Of a stretch of DNA of 64,000 nt, positions 1 through 64,000 are shown in pieces (position 1 is the stretch's first letter; each line of letters starts with the position of its first letter). The position numbers and the translations under genes were made by a program. Below the pieces are notes generated by a model that made no database searches, was not told the DNA's origin, and worked only from the letters and a program-made list of their open reading frames with translations. The stretch is from an uncultured Mycoplasmatota bacterium (lineage in GTDB: Bacteria; Bacillota_I; Bacilli_A; RF39; UBA660). Location: NCBI GenBank assembly GCA_946402735.1, contig CAMIXH010000001.1, forward strand, positions 303,175 to 367,174. Direction: 5' to 3'.

Positions 1-2
1 TC

Positions 3-1310
3 TTAAAAAGCCTTCAAACAGAACTTGCTTGGTCTACTGGATTTATGGAGAAGATTGCTTTATCTCATCCTAATATATCTTTTGAATTAATAAATAATGA
101 AACTACTATTTTTAGAACAAGTGGTAGTAAAGACTTGTATAAAACAATACATGAGATATTTGGTATTAATACTACAAAGAATATGATTCATATTAATGCA
201 GAGAATTATGACTATGTTATTGATGGGTACATAAGTAATCTAAATATTTCTAAATCAAATAAGAACAATATGATAACACTAGTTAATGGCAGAGTAGTAA
301 GTAACCAAAATGTTAATAGAGCAATTAAAGATGCATATCATACTGTACTAGCTGATAATAAGTATCCAATAGTTGTTATAAATATTGAAACAGATCCAAC
401 TTTAGTAGATGTAAATATTCATCCAACTAAACAAGATATCAAATTTTCTAAGTTAGAAAGTTTAACTGATTTATTGTTTACAACTATAAAAGATGCTTTA
501 TTACAAACAGATAATACATATAAATTATATAAAGAAACTACATATACAGAACCAAAATATGTAGAAGATAATAATGATTATTCAATAAATGAAAATATTA
601 TTACTATAGGACCAGAACCTAAAATAAATATTGAACAAATAAGATTAGATTTTGATTCTGATCCTAAAGAAGAAGTAGTTTATAATGAAGAAACAATAAA
701 GAAAGAAAATACTCTTATTAAGCCAGTTGGTCTTGCTCTTGGAACATATTTAATCGCAGAAGATGAAGATACTATGTATATGATGGATATTCATGCTGCT
801 AATGAACGAATTAATTATGAATACTTCTTACAAAAAATGGCTGATCAAAAGATATATACAACTAATATGTTATTTCCAATTACATTAGAATTTACTCCTA
901 ATGAATTTATGAGATTAAAAGATAATATTGAAGTTATAAAATCTCTTGGTATAGAAGTTGAAGAGTTTGGTAGTAATACATATAGAGTTTTATCTCATCC
1001 TAGTTGGTTAAAAGAAGGATTTGAGGAAGTAAGTTTAAAATATATATTTGATTTAATAATTGAATTAAAAGGTGAATTTGATAGAGTTAAGTTTAATGAT
1101 AGTGTTGCAGCAACTCTAGCTTGTAAGGCAAGTGTTAAAGGTAATACTAGAATAACTTATGAAGAACAAGAAGAATTAATTAATAGATTATTTAAATGTA
1201 AATTTCCTTATACATGTCCTCATGGTAGACCAACATGTATAAAGTATCCAATATATGAACTTGAGAAAATGTTTAAACGTGTTAACTTTTCAAAGGTGAA
1301 TAATGAGTAG
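3..1310 (+). CDS. mutL: DNA mismatch repair protein MutL, 3' part (5' end outside window)
   Basis: The frame is open to the window edge, so the Met at 45 is internal and the gene starts upstream. MutL links MutS mismatch recognition to strand removal. The visible part covers the end of the GHKL ATPase/transducer region (the NIHPTKQDIKF stretch is typical) and the C-terminal dimerisation/endonuclease domain. The endonuclease motif reads DIHAANERINYE, which fits D(Q)HA-x2-E-x4-E with Gln replaced by Ile. Downstream ACKASVKG and CPHGRP match the metal-binding motifs of nicking MutL proteins, so this one probably nicks DNA, unlike E. coli MutL. The last 8 bases overlap miaA, and mutL-miaA is a common Bacilli order. 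Identity is firm; only the N-terminal ATP-binding part cannot be checked. Confidence 0.96.
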   Translation, partial: LKSLQTELAWSTGFMEKIALSHPNISFELINNETTIFRTSGSKDLYKTIHEIFGINTTKNMIHINAENYDYVIDGYISNLNISKSNKNNMITLVNGRVVSNQNVNRAIKDAYHTVLADNKYPIVVINIETDPTLVDVNIHPTKQDIKFSKLESLTDLLFTTIKDALLQTDNTYKLYKETTYTEPKYVEDNNDYSINENIITIGPEPKINIEQIRLDFDSDPKEEVVYNEETIKKENTLIKPVGLALGTYLIAEDEDTMYMMDIHAANERINYEYFLQKMADQKIYTTNMLFPITLEFTPNEFMRLKDNIEVIKSLGIEVEEFGSNTYRVLSHPSWLKEGFEEVSLKYIFDLIIELKGEFDRVKFNDSVAATLACKASVKGNTRITYEEQEELINRLFKCKFPYTCPHGRPTCIKYPIYELEKMFKRVNFSKVNNE

Positions 1311-2187
1311 GGTAATAGTAGTAGTTGGACCAACAGCTACTGGAAAAACTAAAGTATCAATTGAACTAGCTCATGCTTTAGATGCAGTTATTCTAAATGC
1401 TGATTCAACCGGTGTATACAAAGAACCACTAATCGCAACGGCAAAGGTTAGAGAAGAAGAAAAAGAGGGTATAGAACACTATTTACTTGATTTAGTATCT
1501 TTAGATGATGATTATACTTTATTTGATTATCAAAAAGATGGAAGAAAACTTATTGATAAGTTCTTAAAAGAGAATAAAAACATAATAATAGTTGGTGGAT
1601 CTGGTCTATACTTAAAAGCTTTGCTTTATGACTATAAATTAGAAGAGACTTCTACTAAAAGAGTTGATTATTCAAAGTGTTCTAATGAAGAGTTAAAATC
1701 AATGGCTGATAAAATAGATATTAATAATAATATTCATGTTAATAATAGACAAAGATTAGAGAGATATATCACTTACTATAATGAAACAGGTAATACTATT
1801 AAAAAGACTAATGGTATATTAAAAAGAGTTTATGATTTTGAATTAATTGGTCTAGAAGCACCAAGAAATGAAATATATAAAAGATGTGATAGTAGAGTAG
1901 ATGAAATGATAAAAGATGGTCTACTTGAAGAAGCTAAAAGATTATATGATATGAATTTAAAAAATTATACTAATATAATTGGTTATAGAGAACTTTATAA
2001 ATATTTTAATGGTGATTGGTCTTTAGAACAAGCTATTTCAGAAATGAAAAAGAATACTAGACATTATGCTAAAAGACAATTTACATGGTTTAAAAATCAA
2101 ATGAAAGATATTACATGGTTTAATGTAGACTATAAGAACTTTAATAATACAATTAGAGCAATAAAAAAATTTCTTAATTTAATTTAA
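1303..2187 (+). CDS. miaA: tRNA dimethylallyltransferase MiaA
   Basis: MiaA transfers the dimethylallyl group to A37 of tRNAs that read codons starting with U. The P-loop GPTATGKT lies at residues 9-16, followed by the substrate-binding DSTGVY segment (usually DS.QVY) and the GGSGLY motif. At 294 residues it is slightly short for the family (about 300-315). The C-terminal RHYAKRQFTWFKNQ stretch is the conserved tRNA-contact region. The ATG lies inside the end of mutL with an 8-base overlap, so the two are translationally coupled. It ends in a hairpin shared with the convergent gene. Identity is firm from several motifs. Confidence 0.97.
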   Translation: MSRVIVVVGPTATGKTKVSIELAHALDAVILNADSTGVYKEPLIATAKVREEEKEGIEHYLLDLVSLDDDYTLFDYQKDGRKLIDKFLKENKNIIIVGGSGLYLKALLYDYKLEETSTKRVDYSKCSNEELKSMADKIDINNNIHVNNRQRLERYITYYNETGNTIKKTNGILKRVYDFELIGLEAPRNEIYKRCDSRVDEMIKDGLLEEAKRLYDMNLKNYTNIIGYRELYKYFNGDWSLEQAISEMKKNTRHYAKRQFTWFKNQMKDITWFNVDYKNFNNTIRAIKKFLNLI

Positions 2188-2198
2188 GAAATTTTTAT
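2166..2198. terminator. Bidirectional intrinsic terminator between miaA and the transglutaminase gene
   Basis: AAATTTCTTAA and TTAAGAAATTT form an A/T-rich stem around a short loop, with T-runs on both strands. It overlaps both stop codons of the convergent genes. Confidence 0.75.
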
Positions 2199-3121
2199 TT
2201 GAATTCTAAGAATATATTTTTATCAAAATTATGTTCTTTTTTATCTTTTAATAATAATTCTTTTGTACTTATTAAGAAGAAATTTGATGTGTTTAACATG
2301 TTTGTTTCATCATCATCCCATGTAGTATCTATATGATACCATTTATTATTAAAATATATTGCATTCCATTCATGTTCTTCACTTGTTACTTCAAAATTAG
2401 GAATATTTAATTTATCCATAAAAATTGCAAATGCATCAGAATATCCACTACATAGTGCTTTTCTATTAATTAGAGCACCTGTAGCTTTATTTGATTCAGT
2501 TATTTCATTACTTTGTTCATATTCTTCATCATATGTAGTTCTTTTAATAATATAATCATGTATTTTTTTAATATCATCTTTAGTAACATTTTGAGCAGTT
2601 ATTTTCTTTTCTCTTAGATATTTATCAATTATATTATTTAATTGTTCTATTTCTTCTTCAGTATATAATTTTTCAACTGTAAGTAGTATTTCTTCACCAT
2701 CTATAATTGTTGTATTATATCTTCTATATGAATTGTATGGACTAACATAATTATTAATAGTACTTATATATTCATTAAATTGTGAATTAGCTATTTGCTT
2801 AACATCATTAACACAATTTGGATAATCATCATTACAGTAAAATCTAAATGATTCCCATCCATTATTTAAAACAGTATAGTAAATCTTTTTAATATCTTCT
2901 ATATTTTTAGGATCAAAATCATCAGTTTCACTTACTGTATCAAATAGATAAGTTCTATGATATACACTATTCTCAGGTATTACTACTGCCTTTCTTCCAT
3001 ACTTTTTTATAACTTTAACTATTGTTGTACTAACTTGTTCATAATTTTGTATAACATAATAAAATAAGAATGCAGAAATTAATAGTAATAATATACTAGA
3101 AAGTACTCTTGTTCTCTTCAT
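2195..3121 (-). CDS. Membrane-anchored transglutaminase-like protein
   Basis: 308 residues. A single N-terminal hydrophobic segment (about residues 7-27) anchors the protein, with the rest predicted outside the cell. The C-terminal half carries a transglutaminase/cysteine-protease-like core with Cys224 in KALCSGYSDAF, His250 in EEHEWNAI and Asp265 in WYHIDTTWDD, a full Cys-His-Asp triad. In bacteria such secreted domains are mostly linked to peptidase or cell-wall roles; the substrate here is unknown. A TATAAT box lies only about 16 bases before the ATG, next to a GGTGA ribosome site, so the leader is very short. It converges with miaA. Fold call is good; function is open. Confidence 0.8.
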   Translation of the reverse strand: MKRTRVLSSILLLLISAFLFYYVIQNYEQVSTTIVKVIKKYGRKAVVIPENSVYHRTYLFDTVSETDDFDPKNIEDIKKIYYTVLNNGWESFRFYCNDDYPNCVNDVKQIANSQFNEYISTINNYVSPYNSYRRYNTTIIDGEEILLTVEKLYTEEEIEQLNNIIDKYLREKKITAQNVTKDDIKKIHDYIIKRTTYDEEYEQSNEITESNKATGALINRKALCSGYSDAFAIFMDKLNIPNFEVTSEEHEWNAIYFNNKWYHIDTTWDDDETNMLNTSNFFLISTKELLLKDKKEHNFDKNIFLEFK

Positions 3122-3143
3122 ATTATCACCGACTTAATTATAC

Positions 3144-3168
3144 AAAAAAAGTAGATTAAAATCTACTT
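3144..3168 (-). terminator. Intrinsic terminator of rpsT
   Basis: On the minus strand AAGTAGAT and ATCTACTT pair around a TTTA loop and are followed by a run of seven T. It lies just after the rpsT stop codon and overlaps the promoter region of the next gene. Confidence 0.85.
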
Positions 3169-3170
3169 AA

Positions 3171-3422
3171 TTATTTTGAATTTACTATTTTGTTTAATCT
3201 TGTCTTATATCTATCTCTAGCATTTGCTTTAATAACACCTTTTTGAGCTGCAGTGTCTATTTTCTTAACAGCAATTGCATTTAATTTTTCAGCATCTTCT
3301 TTACTTTGAGCTTTTTCTACTTTTTTAATAGCAGTCTTCATACTTTGTCTAACATCGTTATTTAAAACTGTTTCCTTTTTTGTAATTAAAACTCTTTTCT
3401 TTGCACTTTTAATATTAGGCAT
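3171..3422 (-). CDS. rpsT: 30S ribosomal protein S20
   Basis: 83 residues, a normal length for S20. The product is very rich in Lys and Arg and starts MPNIKSAKKRV, which is characteristic of the family; it binds 16S rRNA in the small subunit. A strong GGGAGGTGG ribosome site sits just before the ATG. It has its own promoter (3450-3478) and terminator, so it is a one-gene unit. Identity is firm. Confidence 0.97.
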   Translation of the reverse strand: MPNIKSAKKRVLITKKETVLNNDVRQSMKTAIKKVEKAQSKEDAEKLNAIAVKKIDTAAQKGVIKANARDRYKTRLNKIVNSK

Positions 3423-3449
3423 GATTCCACCTCCCTTAAGACTTCTTTA

Positions 3450-3478
3450 ATAATAACAAATATGTTATAAAAAATCAA
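3450..3478 (-). promoter_or_regulatory. Sigma-A-type promoter of rpsT
   Basis: On the minus strand TTGATT, a 17-base spacer and TATTAT precede the rpsT ribosome site. Confidence 0.65.
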
Positions 3479-3491
3479 TGTATTTTTAATA

Positions 3492-3839
3492 TTAATCATT
3501 AAATAACATAGAAGAAACCTTAGTATATGTTCTAGTAAGTGGTCCACTACCAAGAAGTATTCCTCCAAAATATCTAATTACTATTATTAGAGTATTATCT
3601 TTATTCTTTAAATGTATTAAATCAAGTAACCCTCTAGTAGTGCCACCAGGTTCTTTATCTGAATAGTTTTTTTCAAGTCCTCCAATTTTATAAGCATATA
3701 CTATATGACGTGCTTTTTTATGTTCGATTTTTAAGTCATTTAAAATAGATTCAACATCGCTTATTGAATTAACTTCATATAGTAAACCTATGAATTTAGA
3801 TTTTTTAACTTCCAAAAAACTTGTCTTTAACTTTTTCAT
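3492..3839 (-). CDS. YigZ/IMPACT-family protein, N-terminal domain only
   Basis: 115 residues. The sequence matches the IMPACT/UPF0029 N-terminal domain: KKSKFIG at the start, KARHIVYAY, the YSDKEPGGTTRG segment (usually SDDGEPSGTAG) and VIRYFGGILLGSGPLTRTY near the end. Bacterial YigZ proteins usually have about 200 residues with a second DUF1949 domain, which is absent here. The stop directly follows the first domain and the reading frame is clean, so this looks like a compact one-domain form rather than a fresh break. The TATAAT box ends 6 bases before the ATG and there is no ribosome site, so the mRNA is predicted to be leaderless. The gene is divergent from uvrC. The cellular role of the family is poorly defined. 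Confidence 0.8.
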   Translation of the reverse strand: MKKLKTSFLEVKKSKFIGLLYEVNSISDVESILNDLKIEHKKARHIVYAYKIGGLEKNYSDKEPGGTTRGLLDLIHLKNKDNTLIIVIRYFGGILLGSGPLTRTYTKVSSMLFND

Positions 3840-3845
3840 ACTAAA

Positions 3846-3851
3846 ATTATA
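3846..3851 (-). promoter_or_regulatory. -10 box giving a leaderless yigZ transcript
   Basis: TATAAT on the minus strand ends 6 bases before the ATG, so the predicted first transcribed base is the A of the start codon (3839). No Shine-Dalgarno sequence is present and the -35 match is weak. Confidence 0.55.
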
Positions 3852-3923
3852 ATATAATTTGATTTATAAATCTATACTTGTGTGCTATAATTTAACTTGT
3901 AAAAAGAAGGGCAGGTGACATAT

Positions 3924-5687
3924 ATGTTTAAGAAAGAATTAGATATGGTTCCTAAAAAACCAGGTAGTTATCAAATGTATAATTCTGATGGGGTAATTAT
4001 ATATGTCGGAAAAGCCAAGAACCTTCAGAATAGATTAAGAAGTTATTTTACTGGTAGAGTAACTGGTAAAACAGCAAAAATGGTTAGTGAAGTAGATCAT
4101 TTTAAATATATAGTTACTAATACTGAAACAGAAGCTTTTGTTTTAGAATTAAATCTAATTAAAAAATATGATCCTAAATACAATATACTTTTAAGAGATG
4201 ATAAATCTTATCCCTATATAGAATTAACTAAGGATAAGTATCCTAGATTAATTGTTAAAAGAGAAGTAAATGTAAATAAAAAGAAAAATCATTTATTTGG
4301 ACCTTATCCAAATCAATATGCTGCTAGAAGATTAGTTAATTTAATTAATAGAATATATCCTCTTAAAAAGTGTGATACTATGCCTAAAAAAGTATGTTTA
4401 TATTATCATATTGGTGAATGTTTAGGTTATTGTGAAAATAAAGATATAGATACAACTAATATGAGAAATGAAATATTATCTATATTGAATGGCAATGATA
4501 AATTATTAATAGATAAGATAAATGAAAGAATAGAATTTAATAGTAAGAATTTAAACTATGAAATATGTCAAAGTTTAGTAGAAGAATTAAATTATATTAA
4601 GTTATTATTTAATAATCAACATGTAGAAGTTGCTAATAATATTGAAGCAGATATATTTAATTATTACTTTAATAATTCATATGTATGTATATCATGTATG
4701 TTTATAAGAGGAGGTAAACTTCTTGGAATAAATAATAAAATAATACCTGTTATGACTGAATTAAAAGATACTTTAGAGTATTATATTGCTTCTTTTTATA
4801 GGAAAAGTAATATTATTCCTAAAGAAGTAATAGTTCCAAATATTATTGATACATCTATTATTAGTGAAGTACTTGATACTAAAGTTATTAGTGTTGAAAG
4901 AGGTAATAAAAAGAAACTATTTGATATGGCATATGATAATGCTAAGATTGAATATGAAAAAGAAATAAAGTTAATATATAATAATGAAGAACTTACTATA
5001 AATGCTAATGAAGAATTAAAAACAATACTAGATTTAGATAAATTACATAGAATAGAATGTTTTGATAATTCTAATCTTTTTGGAACATTTACTGTATCTG
5101 CTATGGTATGTTTTATAGATGGTGTTCCTTCTAAAAAAGATTATAGAAAGTTTAAATTATCATTTGAAAAAAATGATGATGTAGCATCTATGAAAGAAGT
5201 AATATATAGAAGATACTTTAGAGTTTTAAAAGATGATTTAGAAAAACCAGATCTAATTATAGTAGATGGTGCTATTAATCAAATAAACGCTTGTAAAAAT
5301 ATTTTAGATAGTTTAAATATGCATATTAAAGTAATAGGTGTTAAAAAAGATAATCATCATAGTCCAGTAGCTATTGTAGATGGTGATAATTATAAAACTA
5401 TTGAAATAGATAAAAAATCTAATGTATTTAGATTACTATCTAGAATAGATGAAGAAAGTCATAGATTTGTTATTTCATATCATAGAGAAATAAGAAGTAA
5501 AGGAAGTATATCAAGTGTACTTGATAATATAAGTGGTCTTGGTGAAAAGAGAAAGAAAGAATTAATAAAGAAATATGGTAGTGTTTCTAAAATAACAGAA
5601 GCATCTATTGATGAATTATCTGAGATAATACCAAGAAATATTGCTGAGAACTTGCATAAGTATTTAATAGATAAAATGAATAATTAA
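3924..5687 (+). CDS. uvrC: UvrABC system protein C (excision nuclease subunit)
   Basis: 587 residues from this ATG. UvrC makes both cuts around a DNA lesion. The N-terminal GIY-YIG nuclease is visible (GSYQMYNSDGVIIYVGKAK, then Arg, then TEAFVLELNLI). A four-Cys cluster (KKCDTMPKKVC, GECLGYC) fits the Fe-S site reported for UvrC. Next come a UVR-like segment (about residues 200-235), the RNase H-like second nuclease (ECFDNSNLFGT, IIVDGAINQ, RIDEESHRFVISYHR) and C-terminal helix-hairpin-helix motifs. A GTG at 3915 is in frame, but it overlaps the ribosome-site region; AGGTGA placed 5 bases before the ATG at 3924 favours the later start. An extended -10 (TGCTATAAT) lies at 3883-3891. Identity is firm. 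Confidence 0.96.
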   Translation: MFKKELDMVPKKPGSYQMYNSDGVIIYVGKAKNLQNRLRSYFTGRVTGKTAKMVSEVDHFKYIVTNTETEAFVLELNLIKKYDPKYNILLRDDKSYPYIELTKDKYPRLIVKREVNVNKKKNHLFGPYPNQYAARRLVNLINRIYPLKKCDTMPKKVCLYYHIGECLGYCENKDIDTTNMRNEILSILNGNDKLLIDKINERIEFNSKNLNYEICQSLVEELNYIKLLFNNQHVEVANNIEADIFNYYFNNSYVCISCMFIRGGKLLGINNKIIPVMTELKDTLEYYIASFYRKSNIIPKEVIVPNIIDTSIISEVLDTKVISVERGNKKKLFDMAYDNAKIEYEKEIKLIYNNEELTINANEELKTILDLDKLHRIECFDNSNLFGTFTVSAMVCFIDGVPSKKDYRKFKLSFEKNDDVASMKEVIYRRYFRVLKDDLEKPDLIIVDGAINQINACKNILDSLNMHIKVIGVKKDNHHSPVAIVDGDNYKTIEIDKKSNVFRLLSRIDEESHRFVISYHREIRSKGSISSVLDNISGLGEKRKKELIKKYGSVSKITEASIDELSEIIPRNIAENLHKYLIDKMNN

Positions 5688-5704
5688 ACTATTCATTTTT
5701 TATT
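5676..5704 (+). terminator. Intrinsic terminator of uvrC
   Basis: ATGAATA and TATTCAT pair around a 7-base loop that contains the uvrC stop codon, followed by a T-run. Confidence 0.8.
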
Positions 5705-5752
5705 TTATAAAAAGATGATATAATTGTTCTATAAATAAAGGAGTATATGAAT

Positions 5753-6811
5753 ATGATATTATCTATTTGTGATGTACCACAAGTATTACAAGTAATAAGA
5801 ATTGTTAATATGGTAATTGAAATAATTAAAATTGCTGCTCCAATTATACTAATGGTTACTTTAATGATTGATTATACAAGGGCTGAAATATCTAATGATA
5901 ATGATATGTTAGCCAAAATAAATAAATTAACAAAGAATAAGATAGTTGCTGTAGTATTAATATTTTTAATACCTACATTTGTTAATGTTATAACTAATGT
6001 TGTTGCTCCTGGATTTACTTATTCAGCATGTATTAATAATGCCACTAAAGAAGGAATAAGCACTGCTTATGAAAAGGTAATGAGTGGCTTATTAGATGAT
6101 GCTAAAGAAAAAATGGATAATGGTTCATATTCAGTAGCGCAGTCTTATTTAAACAATATTGATAATGAAGAACTAAAGAAAAAATATACTGATGAATTAA
6201 AAATTATTAGTGATAAATTAGAGGAAGAACGAAAAAAGAAAGAAGAAGAAAAGAAAAAACATCAAACATCTGAACCAACTACTCAGATAGACCCAACAAG
6301 TCCATATGTACCTGGTACTTTAGCTGATGAGAGTTTCTTACAAACAGCTAAGAATGTATGGGATAGAATAGTAATGGGTAATTTAAAGTTTAAATATCAT
6401 CAAGGAAATACTATTCCAGTTCAAAATAACTTATGTGATTGTAGTACTTATGTAAGTTGGGTTATTTATGAATATGGATATAAAGATTGGTCAGGATGGC
6501 AAAGAACAACTTATAATTTATATAATACAAATTATCAAAGTTTATATGGATGGGAAGAACATTATTATTCTGGAAATACAGATTTAACTAATATTGTTCA
6601 ACCAGGTGATATTATTGTTAGAAGAAATAGTGCTGGTGGTCATACTGATATTGTTGCTAGTGTATCTAATGGAGTAGTAAAAGCATATGATTGTGGTAGT
6701 GATAATTCAGTAGAAAATCATAAATATCCAGATGGATATCCTAATCCAGGATTCTTAAAAGATACTGGTAAATATAGACCTGCTAAAATTATTAAAGTAA
6801 AGAAAAACTAG
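5753..6811 (+). CDS. VirB2/TrbC-like two-helix membrane protein fused to an NlpC/P60 domain
   Basis: 352 residues from the second ATG (5753). AAAGGAG lies 9 bases before it but only 3 before the ATG at 5747. Residues about 15-40 and 62-85 are two hydrophobic helices separated by a polar loop, the layout of VirB2/TrbC pilin-like proteins; this resemblance is by pattern only. A charged, probably coiled region (about 100-170) with a Lys/Glu run leads to a Pro/Thr linker. The C-terminal domain is NlpC/P60 or CHAP-like, with Cys230 in LCDCSTYVSWVI and His297 in AGGHTDIVAS. Such domains cut peptidoglycan peptides. It is followed 9 bases later by another membrane protein, probably in one operon. The hydrolase call is good; the N-terminal call is tentative. 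Confidence 0.72.
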   Translation: MILSICDVPQVLQVIRIVNMVIEIIKIAAPIILMVTLMIDYTRAEISNDNDMLAKINKLTKNKIVAVVLIFLIPTFVNVITNVVAPGFTYSACINNATKEGISTAYEKVMSGLLDDAKEKMDNGSYSVAQSYLNNIDNEELKKKYTDELKIISDKLEEERKKKEEEKKKHQTSEPTTQIDPTSPYVPGTLADESFLQTAKNVWDRIVMGNLKFKYHQGNTIPVQNNLCDCSTYVSWVIYEYGYKDWSGWQRTTYNLYNTNYQSLYGWEEHYYSGNTDLTNIVQPGDIIVRRNSAGGHTDIVASVSNGVVKAYDCGSDNSVENHKYPDGYPNPGFLKDTGKYRPAKIIKVKKN

Positions 6812-6820
6812 GAGTGTATT

Positions 6821-7384
6821 ATGAATAAGAAAACAATTAATATAGTTTTAATAGTTCTATTTGTAGTTTTCCTAGTTCTAGCCATAATCTTTAATAGCAG
6901 AACTAGGAATGCTAAAGAATTAAGTTTAAAAGATTTAAATGAATTTTCAAATACAAATAACGTAGGTAAATCTTATGTTTATATTGACTATGTAAGTGAA
7001 GATAATGAAGGATATGCTATTGTTTTTGATAATAGTAATCCATATGTAGTTTATTTAGATCAAAAATCTGTTGATGAAATAAAAAAATATGATTATAAAA
7101 GAAGAAATATTAAACTAGTTGGTTTATGTACTGAAATAACTGATGAAATAAAGAATAAGATACTAACTATATATAATAAAAACACTGTAGTAGGTGATGA
7201 AGAGTATTTAAAAATAGAAGATTTCAATAGTGTTTTTGGCAATTATTATTTAAATGTAAGCAAAATTGTAGATGATTCTACTTTATATAAAATACCATCT
7301 TTTTTAACCAAATTATTTTTTGATTTAAGTCTTGTTAGTTTATTAATTTTAGGATTTAAATTAATACTAGAAAGAAGGAAATAA
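6821..7384 (+). CDS. Unknown protein with a membrane helix at each end
   Basis: 187 residues, not recognised. Hydrophobic helices lie at about residues 7-24 and 164-182, enclosing a soluble domain of about 135 residues that is probably outside the cell. The ATG is preceded by GGAG and lies 9 bases after the NlpC/P60 fusion gene, so the two are probably co-transcribed and may work together at the envelope. No catalytic motif is evident. Confidence 0.7.
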   Translation: MNKKTINIVLIVLFVVFLVLAIIFNSRTRNAKELSLKDLNEFSNTNNVGKSYVYIDYVSEDNEGYAIVFDNSNPYVVYLDQKSVDEIKKYDYKRRNIKLVGLCTEITDEIKNKILTIYNKNTVVGDEEYLKIEDFNSVFGNYYLNVSKIVDDSTLYKIPSFLTKLFFDLSLVSLLILGFKLILERRK

Positions 7385-7394
7385 GATATTTCAT

Positions 7395-7423
7395 TTGACA
7401 TCGTGTATCAAATATGATATAAT
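7395..7423 (+). promoter_or_regulatory. Consensus sigma-A promoter
   Basis: Perfect TTGACA, 17-base spacer, perfect TATAAT. The predicted start is near 7430, at the end of a CCCC tract, which gives a leader of about 25 bases ending in AAGGGGG. Confidence 0.9.
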
Positions 7424-7455
7424 ATGCCCCGTAAATCAAAAAGGGGGTTTTGATT

Positions 7456-8118
7456 ATGTTTGGAACAATACTAGGGTGGATTGTATACGGTTCATTTGGA
7501 CTAAGTTCAGTCATTACATACTTTAATCATGCTAGTTCTAATAGTAGAATTAGAAGAAAGGGTAAAGAAATTAAACCAATTACAACAAATTCTCTTACAG
7601 AGAATATAAAATATTTTGTAAAAGATTTTGGTTTCTTATTTGTACCAGTTGTTAATGTTGTAAAATCTATAAAGCAATTAGTTAAAAAAGATGCTGAATT
7701 TGATTCTGAAAATATGGCTAGATTAATGGATAGAGATAGACTTGAAGATGCTAAGAAGATTGAAGAACCTGCTAAAACACCAGCAAAAACTGAGACTAAA
7801 AAAGAAGTAAAAACTACTAAACCAGCTTCAGTTGCACCAGCTAAAGAAGTTAAAAAAGTTAAAACTGTAGCTGAAATGGATTGTTTTGAAAGAGAAGCAT
7901 ACTATAAATCTGAATATGAAAAATTAACTGCTCTTCATGCTAAAGCAAAAGCTGAACATAAGAGTGTAGAAGTATTAAATGCAATTACTGCTAGAATTAA
8001 ACCAATAGTTGTAGAATATAGAAAAGCTTTAAGAGAATGTGAAATTGCTAAATTAAAAGAAGCTAAAAATATGATTCTACTAGGTATGGAATCAAAGAAA
8101 AAATTACAATTAAAATAA
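7456..8118 (+). CDS. Unknown Lys/Ala-rich protein under a strong promoter
   Basis: 220 residues, not recognised. The N-terminus has a weakly hydrophobic stretch (about 4-22, GTILGWIVYGSFGLSS). A second semi-hydrophobic segment (about 55-70, DFGFLFVPVVNVVKSIKQL) resembles one in the product at 10481 (GFIPCYYLVKAL). A Lys/Pro/Ala/Glu-rich linker follows (about 95-140), then a charged, probably helical C-terminus. An in-frame TTG at 7450 is less likely, because the ribosome site AAGGGGG (7441-7447) is 8 bases from this ATG. The consensus promoter implies high expression. Confidence 0.75.
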   Translation: MFGTILGWIVYGSFGLSSVITYFNHASSNSRIRRKGKEIKPITTNSLTENIKYFVKDFGFLFVPVVNVVKSIKQLVKKDAEFDSENMARLMDRDRLEDAKKIEEPAKTPAKTETKKEVKTTKPASVAPAKEVKKVKTVAEMDCFEREAYYKSEYEKLTALHAKAKAEHKSVEVLNAITARIKPIVVEYRKALRECEIAKLKEAKNMILLGMESKKKLQLK

Positions 8119-8140
8119 GTGTGTTTTATACACACTTTTT
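8117..8140 (+). terminator. Intrinsic terminator
   Basis: AAGTGTG and CACACTT pair around a 7-base loop, followed by a T-run; it begins at the stop codon of the preceding gene. Confidence 0.85.
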
Positions 8141-8200
8141 AATTGCAATAATTCTTTATAAATTATAAAATATATTATATAATTAAATTGGTGTGGTAGT

Positions 8201-9481
8201 ATGAAGAAAGTAGCATTATATCCAGCGGATATTTATCAAGTAATAGACAAAAGTTTGTTATCTGAAAATGATGAACTTGTTTTAAACATGCTTTATATGC
8301 CTATTATTGGTACTACCGCTGTTTCTTTATATTTAAAGCTTCATACAGAAGCTAAAAATACAGTTGTTTCTACTGAACTAACACATCATCATTTAATGAC
8401 TAGTATGGGAACAACACTTGATAATTTAAAAGAAGCTAGATTAAAATTAGAAGGAATTGGTCTTTTAAAAACATATTATCATAATGATGATATTAATTCT
8501 TATATTTATGAATTATATAGTCCAGTATCTGCTTCTGAATTTTTCTCACATCCAATATTTAATGTAGTCTTATATAATAATGTTGGTAAAACTGAATATA
8601 ACAGATTATTAAATTGTTTTAAATTACCACATTTATCATTAAAAGATTATGAAGATATTACTGTTCCATTTGATTCAGTATTTAAGAGTAGAAATTATAC
8701 TTTAATGGAATTAGATGAAGGAGATATAATATCTAAGAATAAATTATTATTAAAATATGAATTAGATTTTGATTTTGATTTAATGGTATCATCTCTACCT
8801 AAAGAAATGTTTAATGAAAAATGTTTAAATAAATCAATGAAAGAACTAATTATCAATTTATCATTTCTATATGAGATTGATCCAATTAGTATGGCTGATT
8901 TAGTTAGAGCATCTCTAAATGATAAAGGTAATATTGATAAAGAAGATTTAAGAAAGAATACTAGAAAGTATTATCAATTCAATAATGATAATAGACTTCC
9001 AAGTTTATTATTTAAGTCACAACCTGAATACTTAAAAAGTGCATCAGGTGACAATTCAAGAAGAGGAAGAATTATTAAAGAATTTGAAAATCATACTCCA
9101 TATGAATTCTTAAGAGCAAAATATAAAGGATCTAAACCAACTCCAAGAGATATGAGTATTTTAGAAGAATTACTTCAAGATGTTAAATTAAATCCTGCAG
9201 TAATTAATGTTTTAATTGATTTTTCTCTTAGAACAAATAATAATAAGCTTGTTAAATCTTATATTGAAACAATTGCTGGTCAATGGAAGAGAAGCGGAAT
9301 AGAAACAGCTACTGAAGCAATGGATATAGCAGAAAAAGAATATAAAAAGAAATATAATAAAAATCAAAATAAAAAATCAAGAGTTCTACCATCATGGTAT
9401 AATAAAGATATTACATCTGAAGAAAGTAATAAAGAAGAAGATGAAGAGTTTAAGAACTTTATTGAGGAGTTTAGAAAATGA
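8201..9481 (+). CDS. dnaB: Replication initiation/membrane attachment protein DnaB (Bacillus type)
   Basis: 426 residues. In Bacillus this DnaB helps DnaD and DnaI load the replicative helicase. The opening (ALYPADIYQVIDKSLLSENDELVLNMLYMPIIG) follows the DnaB/DnaD winged-helix N-domain pattern. Near the C-terminus YEFLRAKYKGSKPT to KSYIETIAGQWKRSGIETATEAM matches the DnaB/DnaD C-terminal region (YxxxIxxxW-like signature). It overlaps dnaI by 4 bases (ATGA), and dnaB-dnaI is the classic Bacilli pair. The leader is short, with TATAAT about 25 bases upstream and a GGTG ribosome site. Slightly short compared with B. subtilis (about 470). Identity is well supported. Confidence 0.92.
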   Translation: MKKVALYPADIYQVIDKSLLSENDELVLNMLYMPIIGTTAVSLYLKLHTEAKNTVVSTELTHHHLMTSMGTTLDNLKEARLKLEGIGLLKTYYHNDDINSYIYELYSPVSASEFFSHPIFNVVLYNNVGKTEYNRLLNCFKLPHLSLKDYEDITVPFDSVFKSRNYTLMELDEGDIISKNKLLLKYELDFDFDLMVSSLPKEMFNEKCLNKSMKELIINLSFLYEIDPISMADLVRASLNDKGNIDKEDLRKNTRKYYQFNNDNRLPSLLFKSQPEYLKSASGDNSRRGRIIKEFENHTPYEFLRAKYKGSKPTPRDMSILEELLQDVKLNPAVINVLIDFSLRTNNNKLVKSYIETIAGQWKRSGIETATEAMDIAEKEYKKKYNKNQNKKSRVLPSWYNKDITSEESNKEEDEEFKNFIEEFRK

Positions 9482-10380
9482 TAAAGGGAAGTAGTATAGT
9501 TAATAAAAGTAAAAAAGCTATTAATGATGATTTAAGACGTGAATACATATTAGCTAGTAAAGATGAAACATTTAATAAACTTTGTAATAGATTAAAACTT
9601 AATGATGAAGAATTAATGAAATACACATCTAAATTAGATGTTACTTCATGTGAACTTAAGAATTGTTCTAAATGTAAGGGCCTTGATAAATGTAAAAATG
9701 AAATAGAAGGTCATGTTTATTATCCTTTAGAAAGAAATAATCAATTAGAATTTATATATAAACCATGCAAATATTATAAAAATAATAAAAAACCAAATAA
9801 TACAGTATTTTTTGAAACTCCAAAAATACTAGAGAATGCTTCTTTGAGTGATTTAGTTAATGAAAAAGAAAGAAATAACATATTAAAATATATAAAAGAT
9901 TTCTTAAAAAAGAAAATTAATAATGAAGAAGTAAAAGGTCTTTATTTAAGTGGATCATTTGGTAGTGGTAAGTCTTATATACTAAGTGCATTATTAAATG
10001 AATTATCTAATAAAGGTTTTACATGCGTTAACGTTCATTATCCAAGACTATTACAAAGATTAAAATCATCATTTAATGAGTTTAATTATGATGAAGTATT
10101 AGATGAGATAATGACTTCAGATATTCTATTACTTGATGATATTGGAGCTGAAAATAATACATCTTGGTCTAGAGATGAAGTATTAGGAACCATTCTTCAA
10201 TATAGAATGGATAATAATTTAACTACATTTTTTACTTCAAATTTCACTATTGAAGAACTTGAGAGTATACTATCAGAAACAGCTAAAGGAATAGATGAAA
10301 TTAAAGCAAGAAGAATAATTGAAAGAATTAAATATTTAACTATAGAAGAGAAATTAATAAGTAAAAATAAACGAAATTAA
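9478..10380 (+). CDS. dnaI: Primosomal helicase loader DnaI
   Basis: 300 residues. This AAA+ ATPase loads the replicative helicase at origins and forks. The N-terminal domain has a Cys-rich zinc site (CELKNCSKCKGLDKC). The AAA+ domain follows, with Walker A GSFGSGKS (about residues 158-165) and Walker B ILLLDDIGAE (about 218-227). It starts within the dnaB stop region (ATGA), so translation is coupled. Identity is firm from context and motifs. Confidence 0.95.
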   Translation: MIKGSSIVNKSKKAINDDLRREYILASKDETFNKLCNRLKLNDEELMKYTSKLDVTSCELKNCSKCKGLDKCKNEIEGHVYYPLERNNQLEFIYKPCKYYKNNKKPNNTVFFETPKILENASLSDLVNEKERNNILKYIKDFLKKKINNEEVKGLYLSGSFGSGKSYILSALLNELSNKGFTCVNVHYPRLLQRLKSSFNEFNYDEVLDEIMTSDILLLDDIGAENNTSWSRDEVLGTILQYRMDNNLTTFFTSNFTIEELESILSETAKGIDEIKARRIIERIKYLTIEEKLISKNKRN

Positions 10381-10420
10381 AATAAAAATATTATATTTTT
10401 TATAAAGATTAAAGTTTAAT

Positions 10421-10449
10421 TTGACTTTTTATCTTTATTTTGGTATAAT
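10421..10449 (+). promoter_or_regulatory. Near-consensus sigma-A promoter
   Basis: TTGACT, 17-base spacer, TGGTATAAT (extended -10). A longer reading of the next ORF would begin at the TTG of this -35 box and is therefore wrong. Confidence 0.85.
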
Positions 10450-10480
10450 ATCTTTCCTGTTAAAAGAAGGGGGAATTGAT

Positions 10481-11167
10481 ATGGAAAAGGTATTAATAGT
10501 ATACGCAATAGTTCAACTTATGACTACCGCTTATGGACTTGCTGTCATTGAGTCAATTAGACCAATGGTAGAAGAAAAACTAAGAGATCAAGGTTACATC
10601 AAGAATAAAAATAGCCTTTACACTTTTAACAACACATTAGCTAATGTTGCTAAGGGATTTATTCCTTGCTATTATTTAGTTAAAGCATTAAGTATCATTA
10701 GTGATAACAAAGGTTCTGTAGATAAGAAAGTTAATGAAATGATTAAGAATGGTACTTACATTAGTGAAGAAGAATTAAGTACATTAGAAAATCAAACAGA
10801 AGAAGATACTACAGATTCATTATATAAGAGTCCTTATGACTATGCATTTGAAAAACCTGAAAAATATACAGCTAGAAAAAATGATATTTCTTTATATGAT
10901 ACATATGAAACGCCAGTTGACTATATTGTTAGAGTATCTAAAAAAGAAGATGATCTACAATTAACACCATTCCAAAGTGATGATAAAGTTGTAGAACATG
11001 TAGTTGTTAAGGAAGAAGTAACTAAATCTGATATTGCTCAAGCAATAACTGATTTATCATCTAATGAACTAGAACAACTAAAGAATAAAGTTATAGAATT
11101 AACAAGAATTAAAAGAGAAAAAGAATTACAACTAAGATTAGGAAAAACTGAAAAAGAAGTTGCTTAA
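10481..11167 (+). CDS. Unknown protein with AAGGGGG leader
   Basis: 228 residues, not recognised. A hydrophobic N-terminus (about residues 3-25) is followed by a segment (NTLANVAKGFIPCYYLVKALSII) resembling a stretch of the product at 7456. The middle is acidic and the C-terminus (about 180-225) is a charged helix, possibly a coiled coil (LKNKVIELTRIKREKELQLRL). The start is fixed by AAGGGGG (10468-10473 region) about 8 bases upstream of the ATG and by the promoter at 10421-10449. It lies between dnaI and the T-box leader of thrS. It is probably a lineage-specific membrane-associated protein. Confidence 0.72.
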   Translation: MEKVLIVYAIVQLMTTAYGLAVIESIRPMVEEKLRDQGYIKNKNSLYTFNNTLANVAKGFIPCYYLVKALSIISDNKGSVDKKVNEMIKNGTYISEEELSTLENQTEEDTTDSLYKSPYDYAFEKPEKYTARKNDISLYDTYETPVDYIVRVSKKEDDLQLTPFQSDDKVVEHVVVKEEVTKSDIAQAITDLSSNELEQLKNKVIELTRIKREKELQLRLGKTEKEVA

Positions 11168-11188
11168 TTAATTATTAAGTGATATATT
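11160..11188 (+). promoter_or_regulatory. Putative promoter of the T-box leader
   Basis: TTGCTT, 17-base spacer, TATATT, overlapping the stop codon of the upstream gene. A moderate match. Confidence 0.45.
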
Positions 11189-11202
11189 TAATATATAAAT
11201 GA

Positions 11203-11390
11203 ATTAATTGGACAAGATTATATAAATACTTTATATAGAGAGTTAGTGGATGGTGAAAACTAATTAAAGCTTATATAGTTACTACCAATTGTATGAGGTT
11301 AATAGCCTACGTAGTGTTTACGTTATAAAACATTAAGTTAAAGATAGGATGGTACCGTCATTATATGACTCCTTAGTGCCATCCTTTTTT
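11203..11390 (+). ncRNA. T-box riboswitch (threonine) with terminator
   Basis: The T-box motif AGGATGGTACCGTC lies at 11346-11359 (consensus AGGGTGGTACCGCG). It overlaps the 5' arm of a terminator whose 3' arm is GTGCCATCC (11376-11384), followed by a T-run. Stem I is suggested by AATTGG near 11205 pairing with CCAATT near 11285, with the AGAGAG and GGTGAAAAC landmarks inside. The specifier region reads ACT ACC (11281-11286); both are threonine codons, which agrees with thrS downstream. Uncharged tRNA-Thr should favour read-through. Class is firm; the exact specifier is inferred. Confidence 0.92.
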
Positions 11391-11412
11391 ATTTATACAG
11401 GGAGGGATAATT

Positions 11413-11898
11413 ATGTTAAAAAGCTCAATGAATTTATCAAAATTCTTGACAAGGTATTGTAATATTACAGGAAAGGATCTATCTAGATTACATCATGAGG
11501 ATGTTTATTGGTTATTTCCAAATCTAAAAAGAGCAACCTTTGAAGAGGTAGAAAGATATCCAGGCTTAGTAGCCACCGGTCAAATAATACTAGTAGATGA
11601 TGGTAGAAAAATAATTCCATATAAAACACCAGAACTTCAATATGATGAGTTAGAAGAACCAACAGAGTTTATTATGGAAGATAAAACTGATGGACCTAAG
11701 GTAGATTATGGAAAACATGATTATACCAAAATGAATGTTTTTGAATTAAGGCAAATGCTAAGAAGAAAGTTTAATTCAGCATTAAATCAAAAGTATGCAA
11801 GAAGAGAACTTGAAGAAAGAGGAATAGTTCTTTCAAAGAAATATGATAGAAATGAAGAAAAAAGAAAGATAGAGAGGATAAAAAATGAAAAATATTAA
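11413..11898 (+). CDS. Unknown protein co-controlled with thrS
   Basis: 161 residues, not recognised. No signal peptide or membrane segment; a soluble, mixed-charge protein whose C-terminal third (about 105-161) is strongly basic and helical (FELRQMLRRKFNSALNQKYARRELEERG), which could bind nucleic acid. The ribosome site is GGAGG, 7 bases from the ATG. It lies between the T-box terminator and thrS and overlaps thrS by 14 bases, so both share threonine-responsive control. That placement suggests a link to translation or threonine supply, but the function is unknown. Confidence 0.78.
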   Translation: MLKSSMNLSKFLTRYCNITGKDLSRLHHEDVYWLFPNLKRATFEEVERYPGLVATGQIILVDDGRKIIPYKTPELQYDELEEPTEFIMEDKTDGPKVDYGKHDYTKMNVFELRQMLRRKFNSALNQKYARRELEERGIVLSKKYDRNEEKRKIERIKNEKY

Positions 11899-13642
11899 AG
11901 AAGATGAAAAATTAAATGTATTAAATCATAGTTGTGCTCACTTATTAGCTCATGCGGTTAAACATTTATATCCACAAGCTAAATTTTGGGTAGGACCAGT
12001 TATTGAAAGTGGTTTTTACTATGATATTGATTTAGGTGATGTAACTTTAACAGAAGAAGATTTACCTAGTATAGAAAAAGAAATGAAAAAAATATCTAAA
12101 AGCGATAAACTAATTAAAAGAATAGAATTATCAAAACAAGAAGCTTTAGATATGTTTAAAGATGATGAATATAAAGTAGATTTAATTAGTAGAATGGATG
12201 AAAATGATACTGTTATTAGTGCTTATAAGCAAGATGACTTTATTGATTTATGTAGAGGACCACATATGAATTCTACTAAGGCTATGAAATACTTTAAATT
12301 ATTAAAAGTTAGTGGGGCTTATTGGAAGGGTGACGCTAATAATAAGATGCTTCAAAGAATATATGGTATTTGTTTTGAAAATGAAGAAGATTTAAATGAA
12401 TGTTTAAGAGAAATAGAAGAAGCAAAAGAAAGAGATCATAGAAAAATAGGTAAAGATTTATCTATATTTATGAGTCATGACTTAGTTGGTAAAGGAATGC
12501 CAATGTGGCTTCCAAATGGAGCAATTGTTAGAAAACAATTAGAGAATTATATATATGAAAAAGAACAAAAATTAAATTATTTACATGTATATACTCCATG
12601 TGTAGGAACAGTTGATTTATATAAGACTAGTGGACACTGGGATCATTATAAAGAAAATATGTTCCCATCAATGAAAGTTGATACTGAAGAATTTGTATTA
12701 AGACCAATGAATTGTCCTCATCATATGTTAATTTATGGTAATGAATTACACTCATATAAAGATTTACCAATTAGGATAGGGGAGTTTGCTGCTGATTTTA
12801 GATATGAAGCATCTGGAGCTGTAAAAGGTCTTGAAAGAGTAAGATGTATGTGTCAAAATGATGCTCACTTATTTGTAAGACCTGATCAAATTGGTGATGA
12901 ATTCAAAAAAGTAGTTGAATTAATACTAGATGTTTATAAAGATTTTGGATTAAATAATTATAAATTTAGATTATCATTAAGAGATCCAGAAGATAAAGAA
13001 AAATACTTTGATGATGATGAAATGTGGAATAATGCAGAAAACAAGTTAAGAGAAGTATTAAATGAATTAGGAGTTGAATACTTTGAAGCTATAGGTGAAG
13101 CAGCGTTCTATGGACCAAAATTAGATGTTGAAGTAAAACCAGCTATCGGACCAGAAGTAACATTATCAACTTGCCAACTTGATTTCCTTCTTCCTAGAAG
13201 ATTTGAATTAACTTATGTTGATAGTGACGGAAGTAAAAAGACTCCAGTTGTTATTCATAGAGCTATACTTGGAACATTCGATAGATTTACTGCATTTATT
13301 CTTGAAGAAACTAAAGGCGCATTACCAACATGGTTAAGCCCAGTACAAGTAAATATTATTCCAGTAAATAATGAATATCATTTAGAGTACTGCAACGAAA
13401 TATTCGACTTATTAAAAGAAAACAATGTTAGAGTAAAATTGGATGATAGAGAAGAAAAATTAAACTATAAAATGAGAGAAAGTGTCATCTCAAAAGTCCC
13501 TTATACACTTATTCTTGGTGATAAAGAGAGAGATGCAAAAACAATCTCTTATCGTTTAAGAGGAAGCAACGAAACATTCAATTTAAGTATTGATGAGTTT
13601 ATAAAAAAACTATCAGATGAGATAAAAAATAAGTCTCTATAA
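11885..13642 (+). CDS. thrS: Threonyl-tRNA synthetase lacking the TGS domain
   Basis: 585 residues against about 640 in most bacteria. The product starts directly at the editing domain (N2); the N-terminal TGS domain is missing. Editing-site residues are present: HSCAH (HxxxH) and DLCRGPH (C and H). The class II catalytic core has motif 2 (FRYEASGAVKGLERVR), the zinc-site candidates Cys (MNCPHH), His (NDAH) and His (VVIHRAILG), and an anticodon-binding domain at the end. The start at ATG 11885 lies inside the upstream gene behind GAGAGG. No coding sequence for a TGS domain is seen in this frame upstream. Transcription is controlled by the threonine T-box at 11203-11390. Confidence 0.95.
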   Translation: MKNIKEDEKLNVLNHSCAHLLAHAVKHLYPQAKFWVGPVIESGFYYDIDLGDVTLTEEDLPSIEKEMKKISKSDKLIKRIELSKQEALDMFKDDEYKVDLISRMDENDTVISAYKQDDFIDLCRGPHMNSTKAMKYFKLLKVSGAYWKGDANNKMLQRIYGICFENEEDLNECLREIEEAKERDHRKIGKDLSIFMSHDLVGKGMPMWLPNGAIVRKQLENYIYEKEQKLNYLHVYTPCVGTVDLYKTSGHWDHYKENMFPSMKVDTEEFVLRPMNCPHHMLIYGNELHSYKDLPIRIGEFAADFRYEASGAVKGLERVRCMCQNDAHLFVRPDQIGDEFKKVVELILDVYKDFGLNNYKFRLSLRDPEDKEKYFDDDEMWNNAENKLREVLNELGVEYFEAIGEAAFYGPKLDVEVKPAIGPEVTLSTCQLDFLLPRRFELTYVDSDGSKKTPVVIHRAILGTFDRFTAFILEETKGALPTWLSPVQVNIIPVNNEYHLEYCNEIFDLLKENNVRVKLDDREEKLNYKMRESVISKVPYTLILGDKERDAKTISYRLRGSNETFNLSIDEFIKKLSDEIKNKSL

Positions 13643-13673
13643 TTAACAAAACCCCTTAATAAGCCAAAAACAT

Positions 13674-13702
13674 TTGACAAATTAACGATTTTATGGTATA
13701 AT
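13674..13702 (+). promoter_or_regulatory. Consensus extended -10 promoter
   Basis: TTGACA, 17-base spacer, TGGTATAAT. It is flanked by an inverted repeat: AAAACCCCTTAAT (13648-13660) and ATTAAGGGGGGTTTT (13716-13730). The right arm contains the ribosome site of the next gene. Confidence 0.88.
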
Positions 13703-13731
13703 TTATCTGCAAATCATTAAGGGGGGTTTTG

Positions 13732-14163
13732 ATGATTATGAAGGGTAGATATATATTAGATTACTTGGATGAAAATAACTTTAAGAAGTTAGAAAGAAGC
13801 CTTAAAAAGTATAATATGGTTGCTTATAAAAAATTAATGTTTGATTTTTATCCAAAATTAAGAAGTGGTGAATTTGTTGGAGAACTTGTTTCTCTTAATA
13901 AACATGATAAAACTGAAACATATGATCTAAGATTACCAACTGATTCATTATTTGTAAGAGTATATGGCGAAGTTAAATTAAACTATACAGTTTATAAAGA
14001 AAATAATATGGTTATGCTAAATGATCTAGAACCAAAAGATATTCTACTTGATGGTCATAGATCAGAATTAACAGCATACAAAGGAATTATGATTTCTAAA
14101 GCTAATGCTCAAAAAGAAATGTTCAAAATTGATTTACTTTGTAAATTAGATGGTAGAGAATAA
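13732..14163 (+). CDS. Unknown soluble protein with AAGGGGG leader
   Basis: 143 residues from this ATG, not recognised. No membrane segment or known motif; alternating hydrophobic stretches suggest a mostly beta domain after a helical N-terminus. Two starts are possible: ATG 13732 (5 bases from AAGGGGGG) or ATG 13738 (11 bases). The second resembles the arrangement of the 7456 gene. The strong promoter implies high expression. It is converging on murC, with a terminator between them. Confidence 0.72.
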   Translation: MIMKGRYILDYLDENNFKKLERSLKKYNMVAYKKLMFDFYPKLRSGEFVGELVSLNKHDKTETYDLRLPTDSLFVRVYGEVKLNYTVYKENNMVMLNDLEPKDILLDGHRSELTAYKGIMISKANAQKEMFKIDLLCKLDGRE

Positions 14164-14187
14164 TCTATCATCTTTTTTATTGCATAA

Positions 14188-14213
14188 AAAAAGAATCATT
14201 TGATTCTTTTATT
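14188..14213 (-). terminator. Intrinsic terminator of murC
   Basis: On the minus strand AAAGAATCA and TGATTCTTT pair (the arms are AAGAATC and GATTCTT) and are followed by a T-run; it overlaps the murC stop codon. Confidence 0.75.
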
Positions 14214-15513
14214 TTTCATTTTTTCTTAGTTCTTTATATTTATCTTCTAAGAAATATATATCTTTACTACTCATAAATAGTAGTACACAATCATGATATT
14301 CTAATAGTTTTTCAGCGCTGTCCATTGTTATTTCTTCGCCATTAGTTAAATCTTTAATAATATCAAAGTGTGTTATATGATCATAACCAACTTCTTTTCT
14401 ATCTTCACCAATAGGCATTACATAAGCTTTATCAGCAAGATTTAATGCATCAGCAAAGTCTTTATGAAAATAAGCTACTCTTGATTTGGTATGAGCTTTA
14501 AATATAGCTATAACTTTCTTAGTTGGATATTTCTTTTTAGCTGCTATTATTGTTACTTTTACTTCTGTTGGATGATGAGCATAATCATCAATAAGAACAT
14601 TATCCATGAATTTTTCTTCAATAAATCTTCTTTTAGCATGTTCTATTTTTAATACTTGATTTTTAACTTCTTCTTTATCAATATTTTCTAAAAAACATAC
14701 TGATACAACAGCAAGTGCGTTTAATAATAGATGATCTCCTACAAATGGAAAAGTTAATGTTTCATAAAATTCACCTTTGATATAAATATCAGCAGTAGTT
14801 GTTTCATCACTAGTAGTTATGTTTTTAGCAACAACATCATTATTTTCATTTAAACCATAATATATAACAGGTTTTTCTACTTTTAGATTTCTTGCATTAG
14901 TATCATCACCACATATAATAACTGCTTTTCTTGCTTTTGAAACATATTCAGTAAATGCATCAATAACATCATCTAAGTCTTTATAATAATCAGTATGATC
15001 TAATTCTACATTTGTAACAATTGCATAATATGGATTATATGCTAAGAAATGTCTTTTAAATTCACATGCTTCTAATGCAAAATATTCATTTCCTTTTTTG
15101 GCATATCCAGTTCCATCACCAATTAGATAGTTAATACCTAAATTTTCAAATACTTTAGCAGTCATTGTAGTAGTTGTTGTTTTACCATGACATCCAGATA
15201 TTGCGATTAGTTTAGTATCATTAGTAATTTCTGCTATCATTTCTTGATATGTATATATTTTAAGACCAAGTTCACGAGCACGTACTACTTCTTCATGATC
15301 ATCATTAAATGCATTTCCTTGTACTACAATCATACCTTCTTTAATATTATCTTTATTAAACTCAAGCATTTCAATGCCTCTTTCTTCAAGACCAACTTGA
15401 GTAAAGAAGTGATCTGGTTTGTCACTTCCCATAACTTTATATCCAAGGTCATGCATTATAGATGCAAGAGCACTCATTCCACTTCCTTTAATTCCTATAA
15501 AATAATAAATCAT
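14209..15513 (-). CDS. murC: UDP-N-acetylmuramate--L-alanine ligase MurC
   Basis: 434 residues. MurC adds the first amino acid (L-Ala) to UDP-MurNAc in peptidoglycan synthesis. The N-terminal Rossmann motif GIKGSGMSALA, the ATP loop GCHGKTTTT, the HTDYY segment and DDYAHHPTEV are all typical of MurC. A GTG at 15522 is in frame but lies within the ribosome site (AGGTGA); the ATG at 15513, 5 bases after it, is the better start. TATAAT lies about 25 bases upstream, so the leader is short. It shows that this organism makes a normal wall precursor, in line with the many wall hydrolases in the window. Confidence 0.96.
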   Translation of the reverse strand: MIYYFIGIKGSGMSALASIMHDLGYKVMGSDKPDHFFTQVGLEERGIEMLEFNKDNIKEGMIVVQGNAFNDDHEEVVRARELGLKIYTYQEMIAEITNDTKLIAISGCHGKTTTTTMTAKVFENLGINYLIGDGTGYAKKGNEYFALEACEFKRHFLAYNPYYAIVTNVELDHTDYYKDLDDVIDAFTEYVSKARKAVIICGDDTNARNLKVEKPVIYYGLNENNDVVAKNITTSDETTTADIYIKGEFYETLTFPFVGDHLLLNALAVVSVCFLENIDKEEVKNQVLKIEHAKRRFIEEKFMDNVLIDDYAHHPTEVKVTIIAAKKKYPTKKVIAIFKAHTKSRVAYFHKDFADALNLADKAYVMPIGEDRKEVGYDHITHFDIIKDLTNGEEITMDSAEKLLEYHDCVLLFMSSKDIYFLEDKYKELRKNEK

Positions 15514-15576
15514 TTTAATCACCTATAAAAATTATACTACAATTATTATTAATTTAAAATCTATATAATCTATTTA

Positions 15577-15605
15577 TTTACAAAGTAGGGAATATATTAT
15601 ATAAT
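15577..15605 (+). promoter_or_regulatory. Sigma-A-type promoter
   Basis: TTTACA, 17-base spacer, TATAAT; upstream of the small gene at 15646. Confidence 0.75.
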
Positions 15606-15645
15606 TAATTTGTATACAAAATATATTTAATAGGGAGGATACATA

Positions 15646-15924
15646 ATATTAAAATATTCAGATAAGTTTAAAGAAAAAGTGCTAAATACTTTAGGCGATA
15701 GTGAAGAAATGAGAGGAAGACTTGATAAAGGTGATGAAATCGTTGGTAGATATTTAAATGATTATAAAGACTCATTTACTGCTAGAGAAGTAGTAACAGC
15801 ATATGAAAATGGTACTATGGAAGAATTAGTAGCTAAAGCGAGAAAATCATTAGAAGTTACTGATTTATACAATGAGTGGAGAGGTTTAGAACAAGAACAA
15901 CATCCAGATAGATTTGAAAGATAA
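15646..15924 (+). CDS. Small acidic protein with apparent AUA start codon
   Basis: 92 residues if started at ATA 15646; not recognised. A strong GGGAGG site (15633-15638) lies 7 bases before ATA, and the frame stays open without any ATG, GTG or TTG until GTG 15679, which is about 40 bases from that site and has none of its own. The reading thus opens (M)LKYSDKFKEKV. The product is soluble, charged and probably helical. A promoter and a terminator make it a one-gene unit. Coding is likely; the AUA start is an inference, and an ATG-to-ATA base error would look the same. Confidence 0.6.
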   Translation: MLKYSDKFKEKVLNTLGDSEEMRGRLDKGDEIVGRYLNDYKDSFTAREVVTAYENGTMEELVAKARKSLEVTDLYNEWRGLEQEQHPDRFER

Positions 15925-15930
15925 TAAAAA

Positions 15931-15956
15931 AAAGATTACAATTAGTAATCTTTTTA
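15931..15956 (+). terminator. Intrinsic terminator
   Basis: AAAAAGATTAC and GTAATCTTTTT pair around AATTA, directly after the small gene. Confidence 0.85.
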
Positions 15957-16012
15957 TTTGTATTATTTTTTAGTTTCTTAGAGCAATTTATTTTATTAAA
16001 AATTTTTTTAAT

Positions 16013-16041
16013 AAAAAAACTAACTATTGCTAGTTAGTTAT
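16013..16041 (-). terminator. Intrinsic terminator of the tRNA-Ile/Leu unit
   Basis: On the minus strand AACTAAC and GTTAGTT pair around an 8-base loop and are followed by a run of T; it lies downstream of tRNA-Leu. Confidence 0.8.
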
Positions 16042-16081
16042 CTATAGCAACTCAAGATTTTCATCTGAGATTACTATCAAA

Positions 16082-16166
16082 TGGTGCAGGTGAAGGGACT
16101 TGAACCCCCATGGATTACTCCACTAGATCCTAAGTCTAGCGCGTCTGCCAATTTCGCCACACCTGC
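16082..16166 (-). tRNA. tRNA-Leu (anticodon UAG)
   Basis: 85 nt with encoded CCA and a long variable arm, as expected for Leu. The acceptor stem pairs GCAGGTG with CACCTGC, the anticodon loop is CTTAGGA, and the T-loop is GTTCAAGTC. Confidence 0.96.
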
Positions 16167-16173
16167 AAAATAG

Positions 16174-16250
16174 TGGTGGACCTTATAGGACTTGAACCTA
16201 TAACCGCCCGGTTATGAGCCGGATGCTCTAACCAATTGAGCTAAAGGTCC
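16174..16250 (-). tRNA. tRNA with CAU anticodon, probably tRNA-Ile2 (lysidine)
   Basis: 77 nt with encoded CCA; acceptor GGACCTT/AAGGTCC. The body (GGACCTTTAGCTCAATTGG and the CCGGCTCATAACCGG arm) follows, from memory, the Firmicutes tRNA-Ile whose CAU anticodon is modified by TilS to read AUA. It does not look like an initiator. An elongator tRNA-Met cannot be excluded without alignment. Confidence 0.9.
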
Positions 16251-16359
16251 ATCGCTAGTTAATAATAACATAAAAATAGGGCTATTTCAACATTTTTTTA
16301 TGTTTTTTGTTTAAATATTGAAAAAATATGTTATATTATTTATTGTAGGAGAATAGCAT

Positions 16360-17604
16360 ATGATACTAATTGATTACAAAGAGAAAATTCTAAAGTTTGT
16401 TATTTATATAAATCTCTTGTTATTAGCTATGTTAGTAGTTAAGAATCTTTTTTCTGCAGAAAATAATAATAAAGAGTACAATTATGTATCCACTTCTGTT
16501 ATTGAAAGTGAAACAGATACTACTAGTATATATGTTGAATATCCTAGATTTAATGATAATGATGAAATAAATAAAATTATTACTGATACTGTATATGGAT
16601 ATATTAAAGATTTTAAAACATATGATTTTAATAAGTCATTAGATATTTCATATCAAGTTTATTATGTTAGTGATTTTGTTAATATAACATTTCATATAGA
16701 GAATACTTTAAGTAGTATTAAAAATATGAATTTATTAATTAATCTAAATAATAATGAAGTATCTAAAATAACTGATTTATTTGATAAACAATATTTAGAA
16801 AATGAAATATATAAATTAGTTTATAATAAATATCCAATTGAAGTTTATAATATAATATTTGGTCAAGATGTTAATAGTTTTACTTATATTATTGGTATGG
16901 ATAATATTGAAGTATATTTTAATCAAACTGATTGGGAAGAATATAATTATATTCCATATGTTAATATTGATTTAAATGAAAGTATAACATATACTTCTTC
17001 ATCTAGTAAAAATAAGTTTATTGCTTTTACATATGATGATGGACCAAGTGAATATACAGAAGATTTGTTAAATGTTTTAAATAATAATAAAGTAGGAGCT
17101 ACTTTCTTTGTAACTGGTAAAAATATAGAGGGTAGAGAAGACATTATTAATAAAATTAGTAATTCTAGAAGTGAAATAGGAATACATGGATATTCTCATA
17201 TTAGTTTTAAAACTTTAAATAAAGAAGAATTAAATAAAGAGATATCTTCTACATATGATATATTACATAATATTGTTAATGATAAAATAAAATTTGTAAG
17301 ACCTCCATATGGCGAATATAATGATAATATTACATCATTAGGATATGATATTATATTATGGAATATTAATTCTAAAGATTGGGTAGTTAGAAATGAAAAT
17401 AAAATATATACTAATGTTATTAATAATGCGTGTGATGGATGTATTGTATTAATGCATGATTCATATAAAGAGACATTAGAAGCAACTAAGAGACTAATAC
17501 CTGATCTTAAAAAGAAAGGTTTTACAGTAGTAACTATATCAAAATTAATGGAAATAAAGAATTATAAAAATGATAAAAAAACAGTTATAAACAAGATAAA
17601 ATAG
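16360..17604 (+). CDS. PdaC-like membrane polysaccharide deacetylase
   Basis: 414 residues. One N-terminal membrane helix (about 11-28), then a domain of about 170 residues resembling the DUF4163/DUF3298 region of B. subtilis PdaC, then a NodB deacetylase domain (about residues 222-400). NodB motifs are intact: TYDDGPS (catalytic Asp and metal Asp), HGYSH (metal His pair), RPPYGEY, and LMHDS near the end. The family removes acetyl groups from peptidoglycan sugars or chitin-like polymers, and PdaC-type enzymes protect against lysozyme. The ATG is preceded by TAGGAG. It is divergent from the tRNAs and followed by its own terminator. Confidence 0.87.
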   Translation: MILIDYKEKILKFVIYINLLLLAMLVVKNLFSAENNNKEYNYVSTSVIESETDTTSIYVEYPRFNDNDEINKIITDTVYGYIKDFKTYDFNKSLDISYQVYYVSDFVNITFHIENTLSSIKNMNLLINLNNNEVSKITDLFDKQYLENEIYKLVYNKYPIEVYNIIFGQDVNSFTYIIGMDNIEVYFNQTDWEEYNYIPYVNIDLNESITYTSSSSKNKFIAFTYDDGPSEYTEDLLNVLNNNKVGATFFVTGKNIEGREDIINKISNSRSEIGIHGYSHISFKTLNKEELNKEISSTYDILHNIVNDKIKFVRPPYGEYNDNITSLGYDIILWNINSKDWVVRNENKIYTNVINNACDGCIVLMHDSYKETLEATKRLIPDLKKKGFTVVTISKLMEIKNYKNDKKTVINKIK

Positions 17605-17626
17605 TTTTTTAACTATTTTTTTATTT
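17598..17626 (+). terminator. Intrinsic terminator of the deacetylase gene
   Basis: AAATAGTT and AACTATTT pair around a T-loop that starts at the stop codon, followed by a T-run. Confidence 0.75.
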
Positions 17627-17679
17627 TATTCTTTTATTTTTAATATTTTTGTGCTATACTTTATTTACGTATTTGAAAA

Positions 17680-17755
17680 GGTCCGCTAGCTCAGCTGGTA
17701 GAGCAACCGACTCTTAATCGGTGGGTCTAGGGTTCAAATCCCTAGCGGACCACCA
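17680..17755 (+). tRNA. tRNA-Lys (anticodon CUU)
   Basis: 76 nt with encoded CCA; acceptor GGTCCGC/GCGGACC, anticodon loop CTCTTAA, T-loop GTTCAAATC. TATACT about 25 bases upstream is a likely -10 box. Confidence 0.96.
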
Positions 17756-17767
17756 AAATAGTAAATT

Positions 17768-17801
17768 ACTCATATTTAAAAAATAAATATGAGTTTTTTA
17801 T
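17768..17801 (+). terminator. Intrinsic terminator of tRNA-Lys
   Basis: ACTCATATTTA and TAAATATGAGT form a perfect 11-bp stem followed by TTTTTT. Confidence 0.92.
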
Positions 17802-17854
17802 TGTCTATAATAAAAAAATATTATATACTATAATATATAATAGGGTGTAAGTAA

Positions 17855-20800
17855 ATGAAATACAAAAGAAATAAAAAAGGGTTTACTTTAATAGAATTAT
17901 TAGCAGTAATGGCAATTTTGGCAGTACTGGTTTTAATTGCGATGCCAAATCTTATTGGTTTATTTAATACTTCTAGAAAAAGTATGTTTATGACAGAAGC
18001 TAAAATATTATATGATACTGCTATGAAACAAAACTTATTTAATTCAGGAGAAGAAAACCTATATAATACTGGCGATTTACAAATAACTGGTGGAGCTGAT
18101 CTAGAGTATTCTATTTTAACTAATACTGCTGGACAAGTAGTATGTTTTCAAGTGGCTAATGATGATTGGATGTGGATATATAGAAATAAAGGTTTTGCTT
18201 TATCAAATGAAGAAGACATAGCAAGAGAAGAAGAATTAGCCCCAAGAGATTATGATATTATCTTAGACTGTACTGGTGCTAGTTTGTTTGATGCTACTGT
18301 TCCTGCTACACTTGGACCAAATGGTTCTTGGTGGGAAGGAACTACTGAAAAATCTCAAATAGAAAGAATTGTTATTACATATTCATATAGATCTACTGAT
18401 TATGATGAAACATTCTATAGCGATGAAGAAAAAGTAGGTGGACTTACAACATTTGTTAAAGATAATGTTGCATACTTAGTAATCAATAGAAATAAGAGAA
18501 AAACAAAGTCTGTTAAAATGCCAGCAAACTCAGCAAATACTTTCTCAGGATTTGTTAATTTAAAAAACATTTCTGGTTTAAAATTATTAGACTTTACTAA
18601 TGTTAAAAATATGGATTATTTCTTTGGTAAAGCATCTGATGGAGAAATAATTGGTCCAACTGGATTATCGTATATTAATGGATATGAAACACTTAATTTA
18701 TCTGGTGTTACTAGTGCTAAATATGCATTTGCTGGTATTAAGTTATCTAGTATTGATTTAAGTAACTGGAATGTTCATAATTTACAAGATGCTACTGGTA
18801 TGTTCTATAAAACTAATGCTTCAATGATAAATCTAGCAGGATGGGATGTTGCTAATATATCAAATTATAATGATATGTTTGCAGGTAGTACTAAATTAGA
18901 AAGTATTAATCTGGCAGGATGGAATACTAATCCAAATGCTCAATTTAATGGAATGTTTAATGATTGTTCTAACTTGATTTCAATTACTGCTGATTCTGGG
19001 TTTAGAGTAAATAATAATAGTATTACTATGTTTGCAAATGATAGAAAAATAGTTGGTTCTAGAGGAACAACATATTCAACTGATAAGAGTTTATATGCAA
19101 GAATAGATTTAGATGGAAGTCCTGGATACTTATCAAATAGTACAACTGATGGTATTGTTTCAGCTAAACTATATGAAACAGGTACTGTATCAGGATCATT
19201 TACTGAATTAACAAATGAAGGATCTACTCCTCCAGATTGGGATTTCTATTCTGGACCAAGATTACTTGAAGTTAAATTATTCTCAATGACTAAAAACGCT
19301 AGAAAAACATTAGAAATAACTGTTCCAACAGGAATGTATATAGTTGATGATTCATGGACTAAATCAGGAAAAGGAATAACTAATGTTACATTTACTAAAT
19401 TAGCAAATCAAGGTACTGGGGCATATTCTAATAATAGAACTGGTACTTTAAAATATACATTCGGAGAAGATACTACATCTTCATCAGTCCAATTATTAGT
19501 AATGTTTGATACTGCAATATGGGATAAGAACAAAAGAGGTAAATCTTCTGGAACTGAAAATATGACACTTACTTCACCAATAACTGTCAATTATAATAAC
19601 GGAAGTGTTGTTAGAAAAATAGCAAATATTCATAGTGCTTATAGTATTGGTAAAGATAGTAGTGGGGTGGGTTATTCTTTCTATAGTTATAACTATAACT
19701 CTAATGTTTTTGTAGATAATCCTACTATATTATTAGAATCCAATTTCTTATTATCAAGAGATCAATCAAGTGTTCCATATTTCCATAAAGAAATAACTTA
19801 TGAAACTTATGCAACATTTAAAAATACAAGTAATGAAACTGTTTATGCTGATGTAGAAGCTGGTGCATTACCATCTCATTTATCTGGTATTGATACTACT
19901 GGTAGTACAACCAAATTATATAAAGGCAAATGGACTAATGTTTATACATCTGGTGTAACATCATTCCCAAGACCAAAATATACAGTTAAATCTAGTGATA
20001 ATCCAAAACCAGGATCAAACTTAACTGTAACAATAAACGCAACTATTGAAACATATTCTGGTCAAAAGATGACACTTACTAAAACATTAACATTTTTAAT
20101 TAAATCTACAGATTTAGATATAGATAATGATTTGTATTTAGGATACTATAATTTTACATCACCTGATGAATCATATTATGATGGCTCTGGATATGCAGGA
20201 ATGCTAGGAATATTTTATATGTATAATAAAGGTTATCAAGATATAAATAATGTTAAAGTAATATATGAATATGATACAACTACTGCAGCAAATTCAGCTC
20301 CAGGTATTAAAGTTATGGCAGCAAGACCATTCTTACAAAATGGACAACAGGTTAGTGCTAAGGTTACATTAGTAAATTCAGCAGGAGCTAGATTTGAAGT
20401 TCCAAGTTATACTATAAAGTCAACAAGTACTGCTGATGGTGCATATTTAACTGCTAATAGTGTAGCAACTTCTGCTAACTTAACAGGAACATATTACTTA
20501 AAGAAAATAGAGTATACTATTCCAACAATAAGCGGTGTTGATAGGAGCACTGGTAAAATAAATTATTTATATCATAATCAAGGTGCATCTTCTCAAACAA
20601 GTGGTGGTAATTTTATGGGAGTTCTTTCTAGACAAGGAACATCAACGTGTAGTATTTACTATAATAATAATTTAATAAGAACAGTAACTTCAAACTCTTA
20701 TATAACTAATACTCCATCATTTAGTGGTAACATATCAAGTATTAGAACGCCTCTTGGAACAGATTTTACTGCTGGCGATAACATGGAGTTTGATATTAAC

Positions 20801-21316
20801 GTTGCAGCTGTATCATATCCATATACTAATACTCAAGCATTTAGAATGCCTGAAGTATATTTAGTTCTTCCATTTGGTATTAATATTGATAGTGTTGTTA
20901 TAGGTAATTCTTATACTGAAACAGTTACTGAATCAGAACCAATTATTACTAAGATTAAGACAATTAGTATTGGCGATGTATTAAATAATGTTTATAAAAT
21001 ATCACCTACTGAAAGATTATGGTTTGGATACTTAAATTTAAAAGATTCAGGACCAAGTGCTGGTCAATATTCATCTAAATGGTTTAATGTTAAATTATCT
21101 ACAGATATATCTATGGAATATACAAGTTTCAACTTAAGAGATAGTGTGTATTTTAAAGATGCTAATGGACATATTTATATATCTGGTGCTTATGGTCAGT
21201 ATTCTATATTAGATCAATATGATGTAGATGATGATGAGAAAACAAATGATAAATATGGTACAACAAATAATCCAAATCAAGTAATTAACATATATGCTAA
21301 TGAAGATGAGGGTTAA
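17855..21316 (+). CDS. Giant surface protein with type IV prepilin leader and DUF285 repeats
   Basis: 1153 residues. The N-terminus is a textbook class III (prepilin) signal: basic leader, Gly9/Phe10 cleavage site, FTLIE with Glu at mature position 5, then about 20 hydrophobic residues. Residues about 200-390 contain repeated DUF285/BspA-like Leu-rich motifs (units such as LSSIDLSNWNVHNLQDATGMF and LESINLAGWNTNPNA), known from Mycoplasma and gut surface proteins. The remaining 750 residues are Thr/Ser/Asn-rich and look like beta-sandwich adhesin modules. There is no LPXTG motif. A TATAAT box lies about 20 bases before the start. Export would need a prepilin peptidase, which is not in this window. 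Probably an adhesin on a pseudopilus-like stalk; this function is inference. Confidence 0.85.
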   Translation: MKYKRNKKGFTLIELLAVMAILAVLVLIAMPNLIGLFNTSRKSMFMTEAKILYDTAMKQNLFNSGEENLYNTGDLQITGGADLEYSILTNTAGQVVCFQVANDDWMWIYRNKGFALSNEEDIAREEELAPRDYDIILDCTGASLFDATVPATLGPNGSWWEGTTEKSQIERIVITYSYRSTDYDETFYSDEEKVGGLTTFVKDNVAYLVINRNKRKTKSVKMPANSANTFSGFVNLKNISGLKLLDFTNVKNMDYFFGKASDGEIIGPTGLSYINGYETLNLSGVTSAKYAFAGIKLSSIDLSNWNVHNLQDATGMFYKTNASMINLAGWDVANISNYNDMFAGSTKLESINLAGWNTNPNAQFNGMFNDCSNLISITADSGFRVNNNSITMFANDRKIVGSRGTTYSTDKSLYARIDLDGSPGYLSNSTTDGIVSAKLYETGTVSGSFTELTNEGSTPPDWDFYSGPRLLEVKLFSMTKNARKTLEITVPTGMYIVDDSWTKSGKGITNVTFTKLANQGTGAYSNNRTGTLKYTFGEDTTSSSVQLLVMFDTAIWDKNKRGKSSGTENMTLTSPITVNYNNGSVVRKIANIHSAYSIGKDSSGVGYSFYSYNYNSNVFVDNPTILLESNFLLSRDQSSVPYFHKEITYETYATFKNTSNETVYADVEAGALPSHLSGIDTTGSTTKLYKGKWTNVYTSGVTSFPRPKYTVKSSDNPKPGSNLTVTINATIETYSGQKMTLTKTLTFLIKSTDLDIDNDLYLGYYNFTSPDESYYDGSGYAGMLGIFYMYNKGYQDINNVKVIYEYDTTTAANSAPGIKVMAARPFLQNGQQVSAKVTLVNSAGARFEVPSYTIKSTSTADGAYLTANSVATSANLTGTYYLKKIEYTIPTISGVDRSTGKINYLYHNQGASSQTSGGNFMGVLSRQGTSTCSIYYNNNLIRTVTSNSYITNTPSFSGNISSIRTPLGTDFTAGDNMEFDINVAAVSYPYTNTQAFRMPEVYLVLPFGINIDSVVIGNSYTETVTESEPIITKIKTISIGDVLNNVYKISPTERLWFGYLNLKDSGPSAGQYSSKWFNVKLSTDISMEYTSFNLRDSVYFKDANGHIYISGAYGQYSILDQYDVDDDEKTNDKYGTTNNPNQVINIYANEDEG

Positions 21317-21320
21317 TATA

Positions 21321-21347
21321 AAAAACTAGTTTAAAACTAGTTTTTTT
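21321..21347 (+). terminator. Intrinsic terminator of the prepilin-type gene
   Basis: AAAAACTAGTTT and AAACTAGTTTTT pair, followed by a T-run. Confidence 0.88.
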
Positions 21348-21375
21348 ATGGTATATTATTATTAAGGAGTTATAT

Positions 21376-21798
21376 ATGAAGAAAAAAGAGATAAAAGAAT
21401 TTACTGAAGAAGACGGTAAAAAAGAACTAGAAAAAGGTTATAAAAAAGCAGAAAAGATTTTATCCGAGCCAGATAAGACAGAAGAATTCTTAGAAAGATT
21501 AGAAAAAAAATTAAATAAAGTTCCAGTAGGTGGAAAGTTTTTATCAATGATACCAGTTATGATTTCTATGCTTAGAAGTTATTTTAAAAAAGAATATAAA
21601 AATATACCAATTGGTACATTAATTGCACTTGTAAGTGCCTTATTATATTGGCTAACACCAGCAGATATTATTCCTGATGTTATACCAGTAGCTGGATATG
21701 TAGATGATGCTACTGTAATAGCTGCATGTATTAAATTAATAAATGATGATCTAAAAGAGTATAAAGAATGGTTAGAAAACAAAAAGGAGACAAAATGA
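21376..21798 (+). CDS. DUF1232 (YkvA-like) membrane protein
   Basis: 140 residues. An acidic/basic helical N-terminus (about 1-60) precedes the DUF1232 core (about 72-120) with the signature LLYWLTPADIIPDVIPVAGYVDDATVI. DUF1232 proteins are small membrane-associated proteins of unknown role. The ribosome site is AAGGAG. It overlaps the following SDR gene by 4 bases (ATGA), so the two are co-translated; a functional link is possible but unproven. Confidence 0.87.
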   Translation: MKKKEIKEFTEEDGKKELEKGYKKAEKILSEPDKTEEFLERLEKKLNKVPVGGKFLSMIPVMISMLRSYFKKEYKNIPIGTLIALVSALLYWLTPADIIPDVIPVAGYVDDATVIAACIKLINDDLKEYKEWLENKKETK

Positions 21799-22595
21799 AA
21801 AAAATAATTGTAGTAACTGGTGCTTCTTCTGGAATGGGAAGAGAATTCATGTTACAAATACTAGATAAAGAAAGAGAAATTGATGAAGTATGGGCTATTG
21901 CTAGAAGAGAAGATAGACTAAAAGATTTAAAAGCAAAAATAAGTAATAAAATAGTACCTATTAAATTAGATTTAACTAATGAAAAAGATTTATTAAAATA
22001 TAAAGAAAGATTAGAGACAGAAAAACCAAATATTATAATACTTGCTAATTGTGCCGGATTTGGTGTATTTGATCATAGTGAAAATGTTAAAACAGATGTT
22101 AAATTAAATATGATTGATTTAAATGTTAAAGCACCAGTAGCCTTAATTGATTATAGTTTACCTTATATGAAAGAAAACTCTAAAATAATGAATATAGCTT
22201 CTTGTGCAGGTTTTCAACCAATACCATATATAAACGACTATGCTGCTACTAAATCATTCTTATTATCATATTCTAGAGCTTTAAATCAAGAATTAAAATA
22301 TAGAGGTATACATGTACTTGCTGTTACTCCATATTGGACTAAGACTGAATTCTTTGATAGAGCTATTGATAGAAGAAAGAAAAAAGAAGTAGTTATTAAA
22401 TATGTAGCAATGTATGATCCAGCTAGAGTAATGAAATTAGCTATAAAAGACTTATATAAAAAGAAAGATGTATCATGCTATGGTGGAATGAATAAATTCC
22501 AAAGAGTACTTACTAAATTATTACCACATTCACTAGTTATGAAAGTATGGTCATCTCAACAAAAATTAGATGGTACTCCTAGTATTAGAAAATAA
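21795..22595 (+). CDS. Short-chain dehydrogenase/reductase
   Basis: 266 residues from ATG 21795, chosen because AAGGAG lies 5 bases upstream; an upstream in-frame GTG at 21768 lies deep in the DUF1232 gene. Classical SDR motifs are present: cofactor loop TGASSGMGREF (TGxxxGxG), NCAG (NNAG-like), the catalytic Ser in NIASCAG and the YAATK Tyr-Lys pair. The segment ARREDRL after beta-2 suggests NADP(H). The substrate is unknown; similar proteins are annotated as general oxidoreductases. Operon with DUF1232. Confidence 0.9.
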   Translation: MKKIIVVTGASSGMGREFMLQILDKEREIDEVWAIARREDRLKDLKAKISNKIVPIKLDLTNEKDLLKYKERLETEKPNIIILANCAGFGVFDHSENVKTDVKLNMIDLNVKAPVALIDYSLPYMKENSKIMNIASCAGFQPIPYINDYAATKSFLLSYSRALNQELKYRGIHVLAVTPYWTKTEFFDRAIDRRKKKEVVIKYVAMYDPARVMKLAIKDLYKKKDVSCYGGMNKFQRVLTKLLPHSLVMKVWSSQQKLDGTPSIRK

Positions 22596-22596
22596 A

Positions 22597-22622
22597 AGAA
22601 AGTAATCATACTTTCTTTTTTA
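22597..22622 (+). terminator. Intrinsic terminator of the SDR gene
   Basis: AAGAAAGTA and TACTTTCTT pair around ATCA, followed by T-run. Confidence 0.88.
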
Positions 22623-22627
22623 ATCAT

Positions 22628-22650
22628 AAAAAAAGAACTATTAAGTTCTT
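22628..22650 (-). terminator. Intrinsic terminator of the small membrane protein gene
   Basis: On the minus strand AAGAACT and AGTTCTT pair around TAAT and run into seven T. The 5' arm overlaps the stop codon of the 38-residue gene. Confidence 0.85.
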
Positions 22651-22765
22651 AACTAGCTAATACAGATATTGCAATTGTGAATAAACTTGCAACCATAGCG
22701 ATTAGCATCAAATAAATAAATACTTTTTGTGCAATTTTAGTTGCACTAATTTTTTTCTTTGCCAT
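22649..22765 (-). CDS. 38-residue single-helix membrane protein (DUF4044-like)
   Basis: The product opens MAKKKISATK and continues into one hydrophobic helix (about residues 14-37, VFIYLMLIAMVASLFTIAIS). GAGGTTGG lies just before the ATG and a strong terminator overlaps the stop, so this is a real short gene. A basic start followed by a helix containing LMLIAMVAS resembles DUF4044, a small Bacilli family of unknown role; that match is from memory of the pattern. It is convergent with the SDR gene. Confidence 0.7.
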   Translation of the reverse strand: MAKKKISATKIAQKVFIYLMLIAMVASLFTIAISVLAS

Positions 22766-22951
22766 ATCCAACCTCGTTTATAATTATAATATATTTTTAA
22801 TTAAAAATAAAGATATTCTTAATATTGAATCTAATAATATAAATAAGCATTTTAAGAAATATTGATATAAAAGGTATAATTGTTCATTTTGATTAAAAAA
22901 GTGCTAAAAATGGCTTATTTTTACACTCTAAATGAGTTATAACAATAATTA
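22766..22951. other. Intergenic region before mnmA
   Basis: AT-rich, no ORF of note. A second TATAAT occurs near 22878 (in AAGGTATAATTG), preceded by TTTTAAGAAATATTG, which resembles the TTTTAAGAAATGTGC before the mnmA -10 box; it may be a duplicated promoter. Confidence 0.4.
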
Positions 22952-22980
22952 TTTAAATATTTTAAGAAATGTGCTATAAT
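22952..22980 (+). promoter_or_regulatory. Promoter of mnmA
   Basis: TTTAAA, 17-base spacer, extended -10 TGCTATAAT; the ribosome site AAAGGAG follows. Confidence 0.7.
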
Positions 22981-23005
22981 TTACACGTCGAAAGGAGTAT
23001 GTAAT

Positions 23006-24100
23006 ATGAAAGTAGTAGTTGGTATGAGTGGTGGAGTAGATTCTGCTGTTGCTGCATATTTACTTAAGAAACAAGGATATGAAGTAATAGGATTATTTAT
23101 GAAAAACTGGGATTCTAATATCAATAATGATAAAGAAGGTATAACAGAAGATGTTTGTCCTCAAGAATTAGATTTTAGAGATGCTAAAAGTGTATGTGAT
23201 GAATTATGTATTCCTTTATATAGAGTTGATTTTATTAAAGAATATTGGGATGATGTATTCAAATACTTCTTAACTGAATTAGAGAAGGGTAGAACTCCTA
23301 ATCCTGATATTATGTGTAATAAATATATTAAATTTGATTTATTCAAAAAAGAAGCTAAGAAACTTGGTGCTGATAAAATAGCAACAGGTCATTATGCAAG
23401 ACTAGAGGATGGTAGACTTCTAAGAGGAGTAGATTCTAATAAAGATCAAACATATTTCTTATCTCAAGTAAGTCGTGAACAATTAGAAGATGTATTATTT
23501 CCTATTGGAGATTTAACTAAACCAGAAGTAAGAAAAATAGCAGAAGAAAATAATATTCCTGTTTATAATAAAAAAGATTCAACTGGTATATGTTTTATAG
23601 GAGAAAGGCACTATCAACAATTTGTAGCTAATTATCTAAAAGGTAAAAGAGGAGACATAATTGATGTTGAAACAGGAAAAGTAGTTGGAAAACATAAAGG
23701 ACTTATGAATTATACAATAGGTCAAAGAAGAAATGTTGGACTTTCTGGAGATGAAAAAAGACATTATGTATGTGGCAAAGATTCAAAAACAAATACTTTA
23801 TATATTGCATATGGAGATGATTCAAAATATTTATTAAGTGATTCAGCTATTATTGAAGATATGAATTATATATCTGATAAGAAACCTAAAGAAGCAACAG
23901 CTAAATTTAGATATAGAAGTGAAGATATACCTGTTAATATTGAATATTTAGATGATAATCATATTAAAGTATCATATAAAGATGGTAAAGCTGTAACACC
24001 TGGTCAAGCGTGTGTTATATATGATAAAGAAGAGTGTTTAATGGGTGGAATTATTAAACAAGTATTTAAAAATAATGAAGAAATTTGGTATCTAAAATAG
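23006..24100 (+). CDS. mnmA: tRNA-specific 2-thiouridylase MnmA
   Basis: 364 residues, normal length. MnmA puts sulfur on U34 of Lys, Glu and Gln tRNAs. The PP-loop GMSGGVDSAVAAYLL at the start binds ATP. The catalytic cysteines are in NPDIMCNKYIKF and STGICFIGE, and the GHYAR, NYTIGQR and PGQACVIYD motifs are also present. AAAGGAG lies before the ATG. Monocistronic by its promoter and the new promoter following it. Identity is firm. Confidence 0.97.
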   Translation: MKVVVGMSGGVDSAVAAYLLKKQGYEVIGLFMKNWDSNINNDKEGITEDVCPQELDFRDAKSVCDELCIPLYRVDFIKEYWDDVFKYFLTELEKGRTPNPDIMCNKYIKFDLFKKEAKKLGADKIATGHYARLEDGRLLRGVDSNKDQTYFLSQVSREQLEDVLFPIGDLTKPEVRKIAEENNIPVYNKKDSTGICFIGERHYQQFVANYLKGKRGDIIDVETGKVVGKHKGLMNYTIGQRRNVGLSGDEKRHYVCGKDSKTNTLYIAYGDDSKYLLSDSAIIEDMNYISDKKPKEATAKFRYRSEDIPVNIEYLDDNHIKVSYKDGKAVTPGQACVIYDKEECLMGGIIKQVFKNNEEIWYLK

Positions 24101-24112
24101 TACTTATAAATA

Positions 24113-24141
24113 TTGAAAAAATTGCTATTTTATGGTATAAT
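24113..24141 (+). promoter_or_regulatory. Promoter of the Mn-type riboswitch transcript
   Basis: TTGAAA, 17-base spacer, TGGTATAAT (extended -10). Predicted start near 24148, just before the aptamer. Confidence 0.85.
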
Positions 24142-24149
24142 TATTCTTG

Positions 24150-24257
24150 TGAAGAGGGAGTAGTTCCATCATAAGATGTTATAATTCACTAGCACGGTTA
24201 ACAACCTGGATTATATGTAAAGAACAAGACTTTTATAGAAATATAAAAGTCTTTTTA
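24150..24257 (+). ncRNA. yybP-ykoY (manganese) riboswitch with overlapping terminator
   Basis: The 5' end has AAGAGGGAGTAG (24152-24163), matching the conserved AAAGGGGAGUAG of this class. The 3' end has AACAAGACTTTT (24223-24234), matching AGCAAGACCUUU; AAGAG and CTTTT close P1. GGTTAACA in the middle resembles the conserved GUYRACA of the second loop. The P1 3' strand is also the 5' arm of a perfect 10-bp terminator (AGACTTTTAT/ATAAAAGTCT, 24227-24252, then T-run). So metal binding that stabilises P1 should prevent termination: an ON switch. Known members sense Mn2+. Assignment is by pattern from memory. Confidence 0.75.
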
Positions 24258-24278
24258 TATTTCAGAAAGGAGTGTTTT

Positions 24279-24632
24279 ATGAATAAGAAAAAAGTTATCA
24301 CTTTAGCTTTAATTGCTACTTTAGCTACAGCAACATTAACAGGATGCAACAAAGATGTTTGGGATTTTAAATATACTTTTAATAAAGCAATCATCGTTAA
24401 TGGAGATACAGCAACTATTGTAGAAATTGATAAATGGACTGACTATGACGGAGAACAACTTCAAATCATTACTAAAGATGGCACTATAATAGTTACTTCA
24501 TCATTTGATACAAAACTTATTAATGATAAAGATGGTAATATTAAAGCTGAAGATATTGCTAGAGCACTAGTAGGGGATGAAGGAGAAATCACTTATTTAG
24601 ATACTGGAAAAAAATTTACTTTGACTCCTTAA
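24279..24632 (+). CDS. Small secreted lipoprotein under the riboswitch
   Basis: 117 residues, family not recognised. The N-terminus is a lipoprotein signal: MNKKK, hydrophobic stretch, lipobox LTGC with Cys23. The mature part (about 95 residues) looks like a small beta domain (YTFNKAIIVNGDTATIVEIDKWTDYDGEQLQI), similar in feel to small lipoproteins of unknown role in other Firmicutes. The ribosome site is AAAGGAG. It is the only gene before the terminator at 24642, hence the sole target of the upstream switch. Its acidic surface (many Asp and Glu) could fit metal handling, but no clear metal-binding motif is seen. Confidence 0.85.
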   Translation: MNKKKVITLALIATLATATLTGCNKDVWDFKYTFNKAIIVNGDTATIVEIDKWTDYDGEQLQIITKDGTIIVTSSFDTKLINDKDGNIKAEDIARALVGDEGEITYLDTGKKFTLTP

Positions 24633-24641
24633 AACTATATT

Positions 24642-24677
24642 AGAATGATATTTTTAAAAAATATCATTCTATTTTTA
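24642..24677 (+). terminator. Intrinsic terminator of the lipoprotein gene
   Basis: AGAATGATATT and AATATCATTCT form a perfect 11-bp stem, followed by ATTTTTATT. Confidence 0.9.
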
Positions 24678-24707
24678 TTGACAATTAAATGTAAAGTGTT
24701 ATACAAT
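24678..24707 (+). promoter_or_regulatory. Promoter of the XRE-type regulator
   Basis: TTGACA, 18-base spacer, TACAAT. Confidence 0.7.
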
Positions 24708-24750
24708 AATATTGTTAATAGAATACAAGAGAGTAGAGGAGAAGAAAACT

Positions 24751-25518
24751 ATGAAAGAACTAAATCAATTATTGGGTGAAATTGGAATATCAAAGGTAAA
24801 GTTGGCTAAATATCTAGGGGTTTCTAGACAAATGATATATAATTATCTAGAACTTGATTCATTAAGTAAATGGCCACAAGAAAAACGTATTTTATTATTA
24901 AAATTATTAGATATTGAAGATGATAGTGATAAAGCTATAAAAAATATAAAGATAACAAGTGAATATTTAGAGAATGTTGAAGCTAGATTAAATCAAAATG
25001 TTAGAGATATGAATTCTCAATCATTTAATTATAAAAATCTAACTCGTGAAGAACAAGATCTATTAAATGATATTGTATTCTTAATTAAAGAAAAATTCAC
25101 AGAAGAAAAAACAAAAGAAACATATTGGATTTTCTTATATTTATATCATGTGCTACAATCACTTGATAATGTACAAGAAATCAAATATATATTTGCATAT
25201 CTATCAAAGAAGTGTGGATTTACTAATGCTAATGAATTCAAATTCAATGATACAAAGCAATTCATTTTAGAAAGTATTGTATTTACAGCATTTAATCTAT
25301 ATAACAATGGTGGAGCTTCTAAATCTAAATTAGTAGAATCACATAATAGATTTGAACAAGAAATTGAAAATGATAAAGAAGAAAAATTAAGTCGTACACA
25401 ACAACTAAATACATTTAAAGTACAAGCTTTAAAAGAATTAGGTTATACAGAAATAACTAAAGATAATGCATCAGAAGTATTAAATAGAATGGCTGAAATT
25501 CAATCTAGAAAAGTATAA
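24751..25518 (+). CDS. XRE-like helix-turn-helix regulator
   Basis: 255 residues from ATG 24751, which has GAGGAG upstream; an in-frame TTG at 24712 lies at the promoter end and is unlikely. Residues about 5-45 form a helix-turn-helix (LGEIGISKVKLAKYLGVSRQMIYNYLEL). The remaining 200 residues are helical with no motif I know; the C-terminus (FKVQALKELGYTEITKDNASEVLNRM) is charged. No ligand domain is evident. It sits just before the palindromic repeat array at 25786-26048, which could hold its binding sites; this is a guess from position only. Confidence 0.78.
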   Translation: MKELNQLLGEIGISKVKLAKYLGVSRQMIYNYLELDSLSKWPQEKRILLLKLLDIEDDSDKAIKNIKITSEYLENVEARLNQNVRDMNSQSFNYKNLTREEQDLLNDIVFLIKEKFTEEKTKETYWIFLYLYHVLQSLDNVQEIKYIFAYLSKKCGFTNANEFKFNDTKQFILESIVFTAFNLYNNGGASKSKLVESHNRFEQEIENDKEEKLSRTQQLNTFKVQALKELGYTEITKDNASEVLNRMAEIQSRKV

Positions 25519-25785
25519 TTTTGGGATGATAGAAGTACTTCCAATAATATATGTTATGTTAACTTCTGTATAAAAAATTAATAAATTGATATTATAATGT
25601 AATAATTATGATATCTTTTTTTATTTGAAATATTTTTATTTATTTCTATTCTTTTATTAAAATATTACAAAATGTTATTATCAGATCTGATTATATATTT
25701 ATATATAAAATTTTATAAATTTTATTATTTATTATGTTATATATTATTACCTTATTATTTATATAATATAGTATGAATAGAAAAT
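25519..25785. other. AT-rich intergenic region after the XRE gene
   Basis: No ORF or RNA gene recognised. AGAAGT (25529) and ACTTCT (25562) could pair weakly. TATAAT at 25762-25767 could start a transcript through the repeat array, but no good -35 box is seen. Confidence 0.5.
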
Positions 25786-25987
25786 GGAATTGAGATGCAT
25801 AATTATTCATCTAGAGTAATCTCGATTCCAATTTCATTCTTCCCCTACCTTATGATCATTTTTAGTTTTTGAAGTGAGGTGATAAATTATCCGTTTAAAT
25901 GATTCTCAATTCCAAATAGAAAAGTAAGAGTAATTTCAAAATTGGAATCGAGATGGATAGTTATCCATTTTTTGATATCTCGATTCC
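25786..25987. repeat. Array of three diverged 43-bp palindromic elements
   Basis: Copies at 25787-25829, 25871-25913 and 25945-25987 align end to end without gaps. The first and third are closest; the middle one differs from the third at about 16 of 43 positions. Each has outer arms of the type GGAATYGAGAT and ATCTCGATTCC, and an inner dyad such as GGATAGTTATCC. In copy 3 the outer arms form a perfect 15-bp inverted repeat (AATTGGAATCGAGAT). Spacers are 41 and 31 bp and unrelated. These could be RNA hairpins or protein-binding DNA sites. Not a CRISPR: the repeats are few, uneven and diverged. Confidence 0.85.
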
Positions 25988-26019
25988 AATTGGCAAACAT
26001 GTGTTCTTTTAGGTATATC

Positions 26020-26048
26020 CCCCTATTTTTGAATTATGAAAGTAGGGG
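26020..26048. repeat. Fourth hairpin, C-rich/G-rich arms
   Basis: CCCCTATTTT and AAAGTAGGGG pair with one mismatch; not homologous to the three upstream elements. TCCCCTACC also occurs at 25841-25849 in spacer 1, so a long-range pairing with GTAGGGG is possible. Confidence 0.6.
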
Positions 26049-26089
26049 TCCAATTAGAATAATCTATCCCTACTCTTTTATGTTTTTAT

Positions 26090-26118
26090 TTGAATAATAG
26101 GTAATAAAATGATACAAT
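26090..26118 (+). promoter_or_regulatory. Promoter giving a leaderless transcript of the first NlpC/P60 gene
   Basis: TTGAAT, 17-base spacer, TACAAT; the predicted first base (26125) is the A of the ATG. There is no Shine-Dalgarno sequence. A TATAAT at 26119-26124 directly touches the ATG and would start inside the gene. Confidence 0.65.
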
Positions 26119-26124
26119 TATAAT

Positions 26125-27480
26125 ATGAAAAAAATAATAATATGGGTATTGTCATCAATACTAGTAGTTTTATTATGTTTAATAGTAGTTCTTTTTCTAT
26201 ATAAAAAAGGACTTTTATTTGATGCTCCAATTCCTGATATTAAAGAGATATATGTAGATGATGATAACTTTGTAAATATATATTTTGAAATAAAAGCAAA
26301 TGGTGTTACTGATAAAATATATTTTTTAAATAAAAAAGATTCTAGTACACCATCTGTTGATGATAATTCATGGACTTTAGTCAATGGTAACACTGCTAAG
26401 TATTTTTTAGATGATGCATACTATTCATTTCTTAAAAATGAAGATGATGTCATAATTAATGTTAAAGAAACGGAATTACTTGGTAGACTATCCGAATTTA
26501 CTTTAAGTAAAAATACTATATATTTAGCACCAAAAGGAACATATACCCCTACTCTTACATATCAATCAGTAGGTTATATTGATGATAATCCTATCTGGTA
26601 TAGTGATGATGAAAAAGTTGCTAAAGTAGATCAAAAAGGTAAAATAACAGCAGTAAAAGCAGGTAAAACTAAAGTACATGTTAAATTATCAGGAAGAGAT
26701 ATTTATGCTGATGTTATTGTTACTAATTTAATAACTGTAAAACCTAAAAAATATGATAGAAAGAAAAAATATTTATCTTGTGGACAATATACTAAAGCAG
26801 AAAATGATTTGCTTGATAAAATATTAAAAGATAGAGTTAAAGATGCTGGATATAAGACAAGAGCCGGTGTTGTAGAAGCAGGAAGATTCATTACTTTAGA
26901 ATTCCCATATAAAATTAAATATTTCAGTGAAAATGGAAGATTATCTGGTAATAAAGTAGATGGTGAAGGAAGGTATTATCATAAAGGATTATATTTAGAC
27001 GAAAGTAGATATGAATCTATAACTAAGAGTCACTCTGGACCAGCAACATGGGGATGTCCTATTTATTCAATACCTGCTAAAGGAAGAACACCAAATGGAC
27101 TAGATTGTTCTGGATTTATTACATGGATACTATATAATGGCGGTTTTGATGTTAAAGATATTGGAGCTGGTATTAGCGGTAGTTTAGATCTAACAGATTA
27201 TGGTAAGAGAACTAAACTAACTAAAGAAGTAGTTTCTTCAGGTAAGATTAAAGTTGGTGATTTACTAGCATCAGGTGGATATAATGGTGGTCATATAGCT
27301 TTGCTTGTTGGTGAAGATAAAGATTATTATTATGTAGCGGAAAGTTTATGGACACCACCTAATGTAGCAGCACTAATGATGCAATATCCAAAAAGTACCT
27401 TCCATAAGAGTTTTAATTATGTTATGCTAATGGATAATTACTACAAAGATGATGGTAATTTAACTAATATGTGGTACTAG
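26125..27480 (+). CDS. Membrane-anchored BIG2 + NlpC/P60 endopeptidase, copy 1
   Basis: 451 residues. A single membrane helix (about 5-25) is followed by an extracellular region, a bacterial Ig-like BIG2 domain (about 125-203; NPIWYSDDEKVAKVDQKGKITAVKAGKTKV) and an NlpC/P60 domain. Catalytic Cys328 lies in GLDCSGFITW and His390 in NGGHIALLVG. Between the two domains all three copies share a stretch with VDGEGRYYHKGLYLDESR and TWGCxxYSIP, not part of standard NlpC/P60. NlpC/P60 enzymes cut D-Glu-diamino acid bonds in wall peptides. First of three tandem paralogues, with a leaderless promoter. Confidence 0.88.
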   Translation: MKKIIIWVLSSILVVLLCLIVVLFLYKKGLLFDAPIPDIKEIYVDDDNFVNIYFEIKANGVTDKIYFLNKKDSSTPSVDDNSWTLVNGNTAKYFLDDAYYSFLKNEDDVIINVKETELLGRLSEFTLSKNTIYLAPKGTYTPTLTYQSVGYIDDNPIWYSDDEKVAKVDQKGKITAVKAGKTKVHVKLSGRDIYADVIVTNLITVKPKKYDRKKKYLSCGQYTKAENDLLDKILKDRVKDAGYKTRAGVVEAGRFITLEFPYKIKYFSENGRLSGNKVDGEGRYYHKGLYLDESRYESITKSHSGPATWGCPIYSIPAKGRTPNGLDCSGFITWILYNGGFDVKDIGAGISGSLDLTDYGKRTKLTKEVVSSGKIKVGDLLASGGYNGGHIALLVGEDKDYYYVAESLWTPPNVAALMMQYPKSTFHKSFNYVMLMDNYYKDDGNLTNMWY

Positions 27481-27488
27481 AGGTTTTT

Positions 27489-29009
27489 ATGAAATCTAAA
27501 AAAAGGCAAAATAAAAAGAAAACTATTGCTAAAAGAAAACAACAAAAAGTATTATCTTCTAAAAGAAAAAAAACAACTAAAAAGAAAACTACTACTAAAA
27601 AAATAACTACGCCTAAAAAAGTAAGTGTAGTTAAAAAAGAAGAAGTTAGTAAAAAGAAAGATATTAATTATAAAGGAATAGCATTATTTATATTTGTATT
27701 GCTTATAAATACTTTAGCTATAATAGGAGTTAATTCTTTAAAAAAGGAACCAATCTCCCCTATTCTTTCAGTCGATAAGGTTTATTTAGAAAATAGTTCT
27801 AAAGTTGTAGTTGATTATTCTATACTTAATCCTTCTGAAGATGATAAAGTATATTGTTTTTATACTACAAAAGATAATTTAATAGATCTTCCAGATTCTG
27901 GGTGGGTATTATCAGAAAATAATAGATGTGAATATACTTTAGATAAAAACGTTTATTATACCTATGTTAAATTAAATGAAGATAGTATTATTTTTGTAAA
28001 AGAAACAGCTGAGTTCGGAATAGTAAATAATTTAAAAATAAATAAATCTAAATATTATTTAGCATTAAAAGATACATTAAATCTTAAAGTTACTTATGAC
28101 ACTTTAGGAAATGTTAGTGATCCAGTTGAATGGACTTCATCAGATAATAGTATTGCTAGTGTTGTTGATGGAAAAGTAACTGCTAAAAAAGATGGTACTG
28201 CTATAATAACAGCAAGTATTAAAGATAAAAGTATTAGTAGCACAATTACTGTAACTAGTTTAATAACTAAAAGACCTAAGAATGGATTTGATTTTAATAA
28301 AAAGAATCTAGGATGTAATATATATACAAAAAAACAAAATGATTTACTTGATACAATACTTAAATTTAAAGTAAATGAAGTTAGTTATAAAACAAGGGCA
28401 GCTGTTGTAGAAACAGCAAGATTCTTAACACTAGATTTCCCTTATAGAATTAATTATTTCTATGAAAATGGAAGACTTACTAAAAAAGGAAAAATTGATG
28501 GCGAAGGAAGATATTATCATAAAGGATTATACCTAGATGAAAGTAGATATTCATCTATTGGTAAAAGCAGAAAAGGACCTGGTACTTGGGGTTGTAAGGT
28601 CTACTCTATTCCAGATCATAAGAAATCTAGAAATGGACTAGATTGTTCAGGTTTTGTAACATGGGCACTACTTAATGGAGGATTTAATCCAGGAGATATA
28701 GGAGCTGGTATTACTAAAGTAAAAGATTTAACTGATTTAGGAGTAAAGAAAAAGATTACCTCTACTCTAGCTAAAGGTAATACTATTAAAGTTGGTGACT
28801 TACTTCATAATAGATGGTCAGGTGGGCACATAGCAATAATTGTAGGAATAGACTCTAAATACTACTATGTAGCACAAGCTGTATGGTTTGATGAAGTTGG
28901 TGTTATAATTAATAAATATAAGAAAGCTGATTTAAAGAATAAATTTAGAGAAGTAATCTTAATGGATAAATATTATAAAAAGGATGGAAATTTAACTAAT
29001 ATGTGGTGA
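27489..29009 (+). CDS. Membrane-anchored BIG2 + NlpC/P60 endopeptidase, copy 2
   Basis: 506 residues from ATG 27489 (AGAGG upstream, 8 bases after the previous stop); a GTG at 27471 inside copy 1 is less likely. It differs from copy 1 by a long, strongly basic cytoplasmic tail (about residues 1-58, mostly Lys, Arg and Thr) before the membrane helix (about 60-80). The BIG2 domain (NPVEWTSSDNSIASVVDGKVTAKKDGT; actually opening DPVEWTSSD) and the NlpC/P60 domain follow, with Cys in GLDCSGFVTW and His in SGGHIAIIVG. The Lys-rich tail could bind nucleic acid or acidic lipids; this is a guess. Overlaps copy 3's region at the stop. Confidence 0.88.
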   Translation: MKSKKRQNKKKTIAKRKQQKVLSSKRKKTTKKKTTTKKITTPKKVSVVKKEEVSKKKDINYKGIALFIFVLLINTLAIIGVNSLKKEPISPILSVDKVYLENSSKVVVDYSILNPSEDDKVYCFYTTKDNLIDLPDSGWVLSENNRCEYTLDKNVYYTYVKLNEDSIIFVKETAEFGIVNNLKINKSKYYLALKDTLNLKVTYDTLGNVSDPVEWTSSDNSIASVVDGKVTAKKDGTAIITASIKDKSISSTITVTSLITKRPKNGFDFNKKNLGCNIYTKKQNDLLDTILKFKVNEVSYKTRAAVVETARFLTLDFPYRINYFYENGRLTKKGKIDGEGRYYHKGLYLDESRYSSIGKSRKGPGTWGCKVYSIPDHKKSRNGLDCSGFVTWALLNGGFNPGDIGAGITKVKDLTDLGVKKKITSTLAKGNTIKVGDLLHNRWSGGHIAIIVGIDSKYYYVAQAVWFDEVGVIINKYKKADLKNKFREVILMDKYYKKDGNLTNMW

Positions 29010-29017
29010 AATATAAT

Positions 29018-30322
29018 ATGAAAAGAAAGAAAAAGAGACTTAAAAGAAAATTTAGAAGATTATTTAAACTTATATTATTTATAATTGTCATTATATTTGT
29101 TTTTGTCATATATAAAAAAATAACTAAACAATATATTATTTCTATTGAGTATAATGATAATTTAATAGTTACTTTGATAGATAATGATGATTTATATTGT
29201 ATTTTATCTGATGAAGAACCTGATATAAATGATAATAAATGGATCAAATCTAAAGATAATATATGTACTTTAAAATATCAAAATGAAAAAAATATATATA
29301 TTAAAAATGATGAAAAAATAGTATATTCTTCTTCAAATGATTTATATTATGAATTACAAGATAATAAAGAAATATATTTAGCCAATAGAGATAAATATTA
29401 TTTATTTAAATATTCTTTAGGTAATTTAAATAAACTAAATATAACTATTGAAGATAAAAATATTGTTGAATATCAAGATGGTTATTTAAATGCAGTTGAT
29501 AATGGTAATACTAAGGTCACTATTAAACATGGAGAAGAAAATATTATATTAGATACTACAGTTACTAATTTAATAACTAAAAGACCTAAAAATTATGATT
29601 TTAATAAAGAAAATCTAAAATGTGAAAAGTATACTAAAGAAGAAAATGATTTAATAGATAAAATATTAGCTCAAAAAGTAAATGAAGTTGGAAATAAAAC
29701 AAGAGCAGCTGTTGTAGAAGCGGCTAGATTCTTAACATTAGATTTTCCATATAGAATTAATTATTTCTATGAAAATGGTAGAGTTTCTACTAATAAAGTT
29801 GATGGCGAAGGAAGATATTATCATAAAGGATTATATCTTGATGAAAGTAGATTTGATGATATAACAGGTTCCTCTACTTTAAATAATAAAGGTACTTGGG
29901 GATGTAGTATATATAGTATTCCTATAAAAGATTATGATAATAATGGCCTTGATTGTTCTGGATTTGTTTCTTGGGCAATATTAAATGGTGGATATAATCC
30001 AGGAGATATAGGAGCTGGATACATAAAAGCAAAAGATTTACCTAGTCTTGGTACTAAAAAGACAATAACTGATGAAATAGCAACAAATGGAACTATTAAA
30101 GTTGGAGACTTACTTCATAATGAAAGAAATGGTGGTCATATAGCTATAATCGTCGGTATTGACAAAGAATACTATTATGTAGCACAAGCAGTATGGTTTG
30201 ATGAAGTTGGTGTTGTTATAACTAAATATAAATTAGATGAATTAGATAGTGAATTTCCAGATGTAATATTGATGGATAAATATTATAAAAATGATGGTAA
30301 ATTAACTAATATGTGGTACTAA
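29018..30322 (+). CDS. Membrane-anchored NlpC/P60 endopeptidase, copy 3
   Basis: 434 residues from ATG 29018, with GGTGA 8 bases upstream that overlaps the stop of copy 2; in-frame GTGs at 29003 and 29006 are less likely. A basic start, a membrane helix (about 16-33) and an extracellular part follow. The BIG2 region is degenerate (the SSD-type core is lost), while the NlpC/P60 domain is intact: Cys in GLDCSGFVSW and His in NGGHIAIIVG. The catalytic half is closer to copy 2 than to copy 1 (shared NEVGNKTRAAVVE-type and VAQAVWFDEVGV stretches), so duplication was stepwise. Ends in a strong terminator. Confidence 0.87.
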   Translation: MKRKKKRLKRKFRRLFKLILFIIVIIFVFVIYKKITKQYIISIEYNDNLIVTLIDNDDLYCILSDEEPDINDNKWIKSKDNICTLKYQNEKNIYIKNDEKIVYSSSNDLYYELQDNKEIYLANRDKYYLFKYSLGNLNKLNITIEDKNIVEYQDGYLNAVDNGNTKVTIKHGEENIILDTTVTNLITKRPKNYDFNKENLKCEKYTKEENDLIDKILAQKVNEVGNKTRAAVVEAARFLTLDFPYRINYFYENGRVSTNKVDGEGRYYHKGLYLDESRFDDITGSSTLNNKGTWGCSIYSIPIKDYDNNGLDCSGFVSWAILNGGYNPGDIGAGYIKAKDLPSLGTKKTITDEIATNGTIKVGDLLHNERNGGHIAIIVGIDKEYYYVAQAVWFDEVGVVITKYKLDELDSEFPDVILMDKYYKNDGKLTNMWY

Positions 30323-30323
30323 T

Positions 30324-30353
30324 AAAAAAGATATCAATTAAGATATCTTTTTA
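30324..30353 (+). terminator. Intrinsic terminator of the NlpC/P60 operon
   Basis: AAAAAAGATATC and GATATCTTTTT pair around AATTAA. Confidence 0.88.
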
Positions 30354-30406
30354 AGTGCTTTTTAGGCTTATTTTTAAATAATTATACTTTTAATGATAAA
30401 TTATAC

Positions 30407-31855
30407 CTATTTTGAATATTTATTCTTAAAATAGGTAATAATTGGTTTAACATCTAAGTCTTTACCACATAATCTATTAGCTACTTCATTTATATTATAA
30501 CTGCCACCATAGTTATGTATATTTTCATTTAGATATTTAGTCATATCTTTTATTCTACCAGTCTTTAGTAATTCATCTACATTACCTATTTTTTCATTTA
30601 CTGTTTCTAGTAGCATTCCATCAAATATACTACCAAGTAAGTATGTTGGGAAGTATCCGAAATTACCATCAGACCAATGCATATCTTGAAGTATACCTTC
30701 CCTATCACTTGGAACATCTAATCCTAAATATTCTTTATATTTTTGATTCCATATTTGATCTAGATGTTCTAAATCAATATTTCCATTAAATATTTCTTTT
30801 TCTATTTCATATCTAATAATTATATGCATACAGTAAGTTAACTCATCAGCTTTAGTTCTAATTAGTGATGGATGAGCATTATTGAATCTATCCATAAATT
30901 CATTAATATCTAAATCAATATATAATAACTTCTTAATATCATCATATATTGGTATCCAAAAATTAATATTTCTACCTAAGATATTTTCATAGAATCTAGA
31001 TTGACTTTCATGAAGAGCTACTTTATCTATATCATAAGATTTATATTTTTTAAGTATATCTGATATATTTTGTTCAAATATACCATGTCCTCCTTCATGA
31101 ATAATAGTAGACATATGATCAAATATATCACTTTCATTAGAAAATGCTATTCTAACATCATTATCATTCATTTTAATAGTATATCCATGTGTATAAATAC
31201 CTAAGGCTCCCCTACTATTATCAAATCCAATGTAGTTAAGTAAGTATCTAGATATATCCATTAACTCACTATCTGAATAAGTATTTTGTTTCTTTTCAAT
31301 ATTTTTAGGTTTTAAATTACTTATGATAGGTTTTATTTCATTCTTTAATTGATTAAATAATCTATCTACTAATTTAGTATTAATACCTTTTTCATAAGTA
31401 CTAAGCATATCATCATATAAATTAGTACTACCTGGGAACATATACTTATATAGTTCTTTAGTTTTATTAATAATATCAATTAAATATGGTTTAAATATAC
31501 TATAATTATTTTCATTTTTAGCTTTAACCCAACTATTTAAAGAATTATTTCTTAGCTTTGTATATTCTTCATAAAAAGAAGATGGTACTCTTTTAAATTT
31601 TTCATAATCTTCTTTTAGATCTAATATATATATTCTATCTAACTCATTTAAAGCCTTTATATCAATTTTGTTAATTAAATCGATTAATTCATCACTTGTA
31701 CTAAGTTTGAATGATTCTAGGTCTATTTTAGTGCTTATATCAATTAAATAATCAAATGATTTCTCTGGAGCTATAGTATCCATTTCCCATCTTAAAATAG
31801 TACTTAAATAATTAAGCTGTCCGATTCTATTTAAATAATCAGTTAATTCTTTCAT
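30407..31855 (-). CDS. M32-family metallocarboxypeptidase
   Basis: 482 residues, near the family norm of about 500. The zinc motif HEGGHG (HExxH) lies at about residues 255-260, followed by ALHESQSRFYENILGR with the third zinc ligand Glu. LRTKADELTYCMHIIIRYEIE and the C-terminal WSDGNFGYFPTYLLGS are conserved in carboxypeptidase Taq-type enzymes. It trims C-terminal amino acids from peptides in the cytoplasm. A GGTGA ribosome site and a TATAAT box about 22 bases upstream give a very short leader. Not part of the operon upstream, which ends in a terminator. Confidence 0.93.
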   Translation of the reverse strand: MKELTDYLNRIGQLNYLSTILRWEMDTIAPEKSFDYLIDISTKIDLESFKLSTSDELIDLINKIDIKALNELDRIYILDLKEDYEKFKRVPSSFYEEYTKLRNNSLNSWVKAKNENNYSIFKPYLIDIINKTKELYKYMFPGSTNLYDDMLSTYEKGINTKLVDRLFNQLKNEIKPIISNLKPKNIEKKQNTYSDSELMDISRYLLNYIGFDNSRGALGIYTHGYTIKMNDNDVRIAFSNESDIFDHMSTIIHEGGHGIFEQNISDILKKYKSYDIDKVALHESQSRFYENILGRNINFWIPIYDDIKKLLYIDLDINEFMDRFNNAHPSLIRTKADELTYCMHIIIRYEIEKEIFNGNIDLEHLDQIWNQKYKEYLGLDVPSDREGILQDMHWSDGNFGYFPTYLLGSIFDGMLLETVNEKIGNVDELLKTGRIKDMTKYLNENIHNYGGSYNINEVANRLCGKDLDVKPIITYFKNKYSK

Positions 31856-31880
31856 AGTATCACCATAAAAATTATAACAT

Positions 31881-31912
31881 AAAAAAAGAATAGATTATAC
31901 TATTCTATTTTT
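31881..31912 (-). terminator. Intrinsic terminator of the VWA-XpaC-TelA-AAA operon
   Basis: On the minus strand AGAATAG and CTATTCT pair around TATAAT and are followed by seven T, directly after the AAA+ gene stop. Confidence 0.85.
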
Positions 31913-33477
31913 TAAATTAAATTTTCAGTACTAATATCTTCTTTAGTAATAGTTCTTAGTACTTTCTTTTGTTTCTTGTCTTTAGTATTACTTGCATGTT
32001 TAATAATAGATTTTTCATATATATTTCTTACAAATCTAGCATTACCAAAGTTTTCTTTATATCTATTTTCTTCAATAATTCTTTCAAGTTCTTTAATTGC
32101 ATCTTCTGTAACTTCAAAACCAGCTTTTTTAACCATACCTTCAAATATTTTGATTAACTCTTCAGTAGTATAATCATCAAATTCTAAAGTATAACCGATT
32201 CTAGAAGTAATACCAGAGTTAGCATTTAAGAATGCTTGCATCTCTTTTGTATAACCTGCAAATATACATACTAGGTTATCTCTATTATTTTCCATTTCTG
32301 CTATTAGGGTTCCAACTGCATCATCATTATATGAGTTATTTTTATCACCAAGCATATAAGCTTCATCTACAAATAAAACTCCACCTTTAGCTTTGTTAAT
32401 AACTTCAGCTGTTTTAATAGCAGTTTGTCCTACATATTCAGCAATTAAATCTTTACTAGTAACTTCTACTAATTTGTTTTCTTTAATATAATGTAGATTA
32501 TATAAAATACCACAAAGTAATCTTGCTATAGTAGTTTTACCAGTACCAGGATTACCTAAAAATATCATATGCAAGTTAACATTACCTATTTTTAAGTCTC
32601 CATCAGTTTTCTCTCTTAATTTCATTAGATCAACTAATTCATATAAAGATTTTTTAACTTTTTCAAGACCTACTAAATCATTTAGATCTTTAAATATTTC
32701 TTCAGTAGTTTTTTCTTCTTTTAATACTGGAATATCATTATGAAGTAATATATAGTTAATTAAATTATCTCTATATGTTTCACTATCTAAATCACTCTTA
32801 TCATAAGTTGCTGTAATGTAATCTAATAATTTAACTTTATTTTCTTCTTCTAATTCAGTATTATCTAATATTTCACTATATATTTCAGATTTTTCTTCTC
32901 TTTCTTCAACTAAATTGAATACAAAGTATTTATCCTTTAAATCTTTATTATAAGTAAATATATTATTTAATTCTTTTTCTTCTTTATATACTAGAACACT
33001 AATATTTTTATTATTAGATATAGCATCTTCTAAAGTATGCATTAATTTTTGTTTATCATTAATACCTTCTAATTCAATACCATCTAGATCTTTTAATAAA
33101 ACTATTCCATTTTCTTTATATGTTTTAGTAATTACTTCATCAGTTAAACTATAAAATGCTAATTCTACTAATTTATTATTATTTAAATACTTACTATGAT
33201 TAGAAGCACTTTTTAATATATCTGTAATAGTATTAATAGTTTTATCAGTTTTACTAGATATAGTTATATTAAAAGGAATATATCTTTTATCATTAGTGTA
33301 ATTAAATATATAATTAACTATCTTTCTTAATAATTCTTTAGATTCATCGCTTAAATGTAACTTATTAATTTCAGTTTCATAATCAATATTGATTACTTCA
33401 TTATTAGATTGTTTTGTTTCTACAAGAGGTGTTCCAAAGAAATCTTTATAAATATCTTGTAAGTATTCTTTTTCCAT
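31912..33477 (-). CDS. AAA+ ATPase of the CbbX/SpoVK type with a degenerate N-terminal AAA domain
   Basis: 521 residues. The C-terminal AAA+ domain (about 260-510) is intact: Walker A GNPGTGKTT (308-316), Walker B GGVLFVDEAYML, sensor segment VCIFAGY and ARFVRNIYE near the end, as in CbbX/SpoVK ATPases. Residues about 60-215 look like a second, inactive AAA fold: SSKTDKTINT stands where Walker A should be, and GIVLLKDLDGIEL where Walker B should be. The later KYFVFNLVEEREEKSEIYSEIL parallels GYTLEFDDYTTEELIKIFEGM of the active domain. Last gene of a five-gene operon, 9 bases after telA. Probably remodels a partner protein of the operon; that is inference. Confidence 0.85.
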   Translation of the reverse strand: MEKEYLQDIYKDFFGTPLVETKQSNNEVINIDYETEINKLHLSDESKELLRKIVNYIFNYTNDKRYIPFNITISSKTDKTINTITDILKSASNHSKYLNNNKLVELAFYSLTDEVITKTYKENGIVLLKDLDGIELEGINDKQKLMHTLEDAISNNKNISVLVYKEEKELNNIFTYNKDLKDKYFVFNLVEEREEKSEIYSEILDNTELEEENKVKLLDYITATYDKSDLDSETYRDNLINYILLHNDIPVLKEEKTTEEIFKDLNDLVGLEKVKKSLYELVDLMKLREKTDGDLKIGNVNLHMIFLGNPGTGKTTIARLLCGILYNLHYIKENKLVEVTSKDLIAEYVGQTAIKTAEVINKAKGGVLFVDEAYMLGDKNNSYNDDAVGTLIAEMENNRDNLVCIFAGYTKEMQAFLNANSGITSRIGYTLEFDDYTTEELIKIFEGMVKKAGFEVTEDAIKELERIIEENRYKENFGNARFVRNIYEKSIIKHASNTKDKKQKKVLRTITKEDISTENLI

Positions 33478-33486
33478 ATTAAATAC

Positions 33487-34638
33487 CTACTTCTTTACAT
33501 TGATTTCTAATAACTTACTCTTTAATTCTTTTTCTAATGTTTCTAATTCTTTTTCGCTTTCTTGTCTCTTTACACGACCTTGTTCATGAATTTCAACAAC
33601 TTTATTTAATGTTTCAATTATATCTGCATTTGTTTTTCTTAATGTTTCAATATCTACAATAGCTCTTTCAGATTCTTTAGCAATTTCAATTGAACCTTGT
33701 TTTAAAGTTTCACTATTCTTCTTAAGCATATCATTAGTAAGTTCACTAACTGCTTTTTGACTTTCAAGTGCTACTTTAGCTCTATTAATTCCAAGAGCAA
33801 GAACCATTTGATTCTTCCATAGAGGAATTGTATTTGTAATTGAACTTTGAATCTTTTCAACTAGTTCTGCTTCGTTACTTTGAAGTAATCTAATTTGTGG
33901 TGCCATTTGAATAGAAATTAATCTTGTAGTCTTTAAGTCATAGATTTTCTTTTCAAATCTATTAATAATATTTCTCATATCATTAACTTTTTGAATATCT
34001 AATTGTTCTCCAGATTCTTGAGCTTTCTTTTCTAATTCTGGAAGTGTTACATTTTTAAGTTCTTCAATTTTCTTTTCACCAGCAATAATGTATAGAGATA
34101 CTTCTTTAAAGTATTCTAGGTTCTTTTCATACATAGTATCGAATGTAGCAATATCTCTAATCATATTCATTCTTTGTTTTTCAAGACTTCCTTCAATAGA
34201 ATCTACATTCTTTTCTACTTTGTTATATCTAGCTATTAATTTATTGATTTCTTTCTTAACACTTGAGAACATTTTCTCAATAACGTTCATATGTTGAGAA
34301 TCAACTACTGCTTTATCAAATGATTTTAACTCAGCTACTAATTTAGCAAGGCTATCTCCTACTTCACCAGTATCTTTAGTTCTAACTCCTTCTAAAACTT
34401 CATCTGAGAATTTAGAAATTTTATTTTGAGCAGCAGATCCATATTCTAATATTTGAGTATTATCATATACATCTATTTTTTGATTAAATTCTTCAATAGC
34501 ATCTTTCTCTTCTTGAGTAAGTAAATCATAATTTAATGAGTCTTCAATTTTTTCTTCAGTTACTTTTTCTTCAGTAGTAACTAATTTTTCAACCTTTTTA
34601 TCCTCTTTGTTATAACTAACTTTTAATTCATTCATCAT
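33487..34638 (-). CDS. TelA/KlaA-family toxic anion resistance protein
   Basis: 383 residues, typical length. Almost entirely alpha-helical and charged, with long coiled-coil stretches (about 90-250). The region KIYDLKTTRLISIQMAPQIRLLQSNEAELVEKIQSSITNTIPLWKNQMVLAL is a recognisable TelA signature. TelA proteins were linked to tellurite and other toxic anion resistance, but their mechanism is unknown. No membrane segment. The first of two adjacent ATGs has GGAGG 9 bases upstream. TelA with XpaC recalls xpaC-yaaN of B. subtilis. Fourth gene of the operon. Confidence 0.9.
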   Translation of the reverse strand: MMNELKVSYNKEDKKVEKLVTTEEKVTEEKIEDSLNYDLLTQEEKDAIEEFNQKIDVYDNTQILEYGSAAQNKISKFSDEVLEGVRTKDTGEVGDSLAKLVAELKSFDKAVVDSQHMNVIEKMFSSVKKEINKLIARYNKVEKNVDSIEGSLEKQRMNMIRDIATFDTMYEKNLEYFKEVSLYIIAGEKKIEELKNVTLPELEKKAQESGEQLDIQKVNDMRNIINRFEKKIYDLKTTRLISIQMAPQIRLLQSNEAELVEKIQSSITNTIPLWKNQMVLALGINRAKVALESQKAVSELTNDMLKKNSETLKQGSIEIAKESERAIVDIETLRKTNADIIETLNKVVEIHEQGRVKRQESEKELETLEKELKSKLLEINVKK

Positions 34639-34653
34639 TATTTAATTCCTCCC

Positions 34654-35850
34654 TTATTTTAAATAATCGATTAATTTATTATAAGTATCCATCTTTAAAC
34701 TTGTAACAGTACTTGTAATTGATTTTGGAAGTGCAAGTCCTAGAGAAGATACATCATAAACTCCACCGGTAATACCAGTTCTAAATCCATATTTATTAAA
34801 TGCTATTTGTTGAATTTCTTCATCATCAAAAGCAGCATATAATTTTTTACCTTCTTCTGTAAATATTGTTAAGCAGTGAGAGTTCCAAATAGTTGGAGAT
34901 GGATATAAAACTCTTATATCTTCTTTTACTTCATTAAATCCTTTTGGATTAGCATTAGCAAAATCAATCATACTCTTTTCATAATCAACTATCATAGGTT
35001 CTCCACCCATACCAGTTTTTAAATATCTTTCAAATAAGTCAGCTGGTGTGTTATTCATATAACCAGATTTTAAATAGAATTTTTTAAGTTTTGCCAAGTT
35101 TGTATTTAAGTCACTATTATTAATATTACCACCACTTAATATTGAAAGTAAAAGTCCATAGTATGTTGCTCCAGGAGAAGATGTAACTGGGTCAGTTGAT
35201 GCTATATTGATATTACCATATAATTCAGTAAGACCAATATCACTCCATTTCTTACCAGCTAATATATAATTCATTAATTTTTCCATACCAGTGATATAGT
35301 AAACACCATCTTCACTCTTAGTAACTATTTTCTCTTTCATTAGAGCGTCTACTACTTTACCCCAGCTATAGATTACTATTGGTGTATTTAGAGTTAATCC
35401 ACCATCTAAAACAGTATATCTATCAGCTTCTTTGGCTTCTTTATTTGGTTGCAATTTATAGTAGTCATAGAATCTTTGGTCAGAAGTAAATAATACATCA
35501 TATTTACTTACTCCAGAAGTATGAATTGTAATATCTTCACCATTATTTATTTTATCCATAATAGTTTGATCTCCAAATCCAACTCTTTCTCTTATTAATG
35601 GCCAAAGAACTGTTTTACCATTACTCCATGAATCATATACAACATTTAATTTGTATTTCTTTCTTAGTATTTCATTTACTCTTTCATCAGCAAGGAAATC
35701 TTCTTTTCCTCCACCAGTTGCTACATATATAGTAGTTAAGTTTTTATCTACTATGTTTATTCCATCTTCACTTGAGAATATTTTATATGCTACAACTCCT
35801 AAAATGATAACTACAAATATTACAATACCTATTATTTGTTTTTTATTCAT
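34654..35850 (-). CDS. Membrane-anchored solute-binding-like protein
   Basis: 398 residues. One N-terminal membrane helix (about 5-24) with no lipobox, then a periplasmic-binding-protein-like fold outside the cell. Segments such as STDPVTSSPGATYYGLLL and GGEPMIVDYEKSMIDF resemble type II oxyanion-binding proteins (molybdate, sulfate or phosphate types). No permease or ATPase partner for an ABC importer is nearby, so it may act as a sensor or structural part. AAGGAGG lies 6 bases before the ATG; the start overlaps the xpaC end by 8 bases. Third gene of the operon. Confidence 0.78.
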   Translation of the reverse strand: MNKKQIIGIVIFVVIILGVVAYKIFSSEDGINIVDKNLTTIYVATGGGKEDFLADERVNEILRKKYKLNVVYDSWSNGKTVLWPLIRERVGFGDQTIMDKINNGEDITIHTSGVSKYDVLFTSDQRFYDYYKLQPNKEAKEADRYTVLDGGLTLNTPIVIYSWGKVVDALMKEKIVTKSEDGVYYITGMEKLMNYILAGKKWSDIGLTELYGNINIASTDPVTSSPGATYYGLLLSILSGGNINNSDLNTNLAKLKKFYLKSGYMNNTPADLFERYLKTGMGGEPMIVDYEKSMIDFANANPKGFNEVKEDIRVLYPSPTIWNSHCLTIFTEEGKKLYAAFDDEEIQQIAFNKYGFRTGITGGVYDVSSLGLALPKSITSTVTSLKMDTYNKLIDYLK

Positions 35851-36466
35851 TTTTATCCTCCTTAATTAATTCTATATCATTAAATCCATCACTTTTCAAG
35901 ATATTATTTAATACTTTCATATCTGTTTCTACATTTTCAATATCAGAACTATATAAATTATTAAGTATCTTTTTAAATGATCTATTTATTTCACTTAATG
36001 ATTCTTTAGCTTTTTTATAAAATTCTTTAACTTCCTTACTTGATAAATTTTGATTTTCAATTTCATCATATTTATTTATTATACCAACTGTTATTGGTAA
36101 ATAGTAAGTAAAGAATTTTTCAGTTCTTTTAATTTTCTTTTTATCTTTTTCTACTGAATCAATTATCTTTGTTGTTGTATCACCTATTTCATTTAAATAT
36201 AATTTTAAATCAGTATCATCAATTTTACTAATTTTACTAATTATAAATTTAACTTTATTTCTAGCATCTTTTATTACTTGCTCTATGTTTTTTTCATCTA
36301 CTTTATCAAATACCAGTAGTGGTGCACTACTCATAAGTAACTCTCCACCTACGAAAGCACCCGCTCCAACAAGTATAGCTGGTATTAATGGAATACCAAG
36401 TGTTAAATATGAAAGTGTAAATAAACCTCCACCAATAATACCAGATATTATTTCTTTGTTTTTCAT
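35843..36466 (-). CDS. XpaC-family membrane protein
   Basis: 207 residues from ATG 36466. An in-frame ATG at 36502 lies inside the upstream gene; the later start sits 1 base after the upstream stop and suits translational coupling. Two hydrophobic stretches at about residues 5-45 (IISGIIGGGLFTLSYLTLGIPLIPAILVGAGAFVGGELL) are followed by a charged helical region, the pattern of XpaC (named for 5-bromo-4-chloroindolyl phosphate hydrolysis in Bacillus). The biochemical role is unknown. XpaC next to TelA is conserved in Firmicutes. Second gene of the operon. Confidence 0.8.
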   Translation of the reverse strand: MKNKEIISGIIGGGLFTLSYLTLGIPLIPAILVGAGAFVGGELLMSSAPLLVFDKVDEKNIEQVIKDARNKVKFIISKISKIDDTDLKLYLNEIGDTTTKIIDSVEKDKKKIKRTEKFFTYYLPITVGIINKYDEIENQNLSSKEVKEFYKKAKESLSEINRSFKKILNNLYSSDIENVETDMKVLNNILKSDGFNDIELIKEDKNE

Positions 36467-36467
36467 T

Positions 36468-38096
36468 TTAATTGTAGCCTCTAACTTTCTTAAATGCTTC
36501 AACTAAACTTGTTTTTCCATCAAATACTTTTCCATTAGTTAAATTAGAAATTTGTTTTAATTCATATTCATCAGCATTACCAAATGTAATACTATAAATT
36601 GGAATTTCTCTATTTATGTCTCTATATTTATTTTGTAAAGATATATAAGTTCCTACATTAGCCATTCCATCAGTCATTAATATTACAGATGTTACATATT
36701 TATTTGAATCTTCTTTTGATAAGATATCTAATGCTTTTATTGCTGCTGGATACAAAGCAGTTGATCCATTAGGTTGTAAATTTTCAATTTTTTGTAAAAC
36801 ATCTTCTTTAGTTAAATTACTTGATGTTGACCACTGAGCTAAAATATCACTTCCAAAAGGAATAACATCTATTTTATCTCTTTCGCTAAAACTAATTAAT
36901 ATATCTGCTTCAGTTAATATATATTTCATAGCATTTCTAAGTTCTTTAATACCATTTCCATACATACTACCTGAATAATCTAAGCAAAATACTACATGTA
37001 CTGGTTTTCTTAGTTCAATTTGATATAAAGTTAAAGCTTCTTTTATAACTGCCATGCTTGGATATTTAATAGGAGTTATATAAGTAGTTGTATTAATACC
37101 CCAATTAGGATTGAATACATCTTTTGGTGCATTTTCATTAATACCACCATACCAAGTTCTTCTACCATTTTGTAGTAAAACAGTTTGTCCTTCATCACTT
37201 AGTAAGTATTCTTGTAATTTTAAGAAGTTTTCTTTTTTAGCTTCATTCTTATTATCTATATATACAAATGGACTATCAGATATTGCAACTCCATCTACTG
37301 GATATATTGCATATAATGTTTCTTTTCCTTCTTTTTCTAATTGTTTATTAATATTGATAATTGATGATTCATAAGTAAATGCAGCATCATAATCTCCATT
37401 AATAAATGATGTTTCTAAGAAATCTTCATCTCCACTTGTTCTTGTGATTCCTTCAAAGAATTTCTTTAACTCTTTCTTTAAGTTTTCATTTTTTAGATCA
37501 CTTGATTTTAATACTTCAGGACTTCCTGCTAAGTTATATAAAACTTCTAAATAAGCAGAAGCACCACTATTAGTAAGAGTTGGATTACCCATACTAAACT
37601 TTAATTCCCCAGTTTTAACTTTATTTAGAATATCTTTAGTATATATTTTCTTTCCAACAAATCCTAGTTCTTTTGCTTTAGATTCTTTAATACCGAATAC
37701 TACAGGAGTAATACTAGTACTTCTTAAATTGCTAGTCTTAACAGAAGAATCAAGCATACTTAACCAAATTGAATTAGAAATTAATACAGCATCATACTTT
37801 TCACCAGAATTAAGTTTATCTACTACGCTTAATGTATCAGTATAAGTAATAGTAATATCTATATTATTCTTCTTGGCAAATTCTTTTATTGATCCATCTA
37901 ATATTTTATTTTCACTACTTGAAATAATACTAAATGTTTTATCATTATAAGTAGGTTTAGAATAATCTTCACCATCATCAATAAAAGAGTTTACTATTCC
38001 TTCTATTATATTTCTACCAATATTAAAAGCAATCAATAATCCAATAATAATAAAGAAAACTTTTACTCCAGTTATACCACTATTATTCTTTTTCAT
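36468..38096 (-). CDS. Solute-binding-like domain fused to a von Willebrand factor A domain
   Basis: 542 residues. Membrane helix at about 11-28, then an extracellular type II binding-protein domain (about 50-345; NPTLTNSGASAYLEVLYNLAG and DYDAAFTYESSI are typical), then a VWA domain (about 364-540). The MIDAS metal site is complete: DYSGS at 373, Thr in NGSTALYPA and Asp in MTDGMAN, so it should bind a divalent metal and a partner protein. First gene of the operon, with GGATGGG-like sequence before the ATG (weak ribosome site, AAGGATGGG). Fusion of a ligand-binding domain with VWA points to sensing or assembly at the cell surface. Confidence 0.87.
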   Translation of the reverse strand: MKKNNSGITGVKVFFIIIGLLIAFNIGRNIIEGIVNSFIDDGEDYSKPTYNDKTFSIISSSENKILDGSIKEFAKKNNIDITITYTDTLSVVDKLNSGEKYDAVLISNSIWLSMLDSSVKTSNLRSTSITPVVFGIKESKAKELGFVGKKIYTKDILNKVKTGELKFSMGNPTLTNSGASAYLEVLYNLAGSPEVLKSSDLKNENLKKELKKFFEGITRTSGDEDFLETSFINGDYDAAFTYESSIININKQLEKEGKETLYAIYPVDGVAISDSPFVYIDNKNEAKKENFLKLQEYLLSDEGQTVLLQNGRRTWYGGINENAPKDVFNPNWGINTTTYITPIKYPSMAVIKEALTLYQIELRKPVHVVFCLDYSGSMYGNGIKELRNAMKYILTEADILISFSERDKIDVIPFGSDILAQWSTSSNLTKEDVLQKIENLQPNGSTALYPAAIKALDILSKEDSNKYVTSVILMTDGMANVGTYISLQNKYRDINREIPIYSITFGNADEYELKQISNLTNGKVFDGKTSLVEAFKKVRGYN

Positions 38097-38163
38097 TTTC
38101 CCATCCTTTCTTAAATTATTATAACCATAAAAATTATATCATTTTTAATATATCATTTCAATT

Positions 38164-38194
38164 AAAAAGAACTTTATTTTTCATAAAGTTCTTT
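38164..38194 (-). terminator. Intrinsic terminator of the 1607-residue protein gene
   Basis: AAAGAACTTTAT and ATAAAGTTCTTT pair around a short loop; the minus strand continues into TTTTT. Confidence 0.88.
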
Positions 38195-38198
38195 CTTT

Positions 38199-41100
38199 TT
38201 ATTTGAAGTTATCTATTGTTATATCAGTCCAGTTACCAACATAATCTTTTTTATTAATTGTTTTATATGCTCTTACTCTATATTTATGAGTTAATTCAGA
38301 ATCATATGACTTAGTAAATTTTAATGATGTTCCTTTTTGAACTCTTTCATATTTTTGAGTATTTGAATCCCAATGATAGAATTCATATCCTGTTGCTTGA
38401 GGTACTTTAGTAACTGTAAGAGTTGGATGATATACAGTTCCTGCTGTATCTACTACAGGAGCTTTTAATCTTGTTGTAGTAACATTAAATGTTGCAAATG
38501 CAGTCCAGTTAATGTCATTATAAGCTCTTACTCTATAATAATATTTCTTATTGTATTTTACATTTTTATCAGTTAATACAATTTCTGTAGAATAATTATA
38601 AGCATATTCATTTGATAATGTTGTCCATTTTTTATTATCTTCAGACTTTTGAATTTGATATCTAGAAGCATCTGGTCTTAATTGAATAGTAATTGTATTT
38701 ACTAAATAATCAGTATTTTTAACAGTTACATCTAGATCATCATTTACTCTAAATCCAGTAACTAAACTTGAATAACCACTATATTTCTTAGCTCTATAAG
38801 TTCTTACTTTGTAGTAACTATTTTTTCCTTCGGCAGCTTTCTTATTTGCGTATTCAGTAGCTGTTGTATTTGCTAATTCTTTACAATTAGCTCCTGCACT
38901 ATTACATTTATAAATATAATATTTTTCAGCTCCTTTAACAGCATCCCAAGATAATCTAACTTCTTGATATCTTTCTGTTGAAGCATATACTTCAGGTACT
39001 CCTAAGAATGAAGCAGTAAGACTTTTAGTTACATATGCAGTCCAGTTAACTCCATTGTAAGCTCTTACTCTATAGTATACTTTCTTATTAAATTTAGCTT
39101 TTTTATCATATACAGTGAATAATTCATCAATATGATCATTATTATCAGCTGGTTCAACTGTCTTTAATAAAGTCCATTTTTTATTATCAGTTGACTTATA
39201 AATTTCATATTTTTTAACGTTTTCTTTATATTTAACTGCAATTTTAACTTTTTGGAATTCACGATTAGCAATTCCTACAGCTAAATTATCATTTAATCTA
39301 ATTCCAACTACTGGATTTGATAATGCACTATATTTTTTAGCTCTATAAGCTTTTACTTTATATGTGTATGTTACATTTTTTCTTCCAGTCTTATCTACAT
39401 AATTAGTTGTTGTACTTGTTCCAAGACTTGAGCATCCTGCACCCTCATCATCACATCTATATACGTAGTACTTTTCAGCACCATTTATTTTACCCCATTT
39501 AACTCTTACTTCTTGATATCTATTTGTAGAAGCTTTAACTACTGGTGTAGCAAGTCTAGCTACTACTTTCTTTAGATCTGTATAATCACTATATACTGAC
39601 TTATTATTTTCATCTTTTCCATAAGCAATTAATTTATAATAATGAGTTGAATAATAAGTTAATTTTGAATGAGTATATGAAGTTGCAGTACCATTATATA
39701 ATAGTTTACAACTACCACCTTCACTATTACATTCACGTAATTGATATCCAGTAGCACCTTTAGCAGCATTCCACTTTAATGTAATTGAATTATATGTGTA
39801 TGTTGCACTTAATACAGGTGTTTCTGGTACGATAGTCCAAGTAAGTACTTTGTCCTCTCTTGTATTATCATCCCATACATATTCATTTTCTCTAAGTGAA
39901 TATCTTACTTGATATGTTCCAATATCAGTTGCTGATTCACCACTTCTTTCAATGAACATATTATTGTAACCATCATCAACTGTTATTTCATCTCCAGTAT
40001 AAACATACTTCTTTTGATATAAAGTTGGTAAATCTACTTTAATAGGTTCATTTGGTTCAGCAAAAATTGTAAAGTCACATGTAGCTACGCCACTATTATA
40101 GTTTGGACTTTCTTCTATTGTAACTCTAACTGTATATTCTCCATATCCAGTAGGTTTTGTTTCAATATATGCACTATCTGGTGCATTTTTATCTTTATAT
40201 TCAATTATATAAGCAGCATCACCTAAGTTACCATTTATTACTGGATTATGAGGATTTTCTCCTACTGTCCATCCTTCCATAGTAACTGTAGGATTAATAT
40301 TTGCTTTATTAATTGCCCAGTTAATTACTACTGGTTCACTTGTATCATCATTCCATATATAATATGGATTATTTAATGTATAAGTAACACTATAGTTACC
40401 AACATTCATTGCTACATCAGTACCAGATTTTTCCATTGTTCTTCCATCAAATCCAGTTTCTAGACCGATGTCTCTAGCTTCATAAGTGAATTCTGTTACA
40501 CTTGCTGCTGGTTTTTGAACTACTCCTAATGAATGAGCTGTAATTGTAATATTACCATTTATTACAAGTGCTGGAATTGTAAGAACTCCAGTTTGATCAT
40601 TATAACTAAAGTTATCATCAAGTAATAGTAAATCACCTACTTTTACTTGTACAGATACTGGAAGTCTATCTCTAAGTGTTCCAGCTCCTGGTTCCATATC
40701 AGGAATTAATGATAATGTAGTTGTATAATCATTTTCACCATTAGTTTCAAATATTTCACCACTATGTCTTAATCCAGTTAAATTGAATTGAACAGTATAT
40801 AATTGTTGAGGTTCTGGTTTAACAATAGTAATTGCTATTGCATATGAAGTAGAACCTGCTACTTGCATTTCAACTTCAGCATTAACCTCTCCACCATTAC
40901 TTCTAGTTTTATTTCCATTTGCATCAGTTACAACAACTGAAGTAACTTGATATCCTTCTGCAAATGTTGGACTAATTCTAATAGTATTATTATTATCACT
41001 AGTTATATATCCTGTAACTGTATTACCACTAGCTTGTAATGTACTATTATTTATAGAAACTGCTTCTAATCCTTGAGGACTATTATATGTTACTGTTATA

Positions 41101-43022
41101 GTTCCTTCTAATTGAGTCCATTTAGCATAAATAGTTTTATCACTATTCATTAAAATTGATGTAATAGGACTTCCATTGAAATCACTATTATCATACCAAC
41201 CATCAAATCTATATCCTCCTCTATCAGGACGAGCTTCGATTTGGAAAGTAGAACCGGCAACTAGATTTGTTTCTGGATCATAATGTATATCACATCCAGT
41301 ATTATATGTTAATGTATAAGTAGTTTCTACTACTTCCTCAGTATTTACTTGAATATTATATGAAGTTGATCCAGCAACTTGGATTGTAATATCTTCTCCT
41401 GCAGCACCAGGTCCACCTGGATATTCAATACTATTTGCATCAGTCACAGTTACTGAATTAATTTTATAGTTATCTTGTACTTCAATAGTTAATATATTTG
41501 AATTTGTATTATCAATATAACCAGTTTCAGTATCACCTACAACAGTTACATTATTTAATTTAATACCTGTTATACCAGATGCATGATTATGTGTTATTGC
41601 TATAGATCCAGTTATAGGAGTCCATTTAGCATATACAGTTTTATTACTATTTAAAGTAATTTCTTTTATTGGATTTCCTATTAATGAATTACTTTCATAC
41701 CATCCATCAAATTTATAATTTTGTTTAACTGGAGTATAATTATTTAAATTTATAGTAGTTCCTGCTGGTTGGTTTTCTAATGTAGGAATACTACTTCCAC
41801 CATTTGTGCTAAAAGTTAAAGAATATACTTTAGTAAATGTTACATTTATTGTTGAATTTTGAGTAATTTGAATTGTTTCATTATCTTCAACTTGATTTCC
41901 GTTTATTGTAATAGTTGGTAAATAACCAGTTCCCCAAGCATGAACTGAAATATTTGCTTGATTTCCATTTATAATTATTTTTCCATTTGTAAGTACTCCT
42001 GTAAAATCATTTCCATTGATATTTACTCGACATACACCATCTTGAAATTCAAATATTCCTGATCCATATCCAGTATAACCGTTAACAGTTACTTCAATTG
42101 TACTAGGTGTTTGTGCTTCAGGAATTGTAACACTATAACCATAGAATATAACATCATCTCCAACTACTGTAGCATTTTGATTTGCTCCTTCATATATTAA
42201 ATCATATGCAGTACCGTTTAATATAATTGTAGATGCATTAGCAATTGAAAAGTTTTCTTGTGGTCTAATTGTTACTCTATATTGATAAGTATTACCAGCT
42301 TCAAATGTTACAACTGGGTTTTGATTACTATCTACAAATACTTCAGCAGGAACAATATATTTATTTGATTCTAATGTTGATGCAGAGTATTCTGGTTCAT
42401 CTCCTGCAACATAGTCTAATGTAGCACTTCCAACTTTTAATGTATTAACAACATTAGGACCACCTGTATGAATAACATTTACTTTAATTACCACTTCCAT
42501 ACCAGTAGTATATCCTGTAAAATCAGGTAAATCAGGTGATTCATATACTCTAACACTATCTACTGGTACACCATTGAATGTTACTTCTTCAGTAGTTATA
42601 TTTTCATCAAACACATAAATATTTGGATAATTTATTTCAGTATCAGAATTTAGTTTAATGTGTCCGTATAAGAATAAACTATTTTCTAATGAAGAATTAC
42701 TATCAATAAATTCATCATTATCATCATACCAAGTTACTTCAGCTGGATAGTATTCATCAGTTAAATAGGAACTATCACTTAGCCAACTACTTGGAAGACT
42801 TTGATTAGAATTGATTGATGAAGTAATATTTTCATTTTCAAGTGAAACATTATATATTGTAGTAGTTGTTATTTCCTCCTCTTCTGGCTCTTCGTCTAAA
42901 GCATACACCTTTAAATCAAATAAAGATGCTACTGTATTACTTGGAATTATAGTGCCAATATAACCAAGTAAGAATACAATTAAGAAAGATATATTAATTA
43001 TCTTCCTAATTTTTTTAGTCAT
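38199..43022 (-). CDS. Very large secreted repeat protein (InlB-type and FN3-like repeats)
   Basis: 1607 residues from ATG 43022. AGGAGG lies 7 bases upstream, and the alternative ATG at 43040 precedes and overlaps that site. A signal peptide (about 1-35, ending near SNTVAS or VYA) is followed by beta-rich modules. Two InlB-type (Listeria-Bacteroides) repeats, with FDGWYESN-KTVYAKWT and FDGWYDNS-KTIYAKWT landmarks, lie at about 410-490 and 590-660. MBG/YDG-like modules (NVGNYSVTYTLNN, DIGTYQVRYSL) lie at about 850-1120. About six FN3-like repeats fill the last 500 residues, alternating YRVRAYN and YKVRTYRAKK motifs. There is no LPXTG or membrane anchor at the end, so it is released or held by partners. 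Probably an adhesin or matrix protein. Confidence 0.87.
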   Translation of the reverse strand: MTKKIRKIINISFLIVFLLGYIGTIIPSNTVASLFDLKVYALDEEPEEEEITTTTIYNVSLENENITSSINSNQSLPSSWLSDSSYLTDEYYPAEVTWYDDNDEFIDSNSSLENSLFLYGHIKLNSDTEINYPNIYVFDENITTEEVTFNGVPVDSVRVYESPDLPDFTGYTTGMEVVIKVNVIHTGGPNVVNTLKVGSATLDYVAGDEPEYSASTLESNKYIVPAEVFVDSNQNPVVTFEAGNTYQYRVTIRPQENFSIANASTIILNGTAYDLIYEGANQNATVVGDDVIFYGYSVTIPEAQTPSTIEVTVNGYTGYGSGIFEFQDGVCRVNINGNDFTGVLTNGKIIINGNQANISVHAWGTGYLPTITINGNQVEDNETIQITQNSTINVTFTKVYSLTFSTNGGSSIPTLENQPAGTTINLNNYTPVKQNYKFDGWYESNSLIGNPIKEITLNSNKTVYAKWTPITGSIAITHNHASGITGIKLNNVTVVGDTETGYIDNTNSNILTIEVQDNYKINSVTVTDANSIEYPGGPGAAGEDITIQVAGSTSYNIQVNTEEVVETTYTLTYNTGCDIHYDPETNLVAGSTFQIEARPDRGGYRFDGWYDNSDFNGSPITSILMNSDKTIYAKWTQLEGTITVTYNSPQGLEAVSINNSTLQASGNTVTGYITSDNNNTIRISPTFAEGYQVTSVVVTDANGNKTRSNGGEVNAEVEMQVAGSTSYAIAITIVKPEPQQLYTVQFNLTGLRHSGEIFETNGENDYTTTLSLIPDMEPGAGTLRDRLPVSVQVKVGDLLLLDDNFSYNDQTGVLTIPALVINGNITITAHSLGVVQKPAASVTEFTYEARDIGLETGFDGRTMEKSGTDVAMNVGNYSVTYTLNNPYYIWNDDTSEPVVINWAINKANINPTVTMEGWTVGENPHNPVINGNLGDAAYIIEYKDKNAPDSAYIETKPTGYGEYTVRVTIEESPNYNSGVATCDFTIFAEPNEPIKVDLPTLYQKKYVYTGDEITVDDGYNNMFIERSGESATDIGTYQVRYSLRENEYVWDDNTREDKVLTWTIVPETPVLSATYTYNSITLKWNAAKGATGYQLRECNSEGGSCKLLYNGTATSYTHSKLTYYSTHYYKLIAYGKDENNKSVYSDYTDLKKVVARLATPVVKASTNRYQEVRVKWGKINGAEKYYVYRCDDEGAGCSSLGTSTTTNYVDKTGRKNVTYTYKVKAYRAKKYSALSNPVVGIRLNDNLAVGIANREFQKVKIAVKYKENVKKYEIYKSTDNKKWTLLKTVEPADNNDHIDELFTVYDKKAKFNKKVYYRVRAYNGVNWTAYVTKSLTASFLGVPEVYASTERYQEVRLSWDAVKGAEKYYIYKCNSAGANCKELANTTATEYANKKAAEGKNSYYKVRTYRAKKYSGYSSLVTGFRVNDDLDVTVKNTDYLVNTITIQLRPDASRYQIQKSEDNKKWTTLSNEYAYNYSTEIVLTDKNVKYNKKYYYRVRAYNDINWTAFATFNVTTTRLKAPVVDTAGTVYHPTLTVTKVPQATGYEFYHWDSNTQKYERVQKGTSLKFTKSYDSELTHKYRVRAYKTINKKDYVGNWTDITIDNFK

Positions 43023-43065
43023 ACGATTTCCTCCTATCATACAATTATTATTATATTATATAAAA

Positions 43066-43087
43066 AAGACAATTTCAAGAATTGTCC
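43066..43087 (-). terminator. Intrinsic terminator of the DUF1294 gene
   Basis: On the minus strand GACAATT and AATTGTC pair around CTTGA-type loop and are followed by TTTTTT; it lies at the stop codon. Confidence 0.8.
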
Positions 43088-43353
43088 TATTTATTTGTTA
43101 TACAAATTATTATTAAAATTATCTCTATTACTGCTAGTATGGGGATTCCATATTTAAATGATGGTTTTAATGTTTTATGCCTAAATATTTTCATTCCAAA
43201 TATTGCACCAATAACACCACCAATTATTGCTAAAAAGAACAAAGTTTTCTCTTTAATTCTATATTTATTCTTAATAGCTTTATATTTATCTATTCCAAAT
43301 ACTATAAAAGTAAATAAATTTATAAATATTAGATAATAAATAATTTCTTTCAT
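43087..43353 (-). CDS. DUF1294 small membrane protein
   Basis: 88 residues. Three hydrophobic helices (about 4-20, 37-55, 70-86) with the DUF1294 signature FGIDKYKA, then LFFLAIIGGVIGAIFGMKIFRHKTLKPSF. Function unknown. The overlapping plus-strand frame of similar length has no family match and is a shadow. GAGGTTAATATG gives a ribosome site. Confidence 0.88.
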   Translation of the reverse strand: MKEIIYYLIFINLFTFIVFGIDKYKAIKNKYRIKEKTLFFLAIIGGVIGAIFGMKIFRHKTLKPSFKYGIPILAVIEIILIIICITNK

Positions 43354-43420
43354 ATTAACCTCTATTTTCTAATTCATTTTATCATAAAAATGTTATAATG
43401 AAAAAGATAGGAGTGAATTT

Positions 43421-43993
43421 ATGAAAAATAAAAGTGAATTAATAAGAAAAAGTATAGGAGCTGCATTACTTATATCTTTAGGAGATTATGCATTATTAAA
43501 ATTGGGTAATCCAATTGGACCAATTATATTTGCATTAGGTCTTCTAGGTGTATGTTATATGGGTCAAAACTTATTTACTGGAAAATGTGGATTCTTATTT
43601 CAAGATAAAATCAAATTTAGCGATTTAATGATAATTCTTGTAGTAAATTTAATAGCTGGTTATTTAATAGGACTTGTATTCTCTACTCTAGATGCTGATG
43701 TTTATAAAGTTGCTGTTGAAAAAACATTATCTTGGAAAATAAGTATTCCATTCTTTGTAAAATCTGTATTATGTGGAATCATTATGTATATAGCAGTATA
43801 TATGTTTAAAAAAGGAACACCACTTGGAATAATATATGGTATTCCCCTATTTATATTCTGTGGATTCCAACACTGTATTGCTAATATAATAACTATGGGT
43901 ACTTCAAGAATGTTTAGTGCATCAATAATAATTTGTATACTAGGTAATTTTGCCGGATCATTACTGATGTGGTATATATCAAAAGACAAATAA
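43421..43993 (+). CDS. Compact formate/nitrite transporter (FNT) family protein
   Basis: 190 residues, well below the usual 250-280. About five to six membrane helices. NLFTGKCGFLFQDK matches the FNT segment with the Lys before the broken helix, and FQHCIANIITMG matches the conserved (F)HSIAN pore segment with its central His. Family members conduct small anions such as formate, nitrite, lactate or hydrosulfide. The ribosome site is AGGAG. Divergent from DUF1294. The short length suggests either a trimmed FNT or a relative with other function. Confidence 0.78.
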   Translation: MKNKSELIRKSIGAALLISLGDYALLKLGNPIGPIIFALGLLGVCYMGQNLFTGKCGFLFQDKIKFSDLMIILVVNLIAGYLIGLVFSTLDADVYKVAVEKTLSWKISIPFFVKSVLCGIIMYIAVYMFKKGTPLGIIYGIPLFIFCGFQHCIANIITMGTSRMFSASIIICILGNFAGSLLMWYISKDK

Positions 43994-44020
43994 AAAAGAA
44001 ACTTAAATGCTTCTTTTTTT
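43992..44020. terminator. A/T-rich bidirectional terminator
   Basis: AAAAAAGAA and TTCTTTTTTT pair around a 10-base loop between the convergent FNT and ABC genes. Confidence 0.55.
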
Positions 44021-47000
44021 AATCTGTTCTTAGCGCTTCAACTGGATTTTGATTAGCAGCACTCTTAGATGGTATTAATCCTCCAATTAATGTAAGAAGA
44101 ATACTTATTAATACTAATGCAATTATTTCTGTTAGTTTTAAATATGCTGTTAATGTTGGAATACCAGTTTCATTTCTTAGTATTATATTTGCTGGTATAA
44201 ATAATAATTCTGATATTACTATTCCAAGTACTCCAGCAAATGTTCCAATTATACCAGTTTCTGCATTAAATACTTGAGATATATTCCTTTTTGATGCTCC
44301 AATTGCTCTTAAAACACCAATTTCTTTTTTACGTTCTAGAACACTAATATATGTAATAACACCAATCATAATTGAAGAAACAACAAGTGATATAGCTACA
44401 AATGCTATTAATACATAACTAATTACATTAACTATAGTAGTAACAGATGATAACATAGTTCCAATTAAATCAGTATATGTAATTGTTTTATCATATTCTT
44501 CTAACCTAGTCATTTTTTCATTATAATCATCCATTAATTCCATTACTAGTTGTTTTGATTCAAAATTCTTAGGATAAATATCTATTTCATATACATCTTC
44601 ATCTGCTGCATATCCAAAGTATTTCATATTATTATCATAAGAACTTTCACTATTATTAATCATTGCATTAATAAATGATTTAATTTGTTCTTCACTTAAA
44701 TTCATTTTAAAAGCAGCACCAAATTTTTTACTATCAACTGACATAGCTTTTGGTAAACTATTCATTGCTTTTATAATAATATCTTTTATATTATCAGCTA
44801 AATCATTAGTTGCATTTTTAAGTATTTTTTCAAATTGTTTACTTACACTTTTTGACGATTCTTTTTCATGTTTTTTAATTTGTGCTTTTAAATCTTCTAC
44901 ATCAACACAATCATATAAACCGTCACTAATTAATTTCTTAGTACTACTTAATTTTAAATATGATAAGAATGAATCTTTTAATTTAGTTGGATCAGGTTTA
45001 TTATGTTGTTTTGCATATTTGATGTATCCTTCTTCTAGTAAAGAAGCTAATTCTATAATTTCACTTTGATTTAAACTTATATTATTAATAATTTTAGTGG
45101 TTAATCTACTAATTTCTTGATTAATTAAATTACGAGCTACATTGGATGATAAATATTCTGATAAATACTCATTAAATCTAGTAGGATCAGTATAATTATT
45201 TTCAATAGCCCAATCACTATAACCAGACATTACTCTTGTAATAATGCCTCTTATATCTTCACTAGAAATAACTTCTTCTGCACTCTCTTCTATTTTATCT
45301 TCTAAGAAATCATTAATTATCTTTCTTCCTTCAGCACTTTCTAGGAATTCAGAGAACGCATCAGATATATGAAGATAATCAGTAGTTGGATCATGAGAAG
45401 CATACTCTAAGTAATCATTAGCTACATCATTAATTAATTTATTAAACTTTTCTTCATCAACTTTAATATCTAAATTCTGTAAATATTCAATATCTACATC
45501 ATTTAAATTCATATTTTTTAGATATTTTTGAAAATCCATATTTTTTATAGATGATGTATCTATTTTAAACTTAGATTGATCTATTTTAAATGCACTTCCA
45601 ATTTTATTTTGATCAATAGTGAATAATTTAGTAAAATCTATATCATTTGTTTTCTTTTCACCAAATGGACCATTAGTTAGTACATTAGTATCAGGTGTTT
45701 CTTTTTGTGCTTGAACAACATCACTTTCACCTGCTATCTCTCTTAAACTTTCAATTAATTCATCAGTATACCAAATTCCTTCTCTTAGATTTGGTGCTTT
45801 ATTATCTTCATTTGGTTCTGCAATACCAACTATTTTAAAACTTGTACTATTATTATCTAATATTTTTTCTACAAATTCAGTATCATTTGATGCATCAATA
45901 TATACTTTGTTTTTACTATCATATTTGTATAATATAGAACTACTTAGTACTTTAAATTCACGTCCAATAATATCATCTGAATTCCATACTCTTTCATCTT
46001 CTACAACACTAGATTTCTTATTATTACCAAAATCTTTTACCATTTGTTCTAAATCTTTATTATCTCTAAGACCCATAGAATAGAATATAAAATCAGATAC
46101 TCCTCCTCCGGGATTGGTAATTAATAGTGCTTCGTTTTTATTAGTAGGCCAATTACCATACATTAAATGATATTTTTCTTTATATAATCTTTCATTACTT
46201 GGTAACTTATCAAATGCATTAATTGAATAGTTACTAAATAAAATATTATCAGCACTTAGTCCCAGTGAACTAAATGCTTCATTAGGATTAACTTTAATAT
46301 ATTTATTTTCATAATCAGTATATATAATTGGAGTAATATTATATTTATATTCTACTGAAACAGAATAATCAAATACTTTTATACCATCTGTTTCAAAATA
46401 ATTCTTTAAGGATGATAAATCATTTTGATTAACTAGTGAAAGCATATTTTCAAGTGTTTTAAGTTCGCTTATTTCTCCACTATTTTCACTAGCTTTATAA
46501 AAGTCAGTATTCATAGTAGTTGTCAAAGAGAAACTACTTGTATTAATCTGTATTGGATAAGAAATCATTGTTTCTTCTTCAGTATCATTTATAAATTTAT
46601 TTACTCCATTTGATAGTCCCAATATTAAAGCTATACCAATTATTCCAATAGAACCAGCAAAAGCAACCATGATAGTACGTCTTCTTTTATTTTTTAAATT
46701 ATTAAAACTAAGACCAATACTTGTTGCAAAATTCATTGATGCTTTACCAAAGTTTTTATGTATACCAAATGTCTTTCTTCTAACAACATATTTATCAGAA
46801 TCACTAATTATTTTTCCATCATATAATTTTACTATTCTTGTAGAATATTTTTGTGCTAAATCAGGGTTATGTGTAACCATAATAACAAGTCTATCTTTAG
46901 CAACTTCTTTTAATAAATCTAGTACTTGTACACTTGTTTCAGAATCAAGTGCTCCAGTTGGTTCATCAGCTAAAACTATTTTTGGATTGTTAACAAGTGC

Positions 47001-47462
47001 TCTTGCAATAGCAACTCTTTGCATTTGACCACCAGATAATTGATTAGGTCTTTTATGAGCATGTTCTTTTAAACCCACTTTTTCTAACGCTTCTAGAGCT
47101 AATTTCTTTCTTTCTGATTTACTTATACCAGATATAGTTAATGCAAGTTCTACATTGGATAAAACTGATTGATGAGATATTAAATTATAACTTTGAAATA
47201 CAAATCCAATAGTATGATTTCTATAAGAATCCCAATCTTCATTTTTATACTTAACTGTAGAAACTCCATCTATTAATAATTCACCACTATCATATTGATC
47301 TAGACCACCAATAATATTAAGTAGTGTTGATTTTCCACTTCCTGAAGGACCCAAAATAGAGACAAATTCATTGTCTCTAAAATTAAGCGTTACATCATCT
47401 AACGCTTTTTGCACTAAATCACCAGTTTTATAATTTTTACAAATATTTTTTAACTGAAGCAT
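44019..47462 (-). CDS. MacB-like ABC transporter, fused ATPase and permease
   Basis: 1147 residues. The N-terminal ATPase (about 1-225) has Walker A GPSGSGKSTLLN, signature LSGGQMQRVAIARAL and Walker B IVLADEPTGALDS, of the LolD/MacB group. A first membrane helix follows at about 265, then a very long extracellular part (about 290-960) rich in helices and Asp/Asn/Ser. The C-terminal FtsX-type permease has three helices (about 1000-1140; VLERKKEIGVLRAIGASKRNISQVFNAE is typical). Such proteins do not move small solutes across the membrane but transmit force to the outside, for example in peptide export, resistance or control of wall hydrolases. The many wall hydrolases here make the last role worth testing. 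Confidence 0.9.
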   Translation of the reverse strand: MLQLKNICKNYKTGDLVQKALDDVTLNFRDNEFVSILGPSGSGKSTLLNIIGGLDQYDSGELLIDGVSTVKYKNEDWDSYRNHTIGFVFQSYNLISHQSVLSNVELALTISGISKSERKKLALEALEKVGLKEHAHKRPNQLSGGQMQRVAIARALVNNPKIVLADEPTGALDSETSVQVLDLLKEVAKDRLVIMVTHNPDLAQKYSTRIVKLYDGKIISDSDKYVVRRKTFGIHKNFGKASMNFATSIGLSFNNLKNKRRRTIMVAFAGSIGIIGIALILGLSNGVNKFINDTEEETMISYPIQINTSSFSLTTTMNTDFYKASENSGEISELKTLENMLSLVNQNDLSSLKNYFETDGIKVFDYSVSVEYKYNITPIIYTDYENKYIKVNPNEAFSSLGLSADNILFSNYSINAFDKLPSNERLYKEKYHLMYGNWPTNKNEALLITNPGGGVSDFIFYSMGLRDNKDLEQMVKDFGNNKKSSVVEDERVWNSDDIIGREFKVLSSSILYKYDSKNKVYIDASNDTEFVEKILDNNSTSFKIVGIAEPNEDNKAPNLREGIWYTDELIESLREIAGESDVVQAQKETPDTNVLTNGPFGEKKTNDIDFTKLFTIDQNKIGSAFKIDQSKFKIDTSSIKNMDFQKYLKNMNLNDVDIEYLQNLDIKVDEEKFNKLINDVANDYLEYASHDPTTDYLHISDAFSEFLESAEGRKIINDFLEDKIEESAEEVISSEDIRGIITRVMSGYSDWAIENNYTDPTRFNEYLSEYLSSNVARNLINQEISRLTTKIINNISLNQSEIIELASLLEEGYIKYAKQHNKPDPTKLKDSFLSYLKLSSTKKLISDGLYDCVDVEDLKAQIKKHEKESSKSVSKQFEKILKNATNDLADNIKDIIIKAMNSLPKAMSVDSKKFGAAFKMNLSEEQIKSFINAMINNSESSYDNNMKYFGYAADEDVYEIDIYPKNFESKQLVMELMDDYNEKMTRLEEYDKTITYTDLIGTMLSSVTTIVNVISYVLIAFVAISLVVSSIMIGVITYISVLERKKEIGVLRAIGASKRNISQVFNAETGIIGTFAGVLGIVISELLFIPANIILRNETGIPTLTAYLKLTEIIALVLISILLTLIGGLIPSKSAANQNPVEALRTD

Positions 47463-47487
47463 GATGCGTTTTAGTCCTTTCTATATA

Positions 47488-48066
47488 TTAATTTGTTTTT
47501 CTTTCTTTTAAACTTAATAAGTATTCATCCATAGTAATTTGATGACATTCAAAATCAGTAGCACATATATTTCTATATAAATCCATAAATGGAACAAAGA
47601 ATGAATCATATCTAGAACCACTTGTTGAAAATCTAACAGATGTTGCTGTCATTCCTAATTGGTCTTTTCCTTGATTAAAGAATAGACATATATTATTACC
47701 TTGTTTAAAAATATTAACTGAACTAGCTACATCTTCAGGAGCTTCATCACTAATCCAAGTAATCATTTTATCTTTAACAAGTGGATGTTTTCTATATTTT
47801 TCTTCTTTTTTAAATCTTTTATCTACTTTACCATCAATAGCTTTATATTCAATAACACTATTAAACATATTATTAAATATATTATACAAATCGTAGTTAT
47901 CTTTTTGATTTATTTCAAATAAATAAGTATCTTTTTTGTTTTCTGAATATGGCATAAAATATAAATCAAGATTGCCACCGTAATATATGTTCATTTTTTT
48001 TCCATCTTCAAAATCTAATAATATTTGTATACCAAATTGATCAGTATACTTGTTTACCTTTATCAT
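47488..48066 (-). CDS. Unknown soluble protein
   Basis: 192 residues, not recognised. No membrane segment or signal; mixed alpha/beta composition, with aromatic-rich beta stretches at the start and end (FGIQILLDF, FFVPFMDLYRNIC). GAGGT lies before the ATG. It is 25 bases upstream of the ABC transporter gene on the same strand, so the two may be co-transcribed. No function can be proposed. Confidence 0.7.
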   Translation of the reverse strand: MIKVNKYTDQFGIQILLDFEDGKKMNIYYGGNLDLYFMPYSENKKDTYLFEINQKDNYDLYNIFNNMFNSVIEYKAIDGKVDKRFKKEEKYRKHPLVKDKMITWISDEAPEDVASSVNIFKQGNNICLFFNQGKDQLGMTATSVRFSTSGSRYDSFFVPFMDLYRNICATDFECHQITMDEYLLSLKERKTN

Positions 48067-48083
48067 ATCTACCTCAATATTTT

Positions 48084-48113
48084 AAAAGTCATATTTCAAA
48101 TAGAAATACGACT
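48084..48113 (-). terminator. Likely terminator after the P-type ATPase gene
   Basis: AAGTCGTATTTC and GAAATATGACTT pair over 12 bp with one G-U, followed by TTTTAAAA; the T-run is weak. Confidence 0.6.
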
Positions 48114-48141
48114 TTATTTTACTAGAAATATAGCTAAAAGT

Positions 48142-50763
48142 CTATTTCTTTTTAATTCTTTTATATATTTCCATTATAACAAATATAGATGAACCTAGTA
48201 TAAATAAGAATACTAAACTAAATAAAGAAATAGATGTAGTATTTAAAAATGTATTAAAGAAATCATATTCTAATACACTAATACCTAGTATTATTGAGAA
48301 TAACACTCCATATAAGAATATTCTATTACTTCTAAGAGGTATTTTAAGTGAACTTGTTCTTTCACTTCTACAGTTAAATGCATGTACATTTTGAATTACT
48401 ATCATAAGTACTAATATATAACTTCTTGCTTTTATTAATTCCATATTTGCTTCATTAATTAATAATGACCATAAAGCAAATACTATTAATCCAATTGATA
48501 AACCAGATACAAGAATTTCTTCAATTAATTCTGAATCAAATAAGTTTTCTTTAGGACTTCTAGGAGCTACTTTCATTATATTCTTTTCCGGTCTTTCAAA
48601 AGATAGTGCAAAGTCTTGAATACCATCAGTTACAACATTTAACCATAATAATTGAATAGCAACAAGTGGCATTGGTAAATTAAATACTATTGATAAACAG
48701 AAGAATAAAACTTCAGCAAATCCGCATGATATTAAAAAGTATGTTATTTTTCTAATATTTGAATATGCTACTCTACCTTCCATAACTCCTCTTACAATTG
48801 AATTGAAGTTATCATCCATAAGTATCATATCAGCACTCTCTTTAGCAATATCAGTTCCACTACCCATTGCTACACCAATATTAGCGCTCTTAAGTGCAGG
48901 TGCATCATTTACCCCATCACCAGTAACTGCTACATATTCGCCTTGTCTTTTTAATGATTCTACTATTTTTAATTTTTGAATTGGTGTAACTCTAGTATAT
49001 ACATTTTTAGTTTTGATAAAATCATCAAATTCTTTTTCTGGTTTATTTAAATATTCTTCAATTTCTTCTCCAGTAGTAACATAATCAAATATATTAACTA
49101 AATTTAAATCTTTGGCTATTTTAAATGCAGTTAATGGATGATCTCCGGTAATCATTATTACTTTAATACCTGCTTCTCTACATTTTTGAATTGCATCAGG
49201 AGCATCTTCTCTAATTGGATCAATAAAGCCTACTAATCCTTTAAATTCTAGTTTTTCAATGTCTTTTTCTTTATAAGAATCTTTCTCTTTAATTTTTCCA
49301 CTAGCTAGAGCTATAACTCTATAACCATCACTAGCTAATTGTTCATTTTGTTCTTTAATTAAATCTGTATCAAATTTCTTTAAGAAATTGATTTTATTAC
49401 AAAATCTTAATACTGTTTCAACTGATCCTTTTACAGTACAATACATTTCACCATCTATTCTATAAAATACAGCAGAATATTTATTTTGTGATTCGTATGG
49501 TATTTTATCCAATATTTCTATATCACTTGGATCTATTTTCATCTTTTGAGCTAAACAAATAAATGCCATATCAATAGAGTCTCCAATTTGATTTTCATCA
49601 TTCATAACTGCTTCATTATTAATTAAACCAAGTGTTGCAATTTCACGAGCATATTCTATTTCTTTACCAGTTACTTTTCCTTCAAAACTATAACCAGTTC
49701 CACTTACATCATAACTATTTCCATTAGGAAGTAGTATTTTCTTAGCAGTTTGTTCATTTACAGTTAAAGTACCAGTTTTATCACTAGCAATAACAGTACA
49801 ACTACCAAGTGATTCAACTGCATTTAGTTTTTTAGCAACTACTTTTTCTTTGGCCATTCTGTTTGATCCAATAGTTAAAGCCATAGTCATAGCAAGTGGT
49901 AAACCTTCTGGCATAGCTGATACTGCTAATGCTATAACAGAAAGTAATATTTCATTAAATGGTAAATGTTTTAAATATAAAACTATAGTTAGTATTACAG
50001 CAATAACTAATATTAACATAGTAATATGTTTTGAAAATTCATCTATTCTAATAGTTAAAGGTGATTTTTCTTTTTTAGTTTCATTTAATGTATTTGCTAT
50101 ATTACCAATTTCAGTATCAAGAGCAATTCCAGTTACTATAGCTGTTGCTCTACCTGTTACGACACTAGTACCAGCAAATACCATATTCTTCTGATCATTA
50201 ATTGATAAATCATTTTTGGTTAGTACTTTAGCTGTTTTTTCAACAGCAATACTTTCACCAGTTAATATTGATTCATCAACAGTAAAGTTTTGTGATTTTA
50301 TAATTCTAGCATCACAAGAAACTTTATCACCAGATTCTAAAAATATAATATCTCCTATTGTTACTTCACTAGAATCAACTAATGTTTCAAAATTATCCCT
50401 TAATACTTTTACTTGTTCTTTAACTAAATTAGATAAAGATTCAGCAGTTTTTAATGCTTTATTTTCTTGATATGTTTCCATGATTAAATCAATAACAATA
50501 ATACATGCTATTGCTATTGCATCAACATATTCTTCTACAATTACTGAAGATATTATTGCTACTATTAATAGTATAATAATTGGATCAATCATAGATTTAA
50601 AGAATATCTTTATAACACTATCGCTCTTCTTTTTAGGAAGAACATTTAATCCATATTGCTTATTTCTATTTTCTGCTTCATTAGTAGTTAATCCTTTATA
50701 ACTAGTTTTATATTTCTTAAATAATTCTTCTTCAGTTAATGAATAAATATTTTTATCCTTCAT
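48142..50763 (-). CDS. P-type cation ATPase, calcium type
   Basis: 873 residues. P-type motifs: TGES in the actuator domain, phosphorylation site DKTGTLT (about 328), MITGDHPLTA and TGDGVNDAPALK. The M4 segment AMPEGLPLA and M6 NVVTDG match the calcium-binding helices of SERCA/PMCA-like pumps, so Ca2+ export is the best guess; Mn2+ transport is also known for the group. About ten membrane helices. The family's N-terminal cation ATPase domain opens the protein (LTEEELFKKYKTSYKGLTTNEAENR). No metal riboswitch is seen in front of it. Confidence 0.93.
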   Translation of the reverse strand: MKDKNIYSLTEEELFKKYKTSYKGLTTNEAENRNKQYGLNVLPKKKSDSVIKIFFKSMIDPIIILLIVAIISSVIVEEYVDAIAIACIIVIDLIMETYQENKALKTAESLSNLVKEQVKVLRDNFETLVDSSEVTIGDIIFLESGDKVSCDARIIKSQNFTVDESILTGESIAVEKTAKVLTKNDLSINDQKNMVFAGTSVVTGRATAIVTGIALDTEIGNIANTLNETKKEKSPLTIRIDEFSKHITMLILVIAVILTIVLYLKHLPFNEILLSVIALAVSAMPEGLPLAMTMALTIGSNRMAKEKVVAKKLNAVESLGSCTVIASDKTGTLTVNEQTAKKILLPNGNSYDVSGTGYSFEGKVTGKEIEYAREIATLGLINNEAVMNDENQIGDSIDMAFICLAQKMKIDPSDIEILDKIPYESQNKYSAVFYRIDGEMYCTVKGSVETVLRFCNKINFLKKFDTDLIKEQNEQLASDGYRVIALASGKIKEKDSYKEKDIEKLEFKGLVGFIDPIREDAPDAIQKCREAGIKVIMITGDHPLTAFKIAKDLNLVNIFDYVTTGEEIEEYLNKPEKEFDDFIKTKNVYTRVTPIQKLKIVESLKRQGEYVAVTGDGVNDAPALKSANIGVAMGSGTDIAKESADMILMDDNFNSIVRGVMEGRVAYSNIRKITYFLISCGFAEVLFFCLSIVFNLPMPLVAIQLLWLNVVTDGIQDFALSFERPEKNIMKVAPRSPKENLFDSELIEEILVSGLSIGLIVFALWSLLINEANMELIKARSYILVLMIVIQNVHAFNCRSERTSSLKIPLRSNRIFLYGVLFSIILGISVLEYDFFNTFLNTTSISLFSLVFLFILGSSIFVIMEIYKRIKKK

Positions 50764-50829
50764 TTTTACTCCTATTATCTATATAAGAGTTTAATATAAA
50801 AACTTAAAAAAAACAAGTCTTGACATGAT

Positions 50830-50853
50830 AAAAAAAGTGTTATAAATAACACT
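50830..50853 (-). terminator. Intrinsic terminator of the nitroreductase operon
   Basis: On the minus strand AGTGTTA and TAACACT pair around TTTA and are followed by a run of T. Confidence 0.87.
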
Positions 50854-50858
50854 AATTT

Positions 50859-51296
50859 CTAATAATTATCGCTTAGAAATAAATCTAAATCTTCTTCACT
50901 ATTAAATATCTCTTCAAATATATTATATAGTGAATCAGTAGCATCATATTCACCAATAGCATAACATTTTTTACCCATTCCATATGCTATACCTGCTTCA
51001 ATATGTCCTGATTTACCTGCCGGAAGTACAAGTAAGAATTTCTTTGATGATTTTTCTGCTTCTAAATCTTGATTAAATATATTTAAAACAATATCACTTT
51101 TTAATCCTAACTTTTCAAACTCTTCCATCTTTTCTTCATTAGTTTGATTTTCATTTCCATAACTATTCATAGTTTCATCATTTTTTAAAAAACAATAATA
51201 TGAAACATTATGTCTATCAAATATATTACATATTTTTAGAATAGTATCTTTATTTCTAGTTCTTCCTGCTATAAAAAACTCATATTCTTTTTTCAT
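50859..51296 (-). CDS. Nucleoside 2-deoxyribosyltransferase-like protein
   Basis: 145 residues. The fold pattern matches the NDT/PF05014 group: EFFIAGRTRNKDTI at the start and KFLLVLPAGKSGHIEAGIAYGMGKKCYAIGE in the second half, where the Glu of the IEAG segment is the usual catalytic position. Family members exchange bases on deoxynucleosides or hydrolyse nucleotides. The substrate is unknown. Last gene of a three-gene operon (nitroreductase, small membrane protein, this gene), 15 bases after the previous gene. Confidence 0.72.
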   Translation of the reverse strand: MKKEYEFFIAGRTRNKDTILKICNIFDRHNVSYYCFLKNDETMNSYGNENQTNEEKMEEFEKLGLKSDIVLNIFNQDLEAEKSSKKFLLVLPAGKSGHIEAGIAYGMGKKCYAIGEYDATDSLYNIFEEIFNSEEDLDLFLSDNY

Positions 51297-51311
51297 AATT
51301 ATTCCTTCTTT

Positions 51312-51530
51312 CTATTCAAAATTAAATATCCAACCAATAATAGCAATAATGTATATTATAATACTTGCTATTATTGTCCATTTACCTATGTTTTTCCATC
51401 CAGCTTTATTAACTCCTTTAAATGCTGCTTTCCATGATATAGCTTTTAATTCATTTTCTCTATACATATAGATTCCAAATATTAAAACTAATGTTCCAAA
51501 TATAAAAAATAATATACTAAATGGACTCAT
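51312..51530 (-). CDS. Small two-helix membrane protein
   Basis: 72 residues, not recognised. Helices at about 3-20 and 48-69, with a basic/aromatic loop between (SWKAAFKGVNKAGWKNIGKW). AGGAGG lies before the ATG and overlaps the end region of the nitroreductase gene; part of that operon. Confidence 0.72.
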   Translation of the reverse strand: MSPFSILFFIFGTLVLIFGIYMYRENELKAISWKAAFKGVNKAGWKNIGKWTIIASIIIYIIAIIGWIFNFE

Positions 51531-51538
51531 TCTTCCTC

Positions 51539-52045
51539 CTATTTATATTCAACTAATTCTTCTATTTTCTTTCTCTTATTATGAAATGGATTTGGTGGAC
51601 ATAATTTAGATTTATACCCAACTGGTAATAAACTTACAACATTATAATTATCTGGAATATCAAATTCCTCTTTTATTATTTTTTCATCAAATAAACCAAT
51701 CCATATATTATCTAGACCAATATTAGTTGCTTCTAACATCATATGAGTTGTTACTATTGAAGCATCCATTTCATAAGATGAATATTCTTGTTTTCTAAAT
51801 GCTTTTTCTCTATCAGCACATACAATAAATACTAAAGGAGCTTTATATCTACATATAGTTCCTTTATCTATCTTTTTAATACCTTCTTTAGATTTAACTA
51901 CATAAATTCTAAATGGTTGAGCATTTTTAGCAGTTGGTGCTATTCTTCCTGCTTCAAGTATTTGATCTATTTTATCTTGTTCTACTTCTTTACTGCTAAA
52001 TAATCTAGTAGATTTTCTTTCTCTAATTACTTTTTCAAATTCCAT
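51539..52045 (-). CDS. Nitroreductase-family flavoprotein
   Basis: 168 residues. RERKSTRLFSSKEV at the start and AGRIAPTAKNAQPFRIYVV are the FMN-binding motifs, and the GLDNIWIGLF segment is typical of the family. The protein uses NAD(P)H to reduce nitro compounds, quinones or similar; the true substrate is unknown. AAAGGAG lies before the ATG. First clear gene of the operon, preceded by a short possible ORF. Confidence 0.9.
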   Translation of the reverse strand: MEFEKVIRERKSTRLFSSKEVEQDKIDQILEAGRIAPTAKNAQPFRIYVVKSKEGIKKIDKGTICRYKAPLVFIVCADREKAFRKQEYSSYEMDASIVTTHMMLEATNIGLDNIWIGLFDEKIIKEEFDIPDNYNVVSLLPVGYKSKLCPPNPFHNKRKKIEELVEYK

Positions 52046-52046
52046 A

Positions 52047-52130
52047 TTATTCTCCTTTCTTTCTTCTTGATAATAACATTCCTCTCGTTTTAAAATAATC
52101 GTAATTCTTATCTTTTAATACTTCTTCCAT
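52047..52130 (-). other. Possible short or disrupted ORF before the nitroreductase
   Basis: 27 codons from ATG 52130, ending inside the ribosome site of the nitroreductase gene; composition (MEEVLKDKNYDYFKTRG then Arg/Lys) looks coding. It lacks its own ribosome site. A GGAG near 52154 instead serves an ATG in another frame that stops after 10 codons. A one-base slip would join the two, so this may be a frameshifted remnant or a chance ORF. Confidence 0.3.
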
Positions 52131-52185
52131 ACGTATATAGTATGCATTTTATATCTCCATATTAATTATATCATAAAAAAAATAA

Positions 52186-52206
52186 AAACAGGATTATTCC
52201 TGTTAT
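52186..52206 (-). terminator. Intrinsic terminator of the Cys-rich membrane protein gene
   Basis: On the minus strand AACAGGAA and TCCTGTT pair and run into TTTATTTTTTTT. Confidence 0.85.
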
Positions 52207-52937
52207 TAAATAATATCATCTATTGATTTACCACATAATCTATCTTTGCAATTATGACACCTTAAAGCACAATTAGTTTTTTCAAAAAATCTTTCAGGAT
52301 GATTAGCACACGCTATTTCCCATACAAGTAATATTAATATTGCCATACCAACTAAAGTATAAGTCCATATACCAGGTATTACTATTAAAGGTAAATACAT
52401 CATAGCATGATCCCAGTTAAATATTCTACATGTTGTACAGCATTTATTATGCATAAAGAATGTCTTAAATGGACACCATCCAACTATACATATTATATCG
52501 CATACATAGAAGAATGTAGATATAAGTATTAATATTTGATAATTGAAAACACCAAATAAATATAATGCATCTAAAATACCACAAACAAGTATCCATAATA
52601 TTGCTACAACTATTATATCTTTATTAATCTTTTTAATATCTTCTTTGATACGTTTGATATTTAATTTTTCTTTTAAATCTGGTAAAAATCTATCTCCAAA
52701 TACTTTTTGTGAACCTAAAGGCCAATATTTAGGAACTCTACATAGTTTTAATACCATATCTATCATCCATATAATCCAAATTATATGTAATGGTGAAAAA
52801 CTTTTTATAAAATTAAATCCTTTAGCTACTTCAAAACTATTTGGATACCAAATATATAAACCTATCATAATAAAGAATAAAATAATTCTCATTATTAAAC
52901 GTCTAATATATATTTTTCTGAATTTTGATTTATTCAT
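52206..52937 (-). CDS. Cysteine-rich polytopic membrane protein, unknown
   Basis: 243 residues from ATG 52937 (AAGGTGG upstream); the longer frame to 53012 has no ribosome site. About five membrane helices (near 14-30, 42-58, 110-130, 133-155, 180-205). Cysteines cluster on the loops: CPFKTFFMHNKCCTTC in the middle and CANHPERF to CALRCHNCKDRLC at the end. CxxCxxxxC-like spacing suggests metal or Fe-S binding, or redox activity, without matching a family I can name. Monocistronic with its own terminator. Confidence 0.75.
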   Translation of the reverse strand: MNKSKFRKIYIRRLIMRIILFFIMIGLYIWYPNSFEVAKGFNFIKSFSPLHIIWIIWMIDMVLKLCRVPKYWPLGSQKVFGDRFLPDLKEKLNIKRIKEDIKKINKDIIVVAILWILVCGILDALYLFGVFNYQILILISTFFYVCDIICIVGWCPFKTFFMHNKCCTTCRIFNWDHAMMYLPLIVIPGIWTYTLVGMAILILLVWEIACANHPERFFEKTNCALRCHNCKDRLCGKSIDDII

Positions 52938-53032
52938 TTTTGCCACCTTTTTAATTATAACATATTTAAAAACTAATTGTAATTTTATTGAATAACAAGT
53001 ATAATATGACATTATTCAGGGGGAGATAATGT

Positions 53033-54265
53033 ATGATAATAAGAATGCCTAGAAGATTAGTACCAATACTTATGTCTAGTGTTTTATGTACATTTTTTGG
53101 TTGTTCTAAAGATCAAGAAAAAGATTATCTTGAGTTAAGGCCAACCGATGAACCAAGAAAATCATCAAGTATACCTGAAGAAAATATTCCTCTAAAAGAA
53201 GATAATGTTATTTATATTAATGAAGATATACAAGATAAAGAAAAAGTTATTGAATTACATAAATATGTTATTGCTAATACAAATGTAAAAATAAGATCAG
53301 ATAAAAGTACTAAATCAGATAAACTTGGTATTTTATTTGAGGAACAATTATTACCTTTTATAAATGATTATGGTGATTGGGTTGAAGTATCATATGATGG
53401 TAAAAGTGCATTTATATCAAAAGAATATGTAAAAATTATAGAGTCATATGATTATCAAAATAGTAGTATTCCCAAGTTAGATAATTTAAATTCTATAAGT
53501 GAGTTTCTTGATAAAAAAGATAAAATAAGAGCAAACACAACAGTAAATGTAAGAAGTGATGCTAGTATTAAATCAGAAAAAATACATCAATTAAAAAAAG
53601 GAGATGAACTTCCTTTATTATGTATTTATAATGATGAATGGTATCAAGTAGATTATAATGGACAAATTGCTTATGTATATAGAGAATATGCTGATATTAT
53701 ACAAAGTTATAGTGCTATAAATGAACCAAAAGATATAGTTTTTATGATTAGTAAAACACCATTATATGATTTAGATACATATGAAATAATTAAGAACATA
53801 CCTAAAAATGAAATAGCTATTGTATATGCACAAACAGATGATTATTATATAGCAAGTGTTAATGGAACAATTGGACTAATAGAAAAAATACATACTCAAT
53901 CTCTAGGAGATAAATATATAGTTATTGATATTTCTAGTCAAAATTTAAAATTATATATAGATGATATTGTAATAATTGATACACCAATTGTAACTGGAAA
54001 GGATTCTACTCCAACCTATTGTGGCATATTTGATGTATATAAAATGGAAGAAAATGTATATTGGAAAGAATTTGATGTAACTGTTAGATATGGTCTTGCA
54101 TTTAATAGAGGCGAATGGATTCATGATGCTAAATGGAGAAAGAAATTTGGTGGGTCTATATATCATAAAGATGGATCTCATGGATGTGTTAACATACCAC
54201 CAGAAATAATGGAACTAATATATTATTATTCAGAAATTGGAACACCAGTTTTAGTAAAAAAATAA
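53033..54265 (+). CDS. SH3-domain L,D-transpeptidase (YkuD), probable lipoprotein
   Basis: 410 residues. A short basic start and hydrophobic segment end in FFGC (Cys24), a poor but possible lipobox because Phe stands where Leu is usual. Two bacterial SH3 domains lie at about 80-140 (TNVKIRSDKSTKSDKLG) and 163-222 (TVNVRSDASIKSEKIHQL); a third, weaker one may follow. The YkuD domain fills about 288-410, with the catalytic motif HKDGSHGCVNI near the end. It makes 3-3 crosslinks in peptidoglycan. GGGGGAGA precedes the ATG. A TATAAT box near 53000 serves as -10. Confidence 0.92.
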   Translation: MIIRMPRRLVPILMSSVLCTFFGCSKDQEKDYLELRPTDEPRKSSSIPEENIPLKEDNVIYINEDIQDKEKVIELHKYVIANTNVKIRSDKSTKSDKLGILFEEQLLPFINDYGDWVEVSYDGKSAFISKEYVKIIESYDYQNSSIPKLDNLNSISEFLDKKDKIRANTTVNVRSDASIKSEKIHQLKKGDELPLLCIYNDEWYQVDYNGQIAYVYREYADIIQSYSAINEPKDIVFMISKTPLYDLDTYEIIKNIPKNEIAIVYAQTDDYYIASVNGTIGLIEKIHTQSLGDKYIVIDISSQNLKLYIDDIVIIDTPIVTGKDSTPTYCGIFDVYKMEENVYWKEFDVTVRYGLAFNRGEWIHDAKWRKKFGGSIYHKDGSHGCVNIPPEIMELIYYYSEIGTPVLVKK

Positions 54266-54292
54266 AAAGTCATATTATTTATGACTTTTTTA
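54264..54292. terminator. Bidirectional terminator between convergent genes
   Basis: AAAAAGTCATA and TATGACTTTTTT pair around TTATT. Confidence 0.87.
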
Positions 54293-55459
54293 TCTCCTCT
54301 CTAATACCGTAATACTTTCGCAATGTTTAGTTCGAGGAAACATATCACAACATGATATATCTTTTAATTCATAATTAGTTAGTAAATTTATATCCCTTTT
54401 TAAAGTATTTGGATTACATGATATATATATTATTTGTTTTGAATTAGATTCATTTAAATAATTTATTACATCTTTAGATAAACCTATTCTTGGTGGATCC
54501 ACTACTATTGTATCAAAATTACCTTTTATATTCTTAGCATCACTACATATAAATTCAATATTATTTAGATTATTTAATTCTTTATTTATATTAGCATTTT
54601 TGATTGCTTTATCATTTATTTCTACACCAGTAATATTTTCAAATTTATTATTTAACCATATACCAATAGTTCCAGTACCACAATATAAATCAAGTAATGT
54701 TTTATTATTAAAAATATATTCTAATGCTTTATTATAAATATTAGTCATTCCTTCTTTATTTACTTGATAAAATGATTCTGGATATACACTAAATTTATAA
54801 TTATTAATTTCATCTATTAAATATTCTTTGCCTTTAATAAATTTATTATTTATATATAAAGAATCACAATTTATATTTTCAAATGATTTATCATCTTTTA
54901 ATGTATTAATATTTATCATTATTTCATCATTAATACATCTAATCATAATATCTTTAACATTAGTTAAATCAATAGTCTTTAAATAAGATATAAATTCATT
55001 GATTTTCGAATCAATTAGATAACAGCTATCAATTCTACAAATATCATGTGTTTTATCGTTATATAAGCCTAAAATACCATTATTTACGTGTAATACTATT
55101 TTGTTTCTATAATTAAGTTCATTTTTAGTTTTTAAATAATTAATTTTTCTATTAAATAGTCTTTCTAAGTATCTTTTCTTTATATCTCTTTCATTAAAAT
55201 ATGTTGTATGAAGAAAATTACATCCACCACATAAATTATAATATGGACATATAGGATTTATTCTTTTATCACTTTTCTTTATAAAGGATAATACTTCTCC
55301 AATAGCATAATTCTTATTAATTTTGGTTAATTTAATTTTTAAAATTTCGCCTATTAAAGTATTTTTAATAAATATAACAAAATTATCTATTTTGGCTATA
55401 CCATTACCAATATTATCTTCATCTATAATTGTAACTTCATATTCTTCATTTAGCTTCAT
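54290..55459 (-). CDS. 23S rRNA (uracil-C5)-methyltransferase, RlmD/RlmC family
   Basis: 389 residues, somewhat short for the family. The N-terminal TRAM domain (about 1-58) is followed by the Fe-S cluster motif CPYYNLCGGCNFLH, then the SAM-binding domain with DLYCGTGTIGIWL, VDPPRIGL and the catalytic YISCNPNTL; the C-terminal CESITVLER is conserved. Family members make m5U in 23S rRNA or tRNA; the exact position cannot be told from sequence. Upstream of deoB's terminator on the same strand but transcribed from a separate start. Confidence 0.92.
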   Translation of the reverse strand: MKLNEEYEVTIIDEDNIGNGIAKIDNFVIFIKNTLIGEILKIKLTKINKNYAIGEVLSFIKKSDKRINPICPYYNLCGGCNFLHTTYFNERDIKKRYLERLFNRKINYLKTKNELNYRNKIVLHVNNGILGLYNDKTHDICRIDSCYLIDSKINEFISYLKTIDLTNVKDIMIRCINDEIMININTLKDDKSFENINCDSLYINNKFIKGKEYLIDEINNYKFSVYPESFYQVNKEGMTNIYNKALEYIFNNKTLLDLYCGTGTIGIWLNNKFENITGVEINDKAIKNANINKELNNLNNIEFICSDAKNIKGNFDTIVVDPPRIGLSKDVINYLNESNSKQIIYISCNPNTLKRDINLLTNYELKDISCCDMFPRTKHCESITVLERR

Positions 55460-55476
55460 ATTTTATTCCTTTTAAA

Positions 55477-55507
55477 AACAAGATTATTATATCATAATCT
55501 TGTTATT
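55477..55507 (-). terminator. Intrinsic terminator of xerD-deoB
   Basis: ACAAGATTAT and ATAATCTTGT pair around a short loop, followed by TTTTTAA on the minus strand. Confidence 0.85.
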
Positions 55508-56663
55508 TTTTAAAATCATCAAATATAGATTTACCAATCTTTAAAGGATTTTTAATATTAAAGTTATCTAGTACTGTTGCTCCTATGTCTGCTAGTGTAT
55601 CTCTATGTCTTAATAGTTTGCCTTTTTTAAATGATGTATTAAATAACATTATAGGTGTATATTCTCTTGTATGATCTGTTCCTCTATGAGTTGGATCACA
55701 TCCATGATCTGCTGTTATGATAAGTAAATCATCTTTTTTAAGTTTACCCAGTAATATTGGTAAATAGTAATTAAATTCTTCAAGACAAGCTAAGTATCCT
55801 TCTCTATCTCTTCTGTGACCATAATCACTATCAAAATCATTTAGATTTGCAAATATAAAACCATCTATATCACTTTTAGCAAAATCTATTATTTTCATCA
55901 TACCATCAATATTATCTTTTGTTTTAATACTTACATCTATACTTCTATTATTAAATAGATCTCCTATTTTACCAATACATGTAGTTTTAATTCCAAATCT
56001 ATGTAGAATATCAAGTACATTTATAGGGGCATCATTTGAAAAATCTCTTCTTTTGCTAGTTCTTTCAAATTCTCCATATTTACCTACAAATGGTCTTGCA
56101 ATTACTCTAGCTATTTTATATTCATCTTTAGAAACTATCTTTTTAATTGCTTCACACATTTCATATAATCTATCTACACTAATAACATCTTCATGAGCAG
56201 CTACTTGAATAACTGAATCAGCAGAAGTATAAACTATTGGATAACCACTCTTCATATGTTTATCACCAAATTCATCTAATACTTTAATACCATCTGCTGG
56301 CATATTACAAAGTGTATGAGTTCCAATAGATTCTTCTATTTCATCAACTAATTCTTGTGGAAAACCATCAGGATAAGTTTTATATGTTGTATCTAATATT
56401 CCACCCATCATTTCATAATGACCATTTAGTGAATCTTTAGCTGGATTAAATGTCTTACATCTCATATAAATACCACGTGTATTTTTTTCTTTAATACCAA
56501 TTAAAGTAGTAAGACCAAGCATCCTTAAAACATCTAAATTATAATCATCATTCCCAATTGCATGAAGTAATGTATTAGTTCCTTCATCGCCATAATTAGC
56601 TGCATCATCAAGTGCTCCAATTCCAACACTATCCATTACTATTAAAAATACTCTCTTAAACAT
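55503..56663 (-). CDS. deoB: Phosphopentomutase DeoB
   Basis: 386 residues. DeoB interconverts ribose/deoxyribose 1- and 5-phosphates in nucleoside salvage. Alkaline-phosphatase-like metal motifs: MDSVGIGALDDAANYGDEGTNT at the start (Asp and the phosphorylated Thr), SGHYEMMG-type NGHYEMMGG, and TADHGCDPTHRGTDHTREY near the end. It follows xerD by 2 bases, an arrangement also found in B. subtilis (xerD/ripX-drm). Identity is firm. Confidence 0.96.
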   Translation of the reverse strand: MFKRVFLIVMDSVGIGALDDAANYGDEGTNTLLHAIGNDDYNLDVLRMLGLTTLIGIKEKNTRGIYMRCKTFNPAKDSLNGHYEMMGGILDTTYKTYPDGFPQELVDEIEESIGTHTLCNMPADGIKVLDEFGDKHMKSGYPIVYTSADSVIQVAAHEDVISVDRLYEMCEAIKKIVSKDEYKIARVIARPFVGKYGEFERTSKRRDFSNDAPINVLDILHRFGIKTTCIGKIGDLFNNRSIDVSIKTKDNIDGMMKIIDFAKSDIDGFIFANLNDFDSDYGHRRDREGYLACLEEFNYYLPILLGKLKKDDLLIITADHGCDPTHRGTDHTREYTPIMLFNTSFKKGKLLRHRDTLADIGATVLDNFNIKNPLKIGKSIFDDFKK

Positions 56664-56665
56664 AT

Positions 56666-57565
56666 CTATTCCCCCTTCTTGCTTCTATTAAAGAATTCAT
56701 CATAATTTTCTTTAATAAAATTGTTAGCAAGATGTGTATAAATTTCTGTTGTTACTACATTTTCATGTCCAAGTAATTCTTGAACACTTCTTATATCAGC
56801 TCCACATTCTATCATATGAGTAGCAAATGAATGTCTTAAAACATGAGGAGTTATTTCTTTATCAATACCTTGTTCTAAAGCTATTTTTTCAATCATTTTA
56901 TATAAACCTTGTCTAGTAAGTCTTTTACCATGATTATTTAAAAATAATGCTTCAGTTGGTTCTTGATTCTTAACAAATAATAGATTTCTATAAATATTAA
57001 TGTACATATCTAAATAATTAACTGCTATTTTAGATAATGGAACTATTCTTTCTTTACTTCCTTTTCCATATACATTAATAACCATATTAACTATATCTAC
57101 ATTCATTAAATCTAAATTAATAAGTTCACTAGCTCTAAGTCCTGTAGCATATAATGTTTCTAACATTGCTTTATTTCTATAATCAAATGGTGTTTCTAAT
57201 TTTATATCAAGTAATTGATCTACTTCTTCAATACTTAAGTATTTTGGAAGTGCTTTCTTTCTTTTTAAACTTTCTGTATCTTCAGCAACATTTACAAATC
57301 CCTTATAAACACTTAAATATTTATAGAAACTTTTAATACTTGCGATTATTCTATTGACTGAACTTTGATTATAATCAGGAAGAACATGTAATACATATTC
57401 ATCTATATCTTTACTACTAATATCAACTAAAGGTTTATTTTCATATTCTAAAAAGAATCTAATATCTCTTATATAAGACTCAATAGTATTTTCTGAATAA
57501 TTTTTTTCTATTCTTAAAAAATCTTCAAAATCTAAAATATATTCCTTATTATCTAATTCAATCAT
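56666..57565 (-). CDS. xerD: Tyrosine recombinase XerD
   Basis: 299 residues. The N-terminal SAM-like core-binding domain (about 5-90) is followed by the catalytic domain with Arg in ATGLRASELINL, Lys in GKGSKERIVPL, HVLRHSFATH (H-x-x-R), LLGHENVVTTEIYTH and the nucleophile Tyr. The length, a LGHENVVTTEIYTHL end and the deoB neighbour favour XerD, which resolves chromosome dimers, over a mobile integrase. TATAAT ends 6 bases before the ATG and there is no ribosome site, so a leaderless mRNA is predicted. Confidence 0.93.
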   Translation of the reverse strand: MIELDNKEYILDFEDFLRIEKNYSENTIESYIRDIRFFLEYENKPLVDISSKDIDEYVLHVLPDYNQSSVNRIIASIKSFYKYLSVYKGFVNVAEDTESLKRKKALPKYLSIEEVDQLLDIKLETPFDYRNKAMLETLYATGLRASELINLDLMNVDIVNMVINVYGKGSKERIVPLSKIAVNYLDMYINIYRNLLFVKNQEPTEALFLNNHGKRLTRQGLYKMIEKIALEQGIDKEITPHVLRHSFATHMIECGADIRSVQELLGHENVVTTEIYTHLANNFIKENYDEFFNRSKKGE

Positions 57566-57571
57566 ATATAT

Positions 57572-57577
57572 ATTATA
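57572..57577 (-). promoter_or_regulatory. -10 box giving a leaderless xerD transcript
   Basis: TATAAT on the minus strand places the start of transcription at the A of the ATG (57565). The -35 box is not clear. Confidence 0.5.
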
Positions 57578-57656
57578 TACTATATTACAATTATTTGATA
57601 TATTTATGTCTTTTAATTTACACTTTTACTTGATACAATAAATATTGGTGATATCT

Positions 57657-58856
57657 ATGGAATTATTACAAAATAAACTAAGGCCAGAAAAATTAAAAGA
57701 TGTTTTAGGACAAAATCATTTAATTGGAAAAGGAAAAGTATTAACTAATTTAGTAAAAGAAAAGAAGTTATTTAATATTATTTTCTATGGTAGAAGTGGT
57801 ATTGGTAAAACTACTATTGCTCTTGCTTTAATGAATGAATTTCAAGGAAGATATAGACTATTAAATGCAACAGTTAATTCTAAAAAAGATTTTGAAGTTG
57901 TTATTGAAGAAGCTAAAATGTATAATGGAATAATTCTTATAGTAGATGAAATCCATAGAATGAATAAAGATAAACAAGATATATTACTTTCATATATTGA
58001 AAGTGGTTTAATTACTTTAATTGGTCTAACAAACTCTAATCCATATCATTCAATAAATCAAGCAATTAGAAGTAGATGTCAATTACTTGAATTAAAATCT
58101 TTAACTGAAGAAGATATCATCAAAGGATTAAAACGTGTAAAAGAAGTATTACCTGATATTAAAATGGATAATACTGTTATAAAAAAGATAGCTAAAATAT
58201 CTGATGGAGATATTAGATATGCATATAATTTAGTAGAATTTATATATTATGGTTACAATAAAGAAGTTACTATTGAAAATATAAATGAAGTAAGTTCAAA
58301 ACCATCATTCTTTACTGATAAAAATGAAGATGGTCATTATGATATGCTTAGTGCTTTTCAAAAAAGTATTAGAGGAAGTGATGTTGATGCATCTCTTCAC
58401 TATTTAGGACGATTAATCGTATCAGGAGATTATGATTCAATATATAGAAGAATGATAGTTATAGCTTATGAAGATATAGGTCTTGCTAATCCTAGTATTG
58501 GTCCAAAAGTAATCGCTGCAATTGAAGCAAGTGAAAGAGTTGGTTATCCAGAACTAGTAAAACCACTTAGTGTAGTTGTAATTGAAATGGCGTTATCTCC
58601 TAAATCAAACTCAGCAAATACCGCTATTGAAATGGCAATTAGTGATATAAATGAAGGAAATGTTGGAAGAATACCAGAACATATTAAAACTACATCTCCT
58701 AATTATAAATATCCTCATAATTATCCAAATTATTGGGTAGATCAACAATATATGCCTGATAAATTAAAAGGAAGAAAGTATTATACTCCAAGAAAAAATA
58801 AATTTGAAACAGAAATGTATAACTTCAATTCTAAGATAAAACTTGAAAAAAAATAA
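57657..58856 (+). CDS. rarA: Replication-associated recombination protein RarA (MgsA)
   Basis: 399 residues from ATG 57657 (GGTGA 5 bases upstream); an in-frame TTG at 57645 overlaps that site. AAA+ ATPase of the RarA/WRNIP1 family that acts at stalled forks. LRPEKLKDVLGQNHLIGKGK opens the protein, Walker A is GRSGIGKTT (usually GPPGTGKTT), Walker B is ILIVDEIHRMN, and the C-terminal tetramer domain has YEDIGLANPS and the PEHIKTTSPNYKYPHNYPNYWVDQQYMPD end. In B. subtilis rarA (yrvN) is next to tcdA (yrvM), as it nearly is here. Confidence 0.94.
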   Translation: MELLQNKLRPEKLKDVLGQNHLIGKGKVLTNLVKEKKLFNIIFYGRSGIGKTTIALALMNEFQGRYRLLNATVNSKKDFEVVIEEAKMYNGIILIVDEIHRMNKDKQDILLSYIESGLITLIGLTNSNPYHSINQAIRSRCQLLELKSLTEEDIIKGLKRVKEVLPDIKMDNTVIKKIAKISDGDIRYAYNLVEFIYYGYNKEVTIENINEVSSKPSFFTDKNEDGHYDMLSAFQKSIRGSDVDASLHYLGRLIVSGDYDSIYRRMIVIAYEDIGLANPSIGPKVIAAIEASERVGYPELVKPLSVVVIEMALSPKSNSANTAIEMAISDINEGNVGRIPEHIKTTSPNYKYPHNYPNYWVDQQYMPDKLKGRKYYTPRKNKFETEMYNFNSKIKLEKK

Positions 58857-58871
58857 CAAATATGGTATAAT
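58843..58871 (+). promoter_or_regulatory. Promoter inside the 3' end of rarA
   Basis: TTGAAA, 17-base spacer, TGGTATAAT (extended -10); the -35 box lies in rarA coding sequence. The start is predicted near 58878, at the end of CCCC. Confidence 0.85.
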
Positions 58872-58895
58872 ATACCCCGTATTAAGGGGGATTAT

Positions 58896-59459
58896 ATGAA
58901 AAAAAATAAAAGTGAAAAAAATGAACCATATATAATTCATTATTACTTTAAAGGAAATAATATAATAATTGTTTATTCAGATAATACATTTCAATCTTAT
59001 CCATATTCAACAAAGAAAGAAATAGAATTAATTAATACTCTAAAAAATCAAGTTTTAGAATTAAATAAAAAATTAAAACAAGAAAAAAGAGAAAAAATAT
59101 TTGATTTTATAGATCTATCTACTTGTGCTACATTAGGTGGTCTAAATGCAGTAGCACTAGTAAATGGAATTTCTACTAATAGTAACTATGCTTTAAATGT
59201 ATTTGGATTAGCAGCAACTTCTCTTATGAGTGTAATATTTACAATTGAATTCTTAAAAGATAGTGAGAGAATTGAAGAAATAAGAAAATTAAAATACTAT
59301 ATGCAAAATCAAAGGGCTATTTCTAAAGGTTTAGTTTCACAAAACTTAGAACATTGTGTATCAATAGATCAAGCTAATGGTATAAGACAATCTGATATAT
59401 TAGCTTGTTCAATGCAAGAATTACAAAATTTTGCAAAATTAAATTTAAAAAAAGCATAA
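58896..59459 (+). CDS. Unknown protein with coiled coil and two membrane helices
   Basis: 187 residues, not recognised. A basic start, a small beta region (FKGNNIIIVYSDNTFQSYPYSTKKE), a coiled coil (about 45-68), then two hydrophobic helices (about 75-92 and 98-118), and a charged cytoplasmic tail. The ribosome site AAGGGGG is 5 bases from the ATG. It carries the same promoter-leader design as the genes at 7456, 10481 and 13732. Convergent with tcdA. Confidence 0.74.
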   Translation: MKKNKSEKNEPYIIHYYFKGNNIIIVYSDNTFQSYPYSTKKEIELINTLKNQVLELNKKLKQEKREKIFDFIDLSTCATLGGLNAVALVNGISTNSNYALNVFGLAATSLMSVIFTIEFLKDSERIEEIRKLKYYMQNQRAISKGLVSQNLEHCVSIDQANGIRQSDILACSMQELQNFAKLNLKKA

Positions 59460-59478
59460 TTATTATGCTTTTTTATTT
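59452..59478. terminator. Bidirectional terminator between convergent genes
   Basis: AAAAAGCATAA and TTATGCTTTTT pair around TTA; overlaps the end of the upstream gene. Confidence 0.88.
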
Positions 59479-60146
59479 TCATTATTAATTATATAGTTTG
59501 TTATAAATAAACCAGCTACACTAGGAACAAAAGAAGTAGAACCAAGCATGTTATTATGAATTGCTTTTTCAATTGAATAAACTACTATAGTATTTCTCAT
59601 TAAATCCTTACTTTCTCTTCTAAGTTCACTTCTAATCTTACGAGCAAGTGGATCCATTTCTGTTTTATCTAAAGTACTAATTTGTATTTTAGTAGCATCC
59701 ATTTTATTAGCCATACCCATAGATGAAACAAGTTTAATTCCTTTTTCATAACATAGTTTTACAAGTAAAACTTTTACTTTAGAAGTATCACAACAATCTA
59801 TAATATAATCATACTTTTCTCCAAATAATACTTCTATATTATCTTCATTTATCATTGTATTAATTATATTAACTTTACAATTAGGATTAATTAATTTAAT
59901 CCTTTTTTTCCATTCTTTTGTTTTATATTTATTATTATTCTTAGATGTAGCGATTATTTGTCTATTAATATTACTTGGCTTAATAGTATCTCCATCAACT
60001 ATAGTAAATCTTTCTATACCACATCTAACAAGACTCTCAAGAGCATATCCTCCTACTCCACCAAGACCAATAATTAATATATTTAATTTTTTTATTTGTT
60101 CTATTTTTTCAGGACCTATCAAACTTTCTAAACGAGAAAGATTCAT
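59463..60146 (-). CDS. tcdA: tRNA threonylcarbamoyladenosine dehydratase TcdA
   Basis: 227 residues. E1-like ThiF/MoeB-fold enzyme that cyclises t6A37 to ct6A in ANN-decoding tRNAs. The ATP loop GLGGVGGYALESLVRCGI, FTIVDGDTIKPSNINRQ, DCCDTSKVK and SSMGMANKMDATKI are characteristic of TcdA rather than ThiF, and the zinc cysteines of ThiF are absent. Slightly short (usual about 240-270). The ribosome site is AAAGGAGG. It has its own promoter, which overlaps the terminator of the upstream 6S-type RNA. Confidence 0.93.
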   Translation of the reverse strand: MNLSRLESLIGPEKIEQIKKLNILIIGLGGVGGYALESLVRCGIERFTIVDGDTIKPSNINRQIIATSKNNNKYKTKEWKKRIKLINPNCKVNIINTMINEDNIEVLFGEKYDYIIDCCDTSKVKVLLVKLCYEKGIKLVSSMGMANKMDATKIQISTLDKTEMDPLARKIRSELRRESKDLMRNTIVVYSIEKAIHNNMLGSTSFVPSVAGLFITNYIINNENKKA

Positions 60147-60173
60147 GATTATTCCTCCTTTTTAAGTGCGTTT

Positions 60174-60202
60174 ATTATAGCAAATAAAAAACCTAGTGTA
60201 AA
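60174..60202 (-). promoter_or_regulatory. Promoter of tcdA
   Basis: On the minus strand TTTACA, 17-base spacer, TATAAT. The -35 box and spacer overlap the terminal stem and T-run of the ncRNA, so the two units are separate. Confidence 0.8.
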
Positions 60203-60353
60203 TATAGGTAATAAAAACTCGCTTCCACGAGGTGGTAGGATACACAATACATTCGGGATCCTGCTTCGGCAGCAGTATTCAACTCCTTGTACTGATTAAT
60301 CCCCCTAAATTTATTACTTGGCGGTTTATTGTGTCTATATCTATCTCTAGGTT
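60188..60353 (-). ncRNA. ssrS: 6S RNA candidate (SsrS/BsrA type)
   Basis: A minus-strand RNA of about 165 nt, with a -10 box (TATATT or TATAAT) just upstream and an end stem followed by TTTTTT. The ends pair (AACCTAG with CTAGGTT, then ATATAG with CTATAT), as in the closing stem of 6S RNA. Inside are ACACAATA/TATTGTGT, GGGAT/ATCCC, CAGTA/TACTG and CTGC-CGAA-GCAG. Two 8-bp pairings (ACACAATA/TATTGTGT and GTAATAAA/TTTATTAC) exclude simple nesting, so it may switch shape. No ORF is present. In B. subtilis 6S-1 RNA lies just before yrvM (tcdA), with rarA next, the same setting as here. Primary sequence alone does not prove it. Confidence 0.68.
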
Positions 60354-60410
60354 AATTATAATATACCACATATTAACAAAAATTTCTACTGATTGTTGAT
60401 AACTTTACAC

Positions 60411-61430
60411 TTACTTTATAAAATGTCCATATTTAGCTGTATCATAATATTTAATGTTTAATAAATCTAAGTCTTTTATAATATTTCTAGGTGTACATTC
60501 TTTGTATAATTTATCATCTACTTCAATGTTACCAACATTAGATTCAATGTTAATAGATAATGGTTTGTCTATTCCAATAGCATAACATAATTGTATACTA
60601 CACCATTCTAAATTATGTTCTTTTAGTATTCTAACAGCAAGTTCACGTGCTTTATATGCAGCTGATCTATCAACTTTAGTTGGATCTTTTCCAGAGAAAG
60701 CTCCTCCTCCAACTTTAGAAAATGAATGATAGTTATCAACAAGTATTTTTCTTCCAGTAAGACCAGCATCTCCTTCAAATCCGCCTATTTCAAATCTTCC
60801 TGTTGGATTAATTAAGAAATCTTCTACTTCAATATTATATTTTTTACATATTTTTAATACTATATCTTTAATAATATTATCTGTTTCTTCACGATTAGAT
60901 TCATCATTTTGATAAGATATTGTAAATGTTTTAATTTTAACTAGTTTATTTCCATCATAATAACCAGTTATTTGAGCTTTACCATCACTTTTAAATCTTT
61001 TATCTTTAATTCTTAATTTATCATATTCCATTGATAATTTTTGAAGTATTACTTGAGCAAGAGGAAGATATTCTTTTGTATCATTGCATGCATATCCAAA
61101 CATTTGACCCTGGTCCCCTGCTCCCATTACTTCATCATTAGTACCAAGAGCAATATCACTACTTTGAACTCCTAAATCATTGATAATATAATAATCTTTA
61201 TGATATCCAACGTCTCTTAAAACTTTTCTAATTACTTTATTGATATCTACTTTAGATTTGCTAGTTACTTCACCAGTAACATATATAGCATGTTTACCTC
61301 CAGATACTTCAATACCACATCTAGAATGCTTATCTCCTTTCAAAAATTCATCAAGTAAGGCATCACTAATTTGATCACATACTTTATCAGGATGACCTCT
61401 AAATACAATTTCATTACTGTATAATTTCAT
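60411..61430 (-). CDS. metK: S-adenosylmethionine synthetase, compact form
   Basis: 339 residues against about 380-400 usually. MetK makes SAM from Met and ATP. Key motifs remain: FRGHPDKVCDQISDALLD, GAGDQGQMFGYA (loop near the active site), NPTGRFEIGGFEGDAGLTGRKI and GGGAFSGKDPTKVDRS. The protein is shortened at the central region and the C-terminus (ends YGHFIK instead of about 20 further residues). The opening YSNEIVFRGHPDK is unusual (commonly T-S-E-S-V-x-x-GHPDK). AAAGGAGG lies before the ATG. Controlled by the SAM riboswitch at 61462-61590. Confidence 0.94.
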   Translation of the reverse strand: MKLYSNEIVFRGHPDKVCDQISDALLDEFLKGDKHSRCGIEVSGGKHAIYVTGEVTSKSKVDINKVIRKVLRDVGYHKDYYIINDLGVQSSDIALGTNDEVMGAGDQGQMFGYACNDTKEYLPLAQVILQKLSMEYDKLRIKDKRFKSDGKAQITGYYDGNKLVKIKTFTISYQNDESNREETDNIIKDIVLKICKKYNIEVEDFLINPTGRFEIGGFEGDAGLTGRKILVDNYHSFSKVGGGAFSGKDPTKVDRSAAYKARELAVRILKEHNLEWCSIQLCYAIGIDKPLSINIESNVGNIEVDDKLYKECTPRNIIKDLDLLNIKYYDTAKYGHFIK

Positions 61431-61461
61431 ATTATTCCTCCTTTCAGTAATTATTACCTTA

Positions 61462-61590
61462 GAAAGAAAAATACCTAAGGAAACTTAGGTATTCAAGATT
61501 CCTCATTGATCTAGCATTACCACCTAACTTAAAAGGTTGGTGTGACTTCATAGGGCTAGTCCCTCAGTCACTCTTAATAAGGTAATATAA
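61462..61590 (-). ncRNA. SAM-I (S-box) riboswitch with terminator, controls metK
   Basis: On the minus strand the S-box core is clear: AAGAGTGACTGAGGGACTAG, CCCTATGAAGTCAC, ACCAACC and GGTGGTAATGC. P1 pairs CCTTATT (61582-61576) with AATGAGG (61507-61501). A 9-bp terminator, ATACCTAAG/CTTAGGTAT (61492-61471) with T-run, follows. GAGGAA of the P1 3' strand can instead pair with TTCCTT of the terminator, giving an antiterminator. So high SAM should stop metK transcription. Confidence 0.94.
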
Positions 61591-61618
61591 AATTGTATAT
61601 TCATTATAACATATATTT

Positions 61619-61978
61619 TTAAATAGTACTATTAATTTCAATAGATTTTCTTTCTATTTCATTTAGTCCATTTTTATATCTAATTAATTCTTCATTAGAT
61701 AAATTATTATATTTATCAAGTATTTTTTTAAGGGTTTCATTATTTACTTGTATTTTTTCACTATATGATAAACCTTTAACATTATTACCAAAAAATAATT
61801 CTTTATGAGTAATAACATCATACATATGATTATCAACAAATAAACCTGTTTCATATGCTAAAACTTCAACATGTTCATAGATATTTTCATCACTTACACT
61901 TTGTATTAATTTTACATTTTTAATTTTTGATTTATTAATACAATCATTATTATTTAAACTAACCATATAATACTTCAT
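61619..61978 (-). CDS. Unknown small protein with GAGGGG leader
   Basis: 119 residues, not recognised. Soluble; a beta-rich N-terminal half (about 1-85) and a helical C-terminus. GAGGGG lies 7 bases before the ATG, downstream of a TTGTAC-N17-TGGTATAAT promoter: the same design as the AAGGGGG genes. Sits between tgt and metK, with a terminator separating it from tgt. Confidence 0.72.
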   Translation of the reverse strand: MKYYMVSLNNNDCINKSKIKNVKLIQSVSDENIYEHVEVLAYETGLFVDNHMYDVITHKELFFGNNVKGLSYSEKIQVNNETLKKILDKYNNLSNEELIRYKNGLNEIERKSIEINSTI

Positions 61979-62004
61979 AATTATCCCCTCTTAAATTGGC
62001 TCAT

Positions 62005-62033
62005 ATTATACCATAAATAATAAAAAAGTACAA
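62005..62033 (-). promoter_or_regulatory. Promoter of the 119-residue protein gene
   Basis: On the minus strand TTGTAC, 17-base spacer, TGGTATAAT (extended -10). The -35 box lies in the terminator of tgt. Confidence 0.8.
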
Positions 62034-62050
62034 TTATTTTGTACTTTTTT
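62022..62050 (-). terminator. Intrinsic terminator of queA-tgt
   Basis: On the minus strand AAAAAGTACAA and TTGTACTTTTTT pair around AATAA; overlaps the tgt stop codon. Confidence 0.85.
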
Positions 62051-63161
62051 TAACATAGTATCTATTATAAAATTCTTCTCGAAATTCTTTTAAATCATCT
62101 GATTCAATATGTTCTCTTATTGATTCCATTAATCTAGTTAAGAATCTAATATTATGAATTGATATTAATCTTTGACCAAATGATTCTTCTGCTACTATTA
62201 AATGACGAATATAACTCTTTGTAAAGTTTTTACAAGCATAACAATCACAATCACTTTCAATAGGAGTAAAGTCTTCCATATATTTATGATTTCTAATATT
62301 CATACGACCATCTAAAGTTAATGCATTTCCATGACGAGCAAGTCTAGTTGGACTTACACAATCAAATATATCAATACCACGAATTACTCCATCGATTAAA
62401 TCAATTGGCTCCCCTACACCCATTAAATATCTAATTTTATCTTTTGGTAAATACTTAGTAGCATATTCTATCATTTTAAGTTTAGTTTCTGGACTTTCTC
62501 CAACACTAACTCCACCTACACTATATCCATCAAAATCAAGTTTAGCTGTTTCAATTGCAGACCATTTTCTTAAATCTTCAAATTCTCCACCTTGAACAAT
62601 ACCAAATTGAGCTTGAGTGTCTCTTTTTTTGTTAGCATCCATACTTCTTTTGGCCCATCTAAGAGTTCTTTCTACAGAATCTTTCATATAGTCATGAGTT
62701 ACCGGATATGGAGGACATTCATCAAAACTCATTATAATATCACTACCTAGTTTGTTTTGAATTTCAATACTTTTTTCTGGAGTTAATAATAAATCAGTCC
62801 CATCAATATGGCTTTTAAATTTAACTCCTTCTTCACTAATATCTTTTGGTTTAGCAAGTGAAAACACTTGAAAACCACCGCAATCTGTAAGAATTGGACC
62901 AGTTTTATAATTCATAAATTCATGTAGTCCTCCAGCATGATCTACTATGTCTTCTCCTGGTCTTAACCATAAATGATATGTATTAGCTAAAATTATATCA
63001 GAATGAGCATCCCTTAATTCTTCAGGACTTAGTGTTTTTACAGTAGCTTGAGTTCCAACTGGCATAAACATTGGTGTTTTATGATTCCCCCATTTAGTTT
63101 TAAATTCGCCTAGTCTAGCTCCATAACTAGTTTCTTTTAATACTTTAAATTTTAAATCCAT
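62034..63161 (-). CDS. tgt: tRNA-guanine transglycosylase Tgt
   Basis: 375 residues, normal length. Tgt swaps G34 of GUN-anticodon tRNAs for preQ1 in queuosine synthesis. Motifs: ILTDCGGFQVFSL, MSFDECPPYP, GIVQGG, YSVGGVSVGE, and FDCVSPTRLARHG with the nucleophilic Asp. The zinc site is CDCYACKNFTKSYIRHL (C-x-C-x2-C then His). It starts 2 bases after the queA stop, so the two are coupled. Confidence 0.97.
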   Translation of the reverse strand: MDLKFKVLKETSYGARLGEFKTKWGNHKTPMFMPVGTQATVKTLSPEELRDAHSDIILANTYHLWLRPGEDIVDHAGGLHEFMNYKTGPILTDCGGFQVFSLAKPKDISEEGVKFKSHIDGTDLLLTPEKSIEIQNKLGSDIIMSFDECPPYPVTHDYMKDSVERTLRWAKRSMDANKKRDTQAQFGIVQGGEFEDLRKWSAIETAKLDFDGYSVGGVSVGESPETKLKMIEYATKYLPKDKIRYLMGVGEPIDLIDGVIRGIDIFDCVSPTRLARHGNALTLDGRMNIRNHKYMEDFTPIESDCDCYACKNFTKSYIRHLIVAEESFGQRLISIHNIRFLTRLMESIREHIESDDLKEFREEFYNRYYVKKSTK

Positions 63162-63163
63162 AA

Positions 63164-64000
63164 TTATATCTCCTCATTAGTTAAAAACATAGCATCTCCA
63201 AAACTAAAGAATCTATATTTTTCTTTTTGTGCATGATAATATGCATCTTTTATAATATCAACACTACTAAAAGCACTTACTAACATTACAAGTGTACTTT
63301 TTGGTAAATGGAAATTAGTAATTAAAGCATCTGCTGATTTAAATTCATGAGGTGGATAAATAAATATATCAGTTTCTTCAATTGTTGGAGTAAATTTACC
63401 ATATTTAGTTATATTGGCTTCTAATGTTCTAAGTGAAGTTGTCCCAACACATATAATTCTTCTATTATCGTCCTTACATTTATTTAATTTATCACAAACA
63501 TCCTTGCTGATTTCATACTTTTCTGAATGCATATCATGTTTAGTAATATCATTTTCACTAACTGGTCTAAATGTTCCAAGTCCTACATTTAGTGTTACAT
63601 ATAAAATATCTATTCCTTTTTCTTTTATTTTATCCAAAAGTTCATTTGTAAAATGTAATCCTGCTGTTGGAGCAGCTGCACTACCATTTACTTTAGCATA
63701 AACAGTATTATATCTATCATTATCTTTTAGTTTTTCATGAATATATGGTGGTAATGGCATAGCTCCAATATTATTTAAATGTTCTACAAATATACCAGTA
63801 TATTCAAATTTAACATGTGTTATACCATCATTTAAGACATTTATTACTTTGCAAGTAAAATTATCTTCAAATATTAGTTTTGTTCCAATTTTGACTCTTT
63901 TTTGGGGTCTAACAAGACATTCCCATATATCACTATCTATTTCTTTTAAAAGTAATACTTCTATTCTAGCATTAGTATCTTCTTTATAACCTATTATTCT
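63164..64000 (-). CDS. queA: S-adenosylmethionine:tRNA ribosyltransferase-isomerase QueA, 3' part
   Basis: The frame is open to the window edge on the minus strand; the Met at 63760 is the internal MPLPPYI motif, not a start. About 278 residues are visible out of about 340. QueA adds the epoxyqueuosine ring from SAM to preQ1-tRNA. Motifs: GAMPLPPYI, YNTVYAKVNGSAAAPTAGLHF, NVGLGTFRPV, HSEKYEI, VGTTSLRTLE and TNFHLPKSTLVMLVSAF. Operon with tgt. Confidence 0.96.
   Translation of the reverse strand, partial: RIIGYKEDTNARIEVLLLKEIDSDIWECLVRPQKRVKIGTKLIFEDNFTCKVINVLNDGITHVKFEYTGIFVEHLNNIGAMPLPPYIHEKLKDNDRYNTVYAKVNGSAAAPTAGLHFTNELLDKIKEKGIDILYVTLNVGLGTFRPVSENDITKHDMHSEKYEISKDVCDKLNKCKDDNRRIICVGTTSLRTLEANITKYGKFTPTIEETDIFIYPPHEFKSADALITNFHLPKSTLVMLVSAFSSVDIIKDAYYHAQKEKYRFFSFGDAMFLTNEEI

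Follow-up and report, generated by a model that had tools for sequence, protein, structure and literature searches.

A conserved five-gene cassette coupling putative extracellular binding-protein and VWA sensors to XpaC, TelA and a tandem AAA+ ATPase: a candidate trans-envelope stress-response machine

We describe a five-gene cassette whose products combine two membrane-anchored solute-binding proteins (SBPs), one of them fused to a VWA domain, with XpaC, TelA and a tandem AAA+ ATPase, and we give a probability of roughly one in two to the reading that they work as one trans-envelope stress-response machine. TelA and XpaC are widespread proteins that have been tied to nisin, tellurite and envelope stress. 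To our knowledge, neither has a known mechanism. The cassette offers a testable model in which TelA would be an ESCRT- or PspA-like scaffold controlled by extracellular sensors and an AAA remodeller. The copy analysed here lies in a stretch of 64,000 nucleotides (the window), and its host is a gut bacterium. Our literature reading, which left the 2012 survey of Ter systems outside its scope, found no study of the whole five-gene set.

The initial annotation had read the five genes as an operon, and our analysis bears this out. All five open reading frames lie on the minus strand and are closely packed, with gaps from gene 1 to gene 5 of 1, −8, 15 and 9 bases. Ahead of them is a promoter-like site (38133..38161, minus strand), recognized by its match to consensus: TTGAAA and TATAAT separated by 17 bases, with a TG ahead of the −10 element. 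It agrees with consensus at 11 of 12 positions, is the best such site in the region and sits 37 bases upstream of the first start codon. Behind gene 5, on the same strand, folding energy identifies a terminator composed of an AT-rich hairpin and a U-run (31868..31911). The hairpin has a predicted stability of −9.1 kcal/mol (z −3.54; 0 of 200 shuffles equally stable) and falls under the G+C rule of our terminator scan.

Gene 1 (36468..38096) encodes an N-terminal membrane anchor followed by an SBP_bac_11 domain (PF13531) of PBP type II and a VWA domain (PF00092), and both folds are seen in its AlphaFold model (pLDDT 87.8). The VWA part finds structural matches at Z 22 and resembles the VWA domains of adhesin and matrix proteins. 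Its MIDAS site had been called complete; the five residues D373, S375, S377, T446 and D476 are invariant in all 21 aligned homologues. Positive residues before the anchor and acidic residues after it predict an N-in orientation with the VWA domain outside the cell. Structure comparison ranks sulfate-binding proteins first for the SBP part (Z 27), and a sequence search against solved structures returned HptA and ModA as its sole binding-protein relatives, both weak (E 0.006–0.2). Gene 3 (34654..35850), also membrane-anchored, matched no Pfam family, and its fold was assigned by structure prediction. The predicted model (pLDDT 85.6) is a two-lobe PBP type II fold like that of FutA and FbpA, matching FutA1 with Z 19.9 and an rmsd of 3.4 over 283 residues, so that a second binding protein earlier recognized by eye is confirmed at the level of the model. 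The protein is strongly conserved among its homologues (alignment A1), and profile comparison gave a weak signal of homology between it and the SBP part of gene 1. Because many PBP families nearly tie in structure score, with polyamine-, sugar-phosphate-, thiamine- and iron-binding proteins close to the top matches, the fold points to no particular ligand.

The remaining three products are predicted to act at or inside the membrane. Gene 2 (35843..36466, start ATG) is assigned to XpaC (PF10112) from its score of 87.3 bits, its hydropathy and alignment A4; it has an N-terminal hydrophobic hairpin and a helical domain predicted to lie inside the cell. XpaC is present at nearly all loci that have the second SBP. 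Gene 4 (33487..34638) is a full-length TelA (PF05816, 402.6 bits) and the sole TelA of the window genome. No solved structure was detected for TelA by sequence search, so scaffold formation by this protein is a proposal. Gene 5 (31912..33477) had been described as a double AAA protein. Two copies do emerge from profile comparison of its halves (probability 87%, E 4e-6), but the N-terminal one is degenerate, with some relatives keeping partial P-loops; the C-terminal copy (PF00004) has intact Walker motifs and an AAA_lid_6 domain. Its best models are SpoVK (239 bits), CbbX (219 bits) and EccA (190 bits), no MoxR model is among the matches listed, and the ATPase has no membrane segment.

Of 86 fetched TelA-related loci, 33 have the full five-gene order and a further 18 a four-gene version. 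The genes thus stay together outside this genome, contrary to the outcome that the initial annotation had named as refuting its reading; a survey of the family added 15 further full sets, partly from the same assemblies. Recurrence at dozens of loci places this gene order far beyond chance. Pairwise distances of the five genes correlate with one another (r 0.51–0.87; 0 of 500 permutations), and the flanking genes vary everywhere, with no family shared as a neighbour by more than 5 of 52 loci. This co-inheritance amid varying flanks supports the earlier view of the five genes as one functional unit. The second SBP is carried by 33 of the 291 genomes of the window's family (about 11%), and its absence from about 89% implies that the function of the cassette is dispensable. 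Similarly, the AAA gene is missing from many otherwise intact sets, so the system can do without it. Even species of a single genus differ: one carries all five genes, another a three-gene form and a third none. TelA identity among family genomes (68–71%) equals that of TGT (64–71%), which favours neither horizontal nor vertical descent, and an empty-site comparison found no match for the M32 flank gene in the congeners searched. Carriage by a mobile element was considered and rejected, given the lack of a shared flanking family and the absence of the second SBP from phage records; the protein occurs in just one IMG/VR contig.

Variant loci show which parts can be exchanged. An SPFH/Band-7 protein (Band_7_1), absent from the window cassette, fills the TelA/AAA slot at four loci (L115, L160, L161 and L162), and in some variants gene 1 is replaced by a Zn-ribbon membrane protein. 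Other families of Bacilli cluster TelA, XpaC and the tandem AAA gene without binding proteins, and Variovorax, Sphaerotilus, Nonomuraea and Deinococcus carry diverged relatives. The Band-7 exchange, the SBP-less clusters and the relatives beyond Bacilli are new here. Proteins of 206–226 residues in the distant relatives share a hairpin with XpaC and align with it by hhalign (55%, E 1e-4), which is only suggestive of homology. We tentatively propose that the cassette belongs to a hitherto undescribed class of modular sensing machines that would span the envelope and occur in four or more phyla. In these, a fixed core of SBP-VWA, second SBP and XpaC-like hairpin protein might be coupled to interchangeable scaffolds on the inner side: TelA, alone or together with the tandem AAA, or an SPFH/Band-7 protein.

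From the gene unit, its domain content, the predicted folds and the co-inheritance of its members, we infer a topology, an order of signalling, a target for the ATPase and a physiological role. The two outward-facing, anchored PBP type II domains would bind a ligand or a product of envelope damage, and the VWA domain of gene 1 may use its MIDAS for metal-dependent contact, be it with the second SBP, with the wall or with a partner in its ligand-bound state. XpaC, through an N-terminal hairpin predicted to span the membrane, could relay the outer state to TelA, which would assemble as a scaffold on the inner face of the membrane. By analogy with the action of Vps4-like ATPases on ESCRT-III/PspA, the AAA+ ATPase might remodel or disassemble TelA or XpaC. 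The outcome would be a membrane stabilized under envelope stress imposed by cationic peptides, wall-active compounds or toxic oxyanions. An arrangement of sensors outside and XpaC, TelA and ATPase inside, as suggested earlier, agrees with the predicted topology, and the suggested envelope-stress role with homology and the Band-7 swap. The stress-machine reading is supported by the conserved order, the correlated gene distances, the modelled folds, the absence of permeases in some carriers, the weak sequence link of gene 1 to the signalling protein HptA, the SBP-less clusters of other Bacilli families and the Band-7 swap; it is weakened by the frequent loss of the AAA gene, by phenotypes that come from lone XpaC–TelA pairs and by the restriction of the second SBP to about 11% of the family.

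ABC importers are the usual partners of PBP type II folds, and the two SBPs might be ordinary importer subunits served by a permease elsewhere in the genome. We consider this very improbable, and rejected it on permease counts, which largely refute it: carriers G051 and G057 (91% and 97% complete) have no PF00528 (BPD_transp_1) permease, and the single one in the window genome (G000) sits in an operon of amino-acid type alongside a dedicated SBP and ATPase gene. No partner permease was found in the genomes searched, as the initial annotation had held for the operon itself, and fusion to a VWA domain and plain membrane anchors on both SBPs are further points against an importer.

Anti-phage or toxic-anion roles, both raised in the initial annotation, are less probable. 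A defence system against phages or plasmids, whose outer part senses adsorption or the entering genome and whose inner part then blocks or kills, would suit the patchy spread, the differing forms within one genus and the exchange of parts, and in Variovorax the relative has a Wadjet operon about 2 kb away and a flotillin/YqiJ pair as its neighbour. PADLOC, however, gives just generic AAA matches below 29 bits and no real system, the neighbours in the window are housekeeping or envelope genes, and the set has no nuclease, toxin or nucleotide-signal gene; we regard defence as unlikely. Sensing of or resistance to toxic oxyanions (tellurite, selenite or an arsenate-like anion), with the SBPs binding the anion and TelA conferring resistance, is suggested by TelA's Pfam name, by the structural likeness of the gene 1 SBP part to sulfate-binding proteins and its weak sequence similarity to ModA, and by the tolerance to tellurite and nisin that Listeria telA is cited as affecting (PMC12791056). 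We doubt it, given that other binding-protein classes score nearly as high, the set has no detoxifying enzyme and TerD (PF02342) was not found above cut-off in 12 carrier genomes, with control genomes positive. Adhesion or wall assembly, in which VWA and SBP would hold a wall polymer or protein that XpaC, TelA and AAA assemble or recycle, appears similarly improbable: the strictly conserved MIDAS, the adhesin-like VWA fold and the large surface proteins near the window copy favour it, but there is no sortase motif or repeat region, and no surface-protein gene is kept beside the cassette elsewhere (52 loci).

The stress-machine reading draws on the XpaC–TelA pair, which the cassette resembles in having both families, each recognized by its Pfam score, and from which it differs in the second SBP that lies between them; the known pair consists of adjacent genes without SBP-VWA, second SBP or tandem AAA in the operon. 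In B. subtilis, xpaC-yaaN belongs to the core sigma-W regulon (PMC3498285), and the Listeria pair lmo1966-lmo1967 is bacteriocin-induced (PMC12791056), a source that also cites raised sensitivity of a telA mutant to nisin and tellurite; these phenotypes concern pairs that stand alone, in other species. Ter systems, for which PMC7824862 gives a proposed role in phage exclusion, count TelA among their sub-membrane parts and, like the cassette, have both TelA and a VWA protein associated with the membrane; the cassette VWA, by contrast, shares a polypeptide with an SBP and is predicted to be extracellular. HptA (6lkg), described as a mediator of two-component signalling, is another PBP type II protein with a signalling link (Z 24.7 to the gene 1 SBP); it works with a two-component system, whereas the cassette has no kinase or regulator.

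The initial annotation had likened the VWA and ATPase pair to the MoxR-VWA ternary systems (PMC7159879), which also join a VWA protein to an AAA+ ATPase. We rejected this comparison on two grounds: the ATPase is SpoVK/CbbX/EccA-like, and the membrane is predicted to separate it from the VWA domain. PspA/IM30 (PF04012) was found in none of 12 carrier genomes and in 9 of 14 control genomes. The PSP systems are alike in their proposed manner of working. The B. subtilis SPFH protein YdjI is required for membrane localization of ESCRT-III-like PspA (PMC8581546), and PspA may accompany a double AAA protein with an inactive N-terminal copy (PMC11237479). The cassette is alike in its candidate inner-membrane scaffold, in its AAA protein with an inactive N-terminal copy and, through the variant with Band_7_1 in the TelA slot, in an SPFH partner; it differs in its sensing heads, which are SBP and VWA domains instead of Psp or Lia proteins.

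The five open reading frames of the cassette lie on the minus strand at 31912-38096, exactly where the initial annotation had placed them, and are separated, from gene 1 to gene 5, by 1, -8, 15 and 9 bases. On the same strand, gene 1 is preceded by a promoter-like sequence that matches the consensus at 11 of 12 bases, and gene 5 is followed by a terminator-like hairpin that is AT-rich and trailed by a U-run (-9.1 kcal/mol, z -3.5). Pfam assigns gene 1 to SBP_bac_11 and VWA, gene 2 to PF10112 (XpaC), gene 4 to TelA and gene 5 to AAA and AAA_lid_6; the NCBIfam models nearest to this ATPase are SpoVK, CbbX and EccA, with scores under the cut-offs of those models.

AlphaFold2 models of genes 1 and 3 were built from alignments of 21-22 homologues (mean pLDDT 87.8 and 85.6, respectively). 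Residues 51-366 of the gene 1 model form a periplasmic-binding-protein (PBP) type II domain (Z 27 with sulfate-binding proteins), followed by the VWA domain (Z 22), whose MIDAS residues are invariant among the aligned homologues. Gene 3 is matched by no Pfam family; its model nevertheless has the PBP type II fold as well (FutA1, Z 19.9 over 283 residues), so its earlier designation as a second solute-binding protein (SBP) holds. The description of gene 5 as a double-AAA protein also stood: a profile alignment matches its two halves to each other (87%, E 4e-6, after adding relatives with partial P-loops), so gene 5 is a tandem AAA protein with a degenerate first copy. Genes 1 and 3 each have one N-terminal hydrophobic segment and XpaC has an N-terminal hairpin, while TelA and the ATPase have none. 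The positive-inside rule would place the SBP and VWA domains on the outer side of the membrane, with TelA and the ATPase in the cell interior.

These parts are associated across genomes. A TelA scan of species genomes gave 80 loci with flanks, to which six related regions were added. The full set, in the same order, recurs at 33 of these 80 + 6 loci, 18 have genes 1-4 (some truncated by contig ends) and several others have partial sets; these counts are approximate, as some assemblies appear under two names, and nearly all loci are MAGs. Flanks vary, the commonest flanking family being present at 5 of 52 loci at most. Pairwise protein distances of the five genes correlate in 10/10 comparisons (r 0.51-0.87), the observed value being matched in 0/500 permutations. 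The second SBP is present in 33/291 genomes of the window's family and in just 3/392 sampled across the phylum, all 3 from that family.

Variant loci make the set look modular, as if a core of outer and membrane proteins could be combined with different inner parts. Four (L115, L160, L161 and L162) have genes 1-3 followed by a 316-324-aa Band_7_1 (SPFH) protein instead of TelA/AAA, and L152 has a Zn-ribbon membrane protein in place of gene 1. In other Bacilli families (L209, L214, L215, L217 and L218), TelA accompanies XpaC-like and tandem-AAA genes without an SBP. Diverged sets on Variovorax, Sphaerotilus and Nonomuraea replicons comprise SBP2, TelA, SBP-VWA and a ~210-aa hairpin protein; a diverged Deinococcus set is without TelA. 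The hairpin protein of these sets may be a diverged XpaC, its profile match being no more than suggestive.

Several neighbourhoods deserve mention. The distant set of Variovorax sp. SRS16 (L107, 14202-32878) has a Wadjet operon on one side and, on the other, a flotillin gene paired with one for a YqiJ-type OB-fold protein. That of Sphaerotilus (L101, 5885-15634) has same-strand flanking genes for a PhoX phosphatase and for an ExeM/NucH nuclease, which might hint at phosphate as its ligand. Another TelA set (L065, 7394-11158; also L064, L066 and L068) consists of a ~248-aa membrane protein, a different 562-aa SBP-VWA fusion and TelA, with neither XpaC nor a second SBP recognised. An insert of five opposite-strand genes (about 327, 128, 115, 120 and 372 aa) separates TelA from the AAA gene at an identical point in L020, L036 and L170; the three tested had no Pfam match. 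The TelA genes of L050, L055 and L057 adjoin an opposite-strand gene set. That of L055 is an operon for a spore germination receptor of the gerA type (PF05504, PF03845, PF03323), and the other two have genes comparable in size and order, so that these loci may be linked to sporulating hosts.

The window also encodes a single 1147-aa protein with an N-terminal ABC ATPase and a C-terminal FtsX-like permease domain (44019-47462), three tandem secreted or anchored plus-strand proteins with Big_2 and/or NlpC/P60-like regions (26125-30322), the last two close paralogues, and a minus-strand SAM riboswitch (61500-61583, 64.6 bits).

The initial annotation had raised a permease partner encoded elsewhere, by which the cassette SBPs would be importer subunits. 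Searched through the Pfam BPD_transp_1 family only, the window genome has one such permease, within an amino-acid-type operon having its own SBP and ATPase genes, and neither of two further carriers (91% and 97% complete) has any; 14/14 control genomes match. With no cognate BPD_transp_1 in these three genomes, we reject the importer reading.

The cassette is most likely an envelope-stress machine. While the parts and their association are shown, how they form a complex, which way the signal runs, what is bound and what phenotype results are inferred. In this reading the outer PBP domains would recognise a ligand or a product of damage, and the VWA domain of gene 1 would contribute a metal-dependent contact; XpaC would relay the outer state across the membrane; and TelA would build a scaffold on the inner side for the ATPase to remodel. 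Sequence comparison with solved structures links the SBP part of gene 1 weakly to ModA and to HptA, itself a signalling SBP, while its predicted model strongly resembles binding proteins for sulfate, thiamine, sugar phosphates and polyamines. Because several ligand classes match structurally and the sequence matches are weak, we name no ligand.

Known envelope-stress systems offer parallels. The xpaC-yaaN pair belongs to the core sigma-W regulon (PMC3498285), and in Listeria the XpaC-TelA pair is induced by a bacteriocin and loss of telA raises sensitivity to nisin and tellurite (PMC12791056). The Band-7 swap is of interest since PspA, an ESCRT-III homologue, depends in B. subtilis on the SPFH protein YdjI to reach the membrane (PMC8581546); PspA can also co-occur with an AAA protein having two AAA domains, the first inactive (PMC11237479). 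However, among 12 carrier genomes PspA, the PSP marker, was not found, and TerD, the marker of the classical Ter system, was absent above cut-off, so on these markers we reject identity with either. A full-text literature search returned no paper describing the five-gene set; since comparable TelA neighbourhoods may be among those listed in a 2012 survey of Ter-dependent systems, we do not call it categorically new. The cassette seems to be distinct from the PSP and classical Ter systems, with a comparable mode of action.
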